This document shows, piece by piece, positions 1 to 64,000 of a stretch of DNA of 64,000 nt. How positions within the stretch are numbered: position 1 is the first letter of the stretch; each line of letters opens with the position of its first letter. The notes beneath the pieces were generated by a model. That model searched no databases and had not been told where the DNA came from. It was given only the letters and a program-made list of their open reading frames with translations. Both the position numbers and the translations under genes were made by a program. This stretch comes from Alloalcanivorax dieselolei B5. GTDB taxonomy: Bacteria > Pseudomonadota > Gammaproteobacteria > Pseudomonadales > Alcanivoracaceae. The stretch is taken from positions 4,359,001 to 4,423,000 of the forward strand of contig NC_018691.1 of NCBI RefSeq assembly GCF_000300005.1. The letters are read 5' to 3'.

Positions 1-1254
1 CAGGCTCTGGAGCAGGATCGCTACCCAGGTGCTTTGATGTATTCCTCTTTCGAGTGGGACATGCCGACCCACGATCACGTCAATGTCGGCATCGGCATGG
101 ACGACCCGATGTCCGAGGCCAATCTGCAAGCGGTGGCGGAATTCGAGTATCTGTTCACCACCCGCGATGCCAGCCTTTTCGATCCCGCCCTGGTGGAAAG
201 TCTGGGCGACCAGCCGCGTGCCAACGCTACCCACGAGGACGCCCTCAGCGCGTTAGGCTGGCTGCGCGATAATCACCCCGACAGCTATATGCTGTTGAAC
301 CACCCTTCCCGCTACATGGGCAAATACACCATCGCCCAGATCCGCCAGATGCACGATCTGGCGCCCGATCAGTTCTTCACCATCGAAGGCATGGTCGGCA
401 ATCAGATGGAGCCGGATCGTGGCGGCTATGTCGAGGCCTATACCGAAGAGAACCTGAGCTCGCGCACCTATGGCGGTGTCGACTATCTGGTGGCGAAACT
501 GGGTGGCACCTGGGACGCGCTGCTGGGTGAAGGCCGGCGGATCTGGAACGTGGCCAACTCCGACTACCATTTCACCACGGCGCAGGGTCGATACAGCAGC
601 GGCTACGCTCCTGGCGAGTACGCCAAAACCTATGTCTGGAAGGATGGAGAAGACGCCTCCGCCCTGCTGGACGCTCTGCGCGGCGGCCGTCTGTTCGGCG
701 TTTTCGGTGATCTGATCGATGCACTGGAGTTTCAGGCCGAAGGCGCTGAAGGCAGCACTCCGATGGGCGGTACGCTGACGGCGGCCCAGGGCGAACAGGT
801 GACGGTGACCATCCGCTTCCGCAGCCCGCAAGCCAATAACTACGAGTATCCGCTGGAAAGCGGCCAGTCCGCCTATATGAAACCGACCGTGGATCATGTG
901 GACCTGATCGTCGGCGATGTGCAGGCGCCCGCACAACCCGATTCCGCCGATTACCAGTCCGCCAGCAACCCGAGCACCCGGGTTCTGGCGCGCTTCACCG
1001 CCAACGACTGGACCGTGGACGAGGACGGCTACAATGTCATCACCCACACCCTCACCGCGACCGCTGATCAGTACCTGCGCCTGCGCGGCACCAATCTGGC
1101 GGTCAACGTGCCCGGTCAAATGGAAGACGGCGAGCCGCTGCCGGACGCCAAAGTGGAGGTGGCCATTGACCCCGCCCGCTTTGATGCCATCAACGCCCGC
1201 AATTACAACGACCTGTGGTTCTACTCCAATCCGATTTTCATTAGCGTGGAGTGA
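1..1254 (+). CDS. PHP-like metallohydrolase, C-terminal part (5' end outside window)
   Basis: The reading frame is open from base 1, so the true start lies upstream; the first internal start codons (TTG 34, ATG 37) are not convincing starts. About 417 residues are visible. Histidine- and aspartate-rich motifs (PTHDHVNVG, LNHPSRYMG, NSDYHF) resemble the metal-binding segments of PHP/CehA-type phosphoesterases and lie in the first half. The C-terminal 200 residues look like a beta-rich accessory region ending in a polar tail. I infer a secreted or periplasmic metal-dependent hydrolase; the substrate is unknown. A GC-rich hairpin follows the stop. Confidence 0.6.
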   Translation, partial: QALEQDRYPGALMYSSFEWDMPTHDHVNVGIGMDDPMSEANLQAVAEFEYLFTTRDASLFDPALVESLGDQPRANATHEDALSALGWLRDNHPDSYMLLNHPSRYMGKYTIAQIRQMHDLAPDQFFTIEGMVGNQMEPDRGGYVEAYTEENLSSRTYGGVDYLVAKLGGTWDALLGEGRRIWNVANSDYHFTTAQGRYSSGYAPGEYAKTYVWKDGEDASALLDALRGGRLFGVFGDLIDALEFQAEGAEGSTPMGGTLTAAQGEQVTVTIRFRSPQANNYEYPLESGQSAYMKPTVDHVDLIVGDVQAPAQPDSADYQSASNPSTRVLARFTANDWTVDEDGYNVITHTLTATADQYLRLRGTNLAVNVPGQMEDGEPLPDAKVEVAIDPARFDAINARNYNDLWFYSNPIFISVE

Positions 1255-1267
1255 CCCATCCCGGCGG

Positions 1268-1292
1268 AAGCGGCCATCGGCCGCTTTCAGCC
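1268..1292 (+). terminator. Hairpin after the PHP-like gene
   Basis: An 8-bp perfect stem (AAGCGGCC / GGCCGCTT) with a 3-nt loop starts 14 bases after the stop codon. Only a short, interrupted T tract follows, so termination strength is uncertain. Confidence 0.45.
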
Positions 1293-1350
1293 CTTTGCCG
1301 GACCCCCCTGTTAATAACCAGCCATCAAAAAAATAGGCTGGAGAACCAAC

Positions 1351-1379
1351 TTCAATCCCCCTCTCTCCTCATTTATAAT
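1351..1379 (+). promoter_or_regulatory. Candidate sigma70 promoter of the SulP transporter gene
   Basis: A perfect TATAAT (1374-1379) is preceded at 17 bp by TTCAAT (1351-1356), a weak -35 match. It lies about 85 bp before the SulP start codon in an AT-rich pocket. Confidence 0.45.
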
Positions 1380-1464
1380 TGCCTCACATTACCTCAAATA
1401 AGCTTTCACCCGGTCGCCCCGGTCTTGCCGTGGGCCGCGCCGCGGTGTCGCTCATGGAGTTTCA

Positions 1465-3159
1465 ATGACGTCCTGGATCCGCCGCCTGCTGCCGTTCACG
1501 CAGTGGCCCCGTCCCAGCGCCCAGTCACTGCGCAAGGACGCCTTCGCCGGCATTACGGTGGGACTGGTACTGATTCCTCAAGCCATCGCCTACGCCACTC
1601 TGGCCGGCATGCCGCCGGTCACCGGACTCTATGCCGCGCTGCTGCCCAGTGTCGTGGGGATTCTGTGGGGCTCCTCGGCGCTGCTCGCGGTGGGCCCGGT
1701 GGCCCTCACCAGCCTGCTCACCTATGCCGCGCTGCACCCCCTGGCCGAGCCGGAAAGCGGGCAATGGGTAGTGCTGGCCATCTGGCTGGCGCTGTACGCC
1801 GGTCTGATCCAGTTCCTGCTTGGTGCCTTTCGGCTTGGAGTGATCGCCAACTTCATCTCCAACGCTGTGATAACGGGGTTTATCAATGCGGCGGCACTGA
1901 TCATTTTGCTGTCTCAGGTGCCGGCCCTGCTCGGTCTGGAGGGTCAGGACTTCAACGCTGCCCTGGCCGGCCTCCAGCATCATCTGGCCGATGCCGACGC
2001 CGCCTGGCTATGGACCCTGGCTTTCGGCCTGGGCTCGATCGCGCTGCTGTGGCTGCAAAAACGCTTCGCGCCACGCCTGCCCGGTGTTCTGGTGGTGTGT
2101 GTCGTGGGCATCGCGGTCAGTGCCCTGTTCGGCTATCAGGCACTGGGGGGGAATGTCGTGGGCCTTATTCCCGCCGGCCTGCCCGCCCCCCAATGGCCGC
2201 CCTCCCTGACCCTCGAACAACACCGCGCCTTGTGGCCGGCGGCGGCGATCATCGCTTTGATCAGCTTTACCGAAGCCATGGCCAGCGCCCGCACCCTGCC
2301 CAATCCGGACGGCCGTCTTTGGAATCAGAATCAGGAACTGGTGGGCCAGGGCCTGGCCAAGATCGCCAGCGGTGTGAGCGGCGCCTTTCCGGTAAGCGGC
2401 TCCTTCTCCCGCAGCGCCCTGAATCTCTACGTTGGCGCCACCAGTGGCTGGTCGGCGCTGTTCGCCGCCCTGTGTACGCTGGTCTGTCTGCTGTTTTTCA
2501 CCGGCTATCTGCAACATCTGCCCCGCGCGGTGCTGGCGGCGATCATCATTGTGCCGGTGCTCAACCTGATCCAGCCGAAGGCCTTTGTGCATCTGTTCCG
2601 CACCTCGCGGGACGACGGCGTGGTGGCCGTGGCCACCTTCGTCGCCACACTGGTGGCGGTCCCGTATCTGCATTGGGGCGTTCTCACCGGCTTTCTGTTG
2701 GCCATGGTGTTCTTTCTTTACCGGCGCGCCCATCCACGCCTGATTGAATTGGGACTGGATCCCGCCGGCACCTTGCGCGACCGCACCCTCAACGGCCTGC
2801 CTCCGATCGCGCCGGGGGTATTGGCGCTGCGGCTGGACGCCTCCCTGACCTACATTACCGCGCCGCTGATGGACCGTTTCATCCGCGAACGTCTGCAAAA
2901 AGAAACCGATCTCCGGGTTATCCTGATTTGCGCGTCAGCGGTCAATGACATGGACGCCACCGGTGCCGACACCCTGTCCCAATTGCATCAGGACCTGCGG
3001 CGGCGCGGCATCCGGCTGGCCCTGTCCGGGGTGAAAAAGCAGGTGCGCGATCGCCTGGCCCACATCGGCTTGCTGCAACGGCTCGGTGACGACAACCTGT
3101 TCGTCAACAATCGCGAGGCGATCGTGGCTCTGAAGGCAAAGGCCCCCGAGCAAGACTGA
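1465..3159 (+). CDS. SulP/SLC26-family inorganic anion transporter with STAS domain
   Basis: A 564-residue inner-membrane transporter with the two-part SulP architecture. About 10-14 hydrophobic helices occupy residues 25-425, including the conserved early segment DAFAGITVGLVLIPQAIAYA. A cytoplasmic STAS domain follows at roughly 440-560 (VILICASAVNDMDATGAD contains the usual Ser/Asp loop). The family exchanges or imports sulfate, bicarbonate or dicarboxylates, and sequence alone does not give the substrate here. ATG 1465 is preceded by a GGAG ribosome site. The gene is probably monocistronic, since 140 bp separate it from mtgA. Confidence 0.9.
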   Translation: MTSWIRRLLPFTQWPRPSAQSLRKDAFAGITVGLVLIPQAIAYATLAGMPPVTGLYAALLPSVVGILWGSSALLAVGPVALTSLLTYAALHPLAEPESGQWVVLAIWLALYAGLIQFLLGAFRLGVIANFISNAVITGFINAAALIILLSQVPALLGLEGQDFNAALAGLQHHLADADAAWLWTLAFGLGSIALLWLQKRFAPRLPGVLVVCVVGIAVSALFGYQALGGNVVGLIPAGLPAPQWPPSLTLEQHRALWPAAAIIALISFTEAMASARTLPNPDGRLWNQNQELVGQGLAKIASGVSGAFPVSGSFSRSALNLYVGATSGWSALFAALCTLVCLLFFTGYLQHLPRAVLAAIIIVPVLNLIQPKAFVHLFRTSRDDGVVAVATFVATLVAVPYLHWGVLTGFLLAMVFFLYRRAHPRLIELGLDPAGTLRDRTLNGLPPIAPGVLALRLDASLTYITAPLMDRFIRERLQKETDLRVILICASAVNDMDATGADTLSQLHQDLRRRGIRLALSGVKKQVRDRLAHIGLLQRLGDDNLFVNNREAIVALKAKAPEQD

Positions 3160-3301
3160 CCCGGGCCGGGACACTGACCAGGAGCAGGCTCTGATCACGT
3201 TCCCGGCGTTTTCAACCTGACAAACCCGCCGCTTTTGGACAACATAGACCAGGATCATGAGAAGGGACGCCGCCGGCATCGCCGGACGGAACGGGTGCGC
3301 C

Positions 3302-3976
3302 ATGAAACGCTTTTTTCTTTCGCTGCTGGGTCTGGCCGTCATCGCGGTGCTGGGAACACAACTGTGGTTCCTCGGCCAGGTACTGTATTTACGTGCCTAC
3401 AACCCGCAGAATACCGCCTTCATGGAACGGTCCCGCCAGCACGGCACGGTGCAGTATCTGTGGCGCGATTACGATCAGATCGCCACGGATCTGAAACGGG
3501 CGGTACTGGTCTCCGAAGATGCCCGCTTCGTTGAGCATATAGGCTTTGACTGGCGCGGGATCCGCCACGCCATTGAGCGCAACCGCAAGGCAGGGCGCCC
3601 GGTGGCCGGGGGCTCCACCATCACCCAGCAGTTGGCCAAGAACCTGTTCCTGAACAGCGACCGCAGCTACTGGCGCAAAGGGCAGGAGGCAATGATCGCG
3701 CTGATGCTGGAAGCCACCATGTCCAAACAGCGGATTCTGGAGTTGTATTTGAATACCGCCCAATGGGGTAACCGGATTTTCGGTGCCGAAGCCGCTGCCC
3801 GGCATTACTTCGGTATCAGCGCCGCGTCCCTGGGGCCGGCGCAGGCGGCGCAACTGGCGGCGATGCTGCCGCGCCCCAGCTACTACGACGTGCGTGGTGT
3901 CACCGATTACGTTCACCAACGCACCCAATGGATACAAAATCAGCTCCCGCTGGTGGCCTTGCCAGACCCGGGCTGA
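3302..3976 (+). CDS. mtgA: Monofunctional biosynthetic peptidoglycan transglycosylase
   Basis: A 224-residue GT51 enzyme that polymerises lipid II into glycan strands at the outer face of the inner membrane. One N-terminal membrane anchor (residues 4-30) is followed by the GT51 signature: the catalytic Glu in SEDARF (E72), then GGSTITQQLAKNLFL and the second conserved region LELYLNTAQWG. The length is usual for MtgA. In-frame extension to GTG/ATG codons near 3257 is possible, but MKRFFLSLLG at 3302 begins a normal anchor. The bifunctional PBP1A gene (mrcA) is in the same window. Confidence 0.93.
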   Translation: MKRFFLSLLGLAVIAVLGTQLWFLGQVLYLRAYNPQNTAFMERSRQHGTVQYLWRDYDQIATDLKRAVLVSEDARFVEHIGFDWRGIRHAIERNRKAGRPVAGGSTITQQLAKNLFLNSDRSYWRKGQEAMIALMLEATMSKQRILELYLNTAQWGNRIFGAEAAARHYFGISAASLGPAQAAQLAAMLPRPSYYDVRGVTDYVHQRTQWIQNQLPLVALPDPG

Positions 3977-4076
3977 ACAAAACGGGGCGGATGGCATCTC
4001 ACCATCACGCACCCACGGATTCGAACCCGGCGTTCGATTCGACTAGAGATTCAAAACAGAATTTGGAGAGCTTCCT

Positions 4077-5441
4077 ATGAAAGCAATCGGGCTCGTGCTG
4101 CCCTTGGTAGCGCTATTGGCTGCCTGTGACGACAGCTCCTCTCCCGATGCCCCCGCTGCGCCACAACCGCGGACCGAGCAAGCCAGCTCAGCCCCCGAGC
4201 CGGCCGCCGTGGAACGGGGCAGCATCAGCGGCGCCTGGCGCCCCGACGGTGACAACGCGGCGCGCATCCTGGTACTGGCCGAGGACGGCGAGCTGTTTCT
4301 GGTTGGCGACAGCAAGCATCAGGGGTTGAGTTGGGAGCGCCGCGACGATCAACTGACCCTGCGCTATCTGAACGGCCAGGATAACGTCCACGAGGCCACT
4401 TTGAGCACGGCCCTGGAGCAGGACACCTTGACCCTGGAAGGTGAGGACGGGGAACAGGGCGAGAACGCCCCTTACATCGGCGTTTACCAACGGGACAACG
4501 AAGCGGTGGAAGAGGTAACCGGCGAAATCACTTTCGCAGGCGATACCAAGCTGCCGCCGCAAGCGGTACTGGCCGTGACCTTGATGGACGGCAACCGGAC
4601 CCCTCTGCTGCAGCGCCTGGTTCACTTGCGGGACAGCCCACAGCCGTTCCATCTGTACCTGGCCAAGGGACGCCTCAAGGCCGGCACCGATTATGCGGTT
4701 AATGCCCGGGTCATCGTCGATGGCGGCGTCATCATGAACACCGGGGACGCGCCTTTGCGGCGGGACGGTGAAGGAAATCTCGACACCTTGACCCTGACCG
4801 CCCATGACAGCGGCCCGGCACCGGTCAGCTTCGTCGGCCGTTACCTCTATCACGGCGAACAGGCCATCTTCATGCCCTGCGACAGCGACCGGCGTTTGAC
4901 GGTGGCCGGCGCCATGGCCGATGCCCTGGCCAAGGCTTACCAGCAGGCCGGCCTGGAACCCATGGCCCCCATGTTCATGGAACTGGACGGGACCCTGGAA
5001 AAACGGCGCGGCCAGGAAGCAGGCACGCAGGTGGACGCGCTGGTGGTTCGTGATTACCGCAATGTGAGAGAGCCCGAGCAGTGCGAGCAACCCTCCGCCC
5101 AGCTCACCAACACTTACTGGAAGCTGATTGACGTGAACGGCCAGTCCGCCCCGTCCCCCGGTGAAGGCCAGAACCAGGTGCATTTGATCCTCGCCAGCGA
5201 TGAGACCGTCAAGGGCGACACCGGTTGTAACCGGCTCACCGGCGGCTTTACCCTGGACGGTGACAGCCTCAGTTTCGGTGAACTGGCCACCACCCGCCGC
5301 GCCTGCACCGGAGACAACGTCTCCGACGCCTTCCTCACCAGTTTGGAGCAAACCCGGGGCTTCCGCATCGATGGCGAGCGGCTTAGTCTCTACGACCAGG
5401 AGCACCATCTGCTGGCGGTGTTCACCGCGGAGTATCTGTAA
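4077..5441 (+). CDS. Composite lipoprotein with YbaY-like, NlpE-like and META (HslJ-like) segments
   Basis: A 454-residue predicted lipoprotein. Its signal peptide ends in the lipobox LLAAC (Cys17) followed by DDSSSPD; Asp at +2 could mean inner-membrane retention by the Lol rule. After a Pro/Ala-rich linker comes a small beta domain (45-140), then a YbaY/YscW-type segment (about 142-225, starting VTGEITFAGDTKLP). Next is an NlpE/COG3015-like stretch with FVGRYLYHGEQAIFMPCDSD (about 250-330), and finally a META/HslJ domain (about 345-454, with GDTGCNRLTGGF and the paired Cys of TTRRAC). These domains occur in envelope-stress and heat-shock lipoproteins. The exact function is unknown. Confidence 0.75.
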   Translation: MKAIGLVLPLVALLAACDDSSSPDAPAAPQPRTEQASSAPEPAAVERGSISGAWRPDGDNAARILVLAEDGELFLVGDSKHQGLSWERRDDQLTLRYLNGQDNVHEATLSTALEQDTLTLEGEDGEQGENAPYIGVYQRDNEAVEEVTGEITFAGDTKLPPQAVLAVTLMDGNRTPLLQRLVHLRDSPQPFHLYLAKGRLKAGTDYAVNARVIVDGGVIMNTGDAPLRRDGEGNLDTLTLTAHDSGPAPVSFVGRYLYHGEQAIFMPCDSDRRLTVAGAMADALAKAYQQAGLEPMAPMFMELDGTLEKRRGQEAGTQVDALVVRDYRNVREPEQCEQPSAQLTNTYWKLIDVNGQSAPSPGEGQNQVHLILASDETVKGDTGCNRLTGGFTLDGDSLSFGELATTRRACTGDNVSDAFLTSLEQTRGFRIDGERLSLYDQEHHLLAVFTAEYL

Positions 5442-5462
5442 CCGGAACCTGAGAGGCTGGCC

Positions 5463-6164
5463 ATGCGCATCCATTATCTGACCCATGTGCCCTTCGAGAA
5501 ACTGGGAGCCATCGAGCCCTGGCTGGCCGCCAATGGTGCACGCATCACCGCCACCCGCCTTTATCACGGTGAAGAGCTGCCGGATCCGGATGACCTGGAG
5601 GCACTGATCGTCATGGGCGGGCCCATGAGCGCGGACGATGAGCACCGCTACCCCTGGCTGGCGGATGAAAAGCGTTTTATCCGCGCCTGTATCGACCGCG
5701 GCCATAAGGTGCTTGGCATCTGCCTGGGAGCCCAGTTAATCGCTCGCGCGCTCGGTGCCCGGGTGCACAAGAATCCGGACAAGGAAATCGGCTTTTTCCC
5801 GGTACAGAGTACCGAGCTGGGCCGCCAACACCCGCTCGGCAGTCTGTTCAACGACGCACCGGCGGTATTTCACTGGCACGGTGACACTTTTGAGATCCCC
5901 GACGGCGCCCTGCATCTGGCCCACAGCTGGGGCTGCGAGCACCAGGCTTTCAGTTACGGCGACAACGTCCTGGCCCTGCAATTTCACCTGGAAATGGGCG
6001 AGGACAACGCCCGCACCCTGTGCCAGGAATGCGCCTCCGACCTTAGCCCCGGCCCCTGGACCCAGAGCGCCACCGAAATCTTCAACATGCCGCAGGCATT
6101 CACCGCCAATCAGCGTTTGCTGTCGGTGTTGCTGGGGCTTTTTTTTGCAATGGACCCAGGCTAG
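5463..6164 (+). CDS. Class I glutamine amidotransferase (GMP-synthase-like GATase)
   Basis: A 233-residue free-standing class I glutaminase domain. The nucleophile elbow GICLGAQ (Cys87) and the His/Glu pair in LQFHLEM (His175, Glu177) complete the triad, and MGGPMS provides the oxyanion strand. Such proteins hydrolyse glutamine or gamma-glutamyl compounds; no synthetase partner lies alongside, so the acceptor is unknown. The start ATG 5463 follows a GAGAGG ribosome site 21 bp after the lipoprotein gene, so the two may be co-transcribed. Confidence 0.85.
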   Translation: MRIHYLTHVPFEKLGAIEPWLAANGARITATRLYHGEELPDPDDLEALIVMGGPMSADDEHRYPWLADEKRFIRACIDRGHKVLGICLGAQLIARALGARVHKNPDKEIGFFPVQSTELGRQHPLGSLFNDAPAVFHWHGDTFEIPDGALHLAHSWGCEHQAFSYGDNVLALQFHLEMGEDNARTLCQECASDLSPGPWTQSATEIFNMPQAFTANQRLLSVLLGLFFAMDPG

Positions 6165-6225
6165 GTTCCGTTAACGTCATGGACGACTCAGTTTGAAAAA
6201 GGCTGATCCTTTTACTCCGGTTACC

Positions 6226-7335
6226 ATGAAGGCTCCGGGCTCGAACCGAGCACGGATCAGTCACGGATTGAGGTGGCTAAACGACCGTGCCTGGCCTCTA
6301 GGCAGCGCCATCCTATTGCTAGCCACCTTTAATTTGTACAGCTACATCTCATACGAAAAGATCCCTCTGAGCCTGTTTTCCCCCGGCATCATAAGCGGGC
6401 TTCCGATCCTTTTCATTTTCCAAACTCTGGCCATAGCCGGGCTTTTCATAGTCACGATGGGGCCCGCGACCATAATGGCTCCAGAACTTCCTCCAAGTCG
6501 CCCCATCAGCCCCCGTGCCAGAAATCGTTTCCTTATAGAGTATGGCGATCGCCGGCGCCCCATTCGCCACGCAATTTTGTCTCATATAAAGAAATCCCCA
6601 CTCCTCATAGTCTGGGGGCTATCCTCCCTTCTTTCCGCCTTTCTTTGGGGACTGGTTCTTTTCGCCTTGTCTGCTCTGGAGAATGACTCCCCCTATGGCG
6701 AAATTGTCGTTTCATTGGGGTTCGTTCTGGTTTTGGCGGTATTCACTGTCATGACGCTGACAAGACTACAAAAGCTAACAGGAAAGAAAGCCCGCGATCT
6801 TCTGTTTTCTTGCTTTTGCAGCGGACTGGTTCAGAGCCTGACTTTCCTTATAGTCACACTTTTTTCCATTAACGCGGCACGAGCTTTGGACATACCCGAG
6901 ACACACGCTGCACAGCTCTTTGTTTTCGTATTTCTTATGTTGATAGCGCTACAAATATTAGGCGCGGCTCTAGCGGACGCCTTGCTGAAAGATAGTAATC
7001 CCATCGGGCTGGGCACTGGCTCCATTCTGGGACTGGTAGCTGTCTTTTCCCTTTTTTTCCAGCCCGCCGGCGCCCTTTTAACCGGCTACGCTCTTCAGAT
7101 CTCATCGTCAGGAGCCCGACCCTGCGCCATTGTCGGCTGGAGCACGCTCCCTCCTGGCCTGGAGGATATAAGCGCCAACCCGACCACGAGCATCCCTTTG
7201 CGAATTCTGACGGAAGCGGACAGCCAGTATGTGGTACGCCCACACGGCACAAACTCAAAAAAAACCTACTTCACCCCCACAAATTCGGTTGCTTCAATCG
7301 ACGATTGTCCGTCAAAAAATCCGGGGAAGGAATGA
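6226..7335 (+). CDS. Polytopic membrane protein of unknown function
   Basis: I do not recognise this 369-residue protein. About seven hydrophobic segments are visible (for example WPLGSAILLLATFNLYSYI, ISGLPILFIFQTLAIAGLFI and FLIVTLFSINAARAL), with a positively charged loop rich in Arg after the second (PPSRPISPRARNRFLIEYGD). The C-terminal 80 residues are polar and probably extracytoplasmic. Its base composition is clearly more AT-rich, with codons such as ata, tta and aga that its neighbours avoid, which suggests recent acquisition. An in-frame TTG at 6193 is an alternative start; neither start has a good ribosome site. Confidence 0.6.
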   Translation: MKAPGSNRARISHGLRWLNDRAWPLGSAILLLATFNLYSYISYEKIPLSLFSPGIISGLPILFIFQTLAIAGLFIVTMGPATIMAPELPPSRPISPRARNRFLIEYGDRRRPIRHAILSHIKKSPLLIVWGLSSLLSAFLWGLVLFALSALENDSPYGEIVVSLGFVLVLAVFTVMTLTRLQKLTGKKARDLLFSCFCSGLVQSLTFLIVTLFSINAARALDIPETHAAQLFVFVFLMLIALQILGAALADALLKDSNPIGLGTGSILGLVAVFSLFFQPAGALLTGYALQISSSGARPCAIVGWSTLPPGLEDISANPTTSIPLRILTEADSQYVVRPHGTNSKKTYFTPTNSVASIDDCPSKNPGKE

Positions 7336-7360
7336 AAGCAAGGCGAAGCGGTAAAGACAG

Positions 7361-7390
7361 TTCACCGGCCCCGTTAACGGAGCCGGTGAA
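7361..7390. terminator. Hairpin between convergent genes
   Basis: A perfect 9-bp inverted repeat (TTCACCGGC / GCCGGTGAA) sits between the membrane-protein gene and the end of leuA. Neither strand has a convincing T tract, so it may be only a structured 3' end. Confidence 0.4.
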
Positions 7391-7423
7391 TGGAAACGAC
7401 ATGGTCAGGCTCGCGATGCGAAC

Positions 7424-9097
7424 TCAGGCGCTCTTGCGGGCCTGAGCCTCGGCCATGCGGCCGGCGGCGGAGAGGATCGCCTGCAGGGCGGCGGCGGTGG
7501 TGTCCGCGGCCAGCGCCACGGCACTTTGTGTGTGACCACCGACTTGCACCCGGACACAGGCCATGGCATTGGCTTCGGTATTGTCGCCCAGGGAGTACTC
7601 ATCGAACGCTTCCACTTGCAACTGCCAGCCGTGCCGACGGTTGAGCGACTCCACCAAAGCACCGACAGCGCCTTCGCCGCGACCGGACAGCACCGTCACC
7701 GGTGAGCGTTGATCGCCGATACTGATCTGCGCCTGTACCCCTTCTTCACCACGATGCAGGTCATAGGAACGCAACGTCCAGCCGTTCGGCACTTCCAGAT
7801 AGTCACTGTTGAAGCGTTGATGTACCCGGCGGCTGTCGATCTCGCCGCCATCTTCCTCGGCATCTGTCTGTACCAATTTCGCCATTTCCTGCTGCAGCCA
7901 TCGTGGCAGGCTGATGCCGTAGTCCCGCTCCAGCACGTGCGTCACGCCACCTTTGCCGGACTGGGAATTGATCCGCACCACTTCCTCATAGCGCCGATTC
8001 AGGTCCGCCGGGTCGATGGGCAGATAAGCCACACGCCAGATGTCACCGGGCTTGTACAGGCCGAGACACTTACGGATGGCATCCTGGTGGCTGCCGGAAA
8101 AGGCGGTGAACACCAGATCGCCGGCGTACGGATGACGAGGATGCGTGGGGATATCGGTGATTTCCTCCACCACCTGCACGATTTCCTTCATGCGCGAGAA
8201 ATCGATCAGGGGATCGATACCCTGGGCATACAGATTCATGCCACAGGTGACCAAATCCATGTTCCCGGTGCGCTCGCCATTACCCAGCAAGGTGCCTTCC
8301 ACCCGGTCGGCGCCGGCCATCATCGACAGTTCGGCGGCGGCCACGCCACAACCACGGTCGTTATGGGTATGGACACTGATCAGCACATGCTCCCGATAGC
8401 GGATGTTTTCATGCACGATCTCCACCTGATCGGCGAACACGTTCGGCGTGCTCACTTCCACCGTGGCCGGCAGATTGATGATCACCCGCTGGCCCTGGTC
8501 CGGACGCCATACCTCATTCACGGCATCGATCACCTCAACGGCGAAATCGGTCTCCGTGGCACTGAACGTCTCCGGCGAGTATTCAAAACTCCAATGGGTC
8601 TCCGGCTGTTGCGCCGCCATGTCACGCACCCAGGTGGCGGCCTGCACGGCGATGGCCTTGCAGCCTTCCTTGTCCACATTGAACACCTGATCGCGGAACG
8701 TCGGAGAGGTGGCGTTGTAAATATGAACGATGGCGTTCCTGGCGCCACGTACCGCTTCGAAGGTGCGCTCGATCAGTTCGTGTCGTGACTGGGTAAGCAC
8801 CTGGATATGGACATCGTCCGGCACCAGGTCTTCCTCGATCAGGGCACGGCAGAAATCAAAATCGATCTGGCTGCCGGACGGGAAACCCACTTCGATTTCC
8901 TTGAAGCCCACTTCCACCAACAGCTTGAAGAAACGCTTTTTCTGCGCCACCGACATGGGTTTGATCAGCGCCTGGTTACCATCACGCAGATCCACCGCGG
9001 CCCATAGCGGCGCCTGCTCGATGCGGCGGCTCGGCCACTTGCGGTCCGGCTTGTCGACAGTGACGAAAGGACTGTATTTGCGATGATCGAAACTCAT
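7424..9097 (-). CDS. leuA: 2-isopropylmalate synthase
   Basis: A 557-residue enzyme of the first committed step of leucine synthesis, joining acetyl-CoA to 2-oxoisovalerate. DLRDGNQ (36-42) and HTHNDRG (243-249) are the HMGL-like TIM-barrel metal and substrate motifs. A C-terminal LeuA allosteric (leucine-binding) domain occupies about 430-550. The length fits the longer LeuA form of Pseudomonas and actinobacteria. It stands alone, divergent from an Lrp/AsnC regulator, which is a plausible but unproven controller. Confidence 0.95.
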   Translation of the reverse strand: MSFDHRKYSPFVTVDKPDRKWPSRRIEQAPLWAAVDLRDGNQALIKPMSVAQKKRFFKLLVEVGFKEIEVGFPSGSQIDFDFCRALIEEDLVPDDVHIQVLTQSRHELIERTFEAVRGARNAIVHIYNATSPTFRDQVFNVDKEGCKAIAVQAATWVRDMAAQQPETHWSFEYSPETFSATETDFAVEVIDAVNEVWRPDQGQRVIINLPATVEVSTPNVFADQVEIVHENIRYREHVLISVHTHNDRGCGVAAAELSMMAGADRVEGTLLGNGERTGNMDLVTCGMNLYAQGIDPLIDFSRMKEIVQVVEEITDIPTHPRHPYAGDLVFTAFSGSHQDAIRKCLGLYKPGDIWRVAYLPIDPADLNRRYEEVVRINSQSGKGGVTHVLERDYGISLPRWLQQEMAKLVQTDAEEDGGEIDSRRVHQRFNSDYLEVPNGWTLRSYDLHRGEEGVQAQISIGDQRSPVTVLSGRGEGAVGALVESLNRRHGWQLQVEAFDEYSLGDNTEANAMACVRVQVGGHTQSAVALAADTTAAALQAILSAAGRMAEAQARKSA

Positions 9098-9324
9098 GAA
9101 GTGACTCCAATTGAAACCCTGGTAAGGGAAGTCCGTTTTTTTGGGTTCTGGGGGCCCGCCAGGCAGGCCCTCTGTCGTTCTCCGGGATCACCGGCCAACG
9201 CGGATCCGGGTACGACCACCGCCGGGTAGGGCGGGGCCGCTTCCGGTGTCGCCCGGACTTGTGACCCGTGACGACAAGAGACAGTTTACGTAGACAACAG
9301 GGCAATGTGCTTGCTTTTTTCTCT

Positions 9325-9361
9325 CGATTATCGAATATTGAGCAATATTATCTCGTAATCG
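9325..9361. promoter_or_regulatory. AT-rich imperfect dyad, candidate Lrp-type operator
   Basis: CGATTA (9325-9330) and AATATT (9334-9339) are mirrored by AATATT (9344-9349) and TAATCG (9356-9361), in the only AT-rich pocket of the leuA-regulator gap and 31 bp before the regulator's start. Lrp/AsnC proteins typically bind such AT-rich pseudo-palindromes and repress their own genes. Binding here is inferred. Confidence 0.45.
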
Positions 9362-9391
9362 ACATGAATTTCGACAGAAATCATCACTTCA

Positions 9392-9874
9392 ATGGAAAAG
9401 CTGGCAAATCTGGACCGTACCGACGTCCGCATCCTGCGTGCTCTCCAGGAAGACGGGGGCCTTACCAATCAACAACTGGCGGAGCGGGTCGGTCTGTCCC
9501 CTTCGCCCTGCTCGCGCCGGGTACAGAAGCTGGAAGCGGCGGGGATCATCCTGCGGCGGGAAACGGTGCTGGATCCCCGTAAGCTGGGTCTGGACCTCAC
9601 CGTCATGATTCAGGTCAGCATGGATCGCCACATCCCGGAGCGCTTCGCCAATTTCGAGGCCACCGTATCGCAGTACCCGGAAGTGCAGCAGTGCTATCTG
9701 GTCACCGGCCAGGAAGCGGACTACCTGCTCAAGGTGGTGGTGCCGGACATCGACCACTATCAGAACTTTCTGCTCAACAAGGTGACCCGCATTGAGGGTG
9801 TCAGCGGCGTGCACTCCAGCTTCGTGATGCGCCGAGTGATCGACACCAGCGCCCTGCCTCTGGATTATCTATAG
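9392..9874 (+). CDS. Lrp/AsnC-family transcriptional regulator
   Basis: A 160-residue protein with an N-terminal winged helix-turn-helix (about residues 7-60, LDRTDVRILRALQEDGGLTN and LSPSPCSRRVQKLE). A RAM/AsnC ligand-binding domain (about 70-150) contains the conserved tract EVQQCYLVTGQEADYLLKV. Family members form octamers and sense amino acids. It is divergent to leuA, so leucine or another branched-chain compound is a sensible ligand guess. Confidence 0.92.
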   Translation: MEKLANLDRTDVRILRALQEDGGLTNQQLAERVGLSPSPCSRRVQKLEAAGIILRRETVLDPRKLGLDLTVMIQVSMDRHIPERFANFEATVSQYPEVQQCYLVTGQEADYLLKVVVPDIDHYQNFLLNKVTRIEGVSGVHSSFVMRRVIDTSALPLDYL

Positions 9875-9889
9875 CAAGAAGGGAACCCG

Positions 9890-9911
9890 GACGCGCGGAC
9901 CACCGCGCGTC
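9890..9911. terminator. Strong GC-rich hairpin between convergent genes
   Basis: A perfect 9-bp stem (GACGCGCGG / CCGCGCGTC) with a 4-nt loop lies between the ends of the Lrp-type gene and the acyl-CoA ligase gene. T tracts are poor on both strands. Confidence 0.4.
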
Positions 9912-9935
9912 CTCACCCGGCCCGGCGACAGCCGA

Positions 9936-11492
9936 TCAGGAGATACCGTGTTCGCGGGTCTCCCACCAAGGGCGGCGTAGTTCGGTCTTGAGGATCTTGC
10001 CGGCGCCGGACATCGGCAGCGGCTGGTCGCGCACCTCCACGCTGCGGGGACATTTGTAGCCGGCGATACGGGCCTTGCAAAAAGTGATGAGCTCGTCACC
10101 GCCAATGGCTTCTCCAGGCTTTGGCAGAACCACCGCGTGAACCGCCTCTCCCCAATGATCGTCCGGAATACCAATGACCGCGCATTGCGCCACCGCCGGA
10201 TGCTCGGCGATGGTATTTTCCACCTCGACGGAATAGACGTTCTCCCCACCGGAGATAATCATGTCTTTGACGCGGTCAACCACGAACAGATAGCCGTCGG
10301 CGTCCAGATAACCGCCATCACCGGTATGCATCCAACCGTCGACGATCGCTTTACCGGTTTCCTCGGGACGGTTCCAATACCCCTGCATCAGAGTGTCACC
10401 GCGCACCACGACCTCCCCCACCTGACCGGGCGGCAGCTCGTTATTATCGTCACCAACAATCCGCACCTCGACCCCAAGCGTGGCCCGTCCGGCGGCTTTG
10501 TGAAGGCCACGCTCACGCGCCTCTCCCAGATGGTTTTCAGGCGGGTTGAAGGTGGCGATCGGCGACAGCTCCGTCATACCGTAAAGTTGCACGAAACCGG
10601 CATCCGGGAGCCGTGCCAGAGCCCGGTCAAGCACCGCCTCGCTGATCGGTGAGGCGCCATACAGAACACGGCGAACCGACGACAAATCCGCGGACACCAC
10701 GGCCTCGCTGTCGACCAGCATCTGGATCATGGTGGGCACCAGCAACATATCCGTGACACCGTGACGTTCCACCGCGGCGGTCAAGGCTTCCGGGCTGAAC
10801 CCCGGGATAATGACGTTGGCCCCACCACTCAACAGCTGCGAATACATCGCCGCGCCGTTGGCGAGATGGAACATTGGCGCCGCGTGAAGGTACACACTGC
10901 CTCTGGGAAACAGGCCTTCCGCCAGCGCGTTGAAGGCATTGGCGACCAGATTGCCGTGACTGAGCATCACCCCTTTCGAGCGGCCCGTGGTACCACCGGT
11001 ATAGAAGATGCCGGCGAGATCATTCTGATCGCACATCACGTCCGCCACCGGGGCGGCCTCACTCAACAATGTCTCGTAATCAAGCAAACCCGTCGGCGAC
11101 GCGCCATCATCAGCCCACACCACGGTGATTGCCATTCCGCCGTCGGCCAGCTCCCGTGCCGAGGGCTCGAAAGCCGCATCGACAAACAACAGACGGGCAC
11201 CACAATCCTCCAACGCCAGCGCATTCTCCCTCGTGCTCCAGCGAATGTTCAGTGGCACGATGACCGCACCAGACCAGGCGCAAGCCAGATACAATTCAAG
11301 ATAGCGGGCACTATTGAGCATCAACACCACCACCCGATCTCCCGGCTTCACGCCATATTCGCCAAGCGCTCCCGCCAACCGGGCAACGCGGTCACCCACC
11401 TCTGCCCAGGTGCGTGTGAGGTCACCTTCAATGATCGCGGTTCCATTTCGGTTAATCTGCTGCGCGCGGCGCAGGCCCTGAGTTATGTTCAT
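9936..11492 (-). CDS. Acyl-CoA synthetase (AMP-forming, ANL superfamily)
   Basis: A 518-residue ligase that activates a carboxylic acid to its CoA thioester through an acyl-adenylate. The P-loop-like motif YTGGTTGRSKGV, the adenine motif YGMTELSP, the hinge TGDGGYLDADGYLFVVDRVKD and the C-terminal catalytic Lys (SGAGKILK) are all present. I prefer ATG 11492 to GTG 11501, because AGGAG lies 8 bases before the ATG and overlaps the GTG. The context suggests it feeds the thiolase/MaoC/SDR cluster across the TetR gene. Chain length and substrate are unknown. Confidence 0.9.
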   Translation of the reverse strand: MNITQGLRRAQQINRNGTAIIEGDLTRTWAEVGDRVARLAGALGEYGVKPGDRVVVLMLNSARYLELYLACAWSGAVIVPLNIRWSTRENALALEDCGARLLFVDAAFEPSARELADGGMAITVVWADDGASPTGLLDYETLLSEAAPVADVMCDQNDLAGIFYTGGTTGRSKGVMLSHGNLVANAFNALAEGLFPRGSVYLHAAPMFHLANGAAMYSQLLSGGANVIIPGFSPEALTAAVERHGVTDMLLVPTMIQMLVDSEAVVSADLSSVRRVLYGASPISEAVLDRALARLPDAGFVQLYGMTELSPIATFNPPENHLGEARERGLHKAAGRATLGVEVRIVGDDNNELPPGQVGEVVVRGDTLMQGYWNRPEETGKAIVDGWMHTGDGGYLDADGYLFVVDRVKDMIISGGENVYSVEVENTIAEHPAVAQCAVIGIPDDHWGEAVHAVVLPKPGEAIGGDELITFCKARIAGYKCPRSVEVRDQPLPMSGAGKILKTELRRPWWETREHGIS

Positions 11493-11507
11493 TGCTTTCA
11501 CTCCTGT

Positions 11508-11547
11508 TGAACCATCCGCGGTTAGCTTGAACCGCCTGCGGTTAGCT
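11508..11547. repeat. Two tandem 20-bp repeats in front of the acyl-CoA ligase gene
   Basis: TTGAACCATCCGCGGTTAGC (11508-11527) is followed directly by TTGAACCGCCTGCGGTTAGC (11528-11547), 17 of 20 identical. They sit 16 bp upstream of the ligase start (minus strand), where a regulator or promoter element could lie. Confidence 0.6.
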
Positions 11548-11605
11548 TTGTTATTCTCGGTGAACTGTTCTCGTGAACGGCCCTGTTCCGGCCAACACCC
11601 TGGAA

Positions 11606-12268
11606 TCAGGTTTTCTCCACGGCCAGACTCCCGGTCAACTGCATGGCGTAGGTATCACCGATCTCCCGGGCGGTCATTTCACCATCCGCCCGATACCAAT
11701 GCCCGACCCAGTTAATCGCCCCGGTAATGGCGAATACCGTCAAGCGCACATCACAAGATTTGATCGATCCGTCTTCTATCCCGCTGGTGAGAAAATCACG
11801 GAAATAACGGTCAATCAGACGTTTGCCTTCACGTACCTGATCGCGAGCCGGAGCGGAAAGTACGTGGTCGTCGACCCTTACCAGGCATTGACCAAAATCG
11901 AGTGTCATCACTTCGCAATAGTGACGAATCAAGGCACGCAAGCGGACCAGACCGGTATCCGGCTTCGCCAGAATACGTTCGATACCGGCCATCGCCTTTT
12001 CCTGCCCCAGCCGATAACACTCAACAAGAATCTCTTCCTTGCTGCGGAAATAGTTATACAGAGCCGGCTTGGTGATATTGAGACGCTCCGCCACTTCATT
12101 AAGCGACGTACGATCGTAGCCCTGCTCCAGAAACAAACTCACCGCCACTCGCAATACCGCTCCACGCTTGACGTCTCTCTCACGACGCCGAGCCTCGAAT
12201 GGCTTCCAAGGGGAAGCGGCCAGTTTCATTTCCGCCGCGTCGGCCCGCTTATCCGCGTCACCTGACAT
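11606..12268 (-). CDS. TetR/AcrR-family transcriptional repressor
   Basis: A 220-residue regulator. The helix-turn-helix occupies about residues 37-83 (VLRVAVSLFLEQGYDRTSLNEV, NITKPALYNYFRSKEEIL). The C-terminal two-thirds is the helical ligand pocket and dimer interface, similar to TetR_C regulators of fatty acyl-CoA metabolism. AGGAG precedes ATG 12268. It sits between the ligase gene and the divergent thiolase operon and most likely represses both, released by an acyl-CoA intermediate (inference). Confidence 0.9.
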   Translation of the reverse strand: MSGDADKRADAAEMKLAASPWKPFEARRRERDVKRGAVLRVAVSLFLEQGYDRTSLNEVAERLNITKPALYNYFRSKEEILVECYRLGQEKAMAGIERILAKPDTGLVRLRALIRHYCEVMTLDFGQCLVRVDDHVLSAPARDQVREGKRLIDRYFRDFLTSGIEDGSIKSCDVRLTVFAITGAINWVGHWYRADGEMTAREIGDTYAMQLTGSLAVEKT

Positions 12269-12373
12269 AGTTGCTCCTGGTTCGATTGCTCACACCTGAC
12301 ACGTCCTCACACCGGCTCATCGGTCTCCGAACCCTCTTGACGCCGGTTTTGCGCTGCGCCATTCTCCAACAAG

Positions 12374-12387
12374 TTACCGACCGGTAA
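12374..12387. promoter_or_regulatory. Candidate TetR operator
   Basis: TTACCG-AC-CGGTAA is a perfect 6-bp inverted repeat with a 2-nt spacer in the 176-bp gap between the divergent TetR and thiolase genes. Size and position match TetR-family operators of the ACCGACCGGT type. Confidence 0.55.
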
Positions 12388-12444
12388 TACAAAGACTGAC
12401 CAATCAGAAAAGCATTGTAAAGCCTATTTTCACGGGAGAAGGCC

Positions 12445-13626
12445 ATGGGCGAATCAGTCAGAGTGGCGGGGGTCGGCATGATCCCCTTCGTCAAACCCGG
12501 CACCAGCGATAGCTACGACAAGATGGGCGAAACGGCGATTCGCCTCGCACTCGCTGATGCCGGCCTCGAGTACCGGGACATCCAACAGGCCTACGTCGGC
12601 TATGTGTACGGGGATTCCACCAGCGGACAGGCCGCGCTTTATCGAGCCGGCATGACCGGCATTCCGGTGCTTAACGTCAACAACAACTGCTCAACGGGAT
12701 CCAGCGCGCTGTTTCTGGCCCGTCAGGCAGTGGCTTCCGGCATGGTCGACTGTGCGATTGCGCTGGGTTTCGAACAGATGGAGCCCGGTGCTTTGGGGGA
12801 TGTATGGTCCGACCGCCCAAGCCCGCTCAGCCGTTTCGTGGACGCCGCCGATGAAAACGGAGACACCTCCGGCATTCCCATGGCCATCAAGCTGTTCGGC
12901 GGCGCCGGACGTGAATACCAGCAACGCTACGGCGCCAGCGATGAAGCTTTTGCCTTGATCTCGGTTAAAGCGCGGCGCCACGCGGAACATAACGACAACG
13001 CCATTTTCCGCAAACCCATCACCACCGAGGAGGTACTGGCGTCGGCCCCCATGTACGGGCCACTCACACGCTTGCAATGTTGCCCGCCCACCTGCGGTGC
13101 CGCCGCCGCGATCCTGGTTTCCGAAGGTTTCGCCAAGCGTTTGGGGGTGCAGGCCGGCGTTGCTATCCGCGCCCAGGCGATGACGACGGACTTCCCATCC
13201 ACCTTTTCGGAACGGAACCTGATGAAAGTGGTGGGCGCCGATCTTACCGCGGCCGCCGCGCAAAGCGTCTACGAAGAAGCGGGGCTCGGCCCCGAGGCGC
13301 TGGACGTGGTGGAACTTCACGACTGCTTCACCGCCAACGAAATCATCACCTATGAAGGACTTGGGTTAACCCCGGAGGGTACCGCCGAACGTTTCATCAT
13401 GGATGGCGATAACACCTATGGCGGCAAAGTCGTCACCAACCCCTCCGGCGGCCTGCTCTCCAAGGGCCACCCCCTTGGTGCCACCGGGCTCGCACAGTGC
13501 GCCGAAATCGTCTGGCAGCTCAGGGGCCAATGCGGCCCGCGCCAGGTGGATGGCGCCCGCATCGGATTGCAGCACAACCTGGGTCTTGGTGGTGCTTGCG
13601 TGGTGACACTTTACCAGAGGACCTGA
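12445..13626 (+). CDS. SCP2-type thiolase (lipid-transfer protein family)
   Basis: A 393-residue thiolase that should cleave a 3-ketoacyl-CoA with CoA. The nucleophilic Cys is in NNNCSTGSSAL (about Cys82), HDCFTANE replaces the usual NEAFA block as in SCP-x/SCP2 thiolases, and SKGHPLGATG carries the catalytic His loop. The C-terminal Cys region is GLQHNLGLGGACVV. This subclass often acts on branched or ring-bearing CoA esters (steroid, isoprenoid). GGGAGAAGG precedes the ATG. First gene of a five-gene operon. Confidence 0.88.
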   Translation: MGESVRVAGVGMIPFVKPGTSDSYDKMGETAIRLALADAGLEYRDIQQAYVGYVYGDSTSGQAALYRAGMTGIPVLNVNNNCSTGSSALFLARQAVASGMVDCAIALGFEQMEPGALGDVWSDRPSPLSRFVDAADENGDTSGIPMAIKLFGGAGREYQQRYGASDEAFALISVKARRHAEHNDNAIFRKPITTEEVLASAPMYGPLTRLQCCPPTCGAAAAILVSEGFAKRLGVQAGVAIRAQAMTTDFPSTFSERNLMKVVGADLTAAAAQSVYEEAGLGPEALDVVELHDCFTANEIITYEGLGLTPEGTAERFIMDGDNTYGGKVVTNPSGGLLSKGHPLGATGLAQCAEIVWQLRGQCGPRQVDGARIGLQHNLGLGGACVVTLYQRT

Positions 13627-13628
13627 TC

Positions 13629-14120
13629 ATGACGTCCGAGACATTCTCGATCGATCCGCAATCCGCTGTCGGCCATGTCTTCGCTTCTCAACGCGCCTTC
13701 GTCGAGCCACGGCGCCTTAAATTCTTTCTCGAGACCATCGGCGAGACGAATCCGGTGTATCACCATACCCGGGCGGCTCGCGAAGCAGGCTATCGCGATA
13801 TTCCGATTCCGCCGACCTATCTGTTCTGCCTGCAATCCCTCGACAACCCGGGCCCGCCAGCGGTGCTGGAACTGCTGGGGGTGGACATCGGCCGCATTCT
13901 TCACGGTGAACAGAAGTTTGCCTTCCATCACCCCGCCTGCGTTGGCGACGAGCTTGTTTTCACCACCCGCATCAGAGACATCACCAATAAAAAGGGCGGG
14001 ACGCTCACCATGATCACCCAGGACATTCGCGTCGATAACGGCCATGACCAACACGTCGCGGATATCGTCAGCACTATCGTGGTTCGAAACCCGCCCCATA
14101 CCGCCGGAGCAACACAATGA
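13629..14120 (+). CDS. MaoC-like / FAS1-type dehydratase domain protein
   Basis: A 163-residue single hot-dog domain of the N-terminal HTD2/MaoC type (FVEPRRLKFFLETIGETNPVYHH). It lacks the complete G-D-x-N-P-x-H hydratase signature seen in the next gene. It starts 3 bp after the thiolase stop and overlaps the next start by ATGA, a spacing that favours stoichiometric synthesis. By analogy with two-subunit (R)-enoyl-CoA hydratases such as mycobacterial ChsH1/ChsH2, it is probably the substrate-accommodating partner of the following protein. Confidence 0.8.
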   Translation: MTSETFSIDPQSAVGHVFASQRAFVEPRRLKFFLETIGETNPVYHHTRAAREAGYRDIPIPPTYLFCLQSLDNPGPPAVLELLGVDIGRILHGEQKFAFHHPACVGDELVFTTRIRDITNKKGGTLTMITQDIRVDNGHDQHVADIVSTIVVRNPPHTAGATQ

Positions 14121-14560
14121 GTCACTGTCCCGCCGGTCCGACGTCCTTGACGGTCGGAGAGATTCCGGTAAACCGCCATTTCGATCCCGTCACGCGTCAT
14201 GAACTGGCGCTTTATTGCGGCGCTTCCGGCGATCACAACCCGATCCACGTCGATATCGATTTCGCCCGGGCCGCTGGTTTTCCTGATGTTTTCGCTCACG
14301 GCATGTTCATCATGGCGCGTTTGGGCGTGGCGCTGAACGAGGTGTTTCCGCCCTCATCGGTACGAGAGTTCGGCGTGCGCTTCACCGCCATCACGCAGGT
14401 CGGAGCCAGGATCACCTGCCAGGGCCGTGTCACGGCTATAGAAATCATAGACGGTGAGCAGCGCGCCCGCCTGGAAATGACCGCCCGCGACCAGGACGGC
14501 GATATAAAATTCAAGGGCGAAGCGGTCGTCGCATTCGACCCGCCAGGAGAACAAGAATGA
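14117..14560 (+). CDS. MaoC-family (R)-enoyl-CoA hydratase, catalytic subunit
   Basis: A 147-residue hot-dog protein with the complete hydratase-2 signature YCGASGDHNPIHVD (about residues 34-47) supplying the catalytic Asp and His, followed by AHGMFIMARLG. It should hydrate a trans-2-enoyl-CoA to the (R)-3-hydroxy form. It overlaps both neighbours by four bases. The adjacent incomplete MaoC protein is a likely heterodimer partner. Confidence 0.85.
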   Translation: MSHCPAGPTSLTVGEIPVNRHFDPVTRHELALYCGASGDHNPIHVDIDFARAAGFPDVFAHGMFIMARLGVALNEVFPPSSVREFGVRFTAITQVGARITCQGRVTAIEIIDGEQRARLEMTARDQDGDIKFKGEAVVAFDPPGEQE

Positions 14561-15420
14561 CGGATAACAACGAAACGCTGGTGATCCAGCCACACGGCAA
14601 ACTGGAAAAAAAGGTCGCCTTGATTACCGGTTCCGGACGCGGCATTGGCCGTGCCATCGCCCTCAAACTGGCTTCCGAAGGGGCCCGGGTGGTGGTCAAT
14701 GACCTTGATCCCGACACCGGAGACGCGGTCGCGGCGGAGATTGCCGAAGCCGGCGGTGACGCCATTGCCATCAATGGCAGTGTGACCGAGGAAGCGTTCC
14801 CGGAGCGGTTCGTACAAGGTGCACTGGAGGCGTTCGGCGGCATCGATATTATCGTCAACAACGCCGGTTATACCTGGGACGCCACCATCGGCAAGATGAC
14901 CGACGACATGTTCCAGGCGATGCTGGATGTGCACTTGGTTGCTCCCTTCCGCATCCTGCGTGCCGCTTCGGAACCGATCCGAATCATGGCGAAAAAGGAA
15001 GCCTCGGAAGGTCACGAGGTATTTCGCAAGATCGTCAACATCTCATCCATTGCCGGGCTATACGGCAACGCCGGCCAAGCCAGTTACTCCTCGGCCAAGG
15101 CCTCTTTATTGGGGCTGACTCGTACCCTGTGCAAGGAATGGGGCCGTTATAAGGTCAACGTCAACGCGGTCGCCTTCGGGTTGATCGAAACACGCCTCAC
15201 CCAACCCATAGAGGAAGAGCAAAAAACCATCGAAGTGGAAGGTAGAGCCATCAAAGTGGGCGTTCAGCCATCGTTACTGGACACCATGGCCAGGACCATT
15301 CCTCTCGGACGAGCTGGCCACCCGCAGGAAGCCGCCGATGCCGTCTATCTGTTCTGCGCACCGGAGTCCAATTACATCAGTGGTCAGATGCTGGTATGCG
15401 GCGGCGGTCTGCTCATGTGA
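14557..15420 (+). CDS. Short-chain dehydrogenase/reductase, probable 3-hydroxyacyl-CoA dehydrogenase
   Basis: A 287-residue classical SDR. TGSGRGIG (about 23-30) binds the nucleotide, NNAG is the structural motif, and the catalytic Ser (NISSIAG) and YSSAK pair are intact. An Asp after the second strand (NDLD) favours NAD. In the operon it should oxidise the 3-hydroxyacyl-CoA made by the MaoC pair to the substrate of the thiolase. A short insertion (VEGRAIKVGVQPSLLD) before the C-terminus resembles SDRs in steroid and isoprenoid pathways. Confidence 0.86.
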   Translation: MTDNNETLVIQPHGKLEKKVALITGSGRGIGRAIALKLASEGARVVVNDLDPDTGDAVAAEIAEAGGDAIAINGSVTEEAFPERFVQGALEAFGGIDIIVNNAGYTWDATIGKMTDDMFQAMLDVHLVAPFRILRAASEPIRIMAKKEASEGHEVFRKIVNISSIAGLYGNAGQASYSSAKASLLGLTRTLCKEWGRYKVNVNAVAFGLIETRLTQPIEEEQKTIEVEGRAIKVGVQPSLLDTMARTIPLGRAGHPQEAADAVYLFCAPESNYISGQMLVCGGGLLM

Positions 15421-15458
15421 ATGGAGACGACCATTCCTTCTACACCGGAGAGAAAACC

Positions 15459-16235
15459 ATGCCAACCGTGCTGCGTGAAGACCGCGATGGCGTCGCCATC
15501 ATCACACTCAATCGGCCCGCCGAATACAATGCACTTGACGACACGCTGATGCGGGAGCTGGACACCGTTACCGCCGCGGTGAGCGCGGACGCGGACATCC
15601 GCACCATCCTGATAACCGGAGCGGGCAAAGGTTTCTGCTCCGGCGCGCAGTTGGGGGGAGACCTGTTCGAATCAGGCGCCGATATCGGTGCCCGTATGCG
15701 CCGGCATCTGCACCCTACTCTGGAAAGGCTGCGCGCTGGCCGCATCCCCGTGGTAACGGCGGTCAATGGCGCGGCGGCGGGTGCCGGTGTTGGTCTTGCA
15801 CTGGCCGGCGATATCGTCTTTGCCGCGCGCTCCGCTCGCTTTATTCTCAGCTTCGCCCGCCTCGGCGCGGCGCTGGACGCGGGAACCTCGTTGTTGGTGC
15901 AACGCGCCATCGGCGTGCCCCGTGCCCGGGCGCTGGCGTTGCTGGCCGAACCTCTCGACGCGCGGCAGGCCGCGGACTGGGGATTGATCTGGCGCTGTGT
16001 CGACGACGACCAGCTTGGCGACGAGGCCTTGCACGTGGCCCGTCACCTGGCCGGCGGGCCCTCTCTGGGCCTGGGCATGATTAAAACCCAACTCAATAAC
16101 GCCTGGGCCACGTCACTTGCCGAGACACTGGATCATGAAGCCGATACGCAGTCGCTGGCGTTCATCACCGGGGATCTGAAGGAAGGATACCGGGCATTCC
16201 TTGAAAAGCGGCCGCCGGTGTTTCGGGGTCGTTGA
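15459..16235 (+). CDS. Enoyl-CoA hydratase/isomerase family protein
   Basis: A 258-residue crotonase-fold enzyme. GAGKGFCSGAQLG and NGAAAGAGVGLALAGDIV form the CoA pocket and oxyanion hole. The first catalytic Glu position is not the usual one, and an Asp in LGAALDAGTS matches PaaG-like hydratase/isomerases, so isomerisation or hydration of an unusual enoyl-CoA is possible. ATG 15459 follows GGAGAG; an in-frame upstream codon at 15396 would overlap the SDR gene and is unlikely. Confidence 0.85.
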   Translation: MPTVLREDRDGVAIITLNRPAEYNALDDTLMRELDTVTAAVSADADIRTILITGAGKGFCSGAQLGGDLFESGADIGARMRRHLHPTLERLRAGRIPVVTAVNGAAAGAGVGLALAGDIVFAARSARFILSFARLGAALDAGTSLLVQRAIGVPRARALALLAEPLDARQAADWGLIWRCVDDDQLGDEALHVARHLAGGPSLGLGMIKTQLNNAWATSLAETLDHEADTQSLAFITGDLKEGYRAFLEKRPPVFRGR

Positions 16236-16311
16236 CGATTGACCCCAGCTAAAGCGTGCCCGCGCCCTCCCCGAGGAGTACCCTTGAATTCATACCCGCA
16301 CGGGAGGGCGT

Positions 16312-17322
16312 ATGAAGCTGATCACCGTGACCGACATGCAAGCCCTGATCCGGCGCGTCGGCCTGGAACCTTTCCTGGCACTGGCCGTGGATGCCATCGA
16401 GGATTATCTGCGCCGCTGGCCGGAGTTACAGCTCTCTCCCCGCCACGCCTTCCATTACCCTTTCGGCGTTACCGAACTGATGCCCTGCGCCGATGACCGG
16501 CTCTATGGCGTCAAATATGTGAACGGCCACCCGGGCAACCCGGCGCAGGGCAAACTCAGTGTCACCGCCATCGGCCTGCTGGCCGACGTGCCCAGCGGCT
16601 ACCCGCTGATGATCAGTGAGATGACCTTGCTGACCGCGGTGCGTACCGCCGCCGTGGCGGCCCTGGCCGCCGGCCTGTTGGCGCGGCTGGAAAGTCAGCG
16701 GGTGGCGCTGATCGGATGTGGCGCCCAGGCGGAATTCCAGGTGCTGGCCCTGGCCAGCCGCCTGCCGGTGACGGAGGTGAGCTACTTCGACATCGACGGC
16801 GCCGCCATGGACAAATTCGCCGGCCATCTCGGTCACCGTTTCCATTTGCGGCGGGGACAGGACATTGCCGATACCCTCCGTGACGCCGATGTCTGGATCA
16901 CGCTCACCGCCGCCAAGCAACACCAGTCCCTGATCGATGAAGCGCTGCTGCGCCCCGGCGTGCACATCAATGCCATGGGGGGTGATTGCCCGGGTAAAAC
17001 GGAACTGTCGCCGGAAGTGATACACCGTTGCAAAACCGTGGTGGAGTATCGGCCGCAAAGCGAACTGGAAGGCGAGGTCCAGCAAACCGGGGCCGCCAGC
17101 GTCCATGCTGAATTATGGGAAGTGCTCACCGATCAGCGCCCCGGGCGTGACGACGATGATGAAATCACCCTGTTCGATGCCGTGGGTATCGCCGTGGAGG
17201 ATCTGGCGGTGCTGGATCTGGTGGCGCGGTTGGCGGAGCGATACGACATCGGTAGCGAGGTGACCCTGGTACCGGATCTGGCCGATCCAAAGGATTTGTT
17301 TTCATTGGTGACGGGTGATTGA
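16312..17322 (+). CDS. Ornithine cyclodeaminase family protein
   Basis: A 336-residue member of the OCD/mu-crystallin family, which converts L-ornithine to L-proline and ammonia with tightly bound NAD. YGVKYVNGHPGNP carries the substrate-binding Lys, GCGAQAEFQ is the Rossmann loop, and FDAVGIAVEDLAVLD contains the conserved Asp for ornithine. Length and start (ATG 16312) fit the family. It converges with an arginase-family gene and lies near putA, so arginine-ornithine-proline catabolism is the natural reading. Confidence 0.85.
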   Translation: MKLITVTDMQALIRRVGLEPFLALAVDAIEDYLRRWPELQLSPRHAFHYPFGVTELMPCADDRLYGVKYVNGHPGNPAQGKLSVTAIGLLADVPSGYPLMISEMTLLTAVRTAAVAALAAGLLARLESQRVALIGCGAQAEFQVLALASRLPVTEVSYFDIDGAAMDKFAGHLGHRFHLRRGQDIADTLRDADVWITLTAAKQHQSLIDEALLRPGVHINAMGGDCPGKTELSPEVIHRCKTVVEYRPQSELEGEVQQTGAASVHAELWEVLTDQRPGRDDDDEITLFDAVGIAVEDLAVLDLVARLAERYDIGSEVTLVPDLADPKDLFSLVTGD

Positions 17323-17329
17323 CGATGCC

Positions 17330-18226
17330 TCAGGCCCACCCACGGCGTCGGCTGCCGCGGGACCACCACCAGGCACCCACCAGATCCGCCAATAGCCGCT
17401 GGGTGCGGCCAGCGCGGTCCAGGGACGGGTAGAACTCGGCGATTTCCAGGATCCGGCAGCGGTCCGGATCCACCCTCCGACACAACGCCTGGCACAAGGC
17501 CGAACCATTGAGGCCACCGACCACAGGCGTGGCCACCGCTGGCGCCTGACGCGGATGGATGGCGTCCAGATCGATGCTGATTCCATAGTGCTCGCAGTGC
17601 CGGTCCAGGTAAGCCAGCGCTCCGTCCAAAGCCCCGTCGATGCCGTCACGGCGCACCCGGGCCGCCTGAATCACTCGGACATTCAGGCGCTCCATGGCTT
17701 CCTGTTCGGCACGCTCATAACTGCGCACCCCGAACAGACACAGTGCTTCCGGCCGCAACCGGCAACGGCCGGGCATCAGCGACGCCAGTGACGGATCCGC
17801 CAGCCCCAGCAACGCCGCCAGCGGCATGCCATGCACATTGCCCGAAGGGGTGGTCATGAAGGTATGGCAATCCAGATGGGCATCGATCCACAGCAGTCCG
17901 AAGCGGCGCTCACCGACCGCCGCCATGGCGGCGTCCCACACCGCCATGGCGTTGGCGTGATCGCCGCCGAGCACGAACAATGGCCGGCCGCTGCTCAGTT
18001 CGTTGTACACGCCGTCCCGAAGTCTGCTCAGGTAATCGGCCAGAGCGGGCGGGCCGGACGCGTTGTCCGGTGGCGTTAAACAGCCGCGCCAGTCCAACGT
18101 CAGACCATGGCGCTGCCGCAGTCTTCGCCACAACGGCGTCAAGCGGATATCTCCGGGCCGCCAGGGCCTTTCCGGTCGCCGCCCACCCAGATAGGACGGC
18201 GCCGCCAGCGCGGGTAACGACAACAT
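17330..18226 (-). CDS. Arginase/agmatinase-family ureohydrolase
   Basis: A 298-residue binuclear manganese enzyme fold. All metal motifs are visible: GGDHANA, DAHLDCHT and SIDLDAIHP. The family hydrolyses guanidino compounds, and the neighbouring ornithine cyclodeaminase argues for arginase rather than agmatinase. ATG 18226 (MLSLPALAAP) is chosen because the 42-residue upstream extension to 18352 overlaps the putA start region and looks non-coding. It converges with the OCD gene (7 bp apart) and diverges from putA. Confidence 0.85.
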   Translation of the reverse strand: MLSLPALAAPSYLGGRRPERPWRPGDIRLTPLWRRLRQRHGLTLDWRGCLTPPDNASGPPALADYLSRLRDGVYNELSSGRPLFVLGGDHANAMAVWDAAMAAVGERRFGLLWIDAHLDCHTFMTTPSGNVHGMPLAALLGLADPSLASLMPGRCRLRPEALCLFGVRSYERAEQEAMERLNVRVIQAARVRRDGIDGALDGALAYLDRHCEHYGISIDLDAIHPRQAPAVATPVVGGLNGSALCQALCRRVDPDRCRILEIAEFYPSLDRAGRTQRLLADLVGAWWWSRGSRRRGWA

Positions 18227-18350
18227 GGCCAATCCTCGCCGAAACCGCCCGTCGCGGTTATCCTCAAAACAGACGTGACTCTTTTCGCACGCCCCGTTGC
18301 CATCAGCATACCCTGTTGCTGGCACCATGGAGAGCCTGGAGATCGACACC

Positions 18351-21300
18351 ATGATCCCACCGCTTGCCGACCTGCCCGACCCCGGCCCCGACCTGGCCCC
18401 GTTGCGGGCGCTTCATCTGGCGGATCAGAACACACTGATCGCCGACCTGTTGCGCTCTCTGCTGCCCGATCCGCAGCTCGCCGAAGCGGACCGGCAGGCC
18501 ATCGCCGCCGAATGCCAGTCTCTGGTGGAGGCGGCCCGCGCCGCCCGCCCGGCCCTGTTCGAGCAGTTCCTGCACAGCTGGCGCCTGAATTCCCGCGAGG
18601 GCCGCCTGCTGCTGACGATGGCGGAGGCTCTGCTGCGCATTCCCGACGCCGATAACGCCAACGATCTGATCCATGACTTGCTGACCCGCGGCGACTGGAA
18701 CCTGCCGGACGACGACGCTCCGACATTGATACAGATCGCCGCCCGCGGCCTGTCCCTGTCAGCCCGCTGGCTGGAACAGGATGAAAGTCTTCCGGATGCC
18801 TGGCATGGGCTGCGCCGGCGTCTCGGAGATCCGCTGTTCCGCCGCGCTCTGGTACAGGGCGTGCAACTGATTGCCCGTCAGTTCGTGCTCGGCGAAACCC
18901 TGCCACAAGCTCTGCGGCGCCGTGATCCATCGCTGCGTTATTCCTTCGATATGCTCGGTGAAGCAGCGCAGAGCGATGCCGAAGCCAAGCACTACCATCA
19001 CCAGTATCGCCAGGCCATCGAAGTGCTCGCCGGTCAGGACCCGGGCCTGCCGGTGCTGGCCCGGGACGGCATCTCCATCAAGCTGTCCGCGCTCCATCCC
19101 CGTTTCGAATTCGCCCAGTGGGCGACCGTGCAGGAGCAATTGTGGCCGCGCTTGCAGGATCTGGTGTCCCGCTCCGCCGCCATCGGCATTCCGGTAACCC
19201 TGGACGCGGAAGAGGCGGACCGCCTGGAGATCGGTCTGCGTCTGTTCGGGCAAGCCCTCGCCCTGCCGGAAGTAGCTGATTGGCAAGGGCTGGGCGTGGC
19301 GATGCAGGCCTACCAGAAAAGGGCCCCGGCGGTGATCGACTGGCTGGCCGATCGGGCGCGCGAACATAATCTGAAATTGCCAGTGCGACTGGTGAAAGGG
19401 GCGTACTGGGACACCGAGATCAAGCTGGCTCAACAGCAGAGCCTGTGTGATTACCCGGTCCATACCCGTAAAGTGCATACCGACATCAGTTACCTGGCCT
19501 GCGCCAAACGACTGCTGTCCGAACCAAAGTGTTTTTATCCGCAATTCGCCACGCACAATTGCCACACCCTGGCCTGGCTGCATCATCATCTGGACGGCTT
19601 CACCGGCGACGCCGAATTCCAGCGGCTGGCGGGCATGGGCGAAGCCCAGCACCGGGTCTTCGCTGAACGGCACGGCTATCCACTGCGCCTGTACGCACCG
19701 GTGGGCCCGTTTAATACGCTGCTGCCCTATCTGGTCCGGCGTCTGATGGAAAACGGCAGCAGCCAGTCCTTCGTCAATTTGCTGTTGGATGAACACATCG
19801 CGGCGGAACAGTTGGCGGTGGACCCTACCCTGAACTGGCGTCCTGCCCGGGAACAACCACAGGAATTGCTACCACCACCAGAACGGTTCGCGCCCCGCCA
19901 GGTACCGACGCCACCTTCACTGACCGACCCTGACGTTCTGCATTCATTACGGCAATCCCTGCATCAATGGCACGATCACCGCTGGCGCGCCGGAGCGTCG
20001 AACGATCAGCCCCGGCCTCGCCACAGCCCCGCCGACGGCCGCGAACTCGGAGAAGTTTTCCTTGCCGACGCTGACACGGTCCATCAGGCCTATGCCCAGG
20101 CGCGGGAGGCCTTCGTGGATTGGAGCCACCGGCCAGTGTCGGAACGAGCGGACATCGTGCGACGTTTCGCCGGTTTGCTGGAACAGCATCAGTCGGAACT
20201 GCTTTATTTGCTCATGCTGGAAGGGGGCAAGACCTTCGCCGACGCCTTCGCCGACTGGCGCGAAGCCCATGATTTCTGCGGCTACTACGCGCAACAGGCG
20301 GAGACACTGCAGGGGACACCGCTGGTCCTGGAGCATGTCAGCGGTGAGGCCAATCAACTGACCTGGCATGCCCGTGGCGTCTTCCTTTGCATTAGTCCCT
20401 GGAATTTTCCGCTGGCGATTTTTTGCGGGCAGGTTCTCGCGGCACTGGTCAGTGGCAACACGGTACTGGCCAAGCCGGCTTCCGACACACCCTTCATCGC
20501 CTGGCGGGCGGTGCAACTGCTGCACGAGGCGGGCGTGCCAGAGGCGGCGCTGCATTTCGTCGGTGGCGCGGCCAGCCAAATCAGCGACGCGCTGCTTAAC
20601 GATTCTGCCCTCGCCGGAGTAGCGGTGACCGGAAGCACCGCCACCGCGAAACATATCGAACGCACCCTGGCCGCCCGTGACGGTCCCCTGGTGCCGCTGA
20701 TCGCCGAAACCGGCGGGCTCAATGTCCTGATCGCCGACAGCTCCGCCCTACCTGAGCAACTGGTTCGGGATGTACTGACCAGCGCCTGTACCAGCGCCGG
20801 GCAGCGCTGCTCCGCCCTGCGGGTGCTGCTGGTGGAGGACACCTTGCTTGACCGCCTGTTGCCCAAACTCGAGGGCGCCATGGCATCCCTGAAAATGGGC
20901 CATCCCGCCTTGCTGGCCAGCGACGTCGGGCCGGTCATCAATGCCGGCGCCCGAGATCAACTGGAGCAGGCCCGTGCTGAGCTGCGCCGTCACGCTCGCT
21001 GGAGCGCGGTCACGCCGGAAGTTGACCCGGCTCTTGGCGCACAGGGATTCTACGTGGCGCCGGAAGCGGCGCTGGTGGACTGGGAACACCTGCCTGAAGA
21101 AGAAATTTTCGGGCCGCTGCTGTACATCGCCGCCTGGCGTCACGATGAGCGGGACAAAGTGATCGACTACATCGAGCGCACCGACTACGGCCTCACCCTG
21201 GGCATTCACAGCCGCATCCAGGCGCACATCGATGACTGGGTGGAGCGAGTCCGCGTCGGCAACCTGTACATCAACCGTAACCAGATCGGCGCCGTACCCG

Positions 21301-21458
21301 GCTGCCAACCGTTCGGTGGCGAACGCCTCTCCGGCACCGGCTTCAAGGCTGGCGGCCCGCACTACCTGATGCGCTTCTGCACCGAACGGGTGGTCACCGA
21401 CAACCGCTCGGCCCTTGGCATCGATCCGGAACTGGTGAATCTGGGAGACGGCCCCTAG
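18351..21458 (+). CDS. putA: Bifunctional proline dehydrogenase / L-glutamate-gamma-semialdehyde dehydrogenase
   Basis: About 1035 residues. The N-terminal half is the FAD-dependent proline dehydrogenase barrel (SIKLSALHPRFE, RLVKGAYWD, FATHNCHT). The C-terminal half is the aldehyde dehydrogenase with SPWNFPLAIF, Glu in AETGG and the nucleophile region SACTSAGQRCSALR. It oxidises proline to glutamate with channelled pyrroline-5-carboxylate. The ribbon-helix-helix DNA-binding domain of the 1300-residue E. coli type is absent, so this is a short, non-regulatory PutA. ATG 18351 has GGAG at a good distance; ATG 18327 is an alternative. Confidence 0.95.
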   Translation: MIPPLADLPDPGPDLAPLRALHLADQNTLIADLLRSLLPDPQLAEADRQAIAAECQSLVEAARAARPALFEQFLHSWRLNSREGRLLLTMAEALLRIPDADNANDLIHDLLTRGDWNLPDDDAPTLIQIAARGLSLSARWLEQDESLPDAWHGLRRRLGDPLFRRALVQGVQLIARQFVLGETLPQALRRRDPSLRYSFDMLGEAAQSDAEAKHYHHQYRQAIEVLAGQDPGLPVLARDGISIKLSALHPRFEFAQWATVQEQLWPRLQDLVSRSAAIGIPVTLDAEEADRLEIGLRLFGQALALPEVADWQGLGVAMQAYQKRAPAVIDWLADRAREHNLKLPVRLVKGAYWDTEIKLAQQQSLCDYPVHTRKVHTDISYLACAKRLLSEPKCFYPQFATHNCHTLAWLHHHLDGFTGDAEFQRLAGMGEAQHRVFAERHGYPLRLYAPVGPFNTLLPYLVRRLMENGSSQSFVNLLLDEHIAAEQLAVDPTLNWRPAREQPQELLPPPERFAPRQVPTPPSLTDPDVLHSLRQSLHQWHDHRWRAGASNDQPRPRHSPADGRELGEVFLADADTVHQAYAQAREAFVDWSHRPVSERADIVRRFAGLLEQHQSELLYLLMLEGGKTFADAFADWREAHDFCGYYAQQAETLQGTPLVLEHVSGEANQLTWHARGVFLCISPWNFPLAIFCGQVLAALVSGNTVLAKPASDTPFIAWRAVQLLHEAGVPEAALHFVGGAASQISDALLNDSALAGVAVTGSTATAKHIERTLAARDGPLVPLIAETGGLNVLIADSSALPEQLVRDVLTSACTSAGQRCSALRVLLVEDTLLDRLLPKLEGAMASLKMGHPALLASDVGPVINAGARDQLEQARAELRRHARWSAVTPEVDPALGAQGFYVAPEAALVDWEHLPEEEIFGPLLYIAAWRHDERDKVIDYIERTDYGLTLGIHSRIQAHIDDWVERVRVGNLYINRNQIGAVPGCQPFGGERLSGTGFKAGGPHYLMRFCTERVVTDNRSALGIDPELVNLGDGP

Positions 21459-21468
21459 ACTGGATCTC

Positions 21469-21939
21469 ATGAGCGATACCAAAACCCTGCTGATCGTGGC
21501 CCATGCGCCCTCGCCCAACACTCGCAAACTGGTGGACGCCGCCCTGCGCGGCGCCGGCCATGACGACATCGAGAATGTCCGCGCGATCTGGAAACCATCG
21601 CTGGAAGCCGGCCCCGATGACGTGATGGCCTGCGATGCCATTCTGCTCGGCACCACCGAGAATCTGGGCTACATGAGCGGCGCGCTGAAGGACTTCTTCG
21701 ATCGTACCTACTACGCCGTACTGGAACACAAACAGGGACTGCCCTGCGCGCTTTATATCCGCGCCGGCCACGACGGCACCGGCACTCGCCGCGCCATCGA
21801 ATCCATCGTCACCGGCCTGCGCTGGAACTGGGTGCAGCCGCCGCTGGTCTGTCGGGGCGATTGGCAGGATGCCTTTGTGAACCAGGTGGAGGAACTGGGG
21901 CTGTATCTGGCCGCCGGTCTGGACAACGGCATTTTCTGA
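21469..21939 (+). CDS. Flavodoxin-like NAD(P)H-dependent oxidoreductase
   Basis: A 156-residue flavodoxin-fold protein. The N-terminal phosphate loop AHAPSPNTRKL and the LGTTENLGYMSGALKDFFDRTYYAV segment resemble FMN-binding reductases and flavodoxins. It starts 10 bases after the putA stop, so it may be co-transcribed with putA, but a metabolic link is not evident. Confidence 0.75.
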   Translation: MSDTKTLLIVAHAPSPNTRKLVDAALRGAGHDDIENVRAIWKPSLEAGPDDVMACDAILLGTTENLGYMSGALKDFFDRTYYAVLEHKQGLPCALYIRAGHDGTGTRRAIESIVTGLRWNWVQPPLVCRGDWQDAFVNQVEELGLYLAAGLDNGIF

Positions 21940-21966
21940 GTCGCCGAGACGGTCCGGGGGCTGGCT

Positions 21967-22599
21967 TCAGATAACGGTAAAGGCCCCGGGCAGATGCTGG
22001 CGCAGGGTGAGCAGGTTTTCCTCGCGCACGTCCATGTCACCGAAGCAATTGGCGACGGTGCCGGTATAGCGCAAACCGTCCGCCTGAATCGCCTCGGCGG
22101 TGAGGATGGCGTGATTGATGCAGCCGAGTTTCATCCCCACCACCTGGATCACTGGCAGGGACAGTTCCATCGCCAGGCCGGCGAGCATTTCGCGATCGTT
22201 CAAAGGCACACGCCAGCCGCCGGCGCCTTCCACCAGAATCAGATCCGCCGGATGGCTGCTGATCGCGCCACGTACATAGCCGGCCAGTTGGGCCAGGGTG
22301 ATCCGGCGCCCTTCCTGTTGCGCGGCAATGTGTGGCGCGATGGCGGCTTTCAACGCCACCGGGTTGACCACGTCATAGGGCAGTTGCACCGATGAGGCCG
22401 CCATCAGGTTGACGGCGTCGTCGTTGCGCAACCCTTCCTCTGTGTCCTCGCAGCCCGCCGCCACCGGTTTCAGCCCGTAGCAGCTCAGCCCGGCCTCCCG
22501 GGCCCGTTCCAGCAGCCGGCAACTGACCCAGGTCTTGCCCACTTCGGTATCGGTGCCGGTGATGAAGAACACCCCTTTCAGGGCCGGTAACGCGGGCAT
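21967..22599 (-). CDS. bioD: Dethiobiotin synthetase
   Basis: A 210-residue ATP-dependent carboxylase-cyclase that closes the ureido ring of biotin. The P-loop GTDTEVGKTWVS (13-24) and VEGAGGWRVPL are diagnostic. The start ATG overlaps the bioC stop (TAATG), so translation is coupled. Last gene of bioBFHCD. Confidence 0.95.
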   Translation of the reverse strand: MPALPALKGVFFITGTDTEVGKTWVSCRLLERAREAGLSCYGLKPVAAGCEDTEEGLRNDDAVNLMAASSVQLPYDVVNPVALKAAIAPHIAAQQEGRRITLAQLAGYVRGAISSHPADLILVEGAGGWRVPLNDREMLAGLAMELSLPVIQVVGMKLGCINHAILTAEAIQADGLRYTGTVANCFGDMDVREENLLTLRQHLPGAFTVI

Positions 22600-23444
22600 T
22601 AGCGCATCTCCTTGCTGGCATGCAGAAACAGCACCCGCCAGGTCAGCGGCAGACCGTCCCGGGTGCGCAGGGTTTCGTAGGCGTCAAGCATGGCACGAAA
22701 AGCACGCTTGCCGGTGAGACCGCCACCACCACCCTGCACATGATCGGCCCCGGTGGCCTTGAGGGTACGGGCTATGGCACGCACGTCGGGGTAGTGCTGG
22801 GTCACCGTCAGGGTTTGCTGGGTTATCGTGGATAATCCTTCCGTGGCCAGGGCATCGTGCCATTGCACCATGGTCGGCAGATCATTGACGTGGGGGCGGC
22901 GATCCGCCGCTTTCCAGCTCTCGGACAGCTCCCGCAGGGAGTCCCGCAACGGCACCGCCAGCAACAGGTGACCATCGGGAACAAGCACCCGTCCGGCCTC
23001 GGCCACCACCACCGCCGGATCACACCATTGCAGGGCAAAGCTGGAAAACACCAGCCCCAGGGACTGGTCCGGCAGCGGCAGGGCTTCGGCATCGGCACAC
23101 ACCGGTGAAAACAGCCGCCCGGTACGACCGCGCTGGGACGCTTCCTGAAGCATGGCCGGCGCCAGATCCAGGGCCAGCCAGCGCACTTCATGCCAGCGAT
23201 CCTGTTGCTGCCGGCTCAACGGCGCCGTGGCGCAGCCCAGATCCGCCGCCCGCGGTATCGGCAGAGACTCAGGCGCCATGGCCAGAAGGCTGCGGGCACA
23301 GGACAGTTGCAGCACCGCGTGAGCGTCATAACTGGCCGCGGCTCGGCCGAACTGGCGCCCTACCGCCCGTTTGGTGGCCGTGGACGAGGTGACGGCGGGC
23401 TCATGCCCAACGGATGAATTAAAAGCAGAAGACATTACGGTCAT
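22599..23444 (-). CDS. bioC: Malonyl-ACP O-methyltransferase
   Basis: A 281-residue SAM-dependent methyltransferase that methylates malonyl-ACP to disguise it for pimelate synthesis. Motif I is DLGCATAPLS, and VFSSFALQWCDP is the later methyltransferase block typical of BioC. The start overlaps the bioH stop as TAATG. An internal ATG three codons in (MSSAF) is also possible. Confidence 0.93.
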   Translation of the reverse strand: MTVMSSAFNSSVGHEPAVTSSTATKRAVGRQFGRAAASYDAHAVLQLSCARSLLAMAPESLPIPRAADLGCATAPLSRQQQDRWHEVRWLALDLAPAMLQEASQRGRTGRLFSPVCADAEALPLPDQSLGLVFSSFALQWCDPAVVVAEAGRVLVPDGHLLLAVPLRDSLRELSESWKAADRRPHVNDLPTMVQWHDALATEGLSTITQQTLTVTQHYPDVRAIARTLKATGADHVQGGGGGLTGKRAFRAMLDAYETLRTRDGLPLTWRVLFLHASKEMR

Positions 23445-24274
23445 TACCCGTCGGCGGCGTCGGCGACGATGCCGTGACGCCGATAAAAATCGAGAACCAC
23501 GGCGGAGAAGCGCTCCGGCGCGGATAGAAACGGTACATGGGACACCCGCTCGATCACCGCGGTTTCCCCGTGCTCATTCAGCAGCGGGCGGATGTCATCC
23601 ACCAGCGTCACCGGCACGATATTGTCACGTTCACCGAACACCATCAGCAGGGGCTGACTCAGCGCCGACAGGGCCGCGCGCAGATCGGTGTCCGCCAGAA
23701 TCACCAGCCCTTCGATCAGCGCCCGACGAGCCGGCAGGCCGCAAAAATAGAGAATCTCCTTGAGCCGGGCAACGTCCTCGCGCATGTTCTCGCTGTCTTT
23801 GCAGTTGAGCGCCAGAAAGCGCACCAGCGTGCCCTCGAAATCCTCTTCGCAGACCTCGGCGAAGGTGCGCAGAATCTCCGGGCGCATGGCCCGCGGCCAG
23901 TCGTCGGCGCGGGTGAAACGCGGCGTGGTCGCCACCGTCACCACCGAGGCCACCCGTTCGGCATGACGTTGCGCCAGATTCAGCGCCACCAGCCCACCCA
24001 GGGACCAACCCAGCACATGGGCCCTTTGCGGCATTACCGAGGCAATCCGGTCGGCCAGAAAATCCAGCGTGTACTCGTCGTTGGGCAACGGACTCTGGCC
24101 CATGCCCGGCAGGTCCACCACGGTCACCCGGAAGTCCTCAAGCAGGGCCGGCACGATGTCATCGAAGACAATGGCGTGCAGCCCCCAGCCGTGGACCAGC
24201 ACCAGGTCCTCGGCCTGTTCACCGGCCTCGCCGGTACAGCGATAGGTATTATGGAAGGGGATGAGACTGGGCAT
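23444..24274 (-). CDS. bioH: Pimeloyl-ACP methyl ester carboxylesterase
   Basis: A 276-residue alpha/beta hydrolase that removes the methyl group once pimeloyl-ACP is made. The triad is the nucleophile in GWSLGG (Ser91), Asp in FGERDNIVP and His in VSHVPF. HGWGLH holds the oxyanion loop. Unlike E. coli, where bioH is remote, it sits inside the operon. A 93-bp gap containing a repeat-like sequence separates it from bioF. Confidence 0.93.
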   Translation of the reverse strand: MPSLIPFHNTYRCTGEAGEQAEDLVLVHGWGLHAIVFDDIVPALLEDFRVTVVDLPGMGQSPLPNDEYTLDFLADRIASVMPQRAHVLGWSLGGLVALNLAQRHAERVASVVTVATTPRFTRADDWPRAMRPEILRTFAEVCEEDFEGTLVRFLALNCKDSENMREDVARLKEILYFCGLPARRALIEGLVILADTDLRAALSALSQPLLMVFGERDNIVPVTLVDDIRPLLNEHGETAVIERVSHVPFLSAPERFSAVVLDFYRRHGIVADAADG

Positions 24275-24290
24275 GGGTTATTTCATCCTG

Positions 24291-24398
24291 ACGCTGGCAC
24301 GCAAATACAAAAACCGGGCGTCCCGAACCTGCTTCATGGTGGTGGCCTCCTTGATCTTGTCCTGTCCTCAGCGTGCCGGCGTGTAAGCGTGTTGCGTG
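24291..24398. repeat. Inverted-repeat-bounded element at the bioF 3' end
   Basis: ACGCTGGCACGC (24291-24302) on the plus strand and GCGTGTTGCGT (24387-24397) are the same two words that bound the 31789-31917 element, in the same order and orientation and about 110 bp apart. The right arm lies inside the bioF 3' end and encodes its last residues. Confidence 0.4.
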
Positions 24399-25543
24399 CA
24401 GGCGGCCTCAAGACTCATTAGCAGCCTGTCCACATCCGCCTCCTCATGGGCAGCGGAGAAGGTGATACGCAGGCGCGCCTGCCCCTCGGGCACGGTCGGC
24501 GGCCGGATCGCGCTGATCAGCAGACCGTTGTCGCGCAGGCGCCGGCTCAGGGCCAGAGCATCGGCGTCCTCACCCACCAGCAGCGGCTGAATCGGCGTCT
24601 TCGAGTCCATCAGGGCATAACCCAGTTCGGCCGCGCCGCGCCGGAAACGCTGAACCAGTGCCGTCAGTTTTTCCCGGCGCCAGCTTTCCCGGCGCACGAT
24701 GTCCAGGCTGGCCAGGGTGGCGGCGGCCACCGCCGCCGGCATGGCGGTGGTGTAGACGTAAGTGCGGGCGAATTGTATCAGGGTTTCGATCAGTTCGTCG
24801 GAGCCGGCCACGAAGGCGCCGGCGGTGCCCAGAGCCTTGCCCAGCGTGCCCATATAGACCGGCACCCGGTCCTGCACGCCCTGATGCCAGAGCGAGCCGC
24901 GCCCGGCGCCGTCGAGCACGCCGAGGCCATGGGCATCGTCCACCATCAACCAGGCATCATGGGCCTCACAGGCGTCCAGATAGGCGGGCAAGGGCGCCTC
25001 GTCGCCATCCATGCTGAACACGCCGTCGGTGATCACCAGCTTGCGGGCCGCATCGCTGCGCGCCAGCAGGCTGGCCAGGGCATCCGGCTGGTTATGGGCG
25101 AAACGGCGGGAGCGGGCGCCGCTGAGTTGGCCGGCGTCCAGCAGCGAAGCGTGGTTAAGGCGGTCCTGAAATACCGCGTCACCCCGGCCGACCAGAGCGG
25201 TCACGGCCCCCAGATTGGCCATGTAGCCATTGGAGAACAACAGCGCCCTCTTCCGCCCGCAATGCTCCGCCAGCGCTTCTTCCAGAGCCTGATGCGGGCT
25301 CTGATGGCCGCACACCAGATGGGAGGCGCCACTGCCCACTCCCCACTGATCGGCGGCATCGCGGAACGCGGCGACGATACGCGGATCACCGGCCAGGCCG
25401 AGGTAGTCGTTGGAACAGAAGTTGAGGAATTCCCGGCCGTCCACCACGGCGGTACGCCCGCAGGAGGAATGCATCAGCGGTGGCGTGCGATAGCGGTGTT
25501 GGGCGCGGCGTTCCGCCAGCCGCGCCCGCAGATCGAACCCCAT
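24368..25543 (-). CDS. bioF: 8-amino-7-oxononanoate synthase
   Basis: A 391-residue PLP enzyme condensing pimeloyl-ACP (or -CoA) with alanine. Conserved blocks are [11 protein letters not shown], the PLP Asp/His region [11 protein letters not shown] and the Schiff-base Lys in TLGKALG. ATG 25543 lies 5 bases after the bioB stop; a TTG at 25558 would overlap bioB. The last about ten residues (TQHAYTPAR) are encoded by a repeat-like sequence also found at the gltD-hemE junction, so the natural C-terminus may have been changed. Confidence 0.94.
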
Positions 25544-25547
25544 GGGG

Positions 25548-26717
25548 TCAGGAGTCAAGCGTGGCGCCGGCGGTGGGCCGGCCGGTGTCGCGGTCCAGTA
25601 CGTGCTTGGCGGGGCGTTTGCTCATCGCGTCGTAAAACAACCCCTGTTCCTCTCCTTGTTCCTCCGCTTGCTGCTCCGCCACCTGGGCGCGCAGCGCCTC
25701 TTCGTGGGCTTCGTCGGAGGCTTCGTGGCGCGGATCCAGCGGGTGGATGCCGAGACGTTGGAACAACTGCCGGTCGTGGGTCGCTTCCGGGTTATCGGTA
25801 GTGAGTAGTCGCTCACCGTAGAAGATGGAATTGGCGCCGGCCAGGAAGCAGAGCGCCTGAGCCTCGTCATGCATCTCCTGACGCCCGGCGGACAGCCTCA
25901 CATAGGACTCTGGCATCAGAATACGGGCCACCGCCACGGTACGCACGAATTCGAGCGGATCCAGATCATCCACGTCCGCCAGCGGCGTGCCCTCGATTTT
26001 CACCAGCATGTTGATCGGCACGGATTCCGGATGGTGCGGCAGATTGGCCAGTTGCTGCAGCAGACCGACCCGGTCATCGCGGTTCTCGCCCATGCCGATG
26101 ATGCCGCCACAACAGACTTTCATGCCGGCGTCCCGCACATTCGCCAGGGTGTTCAGACGGTCATTGTAGGTGCGGGTGGTGATCACCTGGCCGTAATATT
26201 CCGGCGAGGTATCCAGGTTGTGGTTGTAGTAGTCGAGGCCGGCCTCGGCCAGATTACGGGCCTGATTGTCATCGAGCATGCCCAGGGTCATGCAGGTTTC
26301 CATGCCCAGCGCCTTCACCTGACGCACCATGTCCAGCACATAGGGCATGTCCTTTTCCCGCGGGCTGCGCCAGGCCGCGCCCATGCAGAACCGGGAAGCG
26401 CCTTTGTCCCGCGCCGCTTTGGCCTCTTCCACCACCCGCGCCACTTCCAGCAGCTTTTCCTTTTCCAGCTCGGTGTTGTAATGACCGGACTGGGAGCAAT
26501 ATTTGCAGTCTTCCGGGCAAGCGCCGGTCTTGATCGACAGCAGTGTGCTCACCTGAACCGCGTTGGGGTCGAAGAACTCACGGTGCACGGTGGCGGCGCG
26601 AAACATCAGATCATTGAACGGCAGGGCAAACAGGGCTTCGATCTCACCCCGATGCCAGTCATGGCGTACAGCGGTTCGGGAAGAAGTCGTCTGGGCGTTG
26701 GCGGCGGCTACGGTCAT
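25548..26717 (-). CDS. bioB: Biotin synthase
   Basis: A 389-residue radical-SAM enzyme inserting sulfur into dethiobiotin. The CxxxCxxC cluster is CPEDCKYC (Cys67, Cys71, Cys74), and downstream [12 protein letters not shown] and RLSAGRQEM are typical. The C-terminus carries a Glu/Gln-rich extension ([14 protein letters not shown]) beyond the usual end, of no known role. First gene of the operon, behind a BirA-type operator. Confidence 0.96.
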
Positions 26718-26765
26718 GCTGGTTCTCCTTCTTGAGATCCCAAAGGCTAGGCAGCCCCGGACACC

Positions 26766-26798
26766 CTGTCAACCATGAAACATTTCCAAAGTTTACAT
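26766..26798. promoter_or_regulatory. BirA-type biotin operator
   Basis: On the minus strand ATGTAAACT, 15 bases and GGTTGACAG match the BirA operator TTGTAAACC-N15-GGTTTACAA at 7 of 9 positions in each half, with the expected spacing. It lies 49 bp before bioB and runs over the first codons of comF. Confidence 0.65.
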
Positions 26799-27473
26799 CT
26801 GATCAAAAATCATACCATTTCGATTTGCCTGTTGTGCGGCCGGCGCGCCCGGGCGCCCCTGTGCCCGCCCTGCCAGGACTTCCTGGAACAGCGCTGCCGC
26901 CTGCCCGCCACGCTGTGTCGCTGTGGCCTGCCGGATCCCGCCGGTGGCTGTGGCGCCCTGTGCGGGCGTTGCCTGAAACAGCCGCCTCCGTTCACCACCA
27001 CCCATTGCGACTGGCGCTATGACTTCCCGCTGGATCGCCTGATTACCGCCTATAAACACCAGGGTCAGTTGTACCAGGAGCGGGCCTTCGTGCACTTACT
27101 GGCGCAGCGGCCGTTGCCCTGGGCGCAAGCCGATGTCCTGTGTCCGATCAGCGCGCATTGGCGCCGGCGGCTATGGCGTGGCTTTGATCAGGCGGAGCGT
27201 TTGGCCCACCTGCTGGCCCCGCTCTGGCGCAGGCCGGTTCTCCCAGCCCTGCGCCGGCAACGGGCCACCGCTCATCAGCAGGGCAGTAGCCGGCGCCAGC
27301 GGCTGCGTAATCTGCACGGCGCTTTCACCATCCAGGCGCCAGTCCGGGGACGCCGGCTGTTGCTGGTGGACGACGTCATGACCAGCGGCGGCAGCGCCCG
27401 TGAAGCCGCCGCCACGCTGCTGGCCGCCGGCGCCGCCGAGGTGCGGGTCTGGGTGCTGTCACGGACCTGTTAA
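26775..27473 (+). CDS. comF: ComF-family phosphoribosyltransferase-like protein
   Basis: A 232-residue ComF/GntX-type protein. The N-terminal zinc-ribbon Cys pairs are CLLCGRR, CPPCQ, CRCG and CGRC. The type I PRTase fold ends in the PRPP loop LLLVDDVMTSGGSAREAA (about 195-212). Homologues serve in DNA uptake or carbon-source use (gntX); the mechanism is unclear. It is divergent from bioB, as often seen in gammaproteobacteria (bioH-gntX), and its start lies inside the biotin operator. Confidence 0.88.
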   Translation: MKHFQSLHLIKNHTISICLLCGRRARAPLCPPCQDFLEQRCRLPATLCRCGLPDPAGGCGALCGRCLKQPPPFTTTHCDWRYDFPLDRLITAYKHQGQLYQERAFVHLLAQRPLPWAQADVLCPISAHWRRRLWRGFDQAERLAHLLAPLWRRPVLPALRRQRATAHQQGSSRRQRLRNLHGAFTIQAPVRGRRLLLVDDVMTSGGSAREAAATLLAAGAAEVRVWVLSRTC

Positions 27474-27578
27474 CACTCTCCGTCGGCGATGACCTGGTCG
27501 GATTTTGTTTGAGGGTGCCGCCGGCGCCGCCAGGCTCTACAATACGCGCTTGCTCAATTCGAGGGACCCGCCCGCGCC

Positions 27579-28253
27579 ATGAAGATCAGCATCGCTCAAG
27601 GCCACAACCCGCCGCACAATATCAACGGCATCACCGTGATCATCGACGTGATCCGTGCCTTTACCACCAGCCATCAGGCGTTCGTCGGCGGTCTCGATCA
27701 TATTTTGCCGGTGGCCACGGCGGAGGAAGCCTTCGCTCTGCGCGAGCACCATCCCCAAGCGTTGCTGGCCGGCGAGGTACAGGCGTTGCCGATCAAGGGT
27801 TTTGACTACGGCAACTCCCCCTGGGAAATCGCCAACAGCGACGTGACGAACCGCACCATGATCCTGCGCACCACCAACGGCGTCACCGCCACCCTGCGGG
27901 CACGGGACAGCCGGGAAGTGCTGGTGGCGGCGCTGATCAACGCCGAGGCCACCGCCCGTTATATTCAGGAGCAAGCCCCGCCGTCGGTGGTGCTGGTGGC
28001 CTCCCACCCCACCGGAGACGAAGACGTGGCCTGCGCCGAGTACATTCGCGCTTTGCTGGGCGGCGACGGCATCACCCTGGAACAAGCTCAGGAGCGTACC
28101 CGTAACGCCTTCGCGGCACGGAAGTTCTTCGACGGCAGCCACCCGCGCCTGCGTCCCGAGGACATTCATATGGCCAGCAGCAGTGCCGGGGACGACGGGC
28201 TGGTGATGAAGGTAAGCTTCGAGCCGCTGCCTCGGATCGACAAGCTGGCCTGA
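27579..28253 (+). CDS. ComB-like 2-phosphosulfolactate phosphatase family protein
   Basis: A 224-residue protein of the ComB family, with the characteristic IDVIRAFTT near the N-terminus, AGEVQALPIKGFDYGNSPWEI and RTTNGVTA. Characterised members dephosphorylate 2-phosphosulfolactate in coenzyme M synthesis. No coenzyme M or sulfolactate genes are nearby, so the real substrate here is unknown. Expected to be cytosolic and Mg-dependent. Confidence 0.75.
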   Translation: MKISIAQGHNPPHNINGITVIIDVIRAFTTSHQAFVGGLDHILPVATAEEAFALREHHPQALLAGEVQALPIKGFDYGNSPWEIANSDVTNRTMILRTTNGVTATLRARDSREVLVAALINAEATARYIQEQAPPSVVLVASHPTGDEDVACAEYIRALLGGDGITLEQAQERTRNAFAARKFFDGSHPRLRPEDIHMASSSAGDDGLVMKVSFEPLPRIDKLA

Positions 28254-28400
28254 GCGGACGCCGGCGACTCACATCCGGCGCTCTCCCCTGACCATTTCCG
28301 CCAACCCATCCACCACTCCAGATCAATGACCCGCCCCCGGGACACTGCTAATGTCAGTGGGACCTAAGAGCCTGTTCATAATCTCAGGAACCCCATTGTC

Positions 28401-29633
28401 ATGATCGAGTGGAACGAACAACAACAAATGATCCAGAAAATGGTGCGCGACTTCATCGCCAAGGAAGTGGTGCCCAATCTGGACGACATCGAATACAACG
28501 GCGTCCCGCCCTACGACATCCTGCGCAAGATGATCAAAACCTTCGGCATGGACGAAATGGCTCGGCAAAGCTTCGAGCGCCAGATCGCCAGGGAAAAAGC
28601 CGGCACGCCGAAGCAGGAGAAAGGTAAGGAAGGCTCCTCCGCCGCTGCAGCCGAACAGGCGGCGCTGCGTCTGATTCCCACCATCGAGCTGTGCCGCCAC
28701 GCCCAGGGGCTGGTCACCGCCATGGGGGTTTCCATGGGACTGGCCGGCGGCGCCATCATGGGCAAAGGCACCCTGGAACAAAAAGAACGCTGGGCCCTGC
28801 CCCTGCTGACCATGGAGAAAATCGGCGCCTGGGCCATTTCCGAACCCAATTCCGGTTCCGACGCCTTTGGTCAGATGAAAACGGTAGCTCGCCGTGACGG
28901 CAATGGCGGCTACATTATTAACGGCTCCAAGACCTGGATCACCAACGGCCCTTACGCCGACACCATCATCCTGATCTGCAAGCTGGATGAAGAGGGCGTG
29001 GAACCCCGTGACCGCAAGATCGTCTCCTTCATTCTCGACAGCGGCATGGAAGGGCTGACCCAGTCCAAGCCATTCAAGAAGATGGGCATCGGATCCTCTC
29101 CCACCGGCGAATTGTTCTTCGACGACGTCAAGGCCGGCGCGGACCGTCTGCTCGGCGGCAGCGAAACCGGCTACGGCCGCTCCGGCGCCAAATCCACCTT
29201 CATGCAGGAACGGGCCGGTGTCGCCGCCATGGCGCTGGGCATGGTGGAGCGGGCTCTGGAATTGTCGGTGAATTACGCGCGTGACCGGGTGCAGTTCGGC
29301 CGCGCCATCGGTGAAAACCAGTTGATCCAGCTGAAGCTGGCGAAAATGGAAGTGGCCCGCAGCAATCTGCAGAACATGGTGTTCCGCTATATCGACCTGA
29401 CCGCCGCCGGCAAGCAGATGACCCTGGCCGAAGCCTCGGCGATGAAACTCTACGCCGCCCAGGCCGCCATGGAAGTGGCCACCGAGGCGGTGCAGATTCA
29501 CGGTGGCTACGGCTACATGCGCGAGTCCCGGGTGGAGCAGTTGATGCGCGACGCCAAGATCCTGCAGATCTATGCCGGCACCGACGAGATGCAGGTGATC
29601 GCCATCGCCCGAGACCTGCTGGGCCGCGGCTGA
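28401..29633 (+). CDS. Acyl-CoA dehydrogenase
   Basis: A 410-residue FAD-dependent enzyme of the acyl-CoA dehydrogenase family. The signature AISEPNSGSDAFG and the C-terminal RDAKILQIYAGTDEMQ are present. The usual MCAD-type catalytic Glu (IYEGT) is Ala392 here, while QERAG carries Glu270 at the helix-G site used by long-chain and isovaleryl-CoA dehydrogenases. A charged Lys/Glu-rich insertion (about residues 70-90) separates the N-terminal helices. Probably long- or branched-chain specific; the electrons go to ETF. Confidence 0.88.
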   Translation: MIEWNEQQQMIQKMVRDFIAKEVVPNLDDIEYNGVPPYDILRKMIKTFGMDEMARQSFERQIAREKAGTPKQEKGKEGSSAAAAEQAALRLIPTIELCRHAQGLVTAMGVSMGLAGGAIMGKGTLEQKERWALPLLTMEKIGAWAISEPNSGSDAFGQMKTVARRDGNGGYIINGSKTWITNGPYADTIILICKLDEEGVEPRDRKIVSFILDSGMEGLTQSKPFKKMGIGSSPTGELFFDDVKAGADRLLGGSETGYGRSGAKSTFMQERAGVAAMALGMVERALELSVNYARDRVQFGRAIGENQLIQLKLAKMEVARSNLQNMVFRYIDLTAAGKQMTLAEASAMKLYAAQAAMEVATEAVQIHGGYGYMRESRVEQLMRDAKILQIYAGTDEMQVIAIARDLLGRG

Positions 29634-29718
29634 CCGCCATGCCGGGAAAGGCGGATGCGAGCACCGCGCCAATGCACTAATCTGGAAATGATCCGCAAAC
29701 CCTACAAGGAGCCTCATC

Positions 29719-30063
29719 ATGTCTCTGCATCAACAGCGTTGCGAGGCCTGCCGTGCCGATGCACCCCTGATCAGCGACCAGGAGGCCGATACCCTGGCCG
29801 AGGAAATTCCGGACTGGAAGCGCATTGAGGAAGACGGCGAGGAACGCTTGCAACGCCAATACTCATTCCACGACTTCAATGACGCCCTGGCATTCACCAA
29901 CCAGGTGGGGGCCATGGCCGAGGAAGAGGGTCACCACCCTGCCCTGCTCACCGAATACGGCAAGGTGACGGTGACCTGGTGGACCCACAAGATCCACGGT
30001 TTGCATCGCAATGACTTCATCTGCGCGGCGAAGACCGACCAACTTTATCTGAGAGCCGGTTAA
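29719..30063 (+). CDS. phhB: 4a-hydroxytetrahydrobiopterin dehydratase (pterin-4a-carbinolamine dehydratase)
   Basis: A 114-residue protein with the PCD signature [18 protein letters not shown] and [12 protein letters not shown], supplying the catalytic His residues. It regenerates the pterin cofactor of phenylalanine hydroxylase or works in molybdopterin-related recycling. No phhA is in the window. Its stop overlaps the next gene's start (TAATG). Confidence 0.93.
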
Positions 30064-30521
30064 TGACTCTGAGCGAAGAACAACGAGAACAGATCAAGAC
30101 CCATGCCGGCCGCGCCTTTCCGTTCGTGGAAAGGTGCGGAGTGGAAACCCTGGAAGTGGATCGGGGCTATTGCCGAATGAGAATGCCGCTGGCCCCGAAC
30201 CACAACCACGTGGGCACCATGTACGCCGGGGCGCTTTACACCCTGGCGGAACTGCCCGGCGGCGTGATCTACATGACCAGCTTCGATACCTCCCGCTTCT
30301 ACCCCATCGTCAAGGACATGCAGATCCGCTTCCGGCGCCCGGCCACCACCGATATCGAAGTGGAAGTCCGCATCAGTGAGGAAGAAGTCCAGCGGGTTCA
30401 GGCCGAAGCCGAAGCCAACGGCAAATGCGACTTCGCCTGGGACACCGAGCTCAAGAACAGCCACGGCGAGGTGGTGGCCACCACCCGGAATCTTTATCAG
30501 CTGCGGCGGATTGGTCAGTAG
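30063..30521 (+). CDS. Hot-dog fold thioesterase (YiiD C-terminal / DUF4442-like)
   Basis: A 152-residue single hot-dog domain; YCRMRMPLAPNHNHVGTMYAGALYTLAELPGG matches PaaI/DUF4442-type acyl-CoA thioesterases. The start ATG overlaps the phhB stop, giving coupled translation. Substrate unknown; given the acyl-CoA dehydrogenase upstream, a CoA ester is likely. Confidence 0.78.
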   Translation: MTLSEEQREQIKTHAGRAFPFVERCGVETLEVDRGYCRMRMPLAPNHNHVGTMYAGALYTLAELPGGVIYMTSFDTSRFYPIVKDMQIRFRRPATTDIEVEVRISEEEVQRVQAEAEANGKCDFAWDTELKNSHGEVVATTRNLYQLRRIGQ

Positions 30522-30697
30522 GCGGACGGTTTCAGAGTTCGTGGAGAGTCGGAACGACTGTTCACAGGAGATCCGCTCAGGGGGTTTTCCTTATGCACCA
30601 ATAGGAGTAAGGTAACAATTGCATGGCGCCGTTACCGCATCCAAACGGTCGACATGTGTTCCTTGTTTTGCTGTTTTTTTCCAGTTTTAACGGCCCT
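30522..30697 (+). other. Non-coding stretch with inverted repeat, possible small RNA or long 3' UTR
   Basis: No convincing gene is present. It contains GGTAAC...GTTACC (a 6-bp inverted repeat with a 14-nt loop, around 30612-30637), a purine-rich AATAGGAGTAAGG and T-rich tracts, and ends in a clear intrinsic terminator. This arrangement fits a small RNA or the 3' UTR of the thioesterase transcript. Confidence 0.3.
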
Positions 30698-30713
30698 TTA
30701 CGGGCCGTTTTTC
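30689..30713 (+). terminator. Rho-independent terminator overlapping the hemE 3' end
   Basis: A perfect 8-bp stem AACGGCCC / GGGCCGTT with a 5-nt loop is followed by a T tract (30708-30712). It serves plus-strand transcription from the thioesterase side. The hemE stop codon (complement of TTA 30698-30700) lies in its loop. Confidence 0.8.
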
Positions 30714-31771
30714 TTGGCGCCCAGTTCCACCACCGCTTCGATGAAGACCCGGGCGTGTTCCGGGTCCACATGGGGGGTGATGCCGTGGCCCAGGTTGAAG
30801 ATGTGCCCCGGATGATTACCGAAATCGTCCAGGATGCGCTTCACTTCGGCACGGATGGCCGCGGGCTCGGCGTACAGCACCGCCGGATCCATGTTGCCTT
30901 GCAGCGCCACCCGCTCGCCGACCCGGCGGCGGGCGTCGCCGATGTTCACGGTCCAGTCCAGCCCCAGGGCGTCGCAGCCGGTGTCCGCCATGGCTTCCAG
31001 CCACAGACCGCCGTTCTTGGTGAACAGGATCACCGGCACCTTGCGGCCTTCGTGGTCGCGGATCAGGCCGTTGACGATGCGCTGCATGTAGGCCAGGGAA
31101 AACTCCCGATAGGCCTCGGCGGACAGGGTGCCGCCCCAGGTATCGAAGATCTGCACCGCCTGGGCGCCGTGACGAATCTGGGCATTGAGGTAATCGGTCA
31201 CCGCCAGGGCCAGTTTTTCCAGCAGGGCGTGAGCCACCTCCGGCTGGCTGTAGATCATCGCCTTGAGGTGGCGGAAGTCCTTGCTGGAGCCGCCTTCCAC
31301 CATATAGGTAGCGAGCGTCCAGGGGCTGCCGGAGAAGCCGATCAGCGGCACCCGGCCATTGAGCGCGCCACGAATGGTGGACACCGCGCGCATGACGTAA
31401 TCCAGGTCGGTTTCCGCTTTTGGCACCGGTAGTGCCGCCACGTCCTGCTCGGTACGCACGGTCTTGTGGAATTTCGGGCCTTCACCGGTTTCGAAGTAGA
31501 GGCCCAGCCCCATGGCATCCGGCACCGTGAGGATGTCGGAGAACAGAATCGCCGCATCCAGCGGATAGCGCTCCAGCGGTTGCAACGTCACTTCGCAGGC
31601 CAGCTCGGCGTTGCGGCACAGATCCATGAACGACCCGGCGGTCTCCCGGCTGGCGCGGTATTCCGGCAGATAGCGCCCGGCCTGGCGCATCATCCAGATC
31701 GGGGTGCGGTCCACCGGTTCACGGGCCAGCGCGCGGAGGAAGCGATCGTTTTGGAGCGGGGCGTGGGTCAT
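30698..31771 (-). CDS. hemE: Uroporphyrinogen decarboxylase
   Basis: A 357-residue cytosolic enzyme converting uroporphyrinogen III to coproporphyrinogen III in haem synthesis. Signatures are [16 protein letters not shown] near the N-terminus, [17 protein letters not shown] and FDTWGG. ATG 31771 ([11 protein letters not shown]) is chosen because the extension to 31804 is encoded by a repeat arm. It ends inside a terminator hairpin of the opposite strand. Confidence 0.96.
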
Positions 31772-31788
31772 GGGGGTTCCTTGAAGAG

Positions 31789-31917
31789 CGCTTTCACGCA
31801 ACACGCTGGCACGCGAACACGCAAAAGATAAAAAAGACTACCGCATCATATAGAAAAAAGGCCTGCGAAAGCAGGCCCCTTAGCGTAGTGCGTGCAGGCG
31901 TGTTGCGTGAAAGCGCC
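31789..31917. repeat. Inverted repeat (27-bp arms) bracketing the gltD terminator
   Basis: The left arm 31789-31815 and the inverted right arm 31891-31917 share 19 perfect bases (starting GCGCTTTCACGCAACACGC) and 25 of 27 overall. Related words (ACGCTGGCACGC and GCGTGTTGCGT) recur at 24291-24302 and 24387-24397 in the same order and orientation. A dispersed palindromic element is likely. Confidence 0.7.
31855..31878 (-). terminator. Rho-independent terminator of gltBD
   Basis: On the minus strand a 7-bp stem GGCCTGC / GCAGGCC with a TTTC loop is followed by six T residues. It lies 41 bp beyond the gltD stop. Confidence 0.88.
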
Positions 31918-31918
31918 T

Positions 31919-33352
<1,434 letters not shown>

Positions 33353-36300
33353 TTATGCCGGGTTAGCACGCGTGCTCTTGAGCAGGTCTTCCAGGCTCGC
33401 CGCCTTGGGTTTCACCAGCCAGAACTTGCGGCTCATGGCATCGAAATTGTCCAGGATCTCCCGGCCCCACTCGCTACCGGTTTCGTCCACGTACTCCTGA
33501 ATCACATGGCGCAGATGAGCACGATGGGATTCGGTGGACTCGGAACTGATGCGATGCAGTTCAATCAGTTCCGGGTTGATGCGGTCAAAGAAGTCATTGT
33601 CTTCGTCCAGCACGTAGGCGAAGCCGCCGGTCATGCCGGCACCGAAGTTGTGGCCGGTGTGGCCCAGCACGGTGACACATCCGCCGGTCATGTACTCGCA
33701 GCAGTGATCACCGGCGCCTTCCACCACGGCGTGGGAACCGGAGTTACGCACCCCGAAACGCTCGCCGGCGGTACCGGCGGCGAACAGCTTGCCGCCGGTG
33801 GCGCCATACAGACAGGTGTTACCGATGATGGCGGTGTCCTGGGTCTTGAACGGGCTGCCCTTGGGCGGGCGGATCACCAGTTTGCCACCGGCCATGCCTT
33901 TACCGACGTAGTCGTTGGCGTCGCCTTCCAGGTACATGTGCAGGCCGCCGGCGTTAAACACACCGAAGCTCTGACCGGCGGTGCCGGTGAAGCGCACCCG
34001 GATCGGCGCGCTTTCCATGCCCAGGTTACCATGGTGTCTGGCGATTTCACCGGACACGGTGGCGCCCACGGAGCGGTCACAGTTGGTGATGGTGTAGTGG
34101 AAGGAGCCACCGCTTTTGCTTTCCACGGCGGTACGCATTTCCTCCATCATCCTGGCATTGAGTACGCCCTTGTCGAACGGCTCGTTGCGCTGCACCTGAC
34201 AATGGGTCGGCTTGTCCGCCGACACATGGTCGTTGCGCAGGATCGGCATCAGGTCCAGGCGTTTCTGCTTCTCGGTCAGGCCTTCAATGCGCTCCAGCAG
34301 ATCGGTGCGGCCGATCAGCTCCGGCAAGCTCTTGATGCCGAGCGCCGCCAGCAGTTCACGTACTTCGCGGGCGACGAAGGTGAAGTAGTTCATGAGCATT
34401 TCCGGTGCACCGATGAAATGCTCCTTGCGCAGATCGTCCCGCTGGGTGGCCACGCCGGTAGCGCAGTTGTTCAGGTGACAAATGCGCAGGTACTTACAGC
34501 CGAGCACCACCATCGGCATGGTGCCGAAGCCGAACGACTCGGCGCCGAGAATGGCCGCCTTGATCACGTCCAGGCCGGTCTTCAGACCACCGTCGGTTTG
34601 CAGACGGATCTTCTGCCGCAGGTCATTGGCACGCAGTGCCTGGTGCGCTTCCGCCAGCCCCAGCTCCCAGGGCGAACCGGCGTAACGGATGGAGGTCAGC
34701 GGGCTGGCCGCGGTACCGCCATCGTATCCGGAGATGGTGATCAGATCGGCATAGGCCTTGGCCACGCCGGAGGCCACCGTGCCGACGCCGGGCTCGGAGA
34801 CCAGTTTCACCGACACCTGAGCCTGCGGGTTGACCTGCTTGAGGTCGAAGATCAGCTGGGCCAGATCCTCAATGGAATAGATATCGTGGTGCGGCGGCGG
34901 CGAAATCAGGGTCACGCCGGGCACCGAGTGACGCAGCCGCGCGATCAGGGCGTTGACCTTGCCCCCGGGCAACTGGCCGCCCTCGCCGGGCTTGGCGCCC
35001 TGGGCCACCTTGATCTGCAGCACTTCGGCATTGACCAGGTAATGCGGGGTCACACCGAACCGCCCGGAGGCGATCTGCTTGATCTTGGACACCCGCTCGG
35101 TGCCGTAACGGGCCGGATCCTCACCACCCTCGCCGGAGTTGGAACGCCCGCCCAGGCGGTTCATGGCGGTGGCGATGGCTTCGTGGGCTTCCGGGCTGAG
35201 CGCGCCCAGGGACATACCGGCGGAGTCGAAACGCGGCAAAATGGTTTCGATCGGCTCCACGTCTTCCAGAGCCACCGGCGTCACGTCGGTACGCACTTTC
35301 AACAGGTCACGCAGAGTCGCCACCGGGCGGTCATTGACCAGCTCGGCGAACTCCTTGTACGCCTCATAATCGCTGTTCTGCACGGCACGGTGAATGGCGT
35401 ACACCACATCCGGATTGTAGGCGTGGTATTCCTTGCCGTGGATGTACTTGAGCACACCGCCGGCATCAATCGGCTTACGCTGTTTCCAGGCATCGGCGGC
35501 AACGATCTTCTGATCGTTCTCGATATCCTCGAAGGAGGCCCCTTCGATGCGGCTCTGCACGCCACGGAAGCACAGTTCCACCACATCGCTGGCGATACCC
35601 ACGGCTTCGAACAGCTGGGCGCCGCGATAGGAAGTGATGGTGGAGATCCCCATTTTGGAGAGGATCTTCATCAACCCTTTGTTGATACCTTTGCGGAAGT
35701 TTTTCTGCAGTTCCACCGCGTCGCCAAGCAGCTCGCCGCTTCTCACCATGTCGGCGATCACGTCGTAGGCCAGGTACGGGTACACGGCGGTGGCGCCGAA
35801 ACCGAACAGCACCGCGAAATGGTGCGCGTCGCGGGTGGTGGCGGTTTCCACGATGATGTTGGCGTCACTGCGCAGACCACGACTGGTCAGGTGGTGATGC
35901 ACGGCGCCGGTGGCCATCAGGGCATGGATGGTCAGTTTGCCCGATTCGATACCGTGATCGCTCAGCACCAGAATCACCTTGCCGTCGCGAACCGCTTTCT
36001 CGGCGCTCTCGCACAGCGCGCGCACCGCCTGCTCCAGACCCTGTTGCGGATCATAGTGCAGGCTCAGACGCTCGTGCTGATAGCCGGGACGGTCGATTTT
36101 CAGCAGATTGGTGAACTTGGAGTGTGACAGCACCGGCGTGGACAGGATCGCCCGGTCGGCGTGGTCGGAGCTTTCCTCGAACACATTGCGCTCGGCGCCG
36201 ACGCAGGTTTCCAGGCTCATCACGATCGCTTCGCGCAGCGGATCGATGGGCGGGTTGGTGACCTGGGCGAACTGTTGCCGGAAATAGTCGTACAACGGAC

Positions 36301-37819
36301 GCTGACGCTGGCTGAGCACCGCCATCGGCGTGTCATCGCCCATGGAGCCGGTGGCTTCCTGGCCGGCTTCCGCCAGCGGACGGATCACCTGATCGCGCTC
36401 TTCAAAGCTAATCTGGAAGAATTTCTGGTAGCTGAGCAGGTCCTGCGGATCGATGTCGTCGGTACGCTCCACTTCGTGGTCGTAGCTGGCTTCGATACGC
36501 AGCGCGTGATCCTTGAGCCACTGACGATAGGGATGGCGCACCTTGAGACGGTTGTCGATGTCCTCGGTTTGCAGCAGCTCGCCCTTCTCGATATCCACGG
36601 CCAGGATCCGGCCGGGGCCGACGCGGCCTTTGGCCACCACGTCCTCGGGCTGATAGCTGTACACGCCGATCTCGGAGGACAACGTGATGAAACCGTTCTT
36701 GGTGATCACCCAGCGGGCCGGGCGCAGGCCGTTGCGGTCCAGCATGCAGACGGCGTAGCGGCCGTCGGTCATGACCAGCCCTGCGGGGCCGTCCCAGGGC
36801 TCCATATGCATGGAGTTGTATTCGTAAAAGGCGCGCAGATCCGCGTCCATGGTTTCCACGTTCTGCCAGGCCGGCGGCACCATCATGCGCGCGGCGCGGA
36901 ACAGGTCCATGCCGCCGGAGAGCAGCACTTCCAGCATGTTGTCCATGCTGGAGGAGTCGGAGCCTTCACGGTTAACCAGCGGGCTGAGTTCGGCCAGATC
37001 GGGCAGCAGTTCGTTCTCGAACTTGTTCTCACGGGCCAGCGCCCAGTTGCGGTTGCCCTGAATGGTGTTGATCTCGCCGTTGTGAGCCAGATAACGGAAC
37101 GGCTGAGCCAGCGGCCACTGCGGTGAGGTGTTGGTGGAGAACCGCTGGTGGAACACCACGATGGCGGTTTCCATGGACTCGTCACCGAGATCCGGGAAGA
37201 ACGCCGGCAGATCCACCGGCATCATCAGGCCCTTGTAGGACACCGTGGTGGCCGACAGTGAGCAGACGTAGAAGTAGCCGTCTTTCGGAATACGCTTTTC
37301 GGCGAGACGGCGGGCGAAGAACAGACGGCGGTTGAGCGCCACCTCGGACGCCTCGTCACCGGCCACCAGCACCTGATGGAAGCCCGGCAGCGAGCTCAGC
37401 GCCAGCTCACCAAGGCAGGACGCGTCGGTGGGCACCTCGCGCCAGCCCAGCACCTTCAGGCCCTGAGCCTCCAGTTCGGCGTCGATCACCGCTTTCTGGG
37501 CGGCCGCCTGATCGGCTTCCGGATGGGTGAACACCATCCCGACGCCGTAGATGTCCGGCAGTTCGATGCCCTGTTTCCCGGCCTGCGCCCGGAAGAAGGA
37601 ATCGGGTTTTTTCAGCAACAGCCCGCATCCGTCACCGGTTTTTCCATCGGCGTTGATCCCGCCCCGGTGAGTCATGCAGGTGAGTGCTTCAATAGCGGTT
37701 TGCAGAAGCTCGTGACTGGCCTGCCCCTCCATGTGGGCGATCAGGCCAAAGCCACAGTTGTCCCGGAATTCTCCGGGCTCATAGAGCCCCTGCACCAGCG
37801 TTGAGTTCTGCTGCATCAA
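33353..37819 (-). CDS. gltB: Glutamate synthase (NADPH) large subunit
   Basis: A 1488-residue enzyme forming two glutamates from glutamine and 2-oxoglutarate. The class II GATase nucleophile is Cys22 in [11 protein letters not shown], exposed after propeptide removal. The central and FMN synthase domains follow; the 3Fe-4S Cys are in [12 protein letters not shown], and a C-terminal right-handed beta-helix (GXXGXXXG repeats, [19 protein letters not shown]) closes the protein. The length is normal. A 177-bp gap to damX precedes it and should hold its promoter. Confidence 0.97.
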
Positions 37820-37996
37820 AACCTATTCCTCTTGAAATTCAGAGACTTACAGAAGGCGGAACTGGCGCCGGAAAAACGACGACGGCAAAAAAGGGATGGA
37901 CATTCTACACATTGAGGGGGTAGCCGACAAACACCACCGCACAGAGCCGATCCCGGCCCCGAAGGCGCCGGAGCCCACGGGCTCAGGCGGATTATG

Positions 37997-39361
37997 TCAT
38001 TGCAGTTCTTTTCGTATTGACGCCATGCTACGCGGGAAAGGTCCCGCTTCACGCAGCTGCTCGGGCAGACCGTCACGGGCCTGCACCGCCGCGTCGCGGC
38101 TGGCGTAAGGGCCGGCCAGCACCACATATACCGTCTCCTCACCCCTGCGGGCAGGGTAGTAGGCGCCCTTGCGGTCCAATACGTCAAGCACACTGTGGGC
38201 TCCGTCCTCGCGACCGGTGGCGGTCACTTGCAGGAACCACTCGCTGTCCGGGCGGGACGCCAGCCAGCCATCATGGTGATAGCCGTCGTTGCTGGCCGCC
38301 GGGCGCGGCTTGGGATCGGGTTTGGAAGCAGTGGCTGGCGCGGCGCCCGCATCCGGCTCGCTGACTGGATCCGCGGTCCGCGGCGTCGCCTGGTTCTGGC
38401 GCGGCTCGCTCGGCGGCTCTTCCTTGCTTTTGAATGTTCGGGCGTTATCCGCGTAGGACGCCAGAGCTTCCCGGGTGCGCTCGGGATCACGAATCGCCGG
38501 CAACGACGACGACTCACCGGAAGCCGGCGCCGTCTCCCCGGCCGGTTCCTCCGGCGTGGCCGGCGGCTTGGGCAGGTCCAGGGCCACGGATTGCGATGGC
38601 TGCGGTTCGTCATCGCCGCCACTGGCCAGCCACAGCACCAGGACCACCAGCACCAGCGCACCAACCGCCAGCACGTGACGCCAGGGCAATGGCCGCCGAG
38701 CAGTATTAGTGCCGCCAGCGAGTGGCGCCGGAGCCGCGTCGCCGCGCTCATCCAGCAGCGCCAACAGGGGACCGGGCTGCCCTTCACTCTCCGCCAACAG
38801 GCTTGCCGCCTCGTCATCACTCAGGGTAACGCCATAGACCTCATCGGCAAACGCCACCACCTCGGCTTCATCCAGCGGCGGCAGGCCAAGGGTGTCCGCC
38901 ACCGCCAAGCCGGCATTGGCGACCCGCTCGGCGGCGCCGGGATAGCCGCCGAACAAATAGGCCAGACGGCCACCGAGCTTCTCCTTCAACGCGGCCATGG
39001 TCGCCAGGGCCGCCTCATCGGCGCGGTCGGCGTTGTCCACCACGATCACCAGCCGGGTGTCCGCCAACGCTTGCTTGAGAGCGTCCGCCAGCCCTTCGCG
39101 ATCCACCCCGAAGTGGGTCAGCATGGCTTCCACCGGCGCGTTGGCGTCCAGTTCGTCCTCGCCGTCCAGGCGGATCACCTCGAAATCATCCACCAGGGCC
39201 ATGCACACCATGCCCAACAGGGTGGATACCCCACTGCCATGCTCGCCTTCCAGCACCACGGTGCTGCCTTCGTGAGCGTAGCCGTTCAGCGCGTCGAGCA
39301 GATCGCCCCGTTCCGCGCCTTCGTAAAAGTACTCGTCATCCCTTATCACAAAAGGCCTCAA
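37997..39361 (-). CDS. damX: DamX-like cell-division protein: AAA-like domain, membrane anchor, SPOR domain
   Basis: A 454-residue protein. An N-terminal AAA-like segment (1-200) has a degenerate Walker [10 protein letters not shown] (39-47), where the invariant Lys is Val45, and a Walker B-like [10 protein letters not shown]. One membrane helix follows at about 230-250 ([20 protein letters not shown]), then a Pro/Ala/Glu-rich linker and a C-terminal SPOR domain (about 370-450) that binds denuded septal peptidoglycan. The position after aroB matches E. coli damX. It overlaps the aroB 3' end by 26 bases. Confidence 0.85.
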
Positions 39362-40418
39362 GCGTTCGCGTCAGTGCATTGGGGTGGTATTCCCCTGTGA
39401 CCAGAGCCTCGCCGATTCGTTTCAGCAATACCAGGCGCAGGCGTCCATTACGGACTTTCTTGTCCAGGGCCATCAAATCGGAGAAATCCGCCGTCGTCAT
39501 CCCCTCGGGGGCCGTTACCGGCAGCCCCCAGGGCGACAGACTGCCGGCCACGCGGGCCACATCGTCATCGTCGAGCCAGCCCAGTTCCCGGGACATACGG
39601 GCCGCCATCACCATGCCCGCGGCCACCGCCTCACCGTGCAGCCACTGGCGATAACCGGTGAAGGTTTCCATGGCATGACCGAAAGTATGCCCCAGATTGA
39701 GCAGAGCGCGGTTGCCCTGTTCGGTTTCATCGGCGGCCACCACCTCGGCCTTGTTGCGGCAACTGCGCAGGATCGCCTCGGTGAGGGTGGCATCATCACG
39801 CCGTTGCAGGCCGGAGCGGTGCTGCTCCAGCCAGTCGAAGAATTGCGGGTCGCGGATCAGACCGTACTTGATCACTTCCGCCATGCCGGCGGCGAATTCC
39901 CGCTCCGGCAGGGTGTCCAGCACGCGAATATCGATAATCACCGAACGGGGCTGATGAAAGGCGCCGATCATGTTCTTGCCGCGCGGGTGATTCACCGCGG
40001 TCTTTCCGCCCACGGAGGAATCCACCTGAGCCAGCAGCGTGGTCGGCACCTGGATGAAGTCCACGCCACGCTGGAAACAGGCGGCGGCGAATCCCACCAT
40101 GTCACCGACCACGCCACCACCCAGAGCGACCAGGGTGGTGGTGCGCGAGTGCCGCTTCTCCATCAGCGCGTCAAAGAGGCGCTCCAGGGTCGCCAGGGTC
40201 TTGTATTGCTCACCATCCGGCAGGATCACGGTGTCGCATTGCAGATCGCCGAGAGACGCCGTGACCCGTTCAAGATACCGTGGAGCGATGGTTTCGTTAG
40301 TCACCACCATGACCTGGTTGCCACGGATACGCTCGCGGATCAACGAAGTGGACAACAGATCGGGGCCGATGTGGATCGGGTAACTGCGTTCGGCCAGTGC
40401 CACGTCAAGCGTCTGCAT
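39336..40418 (-). CDS. aroB: 3-dehydroquinate synthase
   Basis: A 360-residue NAD- and metal-dependent enzyme of the shikimate pathway. Motifs include [48 protein letters not shown] and the zinc-site His in [15 protein letters not shown] 40418 ([10 protein letters not shown]) is chosen because the upstream frame to 40496 overlaps aroK and is not conserved in character. It lies 50 bp behind aroK. Confidence 0.95.
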
Positions 40419-40468
40419 AGTGTCTCCGGACAGGGAAGGGAGCGCCGGAGCCGTCCGGCGTTCAAGCA

Positions 40469-41005
40469 TTATCGGACGGGGAAATCGGCCAGACAACCGA
40501 GGATCTGATCGGACACCTTTTTCAGGTTGCTGGAAGCGGTGGAAACCACGTGGTGCGCCACTTCCCGGTAGAGCGGGTCGCGCTGCTCGAACAACCTGGC
40601 AAGACGGGCCTTGGGATTGCCGGTCCGCAACAGCGGACGGTTGCGGTCGTTACGGGTACGGGCCAGTTGCACTTCCACCGGCGTCCACAGATAGACCACG
40701 CAGCCGCGGTCATGCAGGTGGCGACGGTTCTCTTCAGCCATCACCGCACCGCCTCCGGTGGCCAGCACGATGCCGGGCAGCGCGCTCAGCTCGTCGATGA
40801 CCTCGCTTTCGCGGCGGCGAAAACCGTCCTCGCCTTCCACATCGAAGATCCACGGAATGTCGGCACCGGTCTTCTCCTCGATGACGCGGTCCGAGTCATA
40901 GAAAGGGCGATCCAATAACTGTGCGAGGTGGCGCCCCAGGGTGCTTTTACCTGCCCCCATGGGGCCCACCAAAAAAAGAGAGGGAGTATTTTCTCTATCG
41001 TTCAC
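40469..41005 (-). CDS. aroK: Shikimate kinase
   Basis: A 178-residue P-loop kinase (GPMGAGKST, 14-22; [16 protein letters not shown]) that phosphorylates shikimate. Its ATG overlaps the pilQ stop by four bases (ATGA), so it is the distal part of the pilMNOPQ transcript, an order conserved across gammaproteobacteria. Confidence 0.95.
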
Positions 41006-43152
41006 CGACGGGCCATTGTCTCTTTCACCAAGCGTGGCGTAATGAATATCAGCAATTCCTGCTTGCTGTCACGCTTCACTTTCTTGCGGAACAGGGCTCC
41101 CAGCCAGGGAATATCACCCAGGAAGGGGGTTTTGATCAGGGAGTTTATCTGTTCCTGCTGGAAAATGCCGCCCAAAACCACGGTTTCGCCGTCATTCACC
41201 AACACCGTGGTCTCAACCCGGTTGGTACTGATGGTGGGGTTGTCCAGATCCGAGCCCAGGGCATCGTTATTGACCTTGAGCTGCATGATCACGTCCCCTT
41301 CCGGGGTCACCTGCGGCGTCACTTCCAGGCGCAGCTCCGCTTCGATGAACTCCACCGCCGTGGCCCCGGAGGAGGTGGCCACGTTGAACGGGATCTGCTG
41401 ACCGGAGGCGATCACCGCCGGTTGCTGATCGGCGGTGAGCACCTTGGGCGTGGCCACCAGTTCCCCCCGCCCCTCGGATTCCAGCGCCGACAGCTCCAGT
41501 TCGATCAGTCCGGAACTCAGCGAGGTGAAGCCGATGGCGAAGCGGGTGGCATCGGAGGAATCCACCCCCATGTCGACGATCATGTCGTTGTTGGTGTCCT
41601 CGTCGAATTCCTCCATTTCCCCCAGGGAGCCGTCGTCATCACGGTCGACGTTGGCGTAATGCAGCTCCCGCAGGGAAGTGAGCCGGCCGGAAATCGCCAT
41701 GGAGCGGCCATCCCTGGCGAGAGAATTGCCGTCGTAACCCAGACCGCCCCAACGCACCCCGAACTCATCGGACAGATCGGTGGTGGCCACCACCACCCGG
41801 GCCTCGATCAGCACCTGCTGGACCGGAATGTCCAGTTGCTGGATCAGATCACGGATCTCCTGCAGCTTGGCCACGGTGTCCTGGATGATCAGGGTATTGG
41901 TGCGCTGGTCCACGGACACCGAGCCGCGCTCGCTGATCAGCGCGGTGGCACCGCTTTCCCCGGTAATCAGCGTCTTCAGTTCCTCCGCGCGGGCGTAGTT
42001 GATGCTGATGAACTCCGTGCGCAACGGTGCCAGTGAGGCGATCTTCTTCTGGCTTTCCAGTTCCAGTTGTTCGCGCGCGGCGATCTCGTCCGCCGGCGCC
42101 ACCAGCAGCACATTGCCCACCTTGCGCTTATCCAGCCCCTTGGTCTTGAGAATCAGATCCAGAGCCTGATCCCACGGCACGCTCTGCAGCCGCAGAGTAA
42201 TCTTGCCCGCCACCGTGTCGGACGCCACCAGATTCAATTCGGTGAAATCGGCGATCAGCTGCAGCACCGAACGCACCTCGATGTCCTGGAAGTTCAGTGA
42301 CAGCTTCTCTCCGGTGTACTTGAAGGACTCACGCTTCTTGCGTTCCGCTTCGCCACGGGTGAGCGGCTTGATATTGATGCTGAACTCGTTGTCCGCCTGA
42401 TAGGCCAGATATTCCCAACTGCCGGTGGGTTCGATGGTGATCACCGTGCTGCCGTCATCGGTGCGGGTTTCCACATACTGCACCGGCGTGGCGAAGTCGG
42501 TGACGTCGAGACGACGCACCAGTTCATTGCCGACCCCGGCGCCGACGAAGCGCGCCTGGATACGACCGCCTTCTTCCTTCACATCCACCGGAATGGACGG
42601 TTTGGACAGCGTCACCACGACCCGGCCTTCGCCGTCACTGCCGCGACGGAAATCGATGTTGCGAATGCTCTCCTGCGCACTCTGTAACGGCGCGGCGGCG
42701 GCTTCCTGGTCCGCCCTGGCCGGATCGCTGGCCGGCGCACGGTCGCGGCCGAGCACCACCACCAGTTCCTGTCCATCCACTTCGGTGCTGTAACCGGTCA
42801 GCTGATCCAGATTGAAGATCAGCCGGGTGCGGTTCTTGGCCTCCACCACCGTGACACTGCGGGCATTGCCGGTGCCGAGATTGTGCTGACGGGTTTTCAG
42901 GGCACTGTCCGCGCCCACCAGGTCGAGAGCGATGCGGGCCGGACGTTCGATGCTGTAGCCCTTCACCTCCGGCGCGGCGCCCTCAAAGCGCACTCTCACT
43001 TCCATGCCATCCCCCGGCAGCATGTTGGCGTCGAGGGCGGTAATGGTGGCCGCCGACGCCAGTGAGGCGGTGCAGCAGGCCAGCACCGCCAGCACCCGGA
43101 TTCCCCAGCGCCGGGGAGCGAATCGGTTTTTTATTGCATTGCAGATCTTCAT
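41002..43152 (-). CDS. pilQ: Type IV pilus secretin
   Basis: A 716-residue outer-membrane secretin through which the pilus passes. After a signal peptide (to about residue 35, TASLASA) come AMIN domain(s) (about 40-240), the secretin/TonB short N-terminal domain (about 300-365, SLNFQDIEVRSVLQLIADFT), an N1 domain and the C-terminal secretin barrel (VPFNVA-like and LKTPFLGDIPWLGALFR). An acidic insertion at residues 503-530 contains DRDDDGSLGEME, a complete EF-hand loop, plus a second partial loop DTNNDMIVDMG. That insertion is not usual for PilQ. ATG 43152 gives the normal signal peptide. Confidence 0.95.
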   Translation of the reverse strand: MKICNAIKNRFAPRRWGIRVLAVLACCTASLASAATITALDANMLPGDGMEVRVRFEGAAPEVKGYSIERPARIALDLVGADSALKTRQHNLGTGNARSVTVVEAKNRTRLIFNLDQLTGYSTEVDGQELVVVLGRDRAPASDPARADQEAAAAPLQSAQESIRNIDFRRGSDGEGRVVVTLSKPSIPVDVKEEGGRIQARFVGAGVGNELVRRLDVTDFATPVQYVETRTDDGSTVITIEPTGSWEYLAYQADNEFSINIKPLTRGEAERKKRESFKYTGEKLSLNFQDIEVRSVLQLIADFTELNLVASDTVAGKITLRLQSVPWDQALDLILKTKGLDKRKVGNVLLVAPADEIAAREQLELESQKKIASLAPLRTEFISINYARAEELKTLITGESGATALISERGSVSVDQRTNTLIIQDTVAKLQEIRDLIQQLDIPVQQVLIEARVVVATTDLSDEFGVRWGGLGYDGNSLARDGRSMAISGRLTSLRELHYANVDRDDDGSLGEMEEFDEDTNNDMIVDMGVDSSDATRFAIGFTSLSSGLIELELSALESEGRGELVATPKVLTADQQPAVIASGQQIPFNVATSSGATAVEFIEAELRLEVTPQVTPEGDVIMQLKVNNDALGSDLDNPTISTNRVETTVLVNDGETVVLGGIFQQEQINSLIKTPFLGDIPWLGALFRKKVKRDSKQELLIFITPRLVKETMARR

Positions 43153-43172
43153 AACAGGCTTCCCCAGCAACA

Positions 43173-43706
43173 TTATTCGGCGATGGAAACGGCGCGGGAC
43201 CGCTCCACCCAGCCGTCGTGGCCGTCAGGCACGATTTCCACCAACGACACTTCGTTATCGCGAACGGCCACCACCCGGCCGAAATTTTTCCCCAAGTAAC
43301 TGCCGACCCGGATCCGGGTCACGGCCCCGGCGGGATCCTCCATCAATGCCTCCAGTGCCTTGCCGGGTTTGGTGATGGTGCCCACCATGCGCAGTGCATC
43401 CAGACTGAAACGCTCCAGGTATTCCCGTGGCCGGCTCATGTCCGGCTCGACCTTGCGGCCTTCCGGCACCTTCACCAGTTCCTGCTCCACCGGCGGCGAA
43501 AAGGGCGGCCGCAGCTTGTGGGCGCCGTAGGTAAAGGTGGCGATGGGTTTGAATTCCGGTGGCGGCTCGATACGTCCGCGTGGCCGGGCTTTGATTTCCT
43601 CGAGACGGGCATCCAACTGGCCGAGATCGGCGCCGGCGGTGCAGCCCCCGAGAGACAATAGCGCCGCCAGCAGACACGGTGCGGCGGCTAAATTACGCGC
43701 TTTCAT
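43173..43706 (-). CDS. pilP: Type IV pilus inner-membrane lipoprotein PilP
   Basis: A 177-residue lipoprotein (lipobox LGGC, Cys22) that links the PilN/PilO pair to PilQ. The C-terminal half carries the PilP beta-sandwich (SLDALRMVGTITKPGKALEALMEDP, RVGSYLGKNFGRVVAV). The usual position is between pilO and pilQ. Confidence 0.95.
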   Translation of the reverse strand: MKARNLAAAPCLLAALLSLGGCTAGADLGQLDARLEEIKARPRGRIEPPPEFKPIATFTYGAHKLRPPFSPPVEQELVKVPEGRKVEPDMSRPREYLERFSLDALRMVGTITKPGKALEALMEDPAGAVTRIRVGSYLGKNFGRVVAVRDNEVSLVEIVPDGHDGWVERSRAVSIAE

Positions 43707-43727
43707 GCTTCCCCCCTTACACCGGCT

Positions 43728-44412
43728 CTAGGAACGGCCGTTCCTGTTTTTCGCTTTCGCCGTTTTGCCGGCCACCTTTTTATCGCCACCGTCATCGGCG
43801 CCATCCCGCCCCGCGTAGCGATAGGTCTTGGCGGTGATCGCCAGATTCAGCAAGCCGCCGCTCTCCTCCTTGCTGCCAGGCTCCACCTTGAAGTCGTGCA
43901 AGGTGACGATCCGAGGCAGTGCCGACACGCCAGAGACGAACGCCCCGAATCCGTGGTAATCCCCGGTCACCCGGATATCGATGGGCAGTTCCGCGTAGAA
44001 CTCTTTCTGCACTTCATCCTTGAGCTCGATCACCTCGAACTCGAGACCGCTGCTCAAGCCGGTGTGGGTGATGTCCTCCAGCAAACCGGGCACCTCGGTG
44101 TCGCGCGGCAACTGGTTTTTCAAGGTATCGAAGTTCTCTTCCAGCTCCACCAGCTGCTGGCGGTACTGCTCCAGGTTGTGGGCGCTGAACGCCTTCTTCT
44201 CGAAGCTGGTGAGCAGACTCTGCTCCTCCCGCTCCAGGCGCTCGTGCTGAGCTTTCAGATCCTTGATCGACAGCAGATACCCCAACAACAGCACGGCGGC
44301 GAACACCAGCACGGCGGCGCCGATCTTGATCGGCAGCGGCCAACCCCCGATGTTCTCGAAATCCAGACTGTTGATCTCGTCGATCAGCTCACGAACGTCG
44401 AGATTCTTCAGG

Positions 44413-44426
<14 letters not shown>
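43728..44426 (-). CDS. pilO: Type IV pilus alignment protein PilO
   Basis: A 232-residue bitopic protein: one membrane segment (about 29-50, IKIGAAVLVFAAVLLLGYLL), a coiled coil (about 55-105) and a C-terminal ferredoxin-like domain. It forms a heterodimer with PilN in the periplasm. ATG 44426 overlaps pilN by 14 bases. The C-terminal tail is unusually Lys/Asp-rich (GRDGADDGGDKKVAGKTAKA). Confidence 0.94.
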
Positions 44427-46130
<1,704 letters not shown>

Positions 46131-46173
46131 TTATGCTGTACAACATGAGAAATTAGTAGTAGCAGAAAGGTTA

Positions 46174-46204
46174 TTAGATCACAACAACCTTTACGCCGTA
46201 TAAT
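46174..46204 (+). promoter_or_regulatory. Candidate mrcA promoter
   Basis: A perfect TATAAT (46199-46204) lies in an AT-rich 244-bp gap between divergent pilM and mrcA. The best -35 (TTAGAT, 46174-46179) is weak and spaced 19 bp. The same gap must also hold the pil promoter on the minus strand, where TAAGTATAT is a candidate. Confidence 0.35.
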
Positions 46205-46320
46205 GACGTGCTTCACGGCTGGATGCTGTTCCCGCGCATAAACCGTCCCAGGTGACTTGGCCCGGACCGCCGAGAACATGCTCTAAGCCTTTATTCTGAA
46301 TCCACATCAATTGCCACTAT

Positions 46321-48921
46321 ATGCAATCTGCCGTCCGTTGGATCCGCCCTCTCCTCCTCCTCGCCTTTGCCGCCGTCTGTGGCGCCGTCCTGGTCATGGC
46401 CGGCTCCTATCTGTACCTGGCGCCGCAACTGCCTGATGCCATTGGCATTCGCGAGGTCGAATACCAGACGCCGCTGCGTATCTACAGCAGCGACGAGAAA
46501 CTCATGGCCGAATACGGCGAGAAGCGCCGCGAGCCGGTCACCTTTGACCATCTGCCGCCGCTGTTCGTCCAGGCGGTACTGGCGGCGGAAGACGAGCGCT
46601 TCTTCCGCCACGCCGGGGTGGACGTGAAAGGGCTGGCCCGGGCCGCGGTGGAGTTGATCCGCTATCGCGAGATCCGTTCCGGCGGTTCCACCATCACCAT
46701 GCAGGTGGCGCGCAACTTCTTTCTCGACCGGGAACAGCGCTTCCTGCGCAAGTTCAACGAGATCGTGCTGGCCATGCAGATCGAGAACATCCTGACCAAG
46801 GAGCAGATTCTCGAGCTGTATCTCAACAAGATCTATCTGGGTCACCGCTCCTACGGCGCCCAGGCCGCGGCCAAGGTCTACTACGGCAAGGACATCGGCG
46901 AACTGACCCTGCCGCAGCTGGCGATGATCGCCGGCCTGCCGAAGGCGCCTTCCGCCTACAACCCGATCACCAACCCGGAGCGGGCGGTACAGCGCCGTAA
47001 CTGGATTCTCGGCCGCATGCACGAAACCGGCGCCATTACCGAAGAGCAAATGGAACAAGCCCGGCAGGCGCCGGTGACCGCTCGCTATCACACCTCACGA
47101 CCGGAAGTGGAAGGCGCCTATGTGGCGGAGATGGCGCGCCTGGCGGTGGCCGATATCATCCCCGGCGACCTCTACACCCAGGGTTTACGGGTTATCACCA
47201 CGGTCGACAGCAAACGTCAGGAAGCGGCGGTACGCGCCCTGCGTGAAGGCCTGCACGAATACGATGAACGCCACGGCTATCGCGGGCCGCTGGCCGAGGT
47301 GGACACCGGCTCCCTGCCGGAGCTGACCTGGCCCCAGGGCGACGAGGCGGAGGCCGCCCCCGAGGATGAGGCGCCGCAGCCGGAGCTGGCCCGCCCGGAG
47401 GAGGAGGATCAGGAAGGCCTGGGCAACGACGTGGTCGCCTGGCTCGACACCTTCAAGGACCAGCCCGCTTACGGTCCGCTGCGCACCGCCATCGTTACCG
47501 AGATACGGGAAGACGCCGCCGCGGTGCTGTTGGGCGACGGCAAACAGGCTGTGGTGGCCTGGAAGGATATCAGTTGGGCGCGCCCGGCATTGCGCAAGGG
47601 TTATGTCGGGGAAAAACCCAAGCAGGTCGCCGATGTCCTCAAAGTCGGCAATGTCATCTACCTGCGCCCGGTGAATGACAAGAACGGCGCCCACTGGCGG
47701 CTGGCGCAACTGCCCCAGGCGCAATCCGCACTGGTGTCACTGGATCCGGAAACCGGCGCTCTGCAGGCACTGCAGGGCGGCTACAGCTTCGCCGCCTCCA
47801 ACTTCAACCGGGCGATGCAGGGCCAGCGCCAGGCTGGTTCGGTGTTCAAGCCGTTTGTTTACACCGCGGCACTGGAAAACGGTTTCACCCCGGCCACCAT
47901 CATCAATGACGCCCCGGTGGTCTACGACAGCGCCGAGCTGGGCAAGGCCTGGCGGCCGAAAGGCTCCAGCGGCCGCTTCTATGGCCCCACCCGCATGCGT
48001 GAAGCGCTGTACCGTTCTCTCAACCTGGTATCGATCCGCATTCTCCGCCAGGTGGGCATCGAACAGACCATGGAGACTCTGAAAGAGTTTGGCCTGCCCT
48101 ATGATCGTTTCCAGAGGGACCTGTCCCTGGCCCTGGGCAGCGGATCGCTGACGCCGCTGGAATTGGCCACCGCTTACGCCATGTTCGCCAACGGCGGTTA
48201 CCGGGTGGCCCCCTGGTATATTGATCGTATCGAAGACCGCGACGGCCATGTGCTGTGGCGCGCACCGGAAGTGCTGCGGTGTGATCTGCCCTGCGCCGAT
48301 GAACGAGCCCGAATCGCCACCGAGGAAGCGGCCTGGGAACAACGCGAACAACTGCCCACGCTGCTGGAGCGCGAGGAAGTCAGCCTCGGCAACAACAACC
48401 GCGATGATCAGCCCCCGGAAACATTGCAACCGCCGCCGGTGCTGGCGCCCCGCACCCTGGATCCGGAGGTGGCCTGGTTGATGAACTCCATGCTGCAGGA
48501 CGTGATCAAGCGCGGCACCGGCCGCCAGGCAAGCTCCCTTGGCCGCAAGGATCTGGCCGGCAAGACCGGCACCACCAACAACCATGTGGATGCCTGGTTC
48601 TCCGGCTATGCGCCGAGCCTGGTAACCACCGTGTGGGTGGGACTGGACACGCCGACCTCCCTGGGCTGGGGCGAATACGGCGGCCGTGCCGCCCTGCCGA
48701 TCTGGACCAGCTACATGGGCAAGGCGCTGGATGGCGTCCCGGAAACCTCCCTGCGCCAGCCTCCGGGTATTGTCTCGGTCCGCATTGATCCGAAGAGCGG
48801 CCTGGTCGCTCGGTCCGGCAACAGCAATGCCATCTTCGAGTATTTCCGCGAAGACGACGTGCCGGAACAGGAGAGCCCCTATAACGGCGGCAGCGGCGGC
48901 AGTCCGGAACAGATTTTCTGA
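46321..48921 (+). CDS. mrcA: Penicillin-binding protein 1A
   Basis: An 866-residue class A PBP with one membrane anchor (about 10-33). The GT51 transglycosylase has its catalytic Glu in EDERFF (90-95) and GGSTITMQVARNFFL. An OB-like/ODD domain carries an acidic Glu/Pro-rich stretch around 340-375. The transpeptidase motifs are SVFK (Ser507, Lys510), SLN (566-568) and KTG (748-750). It synthesises and crosslinks septal and side-wall peptidoglycan. It is divergent from pilM, as in Pseudomonas, and followed by a palindromic terminator. Confidence 0.96.
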   Translation: MQSAVRWIRPLLLLAFAAVCGAVLVMAGSYLYLAPQLPDAIGIREVEYQTPLRIYSSDEKLMAEYGEKRREPVTFDHLPPLFVQAVLAAEDERFFRHAGVDVKGLARAAVELIRYREIRSGGSTITMQVARNFFLDREQRFLRKFNEIVLAMQIENILTKEQILELYLNKIYLGHRSYGAQAAAKVYYGKDIGELTLPQLAMIAGLPKAPSAYNPITNPERAVQRRNWILGRMHETGAITEEQMEQARQAPVTARYHTSRPEVEGAYVAEMARLAVADIIPGDLYTQGLRVITTVDSKRQEAAVRALREGLHEYDERHGYRGPLAEVDTGSLPELTWPQGDEAEAAPEDEAPQPELARPEEEDQEGLGNDVVAWLDTFKDQPAYGPLRTAIVTEIREDAAAVLLGDGKQAVVAWKDISWARPALRKGYVGEKPKQVADVLKVGNVIYLRPVNDKNGAHWRLAQLPQAQSALVSLDPETGALQALQGGYSFAASNFNRAMQGQRQAGSVFKPFVYTAALENGFTPATIINDAPVVYDSAELGKAWRPKGSSGRFYGPTRMREALYRSLNLVSIRILRQVGIEQTMETLKEFGLPYDRFQRDLSLALGSGSLTPLELATAYAMFANGGYRVAPWYIDRIEDRDGHVLWRAPEVLRCDLPCADERARIATEEAAWEQREQLPTLLEREEVSLGNNNRDDQPPETLQPPPVLAPRTLDPEVAWLMNSMLQDVIKRGTGRQASSLGRKDLAGKTGTTNNHVDAWFSGYAPSLVTTVWVGLDTPTSLGWGEYGGRAALPIWTSYMGKALDGVPETSLRQPPGIVSVRIDPKSGLVARSGNSNAIFEYFREDDVPEQESPYNGGSGGSPEQIF

Positions 48922-48941
48922 GCGGCCTTACGCCAGAACAA

Positions 48942-48980
48942 GATCGCGGTCCGTGGACCGCGATCCGTACTTAGTTTTTT
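48942..48980 (+). terminator. Terminator of mrcA
   Basis: A perfect 11-bp stem (GATCGCGGTCC / GGACCGCGATC) with a 2-nt loop is followed after nine bases by six T residues. The T tract coincides with the last codons of the convergent DKNYY gene. Confidence 0.6.
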
Positions 48981-50356
48981 AGCATTTCAACCCGGCGAAG
49001 AAACCTTCCACCTCCTTTTATGATCAGGAGCAGCACGGCAAGAAACACAAGAGTGTTCCGGGCGAAAACAGGAATGCCAACCCAATCGGGATTGCGGGTA
49101 TAGGCTTCACACTCATGCCCCCTCGCCAGCGGTTGCACTTCGTCCGATTCGTCCACGCCCCATAGGGCGGCCCGATCCCCGTCGGCGGGGTTGAAAAAAC
49201 GTTGGCCGTTGGATTGATACAGGTCCCCGGACACGGTTTTACCGAGCATCCGGTAATCGTGTTTTCCGATCAATTGAACGTCATCCGGGTCGGCCCCAGG
49301 CACCACTTCCAAGCCGCTGTACCAGCCGCGAAGCCCGCGAAAATAGCGCCCCTTTTTATAATCCCGGGCCGCCCAGGCATAGTACACATGCCGGTCATCC
49401 CGATAGAGCCCCCGCCCCAGCACTTCGATAGGCGCACTGGAATCCCGCCGGCACAGCGTTTTCAGTTCGTTGGTAAACGGCTGGTGGTAGTAAAACGTAT
49501 CACCTTGATAAAACAGAAAGTGCCAGCCGACGCTCTTGTCCGCCACCAACACTTTGAGGCCACCCGGTACCAGGGCCTGATCGGTGTCGGACACCCGGCC
49601 TGGCAACGCCTGATCCCCCAGGAAGTAGCGCTGTCCGTCATAGCCGTAATGGGTATCGTAGAGGATATTCCTGGGCTCCCCCCACACCTCGACCAGGGTG
49701 AACCGGGCCGGGCGCGCGCCCTCCACCACCCGGCCACGGTAGTACACCCGCCGGGCATCGCGAAGATAGTGTCCTTGCGCCAGGGTCGGCGCCTCCACGC
49801 CGACCCTGCTTAACGACGGAATATCCGCACCAGAGATCCAACGCCCCTGATAGTACAGGCGCTGATCGTCATGGGCGTAATCGTTCCAGAACACCCCATC
49901 GTTCTTGAACACTCGAAAGGTACCCGGATCGGCCCCATCCAGCAGGGTGGTCCCGTAGTACACCTTATCGCCGGCGAGATAGTAGTGCGCCTCCAGGTAA
50001 CGCACGCTATCCGGCGCCACGCCCGGCACCCGTTGGCCCAGCGCATAAAAGTGATCGCGGTCACGGCCCAAACCACTGTAGACATAACCCCTGCCGGTCT
50101 CCCCGGGCACCGGTTCGAAGGTATCCGCATCCGCCCCTTCCACCGGCTGATAGCCATCACCCGGGATTAGGAACCAAACCTGCCCGGCGTCATCACGGGC
50201 GTAACGGCTGCCGGGATAATCGCTGGGCTCCACTTCAGGGCCTTTCGGAGCAAGCATCAAATAGATCACCACGCCGCTGACCACACAGACCAGCAAAGCG
50301 ATGATCACGGCAACTTTGCCGCCGATCAGGCGCGCCCCTCTGTTTGTGTCACCCAA
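48971..50356 (-). CDS. DKNYY-family membrane-anchored protein (copy 1)
   Basis: About 461 residues. An N-terminal membrane segment (VAVIIALLVCVVSGVVIYLM) is followed by at least six degenerate 40-residue units with DKNYY-type cores such as VYYRGRVVEGARPARF, LYYQGRWISGADIPS and RYFLGDQALPG. A second hydrophobic segment (TLVFLAVLLLIIKGG) sits at the C-terminus. Probably a beta-propeller-like periplasmic repeat protein; its function is unknown. I prefer TTG 50356, behind GGAGG, because a perfect hairpin (50405-50426) lies within the longer frame that begins at 50482. Paralogue of the gene at 50574-51869. Confidence 0.7.
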   Translation of the reverse strand: MGDTNRGARLIGGKVAVIIALLVCVVSGVVIYLMLAPKGPEVEPSDYPGSRYARDDAGQVWFLIPGDGYQPVEGADADTFEPVPGETGRGYVYSGLGRDRDHFYALGQRVPGVAPDSVRYLEAHYYLAGDKVYYGTTLLDGADPGTFRVFKNDGVFWNDYAHDDQRLYYQGRWISGADIPSLSRVGVEAPTLAQGHYLRDARRVYYRGRVVEGARPARFTLVEVWGEPRNILYDTHYGYDGQRYFLGDQALPGRVSDTDQALVPGGLKVLVADKSVGWHFLFYQGDTFYYHQPFTNELKTLCRRDSSAPIEVLGRGLYRDDRHVYYAWAARDYKKGRYFRGLRGWYSGLEVVPGADPDDVQLIGKHDYRMLGKTVSGDLYQSNGQRFFNPADGDRAALWGVDESDEVQPLARGHECEAYTRNPDWVGIPVFARNTLVFLAVLLLIIKGGGRFLRRVEMLKN

Positions 50357-50404
50357 ACCCTCGACCCTCCGTGTGATGCCATATGCATAACTGCGAGACA
50401 GTAT

Positions 50405-50426
50405 AAACGCCGGACAGCCGGCGTTT
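50405..50426. other. Perfect 9-bp hairpin in the 5' region of DKNYY copy 1
   Basis: AAACGCCGG / CCGGCGTTT with a 4-nt loop. It is more likely part of the untranslated leader than coding, which supports the downstream TTG start. No T tract follows closely on the minus strand. Confidence 0.5.
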
Positions 50427-50480
50427 CCCGATAAAAAGTTCTTTGAGGAATGAGGGAGAAGGGAAGGGTTTCCTTTATCC

Positions 50481-50514
50481 AAAAAAACCGGAGAAAATCC
50501 CCCGGCTTTTTTTA
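50481..50514. terminator. Rho-independent terminator beside the stranded maeB tail
   Basis: AAAAAACCGG...CCGGCTTTTTTT forms a stem flanked by A and T runs, active in both directions. On the minus strand it stands 20 bp after the stop codon of the maeB tail at 50534-50575, where an original maeB terminator would be. Confidence 0.75.
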
Positions 50515-50533
50515 TGCTGCCCGCCGTCCCCGT

Positions 50534-50575
50534 TCACAACTCCGGGAAGATATCGTCCAGGGCTTTCAGCGGCTC
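50534..50575 (-). pseudogene. maeB: Stranded 3' end of maeB (13 codons plus stop)
   Basis: The complement encodes [13 protein letters not shown] and a TGA stop, matching the last residues of the intact maeB product at 60149-61423 ([13 protein letters not shown]). Twenty-two consecutive bases are identical. The upstream part of the gene is replaced by the DKNYY copy 2 gene, whose own stop codon (50574-50576) falls at the junction. Confidence 0.8.
50541..50562. repeat. Direct repeat, left copy
   Basis: Twenty-two bases beginning TCCGGGAAGATATCG are identical to 60156-60177. They bracket DKNYY copy 2 and the amide cassette and could be the product of site-specific or homologous recombination. 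Confidence 0.8.
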
Positions 50576-51869
50576 ACGAGCCGCGATCAATCATCCATTT
50601 CACCGCGCCCTTCAGATCATTGAGGAAACTCGAGCGGTTCGGGGATTCCGTATAAGCCCCACAGCGGCTGTCGTGCCGTAAGTGGCGCAGCTCACCGTTC
50701 TCGTCAAAGCCCATCAATGCCGCTTGATAGGACCCCGGCCCCTTGTGATTCAGACGAAAGAAGCGCTGACCATCGGCCTCGTACACGTCACCGCGCAGAG
50801 TGTGACCCGACCAGCGGTAACGTGCCTTTTCGATAAAACGGAACTGGTCGGGATCGACGTCCGGCACTACCGCCAAACCGCTGCTCCAACCCTGCAGCCC
50901 GCGCCCTCCGCCTCGGCTTTGCCGGTTCCAGTCCCATTCCACCCAGGCAAAGTACAGATGCCGGTCGTCACGGTAGAGCCCCTGCCCCAACGCCGCCATG
51001 GGAGCGCTGGAATCCCGCTGGCACAGCACCTTCACCGCATTGGTGAAAGGCTGATGGTAATAGACGGTGTCACCCTGATAGAACAGCAGGTGCCAGCCGA
51101 ATTCCTTGTCCGCCAGCAACAACCTGAAGCGGTCAGGGACAAGCGTCTGATCGGTGTCGGCCACCCGGTCCGGCAACACCTTGTCCTTGAAGAAATAGCG
51201 CTGACCATCGTAACCGTAGTGGTTGCCCCAGGTATCGCCCTCGACCCGGATCACGGTGAAGCTCCCCGGCACGGCTCCCTCCACAACCTTTCCCCGGTAG
51301 TAGACCCGGCCGGCGTCCTTGAGGTAATGGAAATCCGCCGGGGTCCGTTCCGTTACCGCCACTTCATCCAGGGAAGAAACGTCGGCGCCAGGAATCCACC
51401 GACCCTGGTAATACAGCCGCTGACCATCCTGCGCGTAATCGCCATGACGGATACCGATGTTGGCGGCATCGGCGCCGTCCAGCAATGTATTCCGGTAGTA
51501 CACGCGCTCATCGGTACGGTAATAATGCCGCCCCAGATAATGCACGGTGTCCGGGTTCACCTCCGGCTTGCGGTGTCCATCCACGTAGAAGTGCTCGCGG
51601 TCCCGGGCCAGACCACTATAGAAATAGCCTTTCCCGCTATCACCAGGCACGGGCTCGAAGGTTTCCGGATCGGCGCCCTCGACCAGATGATGGCCCTCCC
51701 CGTCCCGCAGAAACCAGATACGGCCGTCGTCATCATGGCTGTAGCGGCTCACCGGATAATCGGTGCGGGCCACCTTGGGCTCTTCCCCAGGGTCCAGCAA
51801 CAGCATCAACGCGACGATCAACGCCAGAATCGTCATGACCCAGACCAAACCTTGCCACCGTCCTTTCAT
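50574..51869 (-). CDS. DKNYY-family membrane-anchored protein (copy 2)
   Basis: A 431-residue paralogue of the gene at 48971-50356, with the same plan: an N-terminal membrane segment (LVWVMTILALIVALMLLLD), a D-Y-P-V-S-R-Y linker and repeated VYYRNTLLDGADA / LYYQGRWIPGADVSS / VYYRGKVVEGAVPGSF units. The C-terminal membrane segment of copy 1 is missing. ATG 51869 (MKGRWQG) is preferred over 51890. Its stop overlaps the stranded maeB tail. Function unknown. Confidence 0.72.
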   Translation of the reverse strand: MKGRWQGLVWVMTILALIVALMLLLDPGEEPKVARTDYPVSRYSHDDDGRIWFLRDGEGHHLVEGADPETFEPVPGDSGKGYFYSGLARDREHFYVDGHRKPEVNPDTVHYLGRHYYRTDERVYYRNTLLDGADAANIGIRHGDYAQDGQRLYYQGRWIPGADVSSLDEVAVTERTPADFHYLKDAGRVYYRGKVVEGAVPGSFTVIRVEGDTWGNHYGYDGQRYFFKDKVLPDRVADTDQTLVPDRFRLLLADKEFGWHLLFYQGDTVYYHQPFTNAVKVLCQRDSSAPMAALGQGLYRDDRHLYFAWVEWDWNRQSRGGGRGLQGWSSGLAVVPDVDPDQFRFIEKARYRWSGHTLRGDVYEADGQRFFRLNHKGPGSYQAALMGFDENGELRHLRHDSRCGAYTESPNRSSFLNDLKGAVKWMIDRGS

Positions 51870-51982
51870 TGGCTCCCCTTTTGCTTGCAACGGGTACTCA
51901 TGATCTCAACCTGATTTTCGACGCCAGCACCACCACCGCGTCGAGCCAATATCGTGACCATCAAGAAACTTGCGACGCGGTC

Positions 51983-52011
51983 TTTACAGCGTGAGACAAC
52001 ATATCTAGGAT
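51983..52011 (+). promoter_or_regulatory. Promoter of the amide cassette
   Basis: TTTACA (51983-51988), 17 bp, TAGGAT (52006-52011): five of six and four of six matches to the sigma70 consensus with optimal spacing. The start of transcription would leave a leader of about 200 nt. Confidence 0.55.
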
Positions 52012-52094
52012 CTTAAGTGAAATCATAGTGTCATTTTTAGCCTCAGCATTTCGCCCCGCGCCAAGAACGCCGTGGGTCAGGCCTTCCGTTTCAG

Positions 52095-52183
52095 ACGTCA
52101 CCAATCGCGCTGGCGTTATTTCATACCCAATACATTGCAATCACCCGCGCCGGTCCGGATGCGTCCGTCCCTAATGGCGGGCG
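52095..52183 (+). promoter_or_regulatory. Two-hairpin leader, candidate antiterminator target
   Basis: Hairpin 1 (52095-52116) has an 8-pair stem with one mismatch and loop AATCGC. Hairpin 2 (52162-52183) has an 8-pair stem including G-U pairs and loop CCTAAT. ANTAR proteins bind paired hairpins with 6-nt loops having A at position 1 and G at position 4. Only loop 1 has the A and neither has the G, so the assignment is tentative. No T tract follows hairpin 2. Confidence 0.3.
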
Positions 52184-52217
52184 GTGAGCAATGGCCGATT
52201 GTTACAGTGGAGATCCC

Positions 52218-53441
52218 ATGAAACTGACCCGTCGTCAGGTGTTGGCCGCCTTTGGTGCCGCCACCGCCATGAGCTTTACCTCCCGTCTTGCCGCGCAAGG
52301 AGCCCCGATCACCGTATCGGCGCTTTATGACCTGTCCGGCGGCCTTGAATCCTACGGTCAGCCGATCGTCGATGCATTGCGCTTCGCCGTGGAAGAGCAG
52401 AACGCCAAGGGCGGCCTGCTGGGCCGCGAGATCAAGCTAAATGTCTATGACCCGCAATCAAACATGCAGCGTTACGCGCAATTCGCCCGTCAGGCCGCGC
52501 TGTCGGATAAGCCCGCGGTGGTCTTCGCGGGCATTACCTCGGCCTCACGAGAGGTGGTGCGACCGATCATGCGCCAGTTCAACACGCTTTACTTTTACGC
52601 CAACCAATATGAGGGCGGCGTCTGCGACCGCAACATGTTCGCGACCGGCGTGACGCCCGGTCAGACAGTCGAGAAGCTGGTGAACTATTCGGCCAAGAAC
52701 CACGGCGGCAAGGTCTATATCGTCGCGGCCGATTACAACTATGGCCAGATCATCGCGGACTGGGTGAAGAAATATACCGCCGATAACGGCGGCGAGGTCC
52801 TGGGCGTCGAATTCTTCCCGATGGATGTGACCGATTTCAAGACTTCGATCTCGAAGATCCAGGCCGCCAAGCCGGATTATGTCTGGTCGGCATTGGTGGG
52901 CGGGGCTCATATTTCCTTTTATCGTCAGTGGAAGGCGGCAGGCATGCTGGGCAAGATCCCGATGTCCTCGACCACCTTCGCCGGCGGCAATGAGCATGTG
53001 ATTCTGACGCCCGAGGAATCCAACGGCATTATGGTCTGCCAGAATTATCTGCAAGAGCTGGATAATCCGTTGAACAAGCAATTCGTGGCTGACTTTCACG
53101 CCAGGTTCGGTGCCGATTACCCCTACATCACCGAACTGGGCGTAGGTGCCTATCAGGGATTTCGCCTGTGGGTAGCCGGCGTGGAGAAGGCGGGCACCGT
53201 GGATCGCCTGCCGGTCATCAAGGCACTGGAATCCGGTATCTCGCTCGAGGCGCCGAGCGGTCGTATCAGCATCGACCCGAAAACTCATCACACCACGATG
53301 GATGTGCATATCGCCCGGGTCGAGAACGGCGGGTTGCTCCCGGTCGAGACCTTCGAGCAGCAGCCTCCCGCGGATACCGCCATGGTTTGCGATCTGATCG
53401 CGAACCCGGATGACAATCAGCAATACGTCATCGATTTCTAA
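52218..53441 (+). CDS. Urea/short-chain amide ABC transporter substrate-binding protein (UrtA/FmdD-like)
   Basis: A 407-residue type I periplasmic binding protein. A twin-arginine signal (LTRRQVLAAFGAA, cleaved near SRLAAQG) directs export. The core ALYDLSGGLESYGQP... and LVGGAHISFYRQWKAAG match the UrtA/FmdD amide-binding family. ATG 52218 begins a proper Tat signal. First gene of the cassette; it delivers amide or urea to the permeases encoded next. Codon use resembles Rhodobacterales more than the window's housekeeping genes. Confidence 0.88.
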   Translation: MKLTRRQVLAAFGAATAMSFTSRLAAQGAPITVSALYDLSGGLESYGQPIVDALRFAVEEQNAKGGLLGREIKLNVYDPQSNMQRYAQFARQAALSDKPAVVFAGITSASREVVRPIMRQFNTLYFYANQYEGGVCDRNMFATGVTPGQTVEKLVNYSAKNHGGKVYIVAADYNYGQIIADWVKKYTADNGGEVLGVEFFPMDVTDFKTSISKIQAAKPDYVWSALVGGAHISFYRQWKAAGMLGKIPMSSTTFAGGNEHVILTPEESNGIMVCQNYLQELDNPLNKQFVADFHARFGADYPYITELGVGAYQGFRLWVAGVEKAGTVDRLPVIKALESGISLEAPSGRISIDPKTHHTTMDVHIARVENGGLLPVETFEQQPPADTAMVCDLIANPDDNQQYVIDF

Positions 53442-53450
53442 GGAAGGCAG

Positions 53451-54320
53451 ATGGATTTCGCGTCAATCCTCATAATCGAAATTCTCGGGTCCATCGCCAT
53501 TCTGGTGCTGATCAGTATCGGCCTGGCGGTGGTCTTCGGGATGATGAAGGTCATCAACATGGCCCACGGCGAGTTTCTCATGCTCGGCGGCTATGTCACC
53601 ATCTATGGCACCAACCATGGCGGCCTCAGCTTCTGGGTGAGTTCGCTGATTCTTGCCCCCATCGTGGTGGGGTTGATCGGGCTTTTGCTGGAATGGCTGG
53701 TCATCCGCCATCTCTACGGACGTATGATCGATACCATGCTGGCGACCTGGGGCATCAGCCTTGCCCTGATCGGCGGCATGACCATGCTGGTGGGCAATAC
53801 CACCACGGGAATTTCGACGCCACTGCCCAGCGTGAGCATCGGCGAGTTTTCCGTCAGCGGCTATGTGATGTTCCTGATCGCGCTGGCCATTATGGTCTTT
53901 GCCCTGCTTTATGTGCTGTTCAAGCTGACCACATTCGGCCTTCTGGCGCGGGCGACCACGCAGAACGCCGATATGGTGGCGGCACTTGGCGGCAACCCGC
54001 GTCGCATTTATGCGTTGACCTTTGGGCTTGGAGCGGCGCTCGCGGGCCTGGGCGGCGCGGCGCTTGCGCCGCTGACCGGGGTGATCCCGACTATCGGCGC
54101 CTCCTATATCGCCAAAGCCTTTATTACCGTGATCTCTGGCGGTTTCGCCGTGATCGCCGGCAACCTCTCGGCGGCAACTTTGTTTGGCACCGTCGGCCAG
54201 GTCTTCACTTATCTATACACACCCGTCATCGGCGAAGTGGCTCTTCTGCTGACCGCGATCGTACTGATCCGCCTTCTGCCCAAGGGCATCACCGGGCGCT
54301 TTTTCCGGAGGTCGATCTGA
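53451..54320 (+). CDS. Amide/urea ABC transporter permease (UrtB/LivH type)
   Basis: A 289-residue LivH-like inner-membrane permease with about eight helices (IAILVLISIGLAVVFGMMKV, MAHGEFLMLGGYV). The motif GLLARATTQNADMVAALGGNP is the coupling loop to the ATPase. It starts 10 bp after the binding-protein gene and overlaps the next start (TGATG). Confidence 0.88.
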   Translation: MDFASILIIEILGSIAILVLISIGLAVVFGMMKVINMAHGEFLMLGGYVTIYGTNHGGLSFWVSSLILAPIVVGLIGLLLEWLVIRHLYGRMIDTMLATWGISLALIGGMTMLVGNTTTGISTPLPSVSIGEFSVSGYVMFLIALAIMVFALLYVLFKLTTFGLLARATTQNADMVAALGGNPRRIYALTFGLGAALAGLGGAALAPLTGVIPTIGASYIAKAFITVISGGFAVIAGNLSAATLFGTVGQVFTYLYTPVIGEVALLLTAIVLIRLLPKGITGRFFRRSI

Positions 54321-55324
54321 TGGCACGTCTTCTGCAATCCGGCGGCCTTATTGCCGTGCTTGCGCTGGGCATGGTGATGCCGGGCTGGCTTGAATTGTTC
54401 ACCATTTATGAAATCACTATTTATCTGATCATGGCGGTGCTGGCGCTGAGCCTTGCCTTCATCTGGGGCAAGGGCGGCATTATGTGCCTGGGCCAGGCCG
54501 CGTTCTTCGGCCTTGGCGCCTATGCCTGGGCGGTGGCGGCGATCAACTTCGGCCCCGGCCTCCCGGCCATTGCCATCGCCATCGCCGTTCCAGCTCTGTT
54601 CGCCGCGGTGCTCGGCTATTTCATGTTCTACGGCCGGATCAACGACATCTATATCGGCGTGATCACCCTGGCGGTGACGCTGATCTTGTTCAATCTGATT
54701 AACTCCACCTCGGGGCCACAGTACCGCATCGGCTCCGCTCTGCTCGGCGGCTTCAACGGCATGACCAGCGTGCCAACCCTGACCTGGCCGGGCGGCACGC
54801 CGCTCGGGCCGGCGGATATCTTCCGTCTTACCGTGGCCGTGCTGGTCACTTCGATAGTCGCCATCTCACTTTACCTGAAGACCACACCAGGCAAAGTCGT
54901 GATCGCCGTGCGCGAGAACGAATATCGGGCCGAGCTTCTGGGCTATCACGTGGCGCGCTCGAAGCTGGTCACCTTCACCCTGGGAGGGGCGTTGGCGGGG
55001 CTTGGCGGCTGTCTCTTCGCCAATTGGGGCGCCTTTGTCAGTCCGACGATTTTCAGCCTGGTGCAATCGGCTCAGATCATCATCTGGGTGATTGTAGGTG
55101 GCCGGGGGACACTGGTTGGGCCGATCCTGGGCTGCATCGCGCTGCAATGGGCTACCACCAAGCTCGGCACTCAGCAGGTAGTGCAGGTCAATCTGGTGTT
55201 GGGCGTGGTGCTGGCTTTCTTCGTGCTGGTCGTGCCGCAGGGCATCCAGCCGATGATCACCAAAGCTCTGCGTCCGCTGTTCCGGCGCGAAACGAAACCC
55301 GCCACCAAGGAGCGCCTGACATGA
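54320..55324 (+). CDS. Amide/urea ABC transporter permease (UrtC/LivM type)
   Basis: A 334-residue LivM-like permease (LALSLAFIWGKGGIMCLGQA, then AVRENEYRAELLGYHV as coupling loop). The start ATG shares a base with the preceding stop, and the stop overlaps the ATPase start by ATGA. The true start is 54320; the longer open frame upstream overlaps the first permease gene. Confidence 0.87.
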   Translation: MARLLQSGGLIAVLALGMVMPGWLELFTIYEITIYLIMAVLALSLAFIWGKGGIMCLGQAAFFGLGAYAWAVAAINFGPGLPAIAIAIAVPALFAAVLGYFMFYGRINDIYIGVITLAVTLILFNLINSTSGPQYRIGSALLGGFNGMTSVPTLTWPGGTPLGPADIFRLTVAVLVTSIVAISLYLKTTPGKVVIAVRENEYRAELLGYHVARSKLVTFTLGGALAGLGGCLFANWGAFVSPTIFSLVQSAQIIIWVIVGGRGTLVGPILGCIALQWATTKLGTQQVVQVNLVLGVVLAFFVLVVPQGIQPMITKALRPLFRRETKPATKERLT

Positions 55325-56052
55325 GCGGAGAAATCATCCTTCAGGCCCGCGGCCTTGGCATCAGCTTCGGCGCCGTCGATGCAGTCAAGGCAGTGGATTT
55401 CGATCTGCGTCAGGGCGAGTTGCGCTGTCTGATCGGACCCAATGGCGCGGGCAAGACAACTTTCTTTCGACTTCTCAGCGGGCAATATCCGCCCACACGC
55501 GGGACGATCACCTTCAAGGGCAAGTCGCTGAATGCGCTGCAGCCCTATCAGATTGCCCGGCTTGGGATCGGCGTCAAGACTCAGGTACCAAGCCTGTTCG
55601 AGGGCTTGAGCGTGGCCGAGAACATTGACATGGCGGCTCGTCGGCGCGCCAAGGGACGGGCGGTCAAGGTGATTGTCAATGAGGTGCTGGAGCAAATCGG
55701 CCTGGCCGATCTGCGGGACCGCGCCTGCGCCGAGCTGGCGCATGGGCAGCGACAATGGGTCGAGCTTGGCCAGATCCTCGCTTCTAAACCCGCCGTGGCG
55801 CTCCTGGATGAACCGGCGGCAGGTATGACCCACGACGAAAGCCTGAAGACAGTGCGGATCATCCGCGACATCACCCGCGAAAGCGCGGTGATCGTGGTCG
55901 AGCATGACATGGATTTCATCCGGCTGATTGGTGAGCGCGTCACCGTCTTCGAACGTGGCACGGTGATCGCCGAGGGCAGCTTCGACGAGATCGCAAAGGA
56001 CCCGCAAGTACGGGCGGCTTATCTGGGACGAGAGAGAAACACCAATGTTTGA
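55321..56052 (+). CDS. Amide/urea ABC transporter ATPase (UrtD/LivG type)
   Basis: A 243-residue ABC ATPase. Walker A is GPNGAGKTT, the signature is degenerate (LAHGQRQWVE rather than LSGGQ, as usual for UrtD), Walker B is VALLDEPAAGM and the H-loop VVEHDMDF. It overlaps both neighbouring genes. Confidence 0.88.
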   Translation: MSGEIILQARGLGISFGAVDAVKAVDFDLRQGELRCLIGPNGAGKTTFFRLLSGQYPPTRGTITFKGKSLNALQPYQIARLGIGVKTQVPSLFEGLSVAENIDMAARRRAKGRAVKVIVNEVLEQIGLADLRDRACAELAHGQRQWVELGQILASKPAVALLDEPAAGMTHDESLKTVRIIRDITRESAVIVVEHDMDFIRLIGERVTVFERGTVIAEGSFDEIAKDPQVRAAYLGRERNTNV

Positions 56053-56749
56053 GGTGAAGGGCTTGTCATCGGGTTATGGTCGCGTGCCGGTGCTGCGTGA
56101 GGTGGATTTCTCGCTCGCGCAGGGTGAATGCATCGGGTTTCTGGGGCGCAACGGTATGGGCAAGACCACGCTTCTGCGCGCCATCATGGGCGAACTGCCG
56201 ACCTGGAGCGGAGAGATCCGCAAAGCCGGCCAGTCGCTGAACGGCAAGAGCACCCAGGCTCGCGCAAGGGCCGGGATTGGCTATGTTCCACAGGGCAAGC
56301 AGCTTTTCAAATTGCTGACGGTGGAAGAAAACCTGCGTATGGGTTGCGTGAAGAATTTCCGTGGCGCCGAGGTGAAGGTGGCGCAAGTACTGGATCTTTT
56401 CCCGCGGCTCGTGCCGCTGCTGGACCGGCAGGCGGGCATGCTTTCAGGAGGGGAGCAGCAACTTCTGGCGCTTGGCCGCTGCCTCTGTGGCGATCCCGAC
56501 CTGATCCTGCTGGACGAACCGACCGAGGGCATTCAGCCCTCTATCTGCGACGAGATCATCGACGTGCTGATCCAGCTGCGCAAGGAACGCAACCTCTCGA
56601 TCATGCTGGTCGAACAGGACATCGATTTCCTCTGGTCGATCTGCGACCACATTCTGGCGGTCGATAAGGGCAGCGTGGTCAAGACCATCGATCCGAAGGC
56701 CGAAGGATCGACGGAACAGGCCAAAGCATTCATCGGTATCGAGGGCTGA
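56045..56749 (+). CDS. Amide/urea ABC transporter ATPase (UrtE/LivF type)
   Basis: A 234-residue ABC ATPase with Walker A GRNGMGKTT, signature LSGGEQQLL, Walker B LILLDEPTEGI and H-loop LVEQDIDF. It completes the five-gene Urt/Fmd-like importer. It overlaps the previous gene by eight bases and is followed after 3 bp by the amidase. Confidence 0.88.
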   Translation: MFEVKGLSSGYGRVPVLREVDFSLAQGECIGFLGRNGMGKTTLLRAIMGELPTWSGEIRKAGQSLNGKSTQARARAGIGYVPQGKQLFKLLTVEENLRMGCVKNFRGAEVKVAQVLDLFPRLVPLLDRQAGMLSGGEQQLLALGRCLCGDPDLILLDEPTEGIQPSICDEIIDVLIQLRKERNLSIMLVEQDIDFLWSICDHILAVDKGSVVKTIDPKAEGSTEQAKAFIGIEG

Positions 56750-56752
56750 AAC

Positions 56753-58267
56753 GTGACGATTCGTAAACCGCAATATGAAGACCTGCTTGCCGCAGATCAG
56801 GCTCTCGGTCTTGGGATTTCCAAAGCAGATATCCAGGCTTTCACCGAGCTACTGGAGGAGGTCAGCCATGACTATGCCATCGTCGATGCGCTGACACCGG
56901 AACTGCCGGAGGTACGCTATCCGCGCACGCCTGGACATTACCCCGCGCCGGCGGAAAACCCCTACAATGCCTGGTATGTAAAGTCCGAGGTGAAGGGCCG
57001 CCCGGGCGGGCAGCTTGAAGGGCTGAACCTCGCGCTGAAAGACAATGTCATGCTCGCGGGTGTGCCAATGATGGCCGGCGCCTCGAGCTTGCGCGGTTAT
57101 ACCCCCGATGTGGACGCGACGTTGGTCACCCGTCTTCTGGATCAGGGGGCAACTATCCTGGGTAAGGCGCAATGCGAATATTTCTGCGTCTCGGGCAGCA
57201 GCCACACCAGCGCGCAAGGGCCGGTCAAAAATCCCTGGGACGAGGCCCGATCAGCGGGTGGCTCATCCTCGGGCTGCTCGGCGCTGGTCTCGGCCGGGCT
57301 GGTCGACGCGGCTATTGGCACCGACCAGGGCGGCTCGGTCCGCATTCCGGCCGCCTATGCCGGTTTTGTCGGCATGAAGCCGACCCATGGTGTTGTCCCA
57401 TATACCGGGGTGATGCCGGTCGAGATGACGTTGGACCATGCCGGGGTGATGTCGGGTGACGTGCGCACCAATGCACGCGTGCTCGAGGCGATCGTCGGCG
57501 ATGACGGGCTTGACCCGCGCCAACGCCGGTTGCCGGACAGTTTCGACTATCTTTCGCAGTTGGAGGCGGGCGCCACGGGACTGCGCATTGCGATCATCGC
57601 CGAGGGCTTCGGCTGGGAAAACTCAGAGGAGGAGGTTGATGCGGCGGTGCGCGCCGGTGCCGAGCGTCTACGCAGTCTTGGCGCCACGGTGGACCAGGTC
57701 AGCCTGCCCCTGCACCGCAAGGGCCATGCGATCTGGACTCCGATTGCTATTGAAGGCACGGCAAACCAGCTGGAAGGGTTCAACTACGGCTCAAATTGGA
57801 AGGGGCTTTACGTCACCAGCCTGATGCGGGCGCAGCAGGACTGGCGGGCGAACGCCTCGGATTTTCCCGCCGATGTGACATCAGTGCTGCTTGCCGCGCA
57901 TTATTTCCGGGGACACTATCATGGCCAGTATTACGCCAAGGCCCAGAACCTGGTTCGCCGGTTGAAGGCGGCCTATGAGGCGGTGCTTGCGGACTATGAC
58001 TTGCTCCTGATGCCAACAGTTCCCCTGAAGGCGCCCCGATTGCCTGACCCGGGCTGCGGCGCGCGGGAGTGGGTCGGCCGCGCGCTGGAAATGAACACCA
58101 ATACCGCCCCCTTCAATGCGACCGGCCTGCCCGCGATCAGTGTGCCCTGCGGCATGGCCCAGGGACTGCCCGTAGGCATGATGCTGATCGGACGGGATTA
58201 CACCGAAGCCACGCTTTACCGCGCTGCCGCCGCCTATGAAGCGGCCTTTGACTGGAAGACGCTTTGA
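56753..58267 (+). CDS. Amidase (amidase-signature family)
   Basis: A 504-residue amidase-signature hydrolase with a GTG start. The Ser-cisSer-Lys triad is complete and correctly spaced: Lys96 (LALKDN), Ser171 (GGSSSG) and Ser195 (DQGGSVR). The spacings of 75 and 24 residues equal those of fatty-acid amide hydrolase. It should release ammonia and a carboxylate from the amide imported by the transporter. It is unlike the nitrilase-type AmiE that usually accompanies AmiC/AmiR. Its stop overlaps the next start. Confidence 0.9.
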   Translation: MTIRKPQYEDLLAADQALGLGISKADIQAFTELLEEVSHDYAIVDALTPELPEVRYPRTPGHYPAPAENPYNAWYVKSEVKGRPGGQLEGLNLALKDNVMLAGVPMMAGASSLRGYTPDVDATLVTRLLDQGATILGKAQCEYFCVSGSSHTSAQGPVKNPWDEARSAGGSSSGCSALVSAGLVDAAIGTDQGGSVRIPAAYAGFVGMKPTHGVVPYTGVMPVEMTLDHAGVMSGDVRTNARVLEAIVGDDGLDPRQRRLPDSFDYLSQLEAGATGLRIAIIAEGFGWENSEEEVDAAVRAGAERLRSLGATVDQVSLPLHRKGHAIWTPIAIEGTANQLEGFNYGSNWKGLYVTSLMRAQQDWRANASDFPADVTSVLLAAHYFRGHYHGQYYAKAQNLVRRLKAAYEAVLADYDLLLMPTVPLKAPRLPDPGCGAREWVGRALEMNTNTAPFNATGLPAISVPCGMAQGLPVGMMLIGRDYTEATLYRAAAAYEAAFDWKTL

Positions 58268-59418
58268 TGCAACCTCTGAATACTCATCTTGAGGGCTGGC
58301 CGGTCGGCCTTCTGTTCTCGCGAGAAAGCCAGACGAAAGCGGTCGAATATACCCAGGCCTGCGCAACACTTCTGGCCATTGACGAGGTGAATGAGGCTGG
58401 CGGGATCAACGGGGTTCCATTGGTCCCCCGCCAATTGCCCATCGGCCCGCTCCCGAATGATTATCGCCTCGCGGCCGAACGGCTCTGCGACGAAGAGGAT
58501 GTGCGAGTGCTGTTCGGTACTCATATGTCCAATTCACGCAAGGCGGTGCTGCCGCTACTGGAAAGCCGCCAGGCGCTGCTGTTGTATCCGACACTCTACG
58601 AGGGCTTTGAATTCTCGCAGAACTGCATCTATACGGGCGCGGCGCCGAATCAGAATTCGGTACAGTTGGCACGGCATCTGCTGCGCCACCATGGATCACG
58701 AGCGTTCTTCATCGGTAACAACTATGTCTTTGCCCATGAATCGAACCGGATCATGCGTGATTTGTTCGAACAGGCCGATGGCAGTGTCGTGGGCGAATAT
58801 TATCTGCCCTTCGATGCCTCGGACGAGGATCTGTCGGCGGTTATGGCCGAGGTCGAGAAGCAACGCCCCGATTTCATCTATTCGACCGTGGTCGGTAGCG
58901 ACATAATCCGGCTGCACGAGGCCTTCGCCCGCACCCGGGTCCGTGCCGGCGGCGGGGTGATCACAAGCCTTGCCACCAACGAGTCCGACCTGGCGCAGAT
59001 GAGCGCGGATCTCTCCGAGGGCTTCCTGGTCGCCGCACCTTGGTTCGCCACGCTGGACAACCCGGAAAGCCGCGCCTTCCTTCAGGGTATGCGCGCCCGT
59101 TTCGGTGCGGATATACCGGTGACCTCGGGGGCGGAAGCCGCCTATTTCCAGGTCCACCTGTTCGCCCGAGCCGCCCGCGAGGCAGGAGAAGCTACGCTGG
59201 AAGCCGTGCTGGACCAGCTTGGCGCGGTATCCTTTGATGCACCGGAAGGTCCAGTTAAGCTGGACGCGGCCACACACCACACCTGGCTCTGGTCCCGGAT
59301 CGGACGGGTTGATGCACGAAATGCGTTCGAGGTGATCGAAGTGGAGAAAAATCCGATCAAACCCGAACCCTATATGGTGGAACACAGCTTTGGGGATGCG
59401 ATGACCGGCCATGCCTAA
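58267..59418 (+). CDS. AmiC-like amide sensor, negative regulator of antitermination
   Basis: A 383-residue type I periplasmic-binding fold with no signal peptide (start MQPLNTHLEGWPVGLLFS), as in cytoplasmic AmiC of Pseudomonas. It is clearly homologous to the cassette's exported binding protein (shared LDNP...ARFGAD and THHT segments near the C-terminus). By analogy it sequesters the AmiR-like protein until an amide binds. ATG 58267 shares a base with the amidase stop. Confidence 0.85.
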   Translation: MQPLNTHLEGWPVGLLFSRESQTKAVEYTQACATLLAIDEVNEAGGINGVPLVPRQLPIGPLPNDYRLAAERLCDEEDVRVLFGTHMSNSRKAVLPLLESRQALLLYPTLYEGFEFSQNCIYTGAAPNQNSVQLARHLLRHHGSRAFFIGNNYVFAHESNRIMRDLFEQADGSVVGEYYLPFDASDEDLSAVMAEVEKQRPDFIYSTVVGSDIIRLHEAFARTRVRAGGGVITSLATNESDLAQMSADLSEGFLVAAPWFATLDNPESRAFLQGMRARFGADIPVTSGAEAAYFQVHLFARAAREAGEATLEAVLDQLGAVSFDAPEGPVKLDAATHHTWLWSRIGRVDARNAFEVIEVEKNPIKPEPYMVEHSFGDAMTGHA

Positions 59419-60046
59419 AACCACCGGGAAGCCGAAGATCAGTGATCTGAAAGGCATGAGGGTTCTGGTGCTGCTCCCCCCGGGGAGCGAGGCCGAGGGT
59501 CTGATGACCCATTTGGTCCGTATCGGCTGTCTGCCCCGGCTTTACTGGCCGATCCCCCAGACCCTGCCCGAGGATATCGACGTGATCATTGTTACCGTCG
59601 ATTCCGGTGCCCGCGCTGATGTGCGAGGACTGGCCGGCCAACTGACTGACCTCAGCCCACCGGTCATCGCGCTGGTCGGTTACGAGGACCCCTCGACGTT
59701 GCAGATGGTACTGGAGCTGCGCGCCGCCGCGGTGATCGAACGGCCGGTCAAGCCCTTCGGCCTTCTCACGAATCTCATGATCAGCCGCGATGTCCGACAG
59801 CGCCGGCGCCAGAATATCCAACGCATCGCCGAGACCGAGAACCGCCATCTTGCGCTTTCCACCGTCGAGGTGGCCAAGATCATCCTATGCCATGTGCAAA
59901 AAATGGAGATGAGCCAGACCCACCGCTATTTGCAGAAAGCAGCGATGGACAGCCGTAATTCGATAGAGGCGGTCGCTGAGCGCATCATCAGCGAAAATGC
60001 CAGCCAGGCCGTGTCGCCGAAACCACTGCCGGAGGGAGAAGAGTGA
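59411..60046 (+). CDS. AmiR-like ANTAR-domain transcription antiterminator
   Basis: A 211-residue protein. A pseudo-receiver domain (about 14-130, MRVLVLLPPGSEAEGLMTHL), a coiled coil (about 130-150, RRRQNIQRIAETENRH) and a C-terminal ANTAR three-helix domain (about 153-200, VEVAKIILCHVQKMEMSQTH, MDSRNSIEAVAERII) match AmiR. It should bind the leader RNA and permit read-through when released by the AmiC-like protein. It overlaps that gene by eight bases. Last gene of the cassette. Confidence 0.85.
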   Translation: MPKTTGKPKISDLKGMRVLVLLPPGSEAEGLMTHLVRIGCLPRLYWPIPQTLPEDIDVIIVTVDSGARADVRGLAGQLTDLSPPVIALVGYEDPSTLQMVLELRAAAVIERPVKPFGLLTNLMISRDVRQRRRQNIQRIAETENRHLALSTVEVAKIILCHVQKMEMSQTHRYLQKAAMDSRNSIEAVAERIISENASQAVSPKPLPEGEE

Positions 60047-60105
60047 CCCACCACGCCCTCACTTCGCGAACCAGGCCACCGCGCGCCCCTGCCTGAAGGA
60101 CCCAC

Positions 60106-60137
60106 CCCAAAAGTGCTGCCCAACTGAATCGGGCAGC
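60106..60137 (-). terminator. Hairpin between the amide cassette and maeB
   Basis: A 7-bp stem GCTGCCC / GGGCAGC, followed on the minus strand by ACTTTT, can end maeB transcription. It differs from the A/T-flanked terminator left beside the stranded maeB tail at 50481-50514. Confidence 0.45.
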
Positions 60138-60148
60138 GGCGACACGCC

Positions 60149-61423
60149 TTACAGTTCCGGGAAGATATCGTCCAGGGACTTGAGCGGGTAGTGAGACGGG
60201 TAGCCTTTGCGGGCGACGCCGGAATCCACCGCGGCACGGGCCACGGCGGCGGAGACCCGGCCCAGCAGGCGCGGATCGTTGGGCTTGGGAATGATGTATT
60301 CCGGACCGAAGTTCAACGGCTCGCCACCATAGGCTTCCAGTACCTCCTGGGGCGGCGCCTCACGGACCAGCTCGGCGATGGCGTGAACCGCCGCCAGCTT
60401 CATGTCCTCGTTGATGGAGGTGGAGCGCACGTCCAGGGCTCCGCGGAACATGTACGGGAAGCACAGAACATTATTGACCTGGTTCGGATAGTCGGAGCGG
60501 CCGGTAGCGATGATGGCATCGGCACGGGCGGCCTTGGCCACTTCCGGGCGGATTTCCGGGTCCGGGTTGGCCAGCGCGAAGATGATCGGTTTGTCGGCCA
60601 TCTTCTTCACCATTTCCGGCGTCAGCATATCCGGGCCGGACACACCGATGAACACATCGGCGCCCTCGATGGCGTCATCCAGAGTGCGCTTGTCGGTGTC
60701 GTTGGCCAGCGCCGCTTTGTACTGGTTAAGATCATCACGGCGGTTGTGGATCACACCTTTGCGGTCCAATACCAGGATGTTTTCCTTGCGCGCGCCCATT
60801 TCAATCAACAACCGCACGGAAGCAACACCGGCGGCGCCGGCACCGACGCACACCACCTTGATATCCCCGATGCGCTTGTTCTGGATTTCCAGCGCGTTGA
60901 GCAACCCGGCGCCGACCACGATGGCGGTACCATGCTGATCATCATGGAACACCGGCACGTCGCAGATTTCCTTGAGTACGCGTTCGATCTCGAAGCATTC
61001 CGGCGCACGGATATCTTCCAGGTTGATACCGCCAAAGGTGGTATGAATGCGCACCACGGTATCAATGAACGCCTGCGGATCCTCCGCTTCCACTTCGATG
61101 TCGAACACATCAATGCCGGCGAACAGCTTGAACAGGATGCCCTTGCCTTCCATCACCGGCTTGGAAGCCAGCGCGCCCAGATTGCCCAATCCCAGGATGG
61201 CGGTGCCATCACTGATCACCGCCACCAGGTTGCCTTTGGCGGTAAAACGGTAAGCCAGCTCCGGTTCGCGCGCGATTTCACGCACCGGTTCTGCTACGCC
61301 GGGGCTATAGGCCAAGCTGAGGTCACGACTGGTTTTCGCGCTTTTGGTCACCTCGACGCTGATCTTCCCTGGACGTGGTTTGGCATGATAATCCAGGGCC
61401 GCCTTCTTGAAATCCTCGGACAT
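60149..61423 (-). CDS. maeB: NAD(P)-dependent malic enzyme (short form)
   Basis: A 424-residue enzyme that decarboxylates malate to pyruvate. [15 protein letters not shown], the NAD(P) loop [13 protein letters not shown] and [12 protein letters not shown] are conserved. It lacks the C-terminal phosphotransacetylase domain of the 760-residue MaeB. Its last 13 codons recur at 50534-50575, so its 3' end was duplicated or replaced during a rearrangement. Confidence 0.94.
60156..60177. repeat. Direct repeat, right copy
   Basis: Identical to 50541-50562 over 22 bases, inside the 3' end of intact maeB; similarity continues imperfectly for about 12 bases into maeB. Confidence 0.8.
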
Positions 61424-61560
61424 GGTGGTCTCCGCTCCCCGAAACGGGCTTTAAAACACTATATTGGCCAAATAAATATCAATCGACGTAAATTTCCATC
61501 GATATCAACACTATCGATGCAAAACCGTCATTTGTGTAAAACAATGCTGCCGATGAACGT

Positions 61561-61586
61561 AAAAAGCACCCTTCCGGGTGCTTTTT
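61561..61586. terminator. Bidirectional terminator after rpmE
   Basis: A perfect 11-bp stem AAAAAGCACCC / GGGTGCTTTTT with a 4-nt loop, T runs on both strands. It ends rpmE transcription 30 bp after its stop. Confidence 0.9.
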
Positions 61587-61615
61587 ACAGGTGGAACGCC
61601 AAGCAATGAGAACGA

Positions 61616-61834
61616 TCAGTTCTTCTTGGAGCGCACCACACCAAAGCGCTGCTTGAACTTGTCGATCTGACCGCCGCTGTCCGCCTGCTTCTGCTTGCCG
61701 GTGTAGAACGGGTGGCAGGCGGAGCATACGTCCACGGAAAAATCACCCGCACGGGTGGACCGGGTCTGGATGACGTTTCCGCAGCTGCAGGAAATCGCCA
61801 CGTCCTGGTATTCAGGATGAATGTCTGCTTTCAT
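61616..61834 (-). CDS. rpmE: 50S ribosomal protein L31, zinc-binding type
   Basis: A 72-residue protein with the zinc-ribbon Cys residues in CSCGN (Cys16, Cys18) and VCSACHP (Cys37, Cys40). This is the zinc-containing form, normally expressed in zinc-replete cells. Divergent from priA, as in Pseudomonas. Confidence 0.96.
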
Positions 61835-61968
61835 AACTGGGCTCCATTGCGTGTCGCTACCCGATCTTGGCCGGGCACCACACTGGCTTACGCCGGGAAA
61901 AGTGAACGCGAACTATATCAGTTTGCGCCCGATGCGCAAGCTGTAACCGCTGTTTTCCGGATTTCCAC

Positions 61969-64000
61969 GTGCCGCTCTCCTCCTTACAGGTTGCCTTGCC
62001 GGTCCCCCTGCCAGGCTGTTTTGACTATTCCCTGCCACCGGAGACGCCGGTGCCGCCCCGTGGCGCCCGGGTGGAAGTGCCGTTCGGCAAACGGACCCTG
62101 GTGGGCGTGGTTCACGGCCATCAGCCCAGTAGCCTGAAGACCCTCAAACCGGTCAAACAGGTACTCGACGAAGCGCCGATCATCGATGAGCGGCTCTACG
62201 CCCTGTGCGAATGGGCCGCCGGCTACTATCACCATCCCCTCGGCGAAGTACTGAACTTCGTGCTGCCGACGCTGCTGCGCCAAGGGCAGGCGGCACGGCC
62301 GGACGCCGAGATCCGCTGGCGCATCACCGATCGCGGCCGGCACGTGACGCCGGACCGCCTGAAGCGGGCGCCGCGCCAACAGGAAGCCCTGGCCCTGCTG
62401 GCCGAACACCCGGACGGCCTCACCCCGGCCATGCTGGAAGCACTGTCGGTATCGCGTCCGGCGCTCCAGGCCCTGCGCGAGAAGCAGTGGGCGGAGCGCG
62501 AAGAGCACCTGCCCCAGGTCCCGCCGCTGCCAGCGGATGTGCTGGCCGAGCCTGCTCTGAGCGCCAGCCCGGAGCAGCGTCTGGCGATCGAAGCGATCAA
62601 TCAGGCCAGCGGTTTTCAGCCGTTTCTGCTGGATGGCGTCACCGGCAGCGGCAAAACCGAAGTGTATCTGCAAGCCATGGCGCCAGTGTTGGCGGCCGGC
62701 CATCAAGTACTGGTGCTGGTGCCGGAAATCGGCCTGACGCCGCAGACACTGCGCCGTTTCCGCCAACGTTTCGCGGTGCCGGTGACGGTCATGCATTCGG
62801 GCCTGAACGACCGCGAGCGGCTGGAAGCCTGGCTTGCCGCCGGCGAAGGCCGGGCACGCATCATTATCGGCACCCGCTCGGCGATATTCACACCGTTGCA
62901 TTCTCCGGGGCTGATCATCGTCGACGAAGCCCACGACGGATCCCTCAAACAACAGGACGGTTTGCGCTATCACGCCCGGGATCTGGCCACCTGGCGCGCC
63001 CGCCAATGGAATATTCCGGTGGTCCACGGCAGCGCCACTCCGGCCCTGGAAACCCTGCATCTGGCCCACACCGACCGCTACCAGTGGCTGCGTTTGCGCG
63101 AACGGGCGGGCGGCGCCGCGCTGCCGGATATCGAGCTGCTGGATGCCCGCGATGCCGCCCCGGACGCGCCCCTGCTGCCCTCCGCCCTGGCCGCCATCGA
63201 AGACACCGTGCGCCGTGGCGAGCAGGCCCTGGTGTTCCTCAACCGGCGCGGCTTCGCCCCAGTGATCCTGTGCCGGGATTGCGGCTGGCAGGCGGAATGC
63301 CCGCGCTGCGACAGCGTCATGACCTGGCATCGCAGCTTGTCGCAGTTGCGTTGCCACCATTGCGATCATCAGCAGCGGGTACCACGCCGCTGCCCGGAAT
63401 GCGGCTCCAGCAATCTGATTGACGCCGGCGCCGGCACGGAAAAACTGGAGGCCCTGTTAAGTGATCACTGCCAGGCGCCGGTGGTCCGCATCGATCGTGA
63501 TACCACCCGCCGCAAGGGCAGCCTGGATGCCAAACTGGCGGAAATCCGGGGCGGCGCGCCGGCGGTGCTGGTGGGCACGCAGATGCTGGCGAAAGGTCAC
63601 CATTTCCCCCGTCTGAGCCTGGTGGTGATCACCAATCTGGACGCGGGCTTTCTCAGCGCCGATTTCCGCGGCCCCGAACAGGCCGCGCAATTGCTGCTGC
63701 AAGTGGCCGGCCGCGCCGGCCGCAAGGACCTGCGTGGCCGGGTGCTGCTGCAAAGCCGCCATACCGATCATCATTTGGTGCGCCTAGCCGCCGCCGGCGA
63801 CTATCACGCCCTTGCCGACACGCTGCTGGAGGAACGGCGGATGGCCGGGCTGCCCCCGTTCGGTCATCTCGCTCTGCTGCGCTGCGAGGCCATGTCCATG
63901 GACAAGGCCCTGGCCTTTCTTGATGAGTGCGCGGCGCCCTTTCTGCAGCACAGTAACATCGATGATGACAGCGTGAATCTGCTCGGACCGGCGCCGGCGC
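61969..64000 (+). CDS. priA: Primosomal protein N' (replication restart helicase), 3' end outside window
   Basis: The frame from GTG 61969 stays open to the window end (677 codons). The N-terminal 3'-DNA-binding domain (LQVALPVPLPGCFDYSLP), winged helix, helicase Walker A (DGVTGSGKTEVYLQ, near 62634-62675) and Walker B box DEAHDGSLKQQ (near 62922) are visible. The zinc-binding Cys pairs (CRDCGWQAECPRC, CHHC, CPECG) follow. PriA reloads the replisome at stalled forks. The visible end LLGPAPA lies about 60 residues before the usual C-terminus. Confidence 0.94.
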   Translation, partial: MPLSSLQVALPVPLPGCFDYSLPPETPVPPRGARVEVPFGKRTLVGVVHGHQPSSLKTLKPVKQVLDEAPIIDERLYALCEWAAGYYHHPLGEVLNFVLPTLLRQGQAARPDAEIRWRITDRGRHVTPDRLKRAPRQQEALALLAEHPDGLTPAMLEALSVSRPALQALREKQWAEREEHLPQVPPLPADVLAEPALSASPEQRLAIEAINQASGFQPFLLDGVTGSGKTEVYLQAMAPVLAAGHQVLVLVPEIGLTPQTLRRFRQRFAVPVTVMHSGLNDRERLEAWLAAGEGRARIIIGTRSAIFTPLHSPGLIIVDEAHDGSLKQQDGLRYHARDLATWRARQWNIPVVHGSATPALETLHLAHTDRYQWLRLRERAGGAALPDIELLDARDAAPDAPLLPSALAAIEDTVRRGEQALVFLNRRGFAPVILCRDCGWQAECPRCDSVMTWHRSLSQLRCHHCDHQQRVPRRCPECGSSNLIDAGAGTEKLEALLSDHCQAPVVRIDRDTTRRKGSLDAKLAEIRGGAPAVLVGTQMLAKGHHFPRLSLVVITNLDAGFLSADFRGPEQAAQLLLQVAGRAGRKDLRGRVLLQSRHTDHHLVRLAAAGDYHALADTLLEERRMAGLPPFGHLALLRCEAMSMDKALAFLDECAAPFLQHSNIDDDSVNLLGPAPA

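Follow-up and report, generated by a model that had tools for sequence, protein, structure and literature searches.

Positions 51983-60046 of the window (the whole 64,000-nucleotide stretch of DNA of the marine bacterium Alloalcanivorax dieselolei B5 that was analysed) carry eight tightly packed genes, all on the + strand, which we read as an acquired amide-scavenging operon from a Rhodobacterales source. The likeliest substrate would be an omega-hydroxy-amide, with 4-hydroxybutyramide as first choice, and the product, gamma-hydroxybutyrate (GHB), would pass to BlcB- and BlcA-type enzymes. We put the probability of this reading at about 0.5.

The family calls come from Pfam and NCBIfam profile searches. 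The first gene encodes an ABC transporter binding protein (52218..53441, +; Peripla_BP_6/BP_5), with the N-terminus MKLTRRQVLAAFG, judged by eye to be a Tat-type leader. It is followed by permease 1 of UrtB/LivH type (53451..54320, +) and permease 2 of UrtC/LivM type (54320..55324, +), both with BPD_transp_2 and with the UrtB and UrtC models respectively below cut-off, and by ATPase 1 of UrtD/LivG type (55321..56052, +; ABC_tran and BCA_ABC_TP_C, Walker A/B present) and ATPase 2 of UrtE/LivF type (56045..56749, +; ABC_tran, Walker A/B and LSGGEQ present). The sixth gene (56753..58267, +; GTG start) encodes an amidase-signature hydrolase (Amidase PF01425) of the NF005565/PRK07235 family, scoring 690.6 bits against an NCBIfam cut-off of 545, and its best solved relatives are 3a1k and 3a1i, both named Amidase. 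Residues K96, S171 and S195, which we take to be catalytic, are conserved in 29/29 aligned amidases. Last come an AmiC-like amide sensor (58264 or 58267..59418, +; Peripla_BP_5), which matches AmiC 1pea at E=3.5e-95 with 42.5% identity, and an AmiR-like antiterminator with AmiR_N and ANTAR domains (59411..60046, +), which matches AmiR 1qo0_D at E=1.3e-21. The preliminary description called the genes tightly overlapping, and this is nearly right, as five of the seven junctions overlap (by 1-8 nt), and gaps of 9 and 3 nt separate the genes at the others. Its AmiC/AmiR switch is present, and the roles it predicted in amide sensing, uptake and hydrolysis are well supported by the family assignments and solved homologues.

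With regard to origin, in each of the eight gene trees the cassette sequence falls inside Rhodobacterales, as sister to that of a Paracoccus methylovorus plasmid (L019), with which the cassette shares 85% DNA identity across 94% of the query. At E<=1e-100 the cassette amidase is found in one of 46 family genomes, the host's own, and in 0/45 others. The close relatives G001, G011 and G012 have the flanking genes without the cassette, and in relatives G002 and G008 PBP1a adjoins maeB. An alphaproteobacterial donor, first suggested on codon use, is thus borne out by the trees, the absence of the amidase from the 45 other family genomes at this threshold and the insert-free relatives. Vertical descent is ruled out by the gene trees and empty sites, and the cassette was most likely acquired horizontally from a Rhodobacterales lineage near the P. 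methylovorus plasmid, an alphaproteobacterial plasmid being the probable source. Most cassette genes are Paracoccus-like in codon use, five of the eight more so than every one of 75 own genes, while the binding protein, AmiR and permease 2 are exceeded by 1, 5 and 12 of the 75 respectively. The tetranucleotide distance from cassette to flank is 0.203, outside the range for 8-kb flank slices (0.146 +/- 0.011, maximum 0.170). At the right junction (60047..60148) the DNA is unlike that of the sister genome as far as the maeB stop codon, and it lacks the terminator-like hairpin that the sister genome has. No convincing repeats border the cassette among the direct families listed (20 of 31).

The promoter and untranslated leader, presumed to be the AmiR target, lie at 51963..52217 (+), with TTTACA at 51983-51988, so that 51983 is the first base of the hexamer, a 17 nt spacer and TAGGAT at 52006-52011. 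By eye the block of TTTACA, 17 nt and -10 is common to L019, L021, L022 and L064, and it is not in the other leaders compared. The upstream region aligns locally with the P. methylovorus plasmid from about 51963 (score 98; the best of 100 shuffles reached 36), and promoter and leader appear to have been transferred together with the operon. A single A1/G4 hexaloop hairpin with a stem of at least 6 occurs in 12/21 leaders (350 nt scanned in each except that of the window), and there is none in the 230 nt scanned of the window leader. The scan for double ANTAR hairpins gave none in the window and a single pair among the leaders (L019, linker 19); the control, the leader of the host's own amiE, has one 4-pair hairpin and failed the double-hairpin test too. 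Rfam at relaxed threshold gave no match within the operon, the window leader is no more stably folded than its shuffled versions (z -0.63), and the aligned leaders of eight Rhodobacterales and Hoeflea loci gave no consensus fold. Nine Achromobacter-type leaders, which are closely related, share a perfect six-pair hairpin, whose loop is AACGGC in seven of them and AACGAC in the other two.

The ami operon of Pseudomonas aeruginosa is amiEBCRS. The cassette resembles it in having an AmiC-like sensor and AmiR/ANTAR regulator 3' of the hydrolase gene, and differs in its hydrolase, which is of Amidase PF01425/NF005565 type and not a nitrilase-type AmiE, in its five-part ABC transporter in place of AmiS, and in its sensor. 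The latter has H87 and L111 (numbered from 58264) at the positions of P. aeruginosa Tyr83 and Pro107, which we take to line the AmiC ligand pocket. The His/Leu pair is present in 23/23 cassette sensors, in contrast to Tyr/Pro in classic AmiC; a literature search on AmiC pocket residues yielded nothing useful. The same genome has a second, classic amiE/amiC/amiR operon, whose aliphatic amidase AmiE scores 716 bits (cut-off 427) and whose AmiC shares 82.5% identity with that of P. aeruginosa. The proposal that the ami enzyme and transporter had been replaced is therefore not upheld, and the cassette is a separate lineage. Consistent with this, the same eight-gene order recurs in 20 of the 22 loci related to it, the exceptions being L024, where the ABC genes follow the dehydrogenase and one permease is unmatched, and L140, with no ABC match.

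The cassette had also been called self-contained, which is doubtful as 16/22 related loci extend downstream of amiR into an iron alcohol dehydrogenase gene, which the window operon lacks. No such dehydrogenase occurs in 14 loci that combine this amidase with the ABC genes and lack an AmiC/AmiR pair of this type, in six loci with other AmiC types or in three classic ami loci, and the amiR-then-dehydrogenase arrangement is seen in alpha-, beta- and gammaproteobacterial loci. Genome-wide, a match at E<=1e-90 is present in 6/8 cassette genomes and in 0/13 comparison genomes, which we picked among amidase-family carriers and which include distant phyla and MAGs; two Pseudomonas genomes have the complete eight-gene set and no such dehydrogenase. 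The host's own and the Rhodobacterales cassette dehydrogenases cluster with BlcB of Agrobacterium C58 (support 0.90; 67-71% identity), and those of the Achromobacter-type and Hoeflea/Marinomonas/Agrobacterium loci fall in clades other than BlcB. All seven cassette dehydrogenases tested are under every NCBIfam cut-off, including that for 4-hydroxybutyrate dehydrogenase. BlcA- and BlcB-type enzymes are both downstream of amiR in L019, L021 and L140, the L019 semialdehyde dehydrogenase being above the TIGR01780 SSADH cut-off (706.5 bits against 646.35), and cassette and BlcA/BlcB parts are found side by side in some Rhodobacterales, on plasmids in two cases. The Agrobacterium locus L145 also combines an AmiC with the His/Leu pair, AmiR, a Urt-like ABC transporter and an iron alcohol dehydrogenase; it differs from the cassette in having a nitrilase-related hydrolase and its regulator genes at the front. 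Locus L176 on pAtC58 has a gene set similar to L145, with no dehydrogenase listed.

In A. dieselolei a blcR-blcA-blcB-like insertion lies about 14 kb from the cassette, in a clean empty site. Its IclR protein has BlcR 3mq0 as top solved match (212 bits; next 76) and is 49% identical to C58 BlcR, its SSADH is 69% identical to C58 BlcA (by pairwise comparison, with no BlcA tree), and its dehydrogenase is 68% identical to C58 BlcB. At E<=1e-120 this dehydrogenase of the module is found in 1/13 genus genomes and in 19/45 other family genomes, there with 54-58% identity. The module is 72.5% identical in DNA to L019, compared with 85% for the cassette, and its codon use is host-like. These differences disfavour a single joint transfer, and the two probably arrived separately. 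Megablast of the dehydrogenase region against plasmids gave no match. In three Thioclava strains the cassette and a dehydrogenase of 75.8% identity are on two separate plasmids, and the one examined further has the order IclR-SSADH-FeADH. The module resembles Agrobacterium blcRABC (attJKLM, for gamma-butyrolactone catabolism), in which BlcABC breaks down gamma-butyrolactone via GHB to succinic semialdehyde, according to PMC5924552. Here, in contrast, GHB would come from the amidase, and a search of the genome at E<=1e-5, run with no positive control, gave no match to BlcC lactonase.

In the pathway that we propose the ABC transporter, with its Tat-type binding protein, would import the amide, and the amidase would split it into ammonia and a carboxylic acid. 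The AmiC-like sensor with amide bound would release the AmiR-like protein for antitermination of the operon's own transcript. With 4-hydroxybutyramide the acid would be GHB, to be converted to succinate by a BlcB-type alcohol dehydrogenase and then a BlcA-type semialdehyde dehydrogenase, both supplied in this genome by the blc-like insertion. The amiR-linked dehydrogenase, its BlcB grouping, the blc-like insertion and the His/Leu sensors in the cassette and its relatives suggest a hydroxy-amide, 4-hydroxybutyramide first, as substrate. Rather more tentatively, this may be a dedicated hydroxy-amide route, with AmiC/AmiR retuned by two pocket changes and coupled to importer, amidase and BlcB/BlcA, and put together here by two acquisitions; we found no published description of such a route in those parts of the literature that were accessible to our search.

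The strongest alternative, although we think it unlikely, is that the operon serves short aliphatic amides in general (acetamide, propionamide, formamide) and that the dehydrogenase and blc genes are neighbours with no part in it. AmiC and AmiR are homologous to the acetamide switch, and PMC13209695 describes a Klebsiella strain with acetamidase activity and a plasmid-borne amiE-amiC-amiR operon with an ABC transporter, which is like the cassette in these respects and unlike it in its AmiE-type hydrolase and four-gene ABC transporter (the authors' cluster 5). This and L145 are cases of AmiC/AmiR paired with ABC transporters and other hydrolases. BlcB-like dehydrogenases are also widespread on plasmids (212 records at E<=1e-70, several without a nearby cassette), so that co-presence in one genome says little. 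However, the classic amiE operon would already serve these amides, the two sensor positions are changed in every cassette, and the dehydrogenase follows amiR in three proteobacterial classes. A nitrile-derived amide, aromatic or aliphatic, is less likely again. It is suggested by related amidases that adjoin nitrile hydratase elsewhere, as on Klebsiella and Pantoea plasmids (~51-53% identity), the Pantoea amidase being also close to a phenylacetaldoxime dehydratase family gene, and by the 3a1k/3a1i amidases as nearest solved chains. The cassette differs from these nitrile-hydratase-linked amidases (L143 and L144) in having its own sensor and transporter, and we set a nitrile cluster aside as there are no NthA/NthB matches in the stretches examined of 22 cassette loci. 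A urea uptake and degradation system is very improbable and was rejected, for while Urt models are the top NCBIfam matches of all five transporter parts, all five are under cut-off (the binding protein has 356.6 bits for urea_ABC_arch against 494.8), the amidase is far under the allophanate hydrolase cut-offs, and the eight genes hold no other hydrolase.

The cassette is a clear example of the passage of a metabolic operon from one class of Proteobacteria to another. If the hydroxy-amide reading is right, the cassette sensors would form a natural set of AmiC variants, marked by two residues and useful for studying ligand choice. An amide operon that occurs in three Proteobacteria classes and is undescribed in the literature searched would also gain a specific predicted substrate, and amide scavenging would be joined to the GHB/gamma-butyrolactone pathway of Agrobacterium.

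The eight genes of the cassette (51983-60046) are present in the order first reported, and family scans identify their products as a periplasmic binding protein, a pair each of BPD_transp_2 permeases and ABC ATPases, a hydrolase with the amidase signature, a Peripla_BP_5 protein and a protein with AmiR_N and ANTAR domains. The Peripla_BP_5 protein matches P. aeruginosa AmiC (1pea) at E=3.5e-95 with 42.5% identity and has no leader as judged by eye, and the last protein matches AmiR (1qo0_D) at E=1.3e-21. The amidase scores above the NF005565/PRK07235 cut-off, and K96, S171 and S195 are conserved in all 29 aligned amidases. The transporter resembles UrtA-E, yet all five of its parts fall under the Urt cut-offs. 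Judging by these sequences, the cassette would import and hydrolyse an amide under the control of AmiC and AmiR.

With regard to the classic ami operon, the preliminary description had its hydrolase and transporter replaced in the cassette. However the genome (4,928,223 bases in one contig) has elsewhere an AmiE-type aliphatic amidase (716 bits against a cut-off of 427), a Clp-like ATPase, an AmiC with 82.5% identity to that of P. aeruginosa, and AmiR, so that nothing was replaced there and the organism has two amide switches. When aligned to P. aeruginosa AmiC, all 23 cassette sensors, that of the window included, have His at Tyr83 and Leu at Pro107, positions that we take to line the acetamide pocket, and Ser85, Tyr104, Thr106 and Tyr150 are retained. 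Tyr and Pro are found at 83 and 107 in the classic AmiC of this genome and in two similar ones from congeners. The sensor of an Agrobacterium locus (L145) has the same His/Leu pair, and its locus also encodes a nitrilase-type hydrolase and an iron-containing alcohol dehydrogenase (FeADH); that of L058 has Leu for Pro107 with Tyr83 kept, and the remaining sensors have other pairs.

The rule for ANTAR targets (PMC3369931) is two hairpins with A at loop position 1 and G at 4. A single A1/G4 hairpin whose stem has 6 pairs or more occurs in 12 of 21 leaders (L019, L025, L026, L028, L132-L139), representing only about three lineages, against 3.5-7.6% of shuffles of the five leaders tested, window and amiE control included; the start chosen for L027 is uncertain. 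The window leader has no A1/G4 hairpin, its corresponding hairpin lacking the G as judged by eye. The scan is weak, as the control amiE leader of the same genome gave one 4-pair hairpin and not two, and it is thus the presence of AmiR alone that suggests antitermination of the window cassette.

The alphaproteobacterial donor proposed earlier is borne out by the gene trees. In all eight protein trees the window lies within the Rhodobacterales as sister to the Paracoccus methylovorus plasmid locus, L019 (support for the pair 0.78-0.99, some deeper nodes being weak), and next come Pseudogemmobacter and Paracoccus shanxieyensis, then other Rhodobacterales. By megablast the query aligns over 94% of its length, at 85.1% identity, to P. 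methylovorus plasmid p1; partial matches on plasmids of Thioclava and Shinella bring the total to 7 records. The promoter and leader also align to the P. methylovorus plasmid (score 98, the highest of 100 shuffles being 36). Codon usage and tetranucleotides both fit a foreign, Paracoccus-like source, permease 2 being least clear. Of 46 family genomes searched at E<=1e-100, one has the amidase, that of the window. Three close relatives (G001, G011, G012) have the flanking genes and no cassette, and PBP1a is about 100 bases from maeB in G002 and G008.

The window cassette stops at amiR, and sequence not shared with the sister genome extends to the maeB stop codon. At 60047-60149, a terminator-like hairpin found 3' of maeB in G001 is absent from the window, where unshared DNA starts at the stop codon. 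Between PBP1a and the cassette (48971-51890) are two mutually similar minus-strand genes, presumably of the DKNYY family; this spot is variable, as G001, G011 and G012 each have two homologues in swapped order and there is no match in G002 or G008.

Cassette loci were drawn from the best 80 of 88 stretches confirmed in an amidase search of genome contigs, together with plasmid loci and eight from one family search. At least 22 loci besides the window have this amidase beside AmiC and AmiR (L019-L028, L064, L132-L142), and 20 of the 22 have all eight genes in identical order. In L024 the dehydrogenase comes before the ABC genes and one permease has no match, and L140 has no ABC match within the stretch examined. 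This last, on an Alloyangia plasmid, keeps amidase-AmiC-AmiR, a succinate-semialdehyde dehydrogenase (SSADH) and FeADH, with divergent genes for a TRAP transporter in the upstream position that elsewhere holds the ABC set. Carriers include alphaproteobacteria (Paracoccus, Thioclava, Hoeflea), betaproteobacteria (Achromobacter, Paracidovorax) and gammaproteobacteria (Pseudomonas, Marinomonas). The cassette is rare. Among 394 sampled genomes of G047's family, one, G047 itself, has the cassette AmiR at E<=1e-40, and among 250 sampled from G052's family 9, G052 counted, have the amidase at E<=1e-170.

Related sets were also seen. A congener (G004, locus L116) has another ABC-amidase-AmiC-AmiR set, with a different AmiC type and a different amidase whose best model is AtzE-like, under cut-off. 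In L071, L072 and L082-L084 AmiC-like genes are divergent from an ABC transporter and a pair of amidase genes, and four of these five loci also have an AmiR match; the sensors have Tyr, His, Ala and Arg at positions 83, 104, 106 and 107.

An FeADH gene lies downstream of amiR in 16 of the 22 cassette loci (L019, L021, L022, L024, L027, L028, L064, L132-L139, L140), with SSADH between the two in L019, L021 and L140, and farther along in L064, adjoining a gabT-like gene as judged by eye. The six loci without it are L020, L023, L025, L026, L141 and L142, and L023's genome has a copy away from the cassette. No FeADH was found in 14 loci, some on short contigs, that carry this amidase and ABC genes without such a regulator pair (L029, L030, L032, L035-L038, L040, L047, L086, L091, L093, L099, L100; the partial sets L031, L043 and L068 were left out), in six loci of other AmiC types (L071, L072, L082-L084, L116), or in three classic ami loci (L113-L115). 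For whole genomes, an FeADH match at E<=1e-90 is present in 6 of 8 cassette genomes, the two without being Pseudomonas, vs none of 13 hand-picked among other amidase-family carriers, distant phyla and MAGs included.

The FeADH of this genome (G000:C1:4435013-4436176), 77% identical to the Paracoccus one, lies after a semialdehyde dehydrogenase and a divergently oriented regulator of the IclR type, whose best solved match is BlcR (3mq0; 212 bits, next 76). It groups (support 0.90) with Agrobacterium C58 BlcB, those of L019, L021, L022 and L140, several more that lie on plasmids of Rhodobacterales and one from Rhizobium; it and those of the four loci have 67-71% identity to C58 BlcB. In G001, G011 and G012 the site of this blc-like module is cleanly empty, and its dehydrogenase is found at E<=1e-120 in one of 13 genus genomes. 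Of the 33 genomes that represent the family's other genera, 19 have a dehydrogenase of 54-58% identity, and the six of these placed in the tree are all outside the BlcB group. The module starts 13.6 kb past the cassette end, and the two were probably acquired separately, as DNA identity to L019 is 72.5% for the module vs 85% for the cassette, and the module's codon use is host-like.

Thioclava sp. GXIMD4216 has the cassette on one plasmid and an IclR-SSADH-FeADH set on another, and two further Thioclava strains have an equal pattern from sequence matches alone. In Rhizobium L174 the IclR-SSADH-FeADH set is together with the AttM lactonase. BlcB-like dehydrogenases are frequent on plasmids (212 records, E<=1e-70); on four other Rhodobacterales plasmids (L171, L172, L173, L175) they are in different settings with no cassette adjoining.

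Pairing of AmiC/AmiR with ABC transporters is already described (PMC13209695); among the literature matches listed, subscription papers being mostly outside the search, neither the version with an amidase-signature enzyme nor a blc link is described. BlcABC takes gamma-butyrolactone through gamma-hydroxybutyrate (GHB) to succinic semialdehyde (PMC5924552). The FeADH substrates stay putative, since the seven enzymes tested (L019, L021, L022, L024, L027, L028, L064) are under every NCBIfam cut-off, although the SSADH of L019 is above that of TIGR01780. Other hydroxy-amides are possible substrates of the cassette, more so for loci of the Achromobacter type, whose dehydrogenase belongs to a clade other than BlcB and which gave no SSADH match. 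If, however, the amidase acts in place of the blc lactonase and thus supplies GHB, the gene neighbours would indicate that the amide taken up and hydrolysed is 4-hydroxybutyramide.
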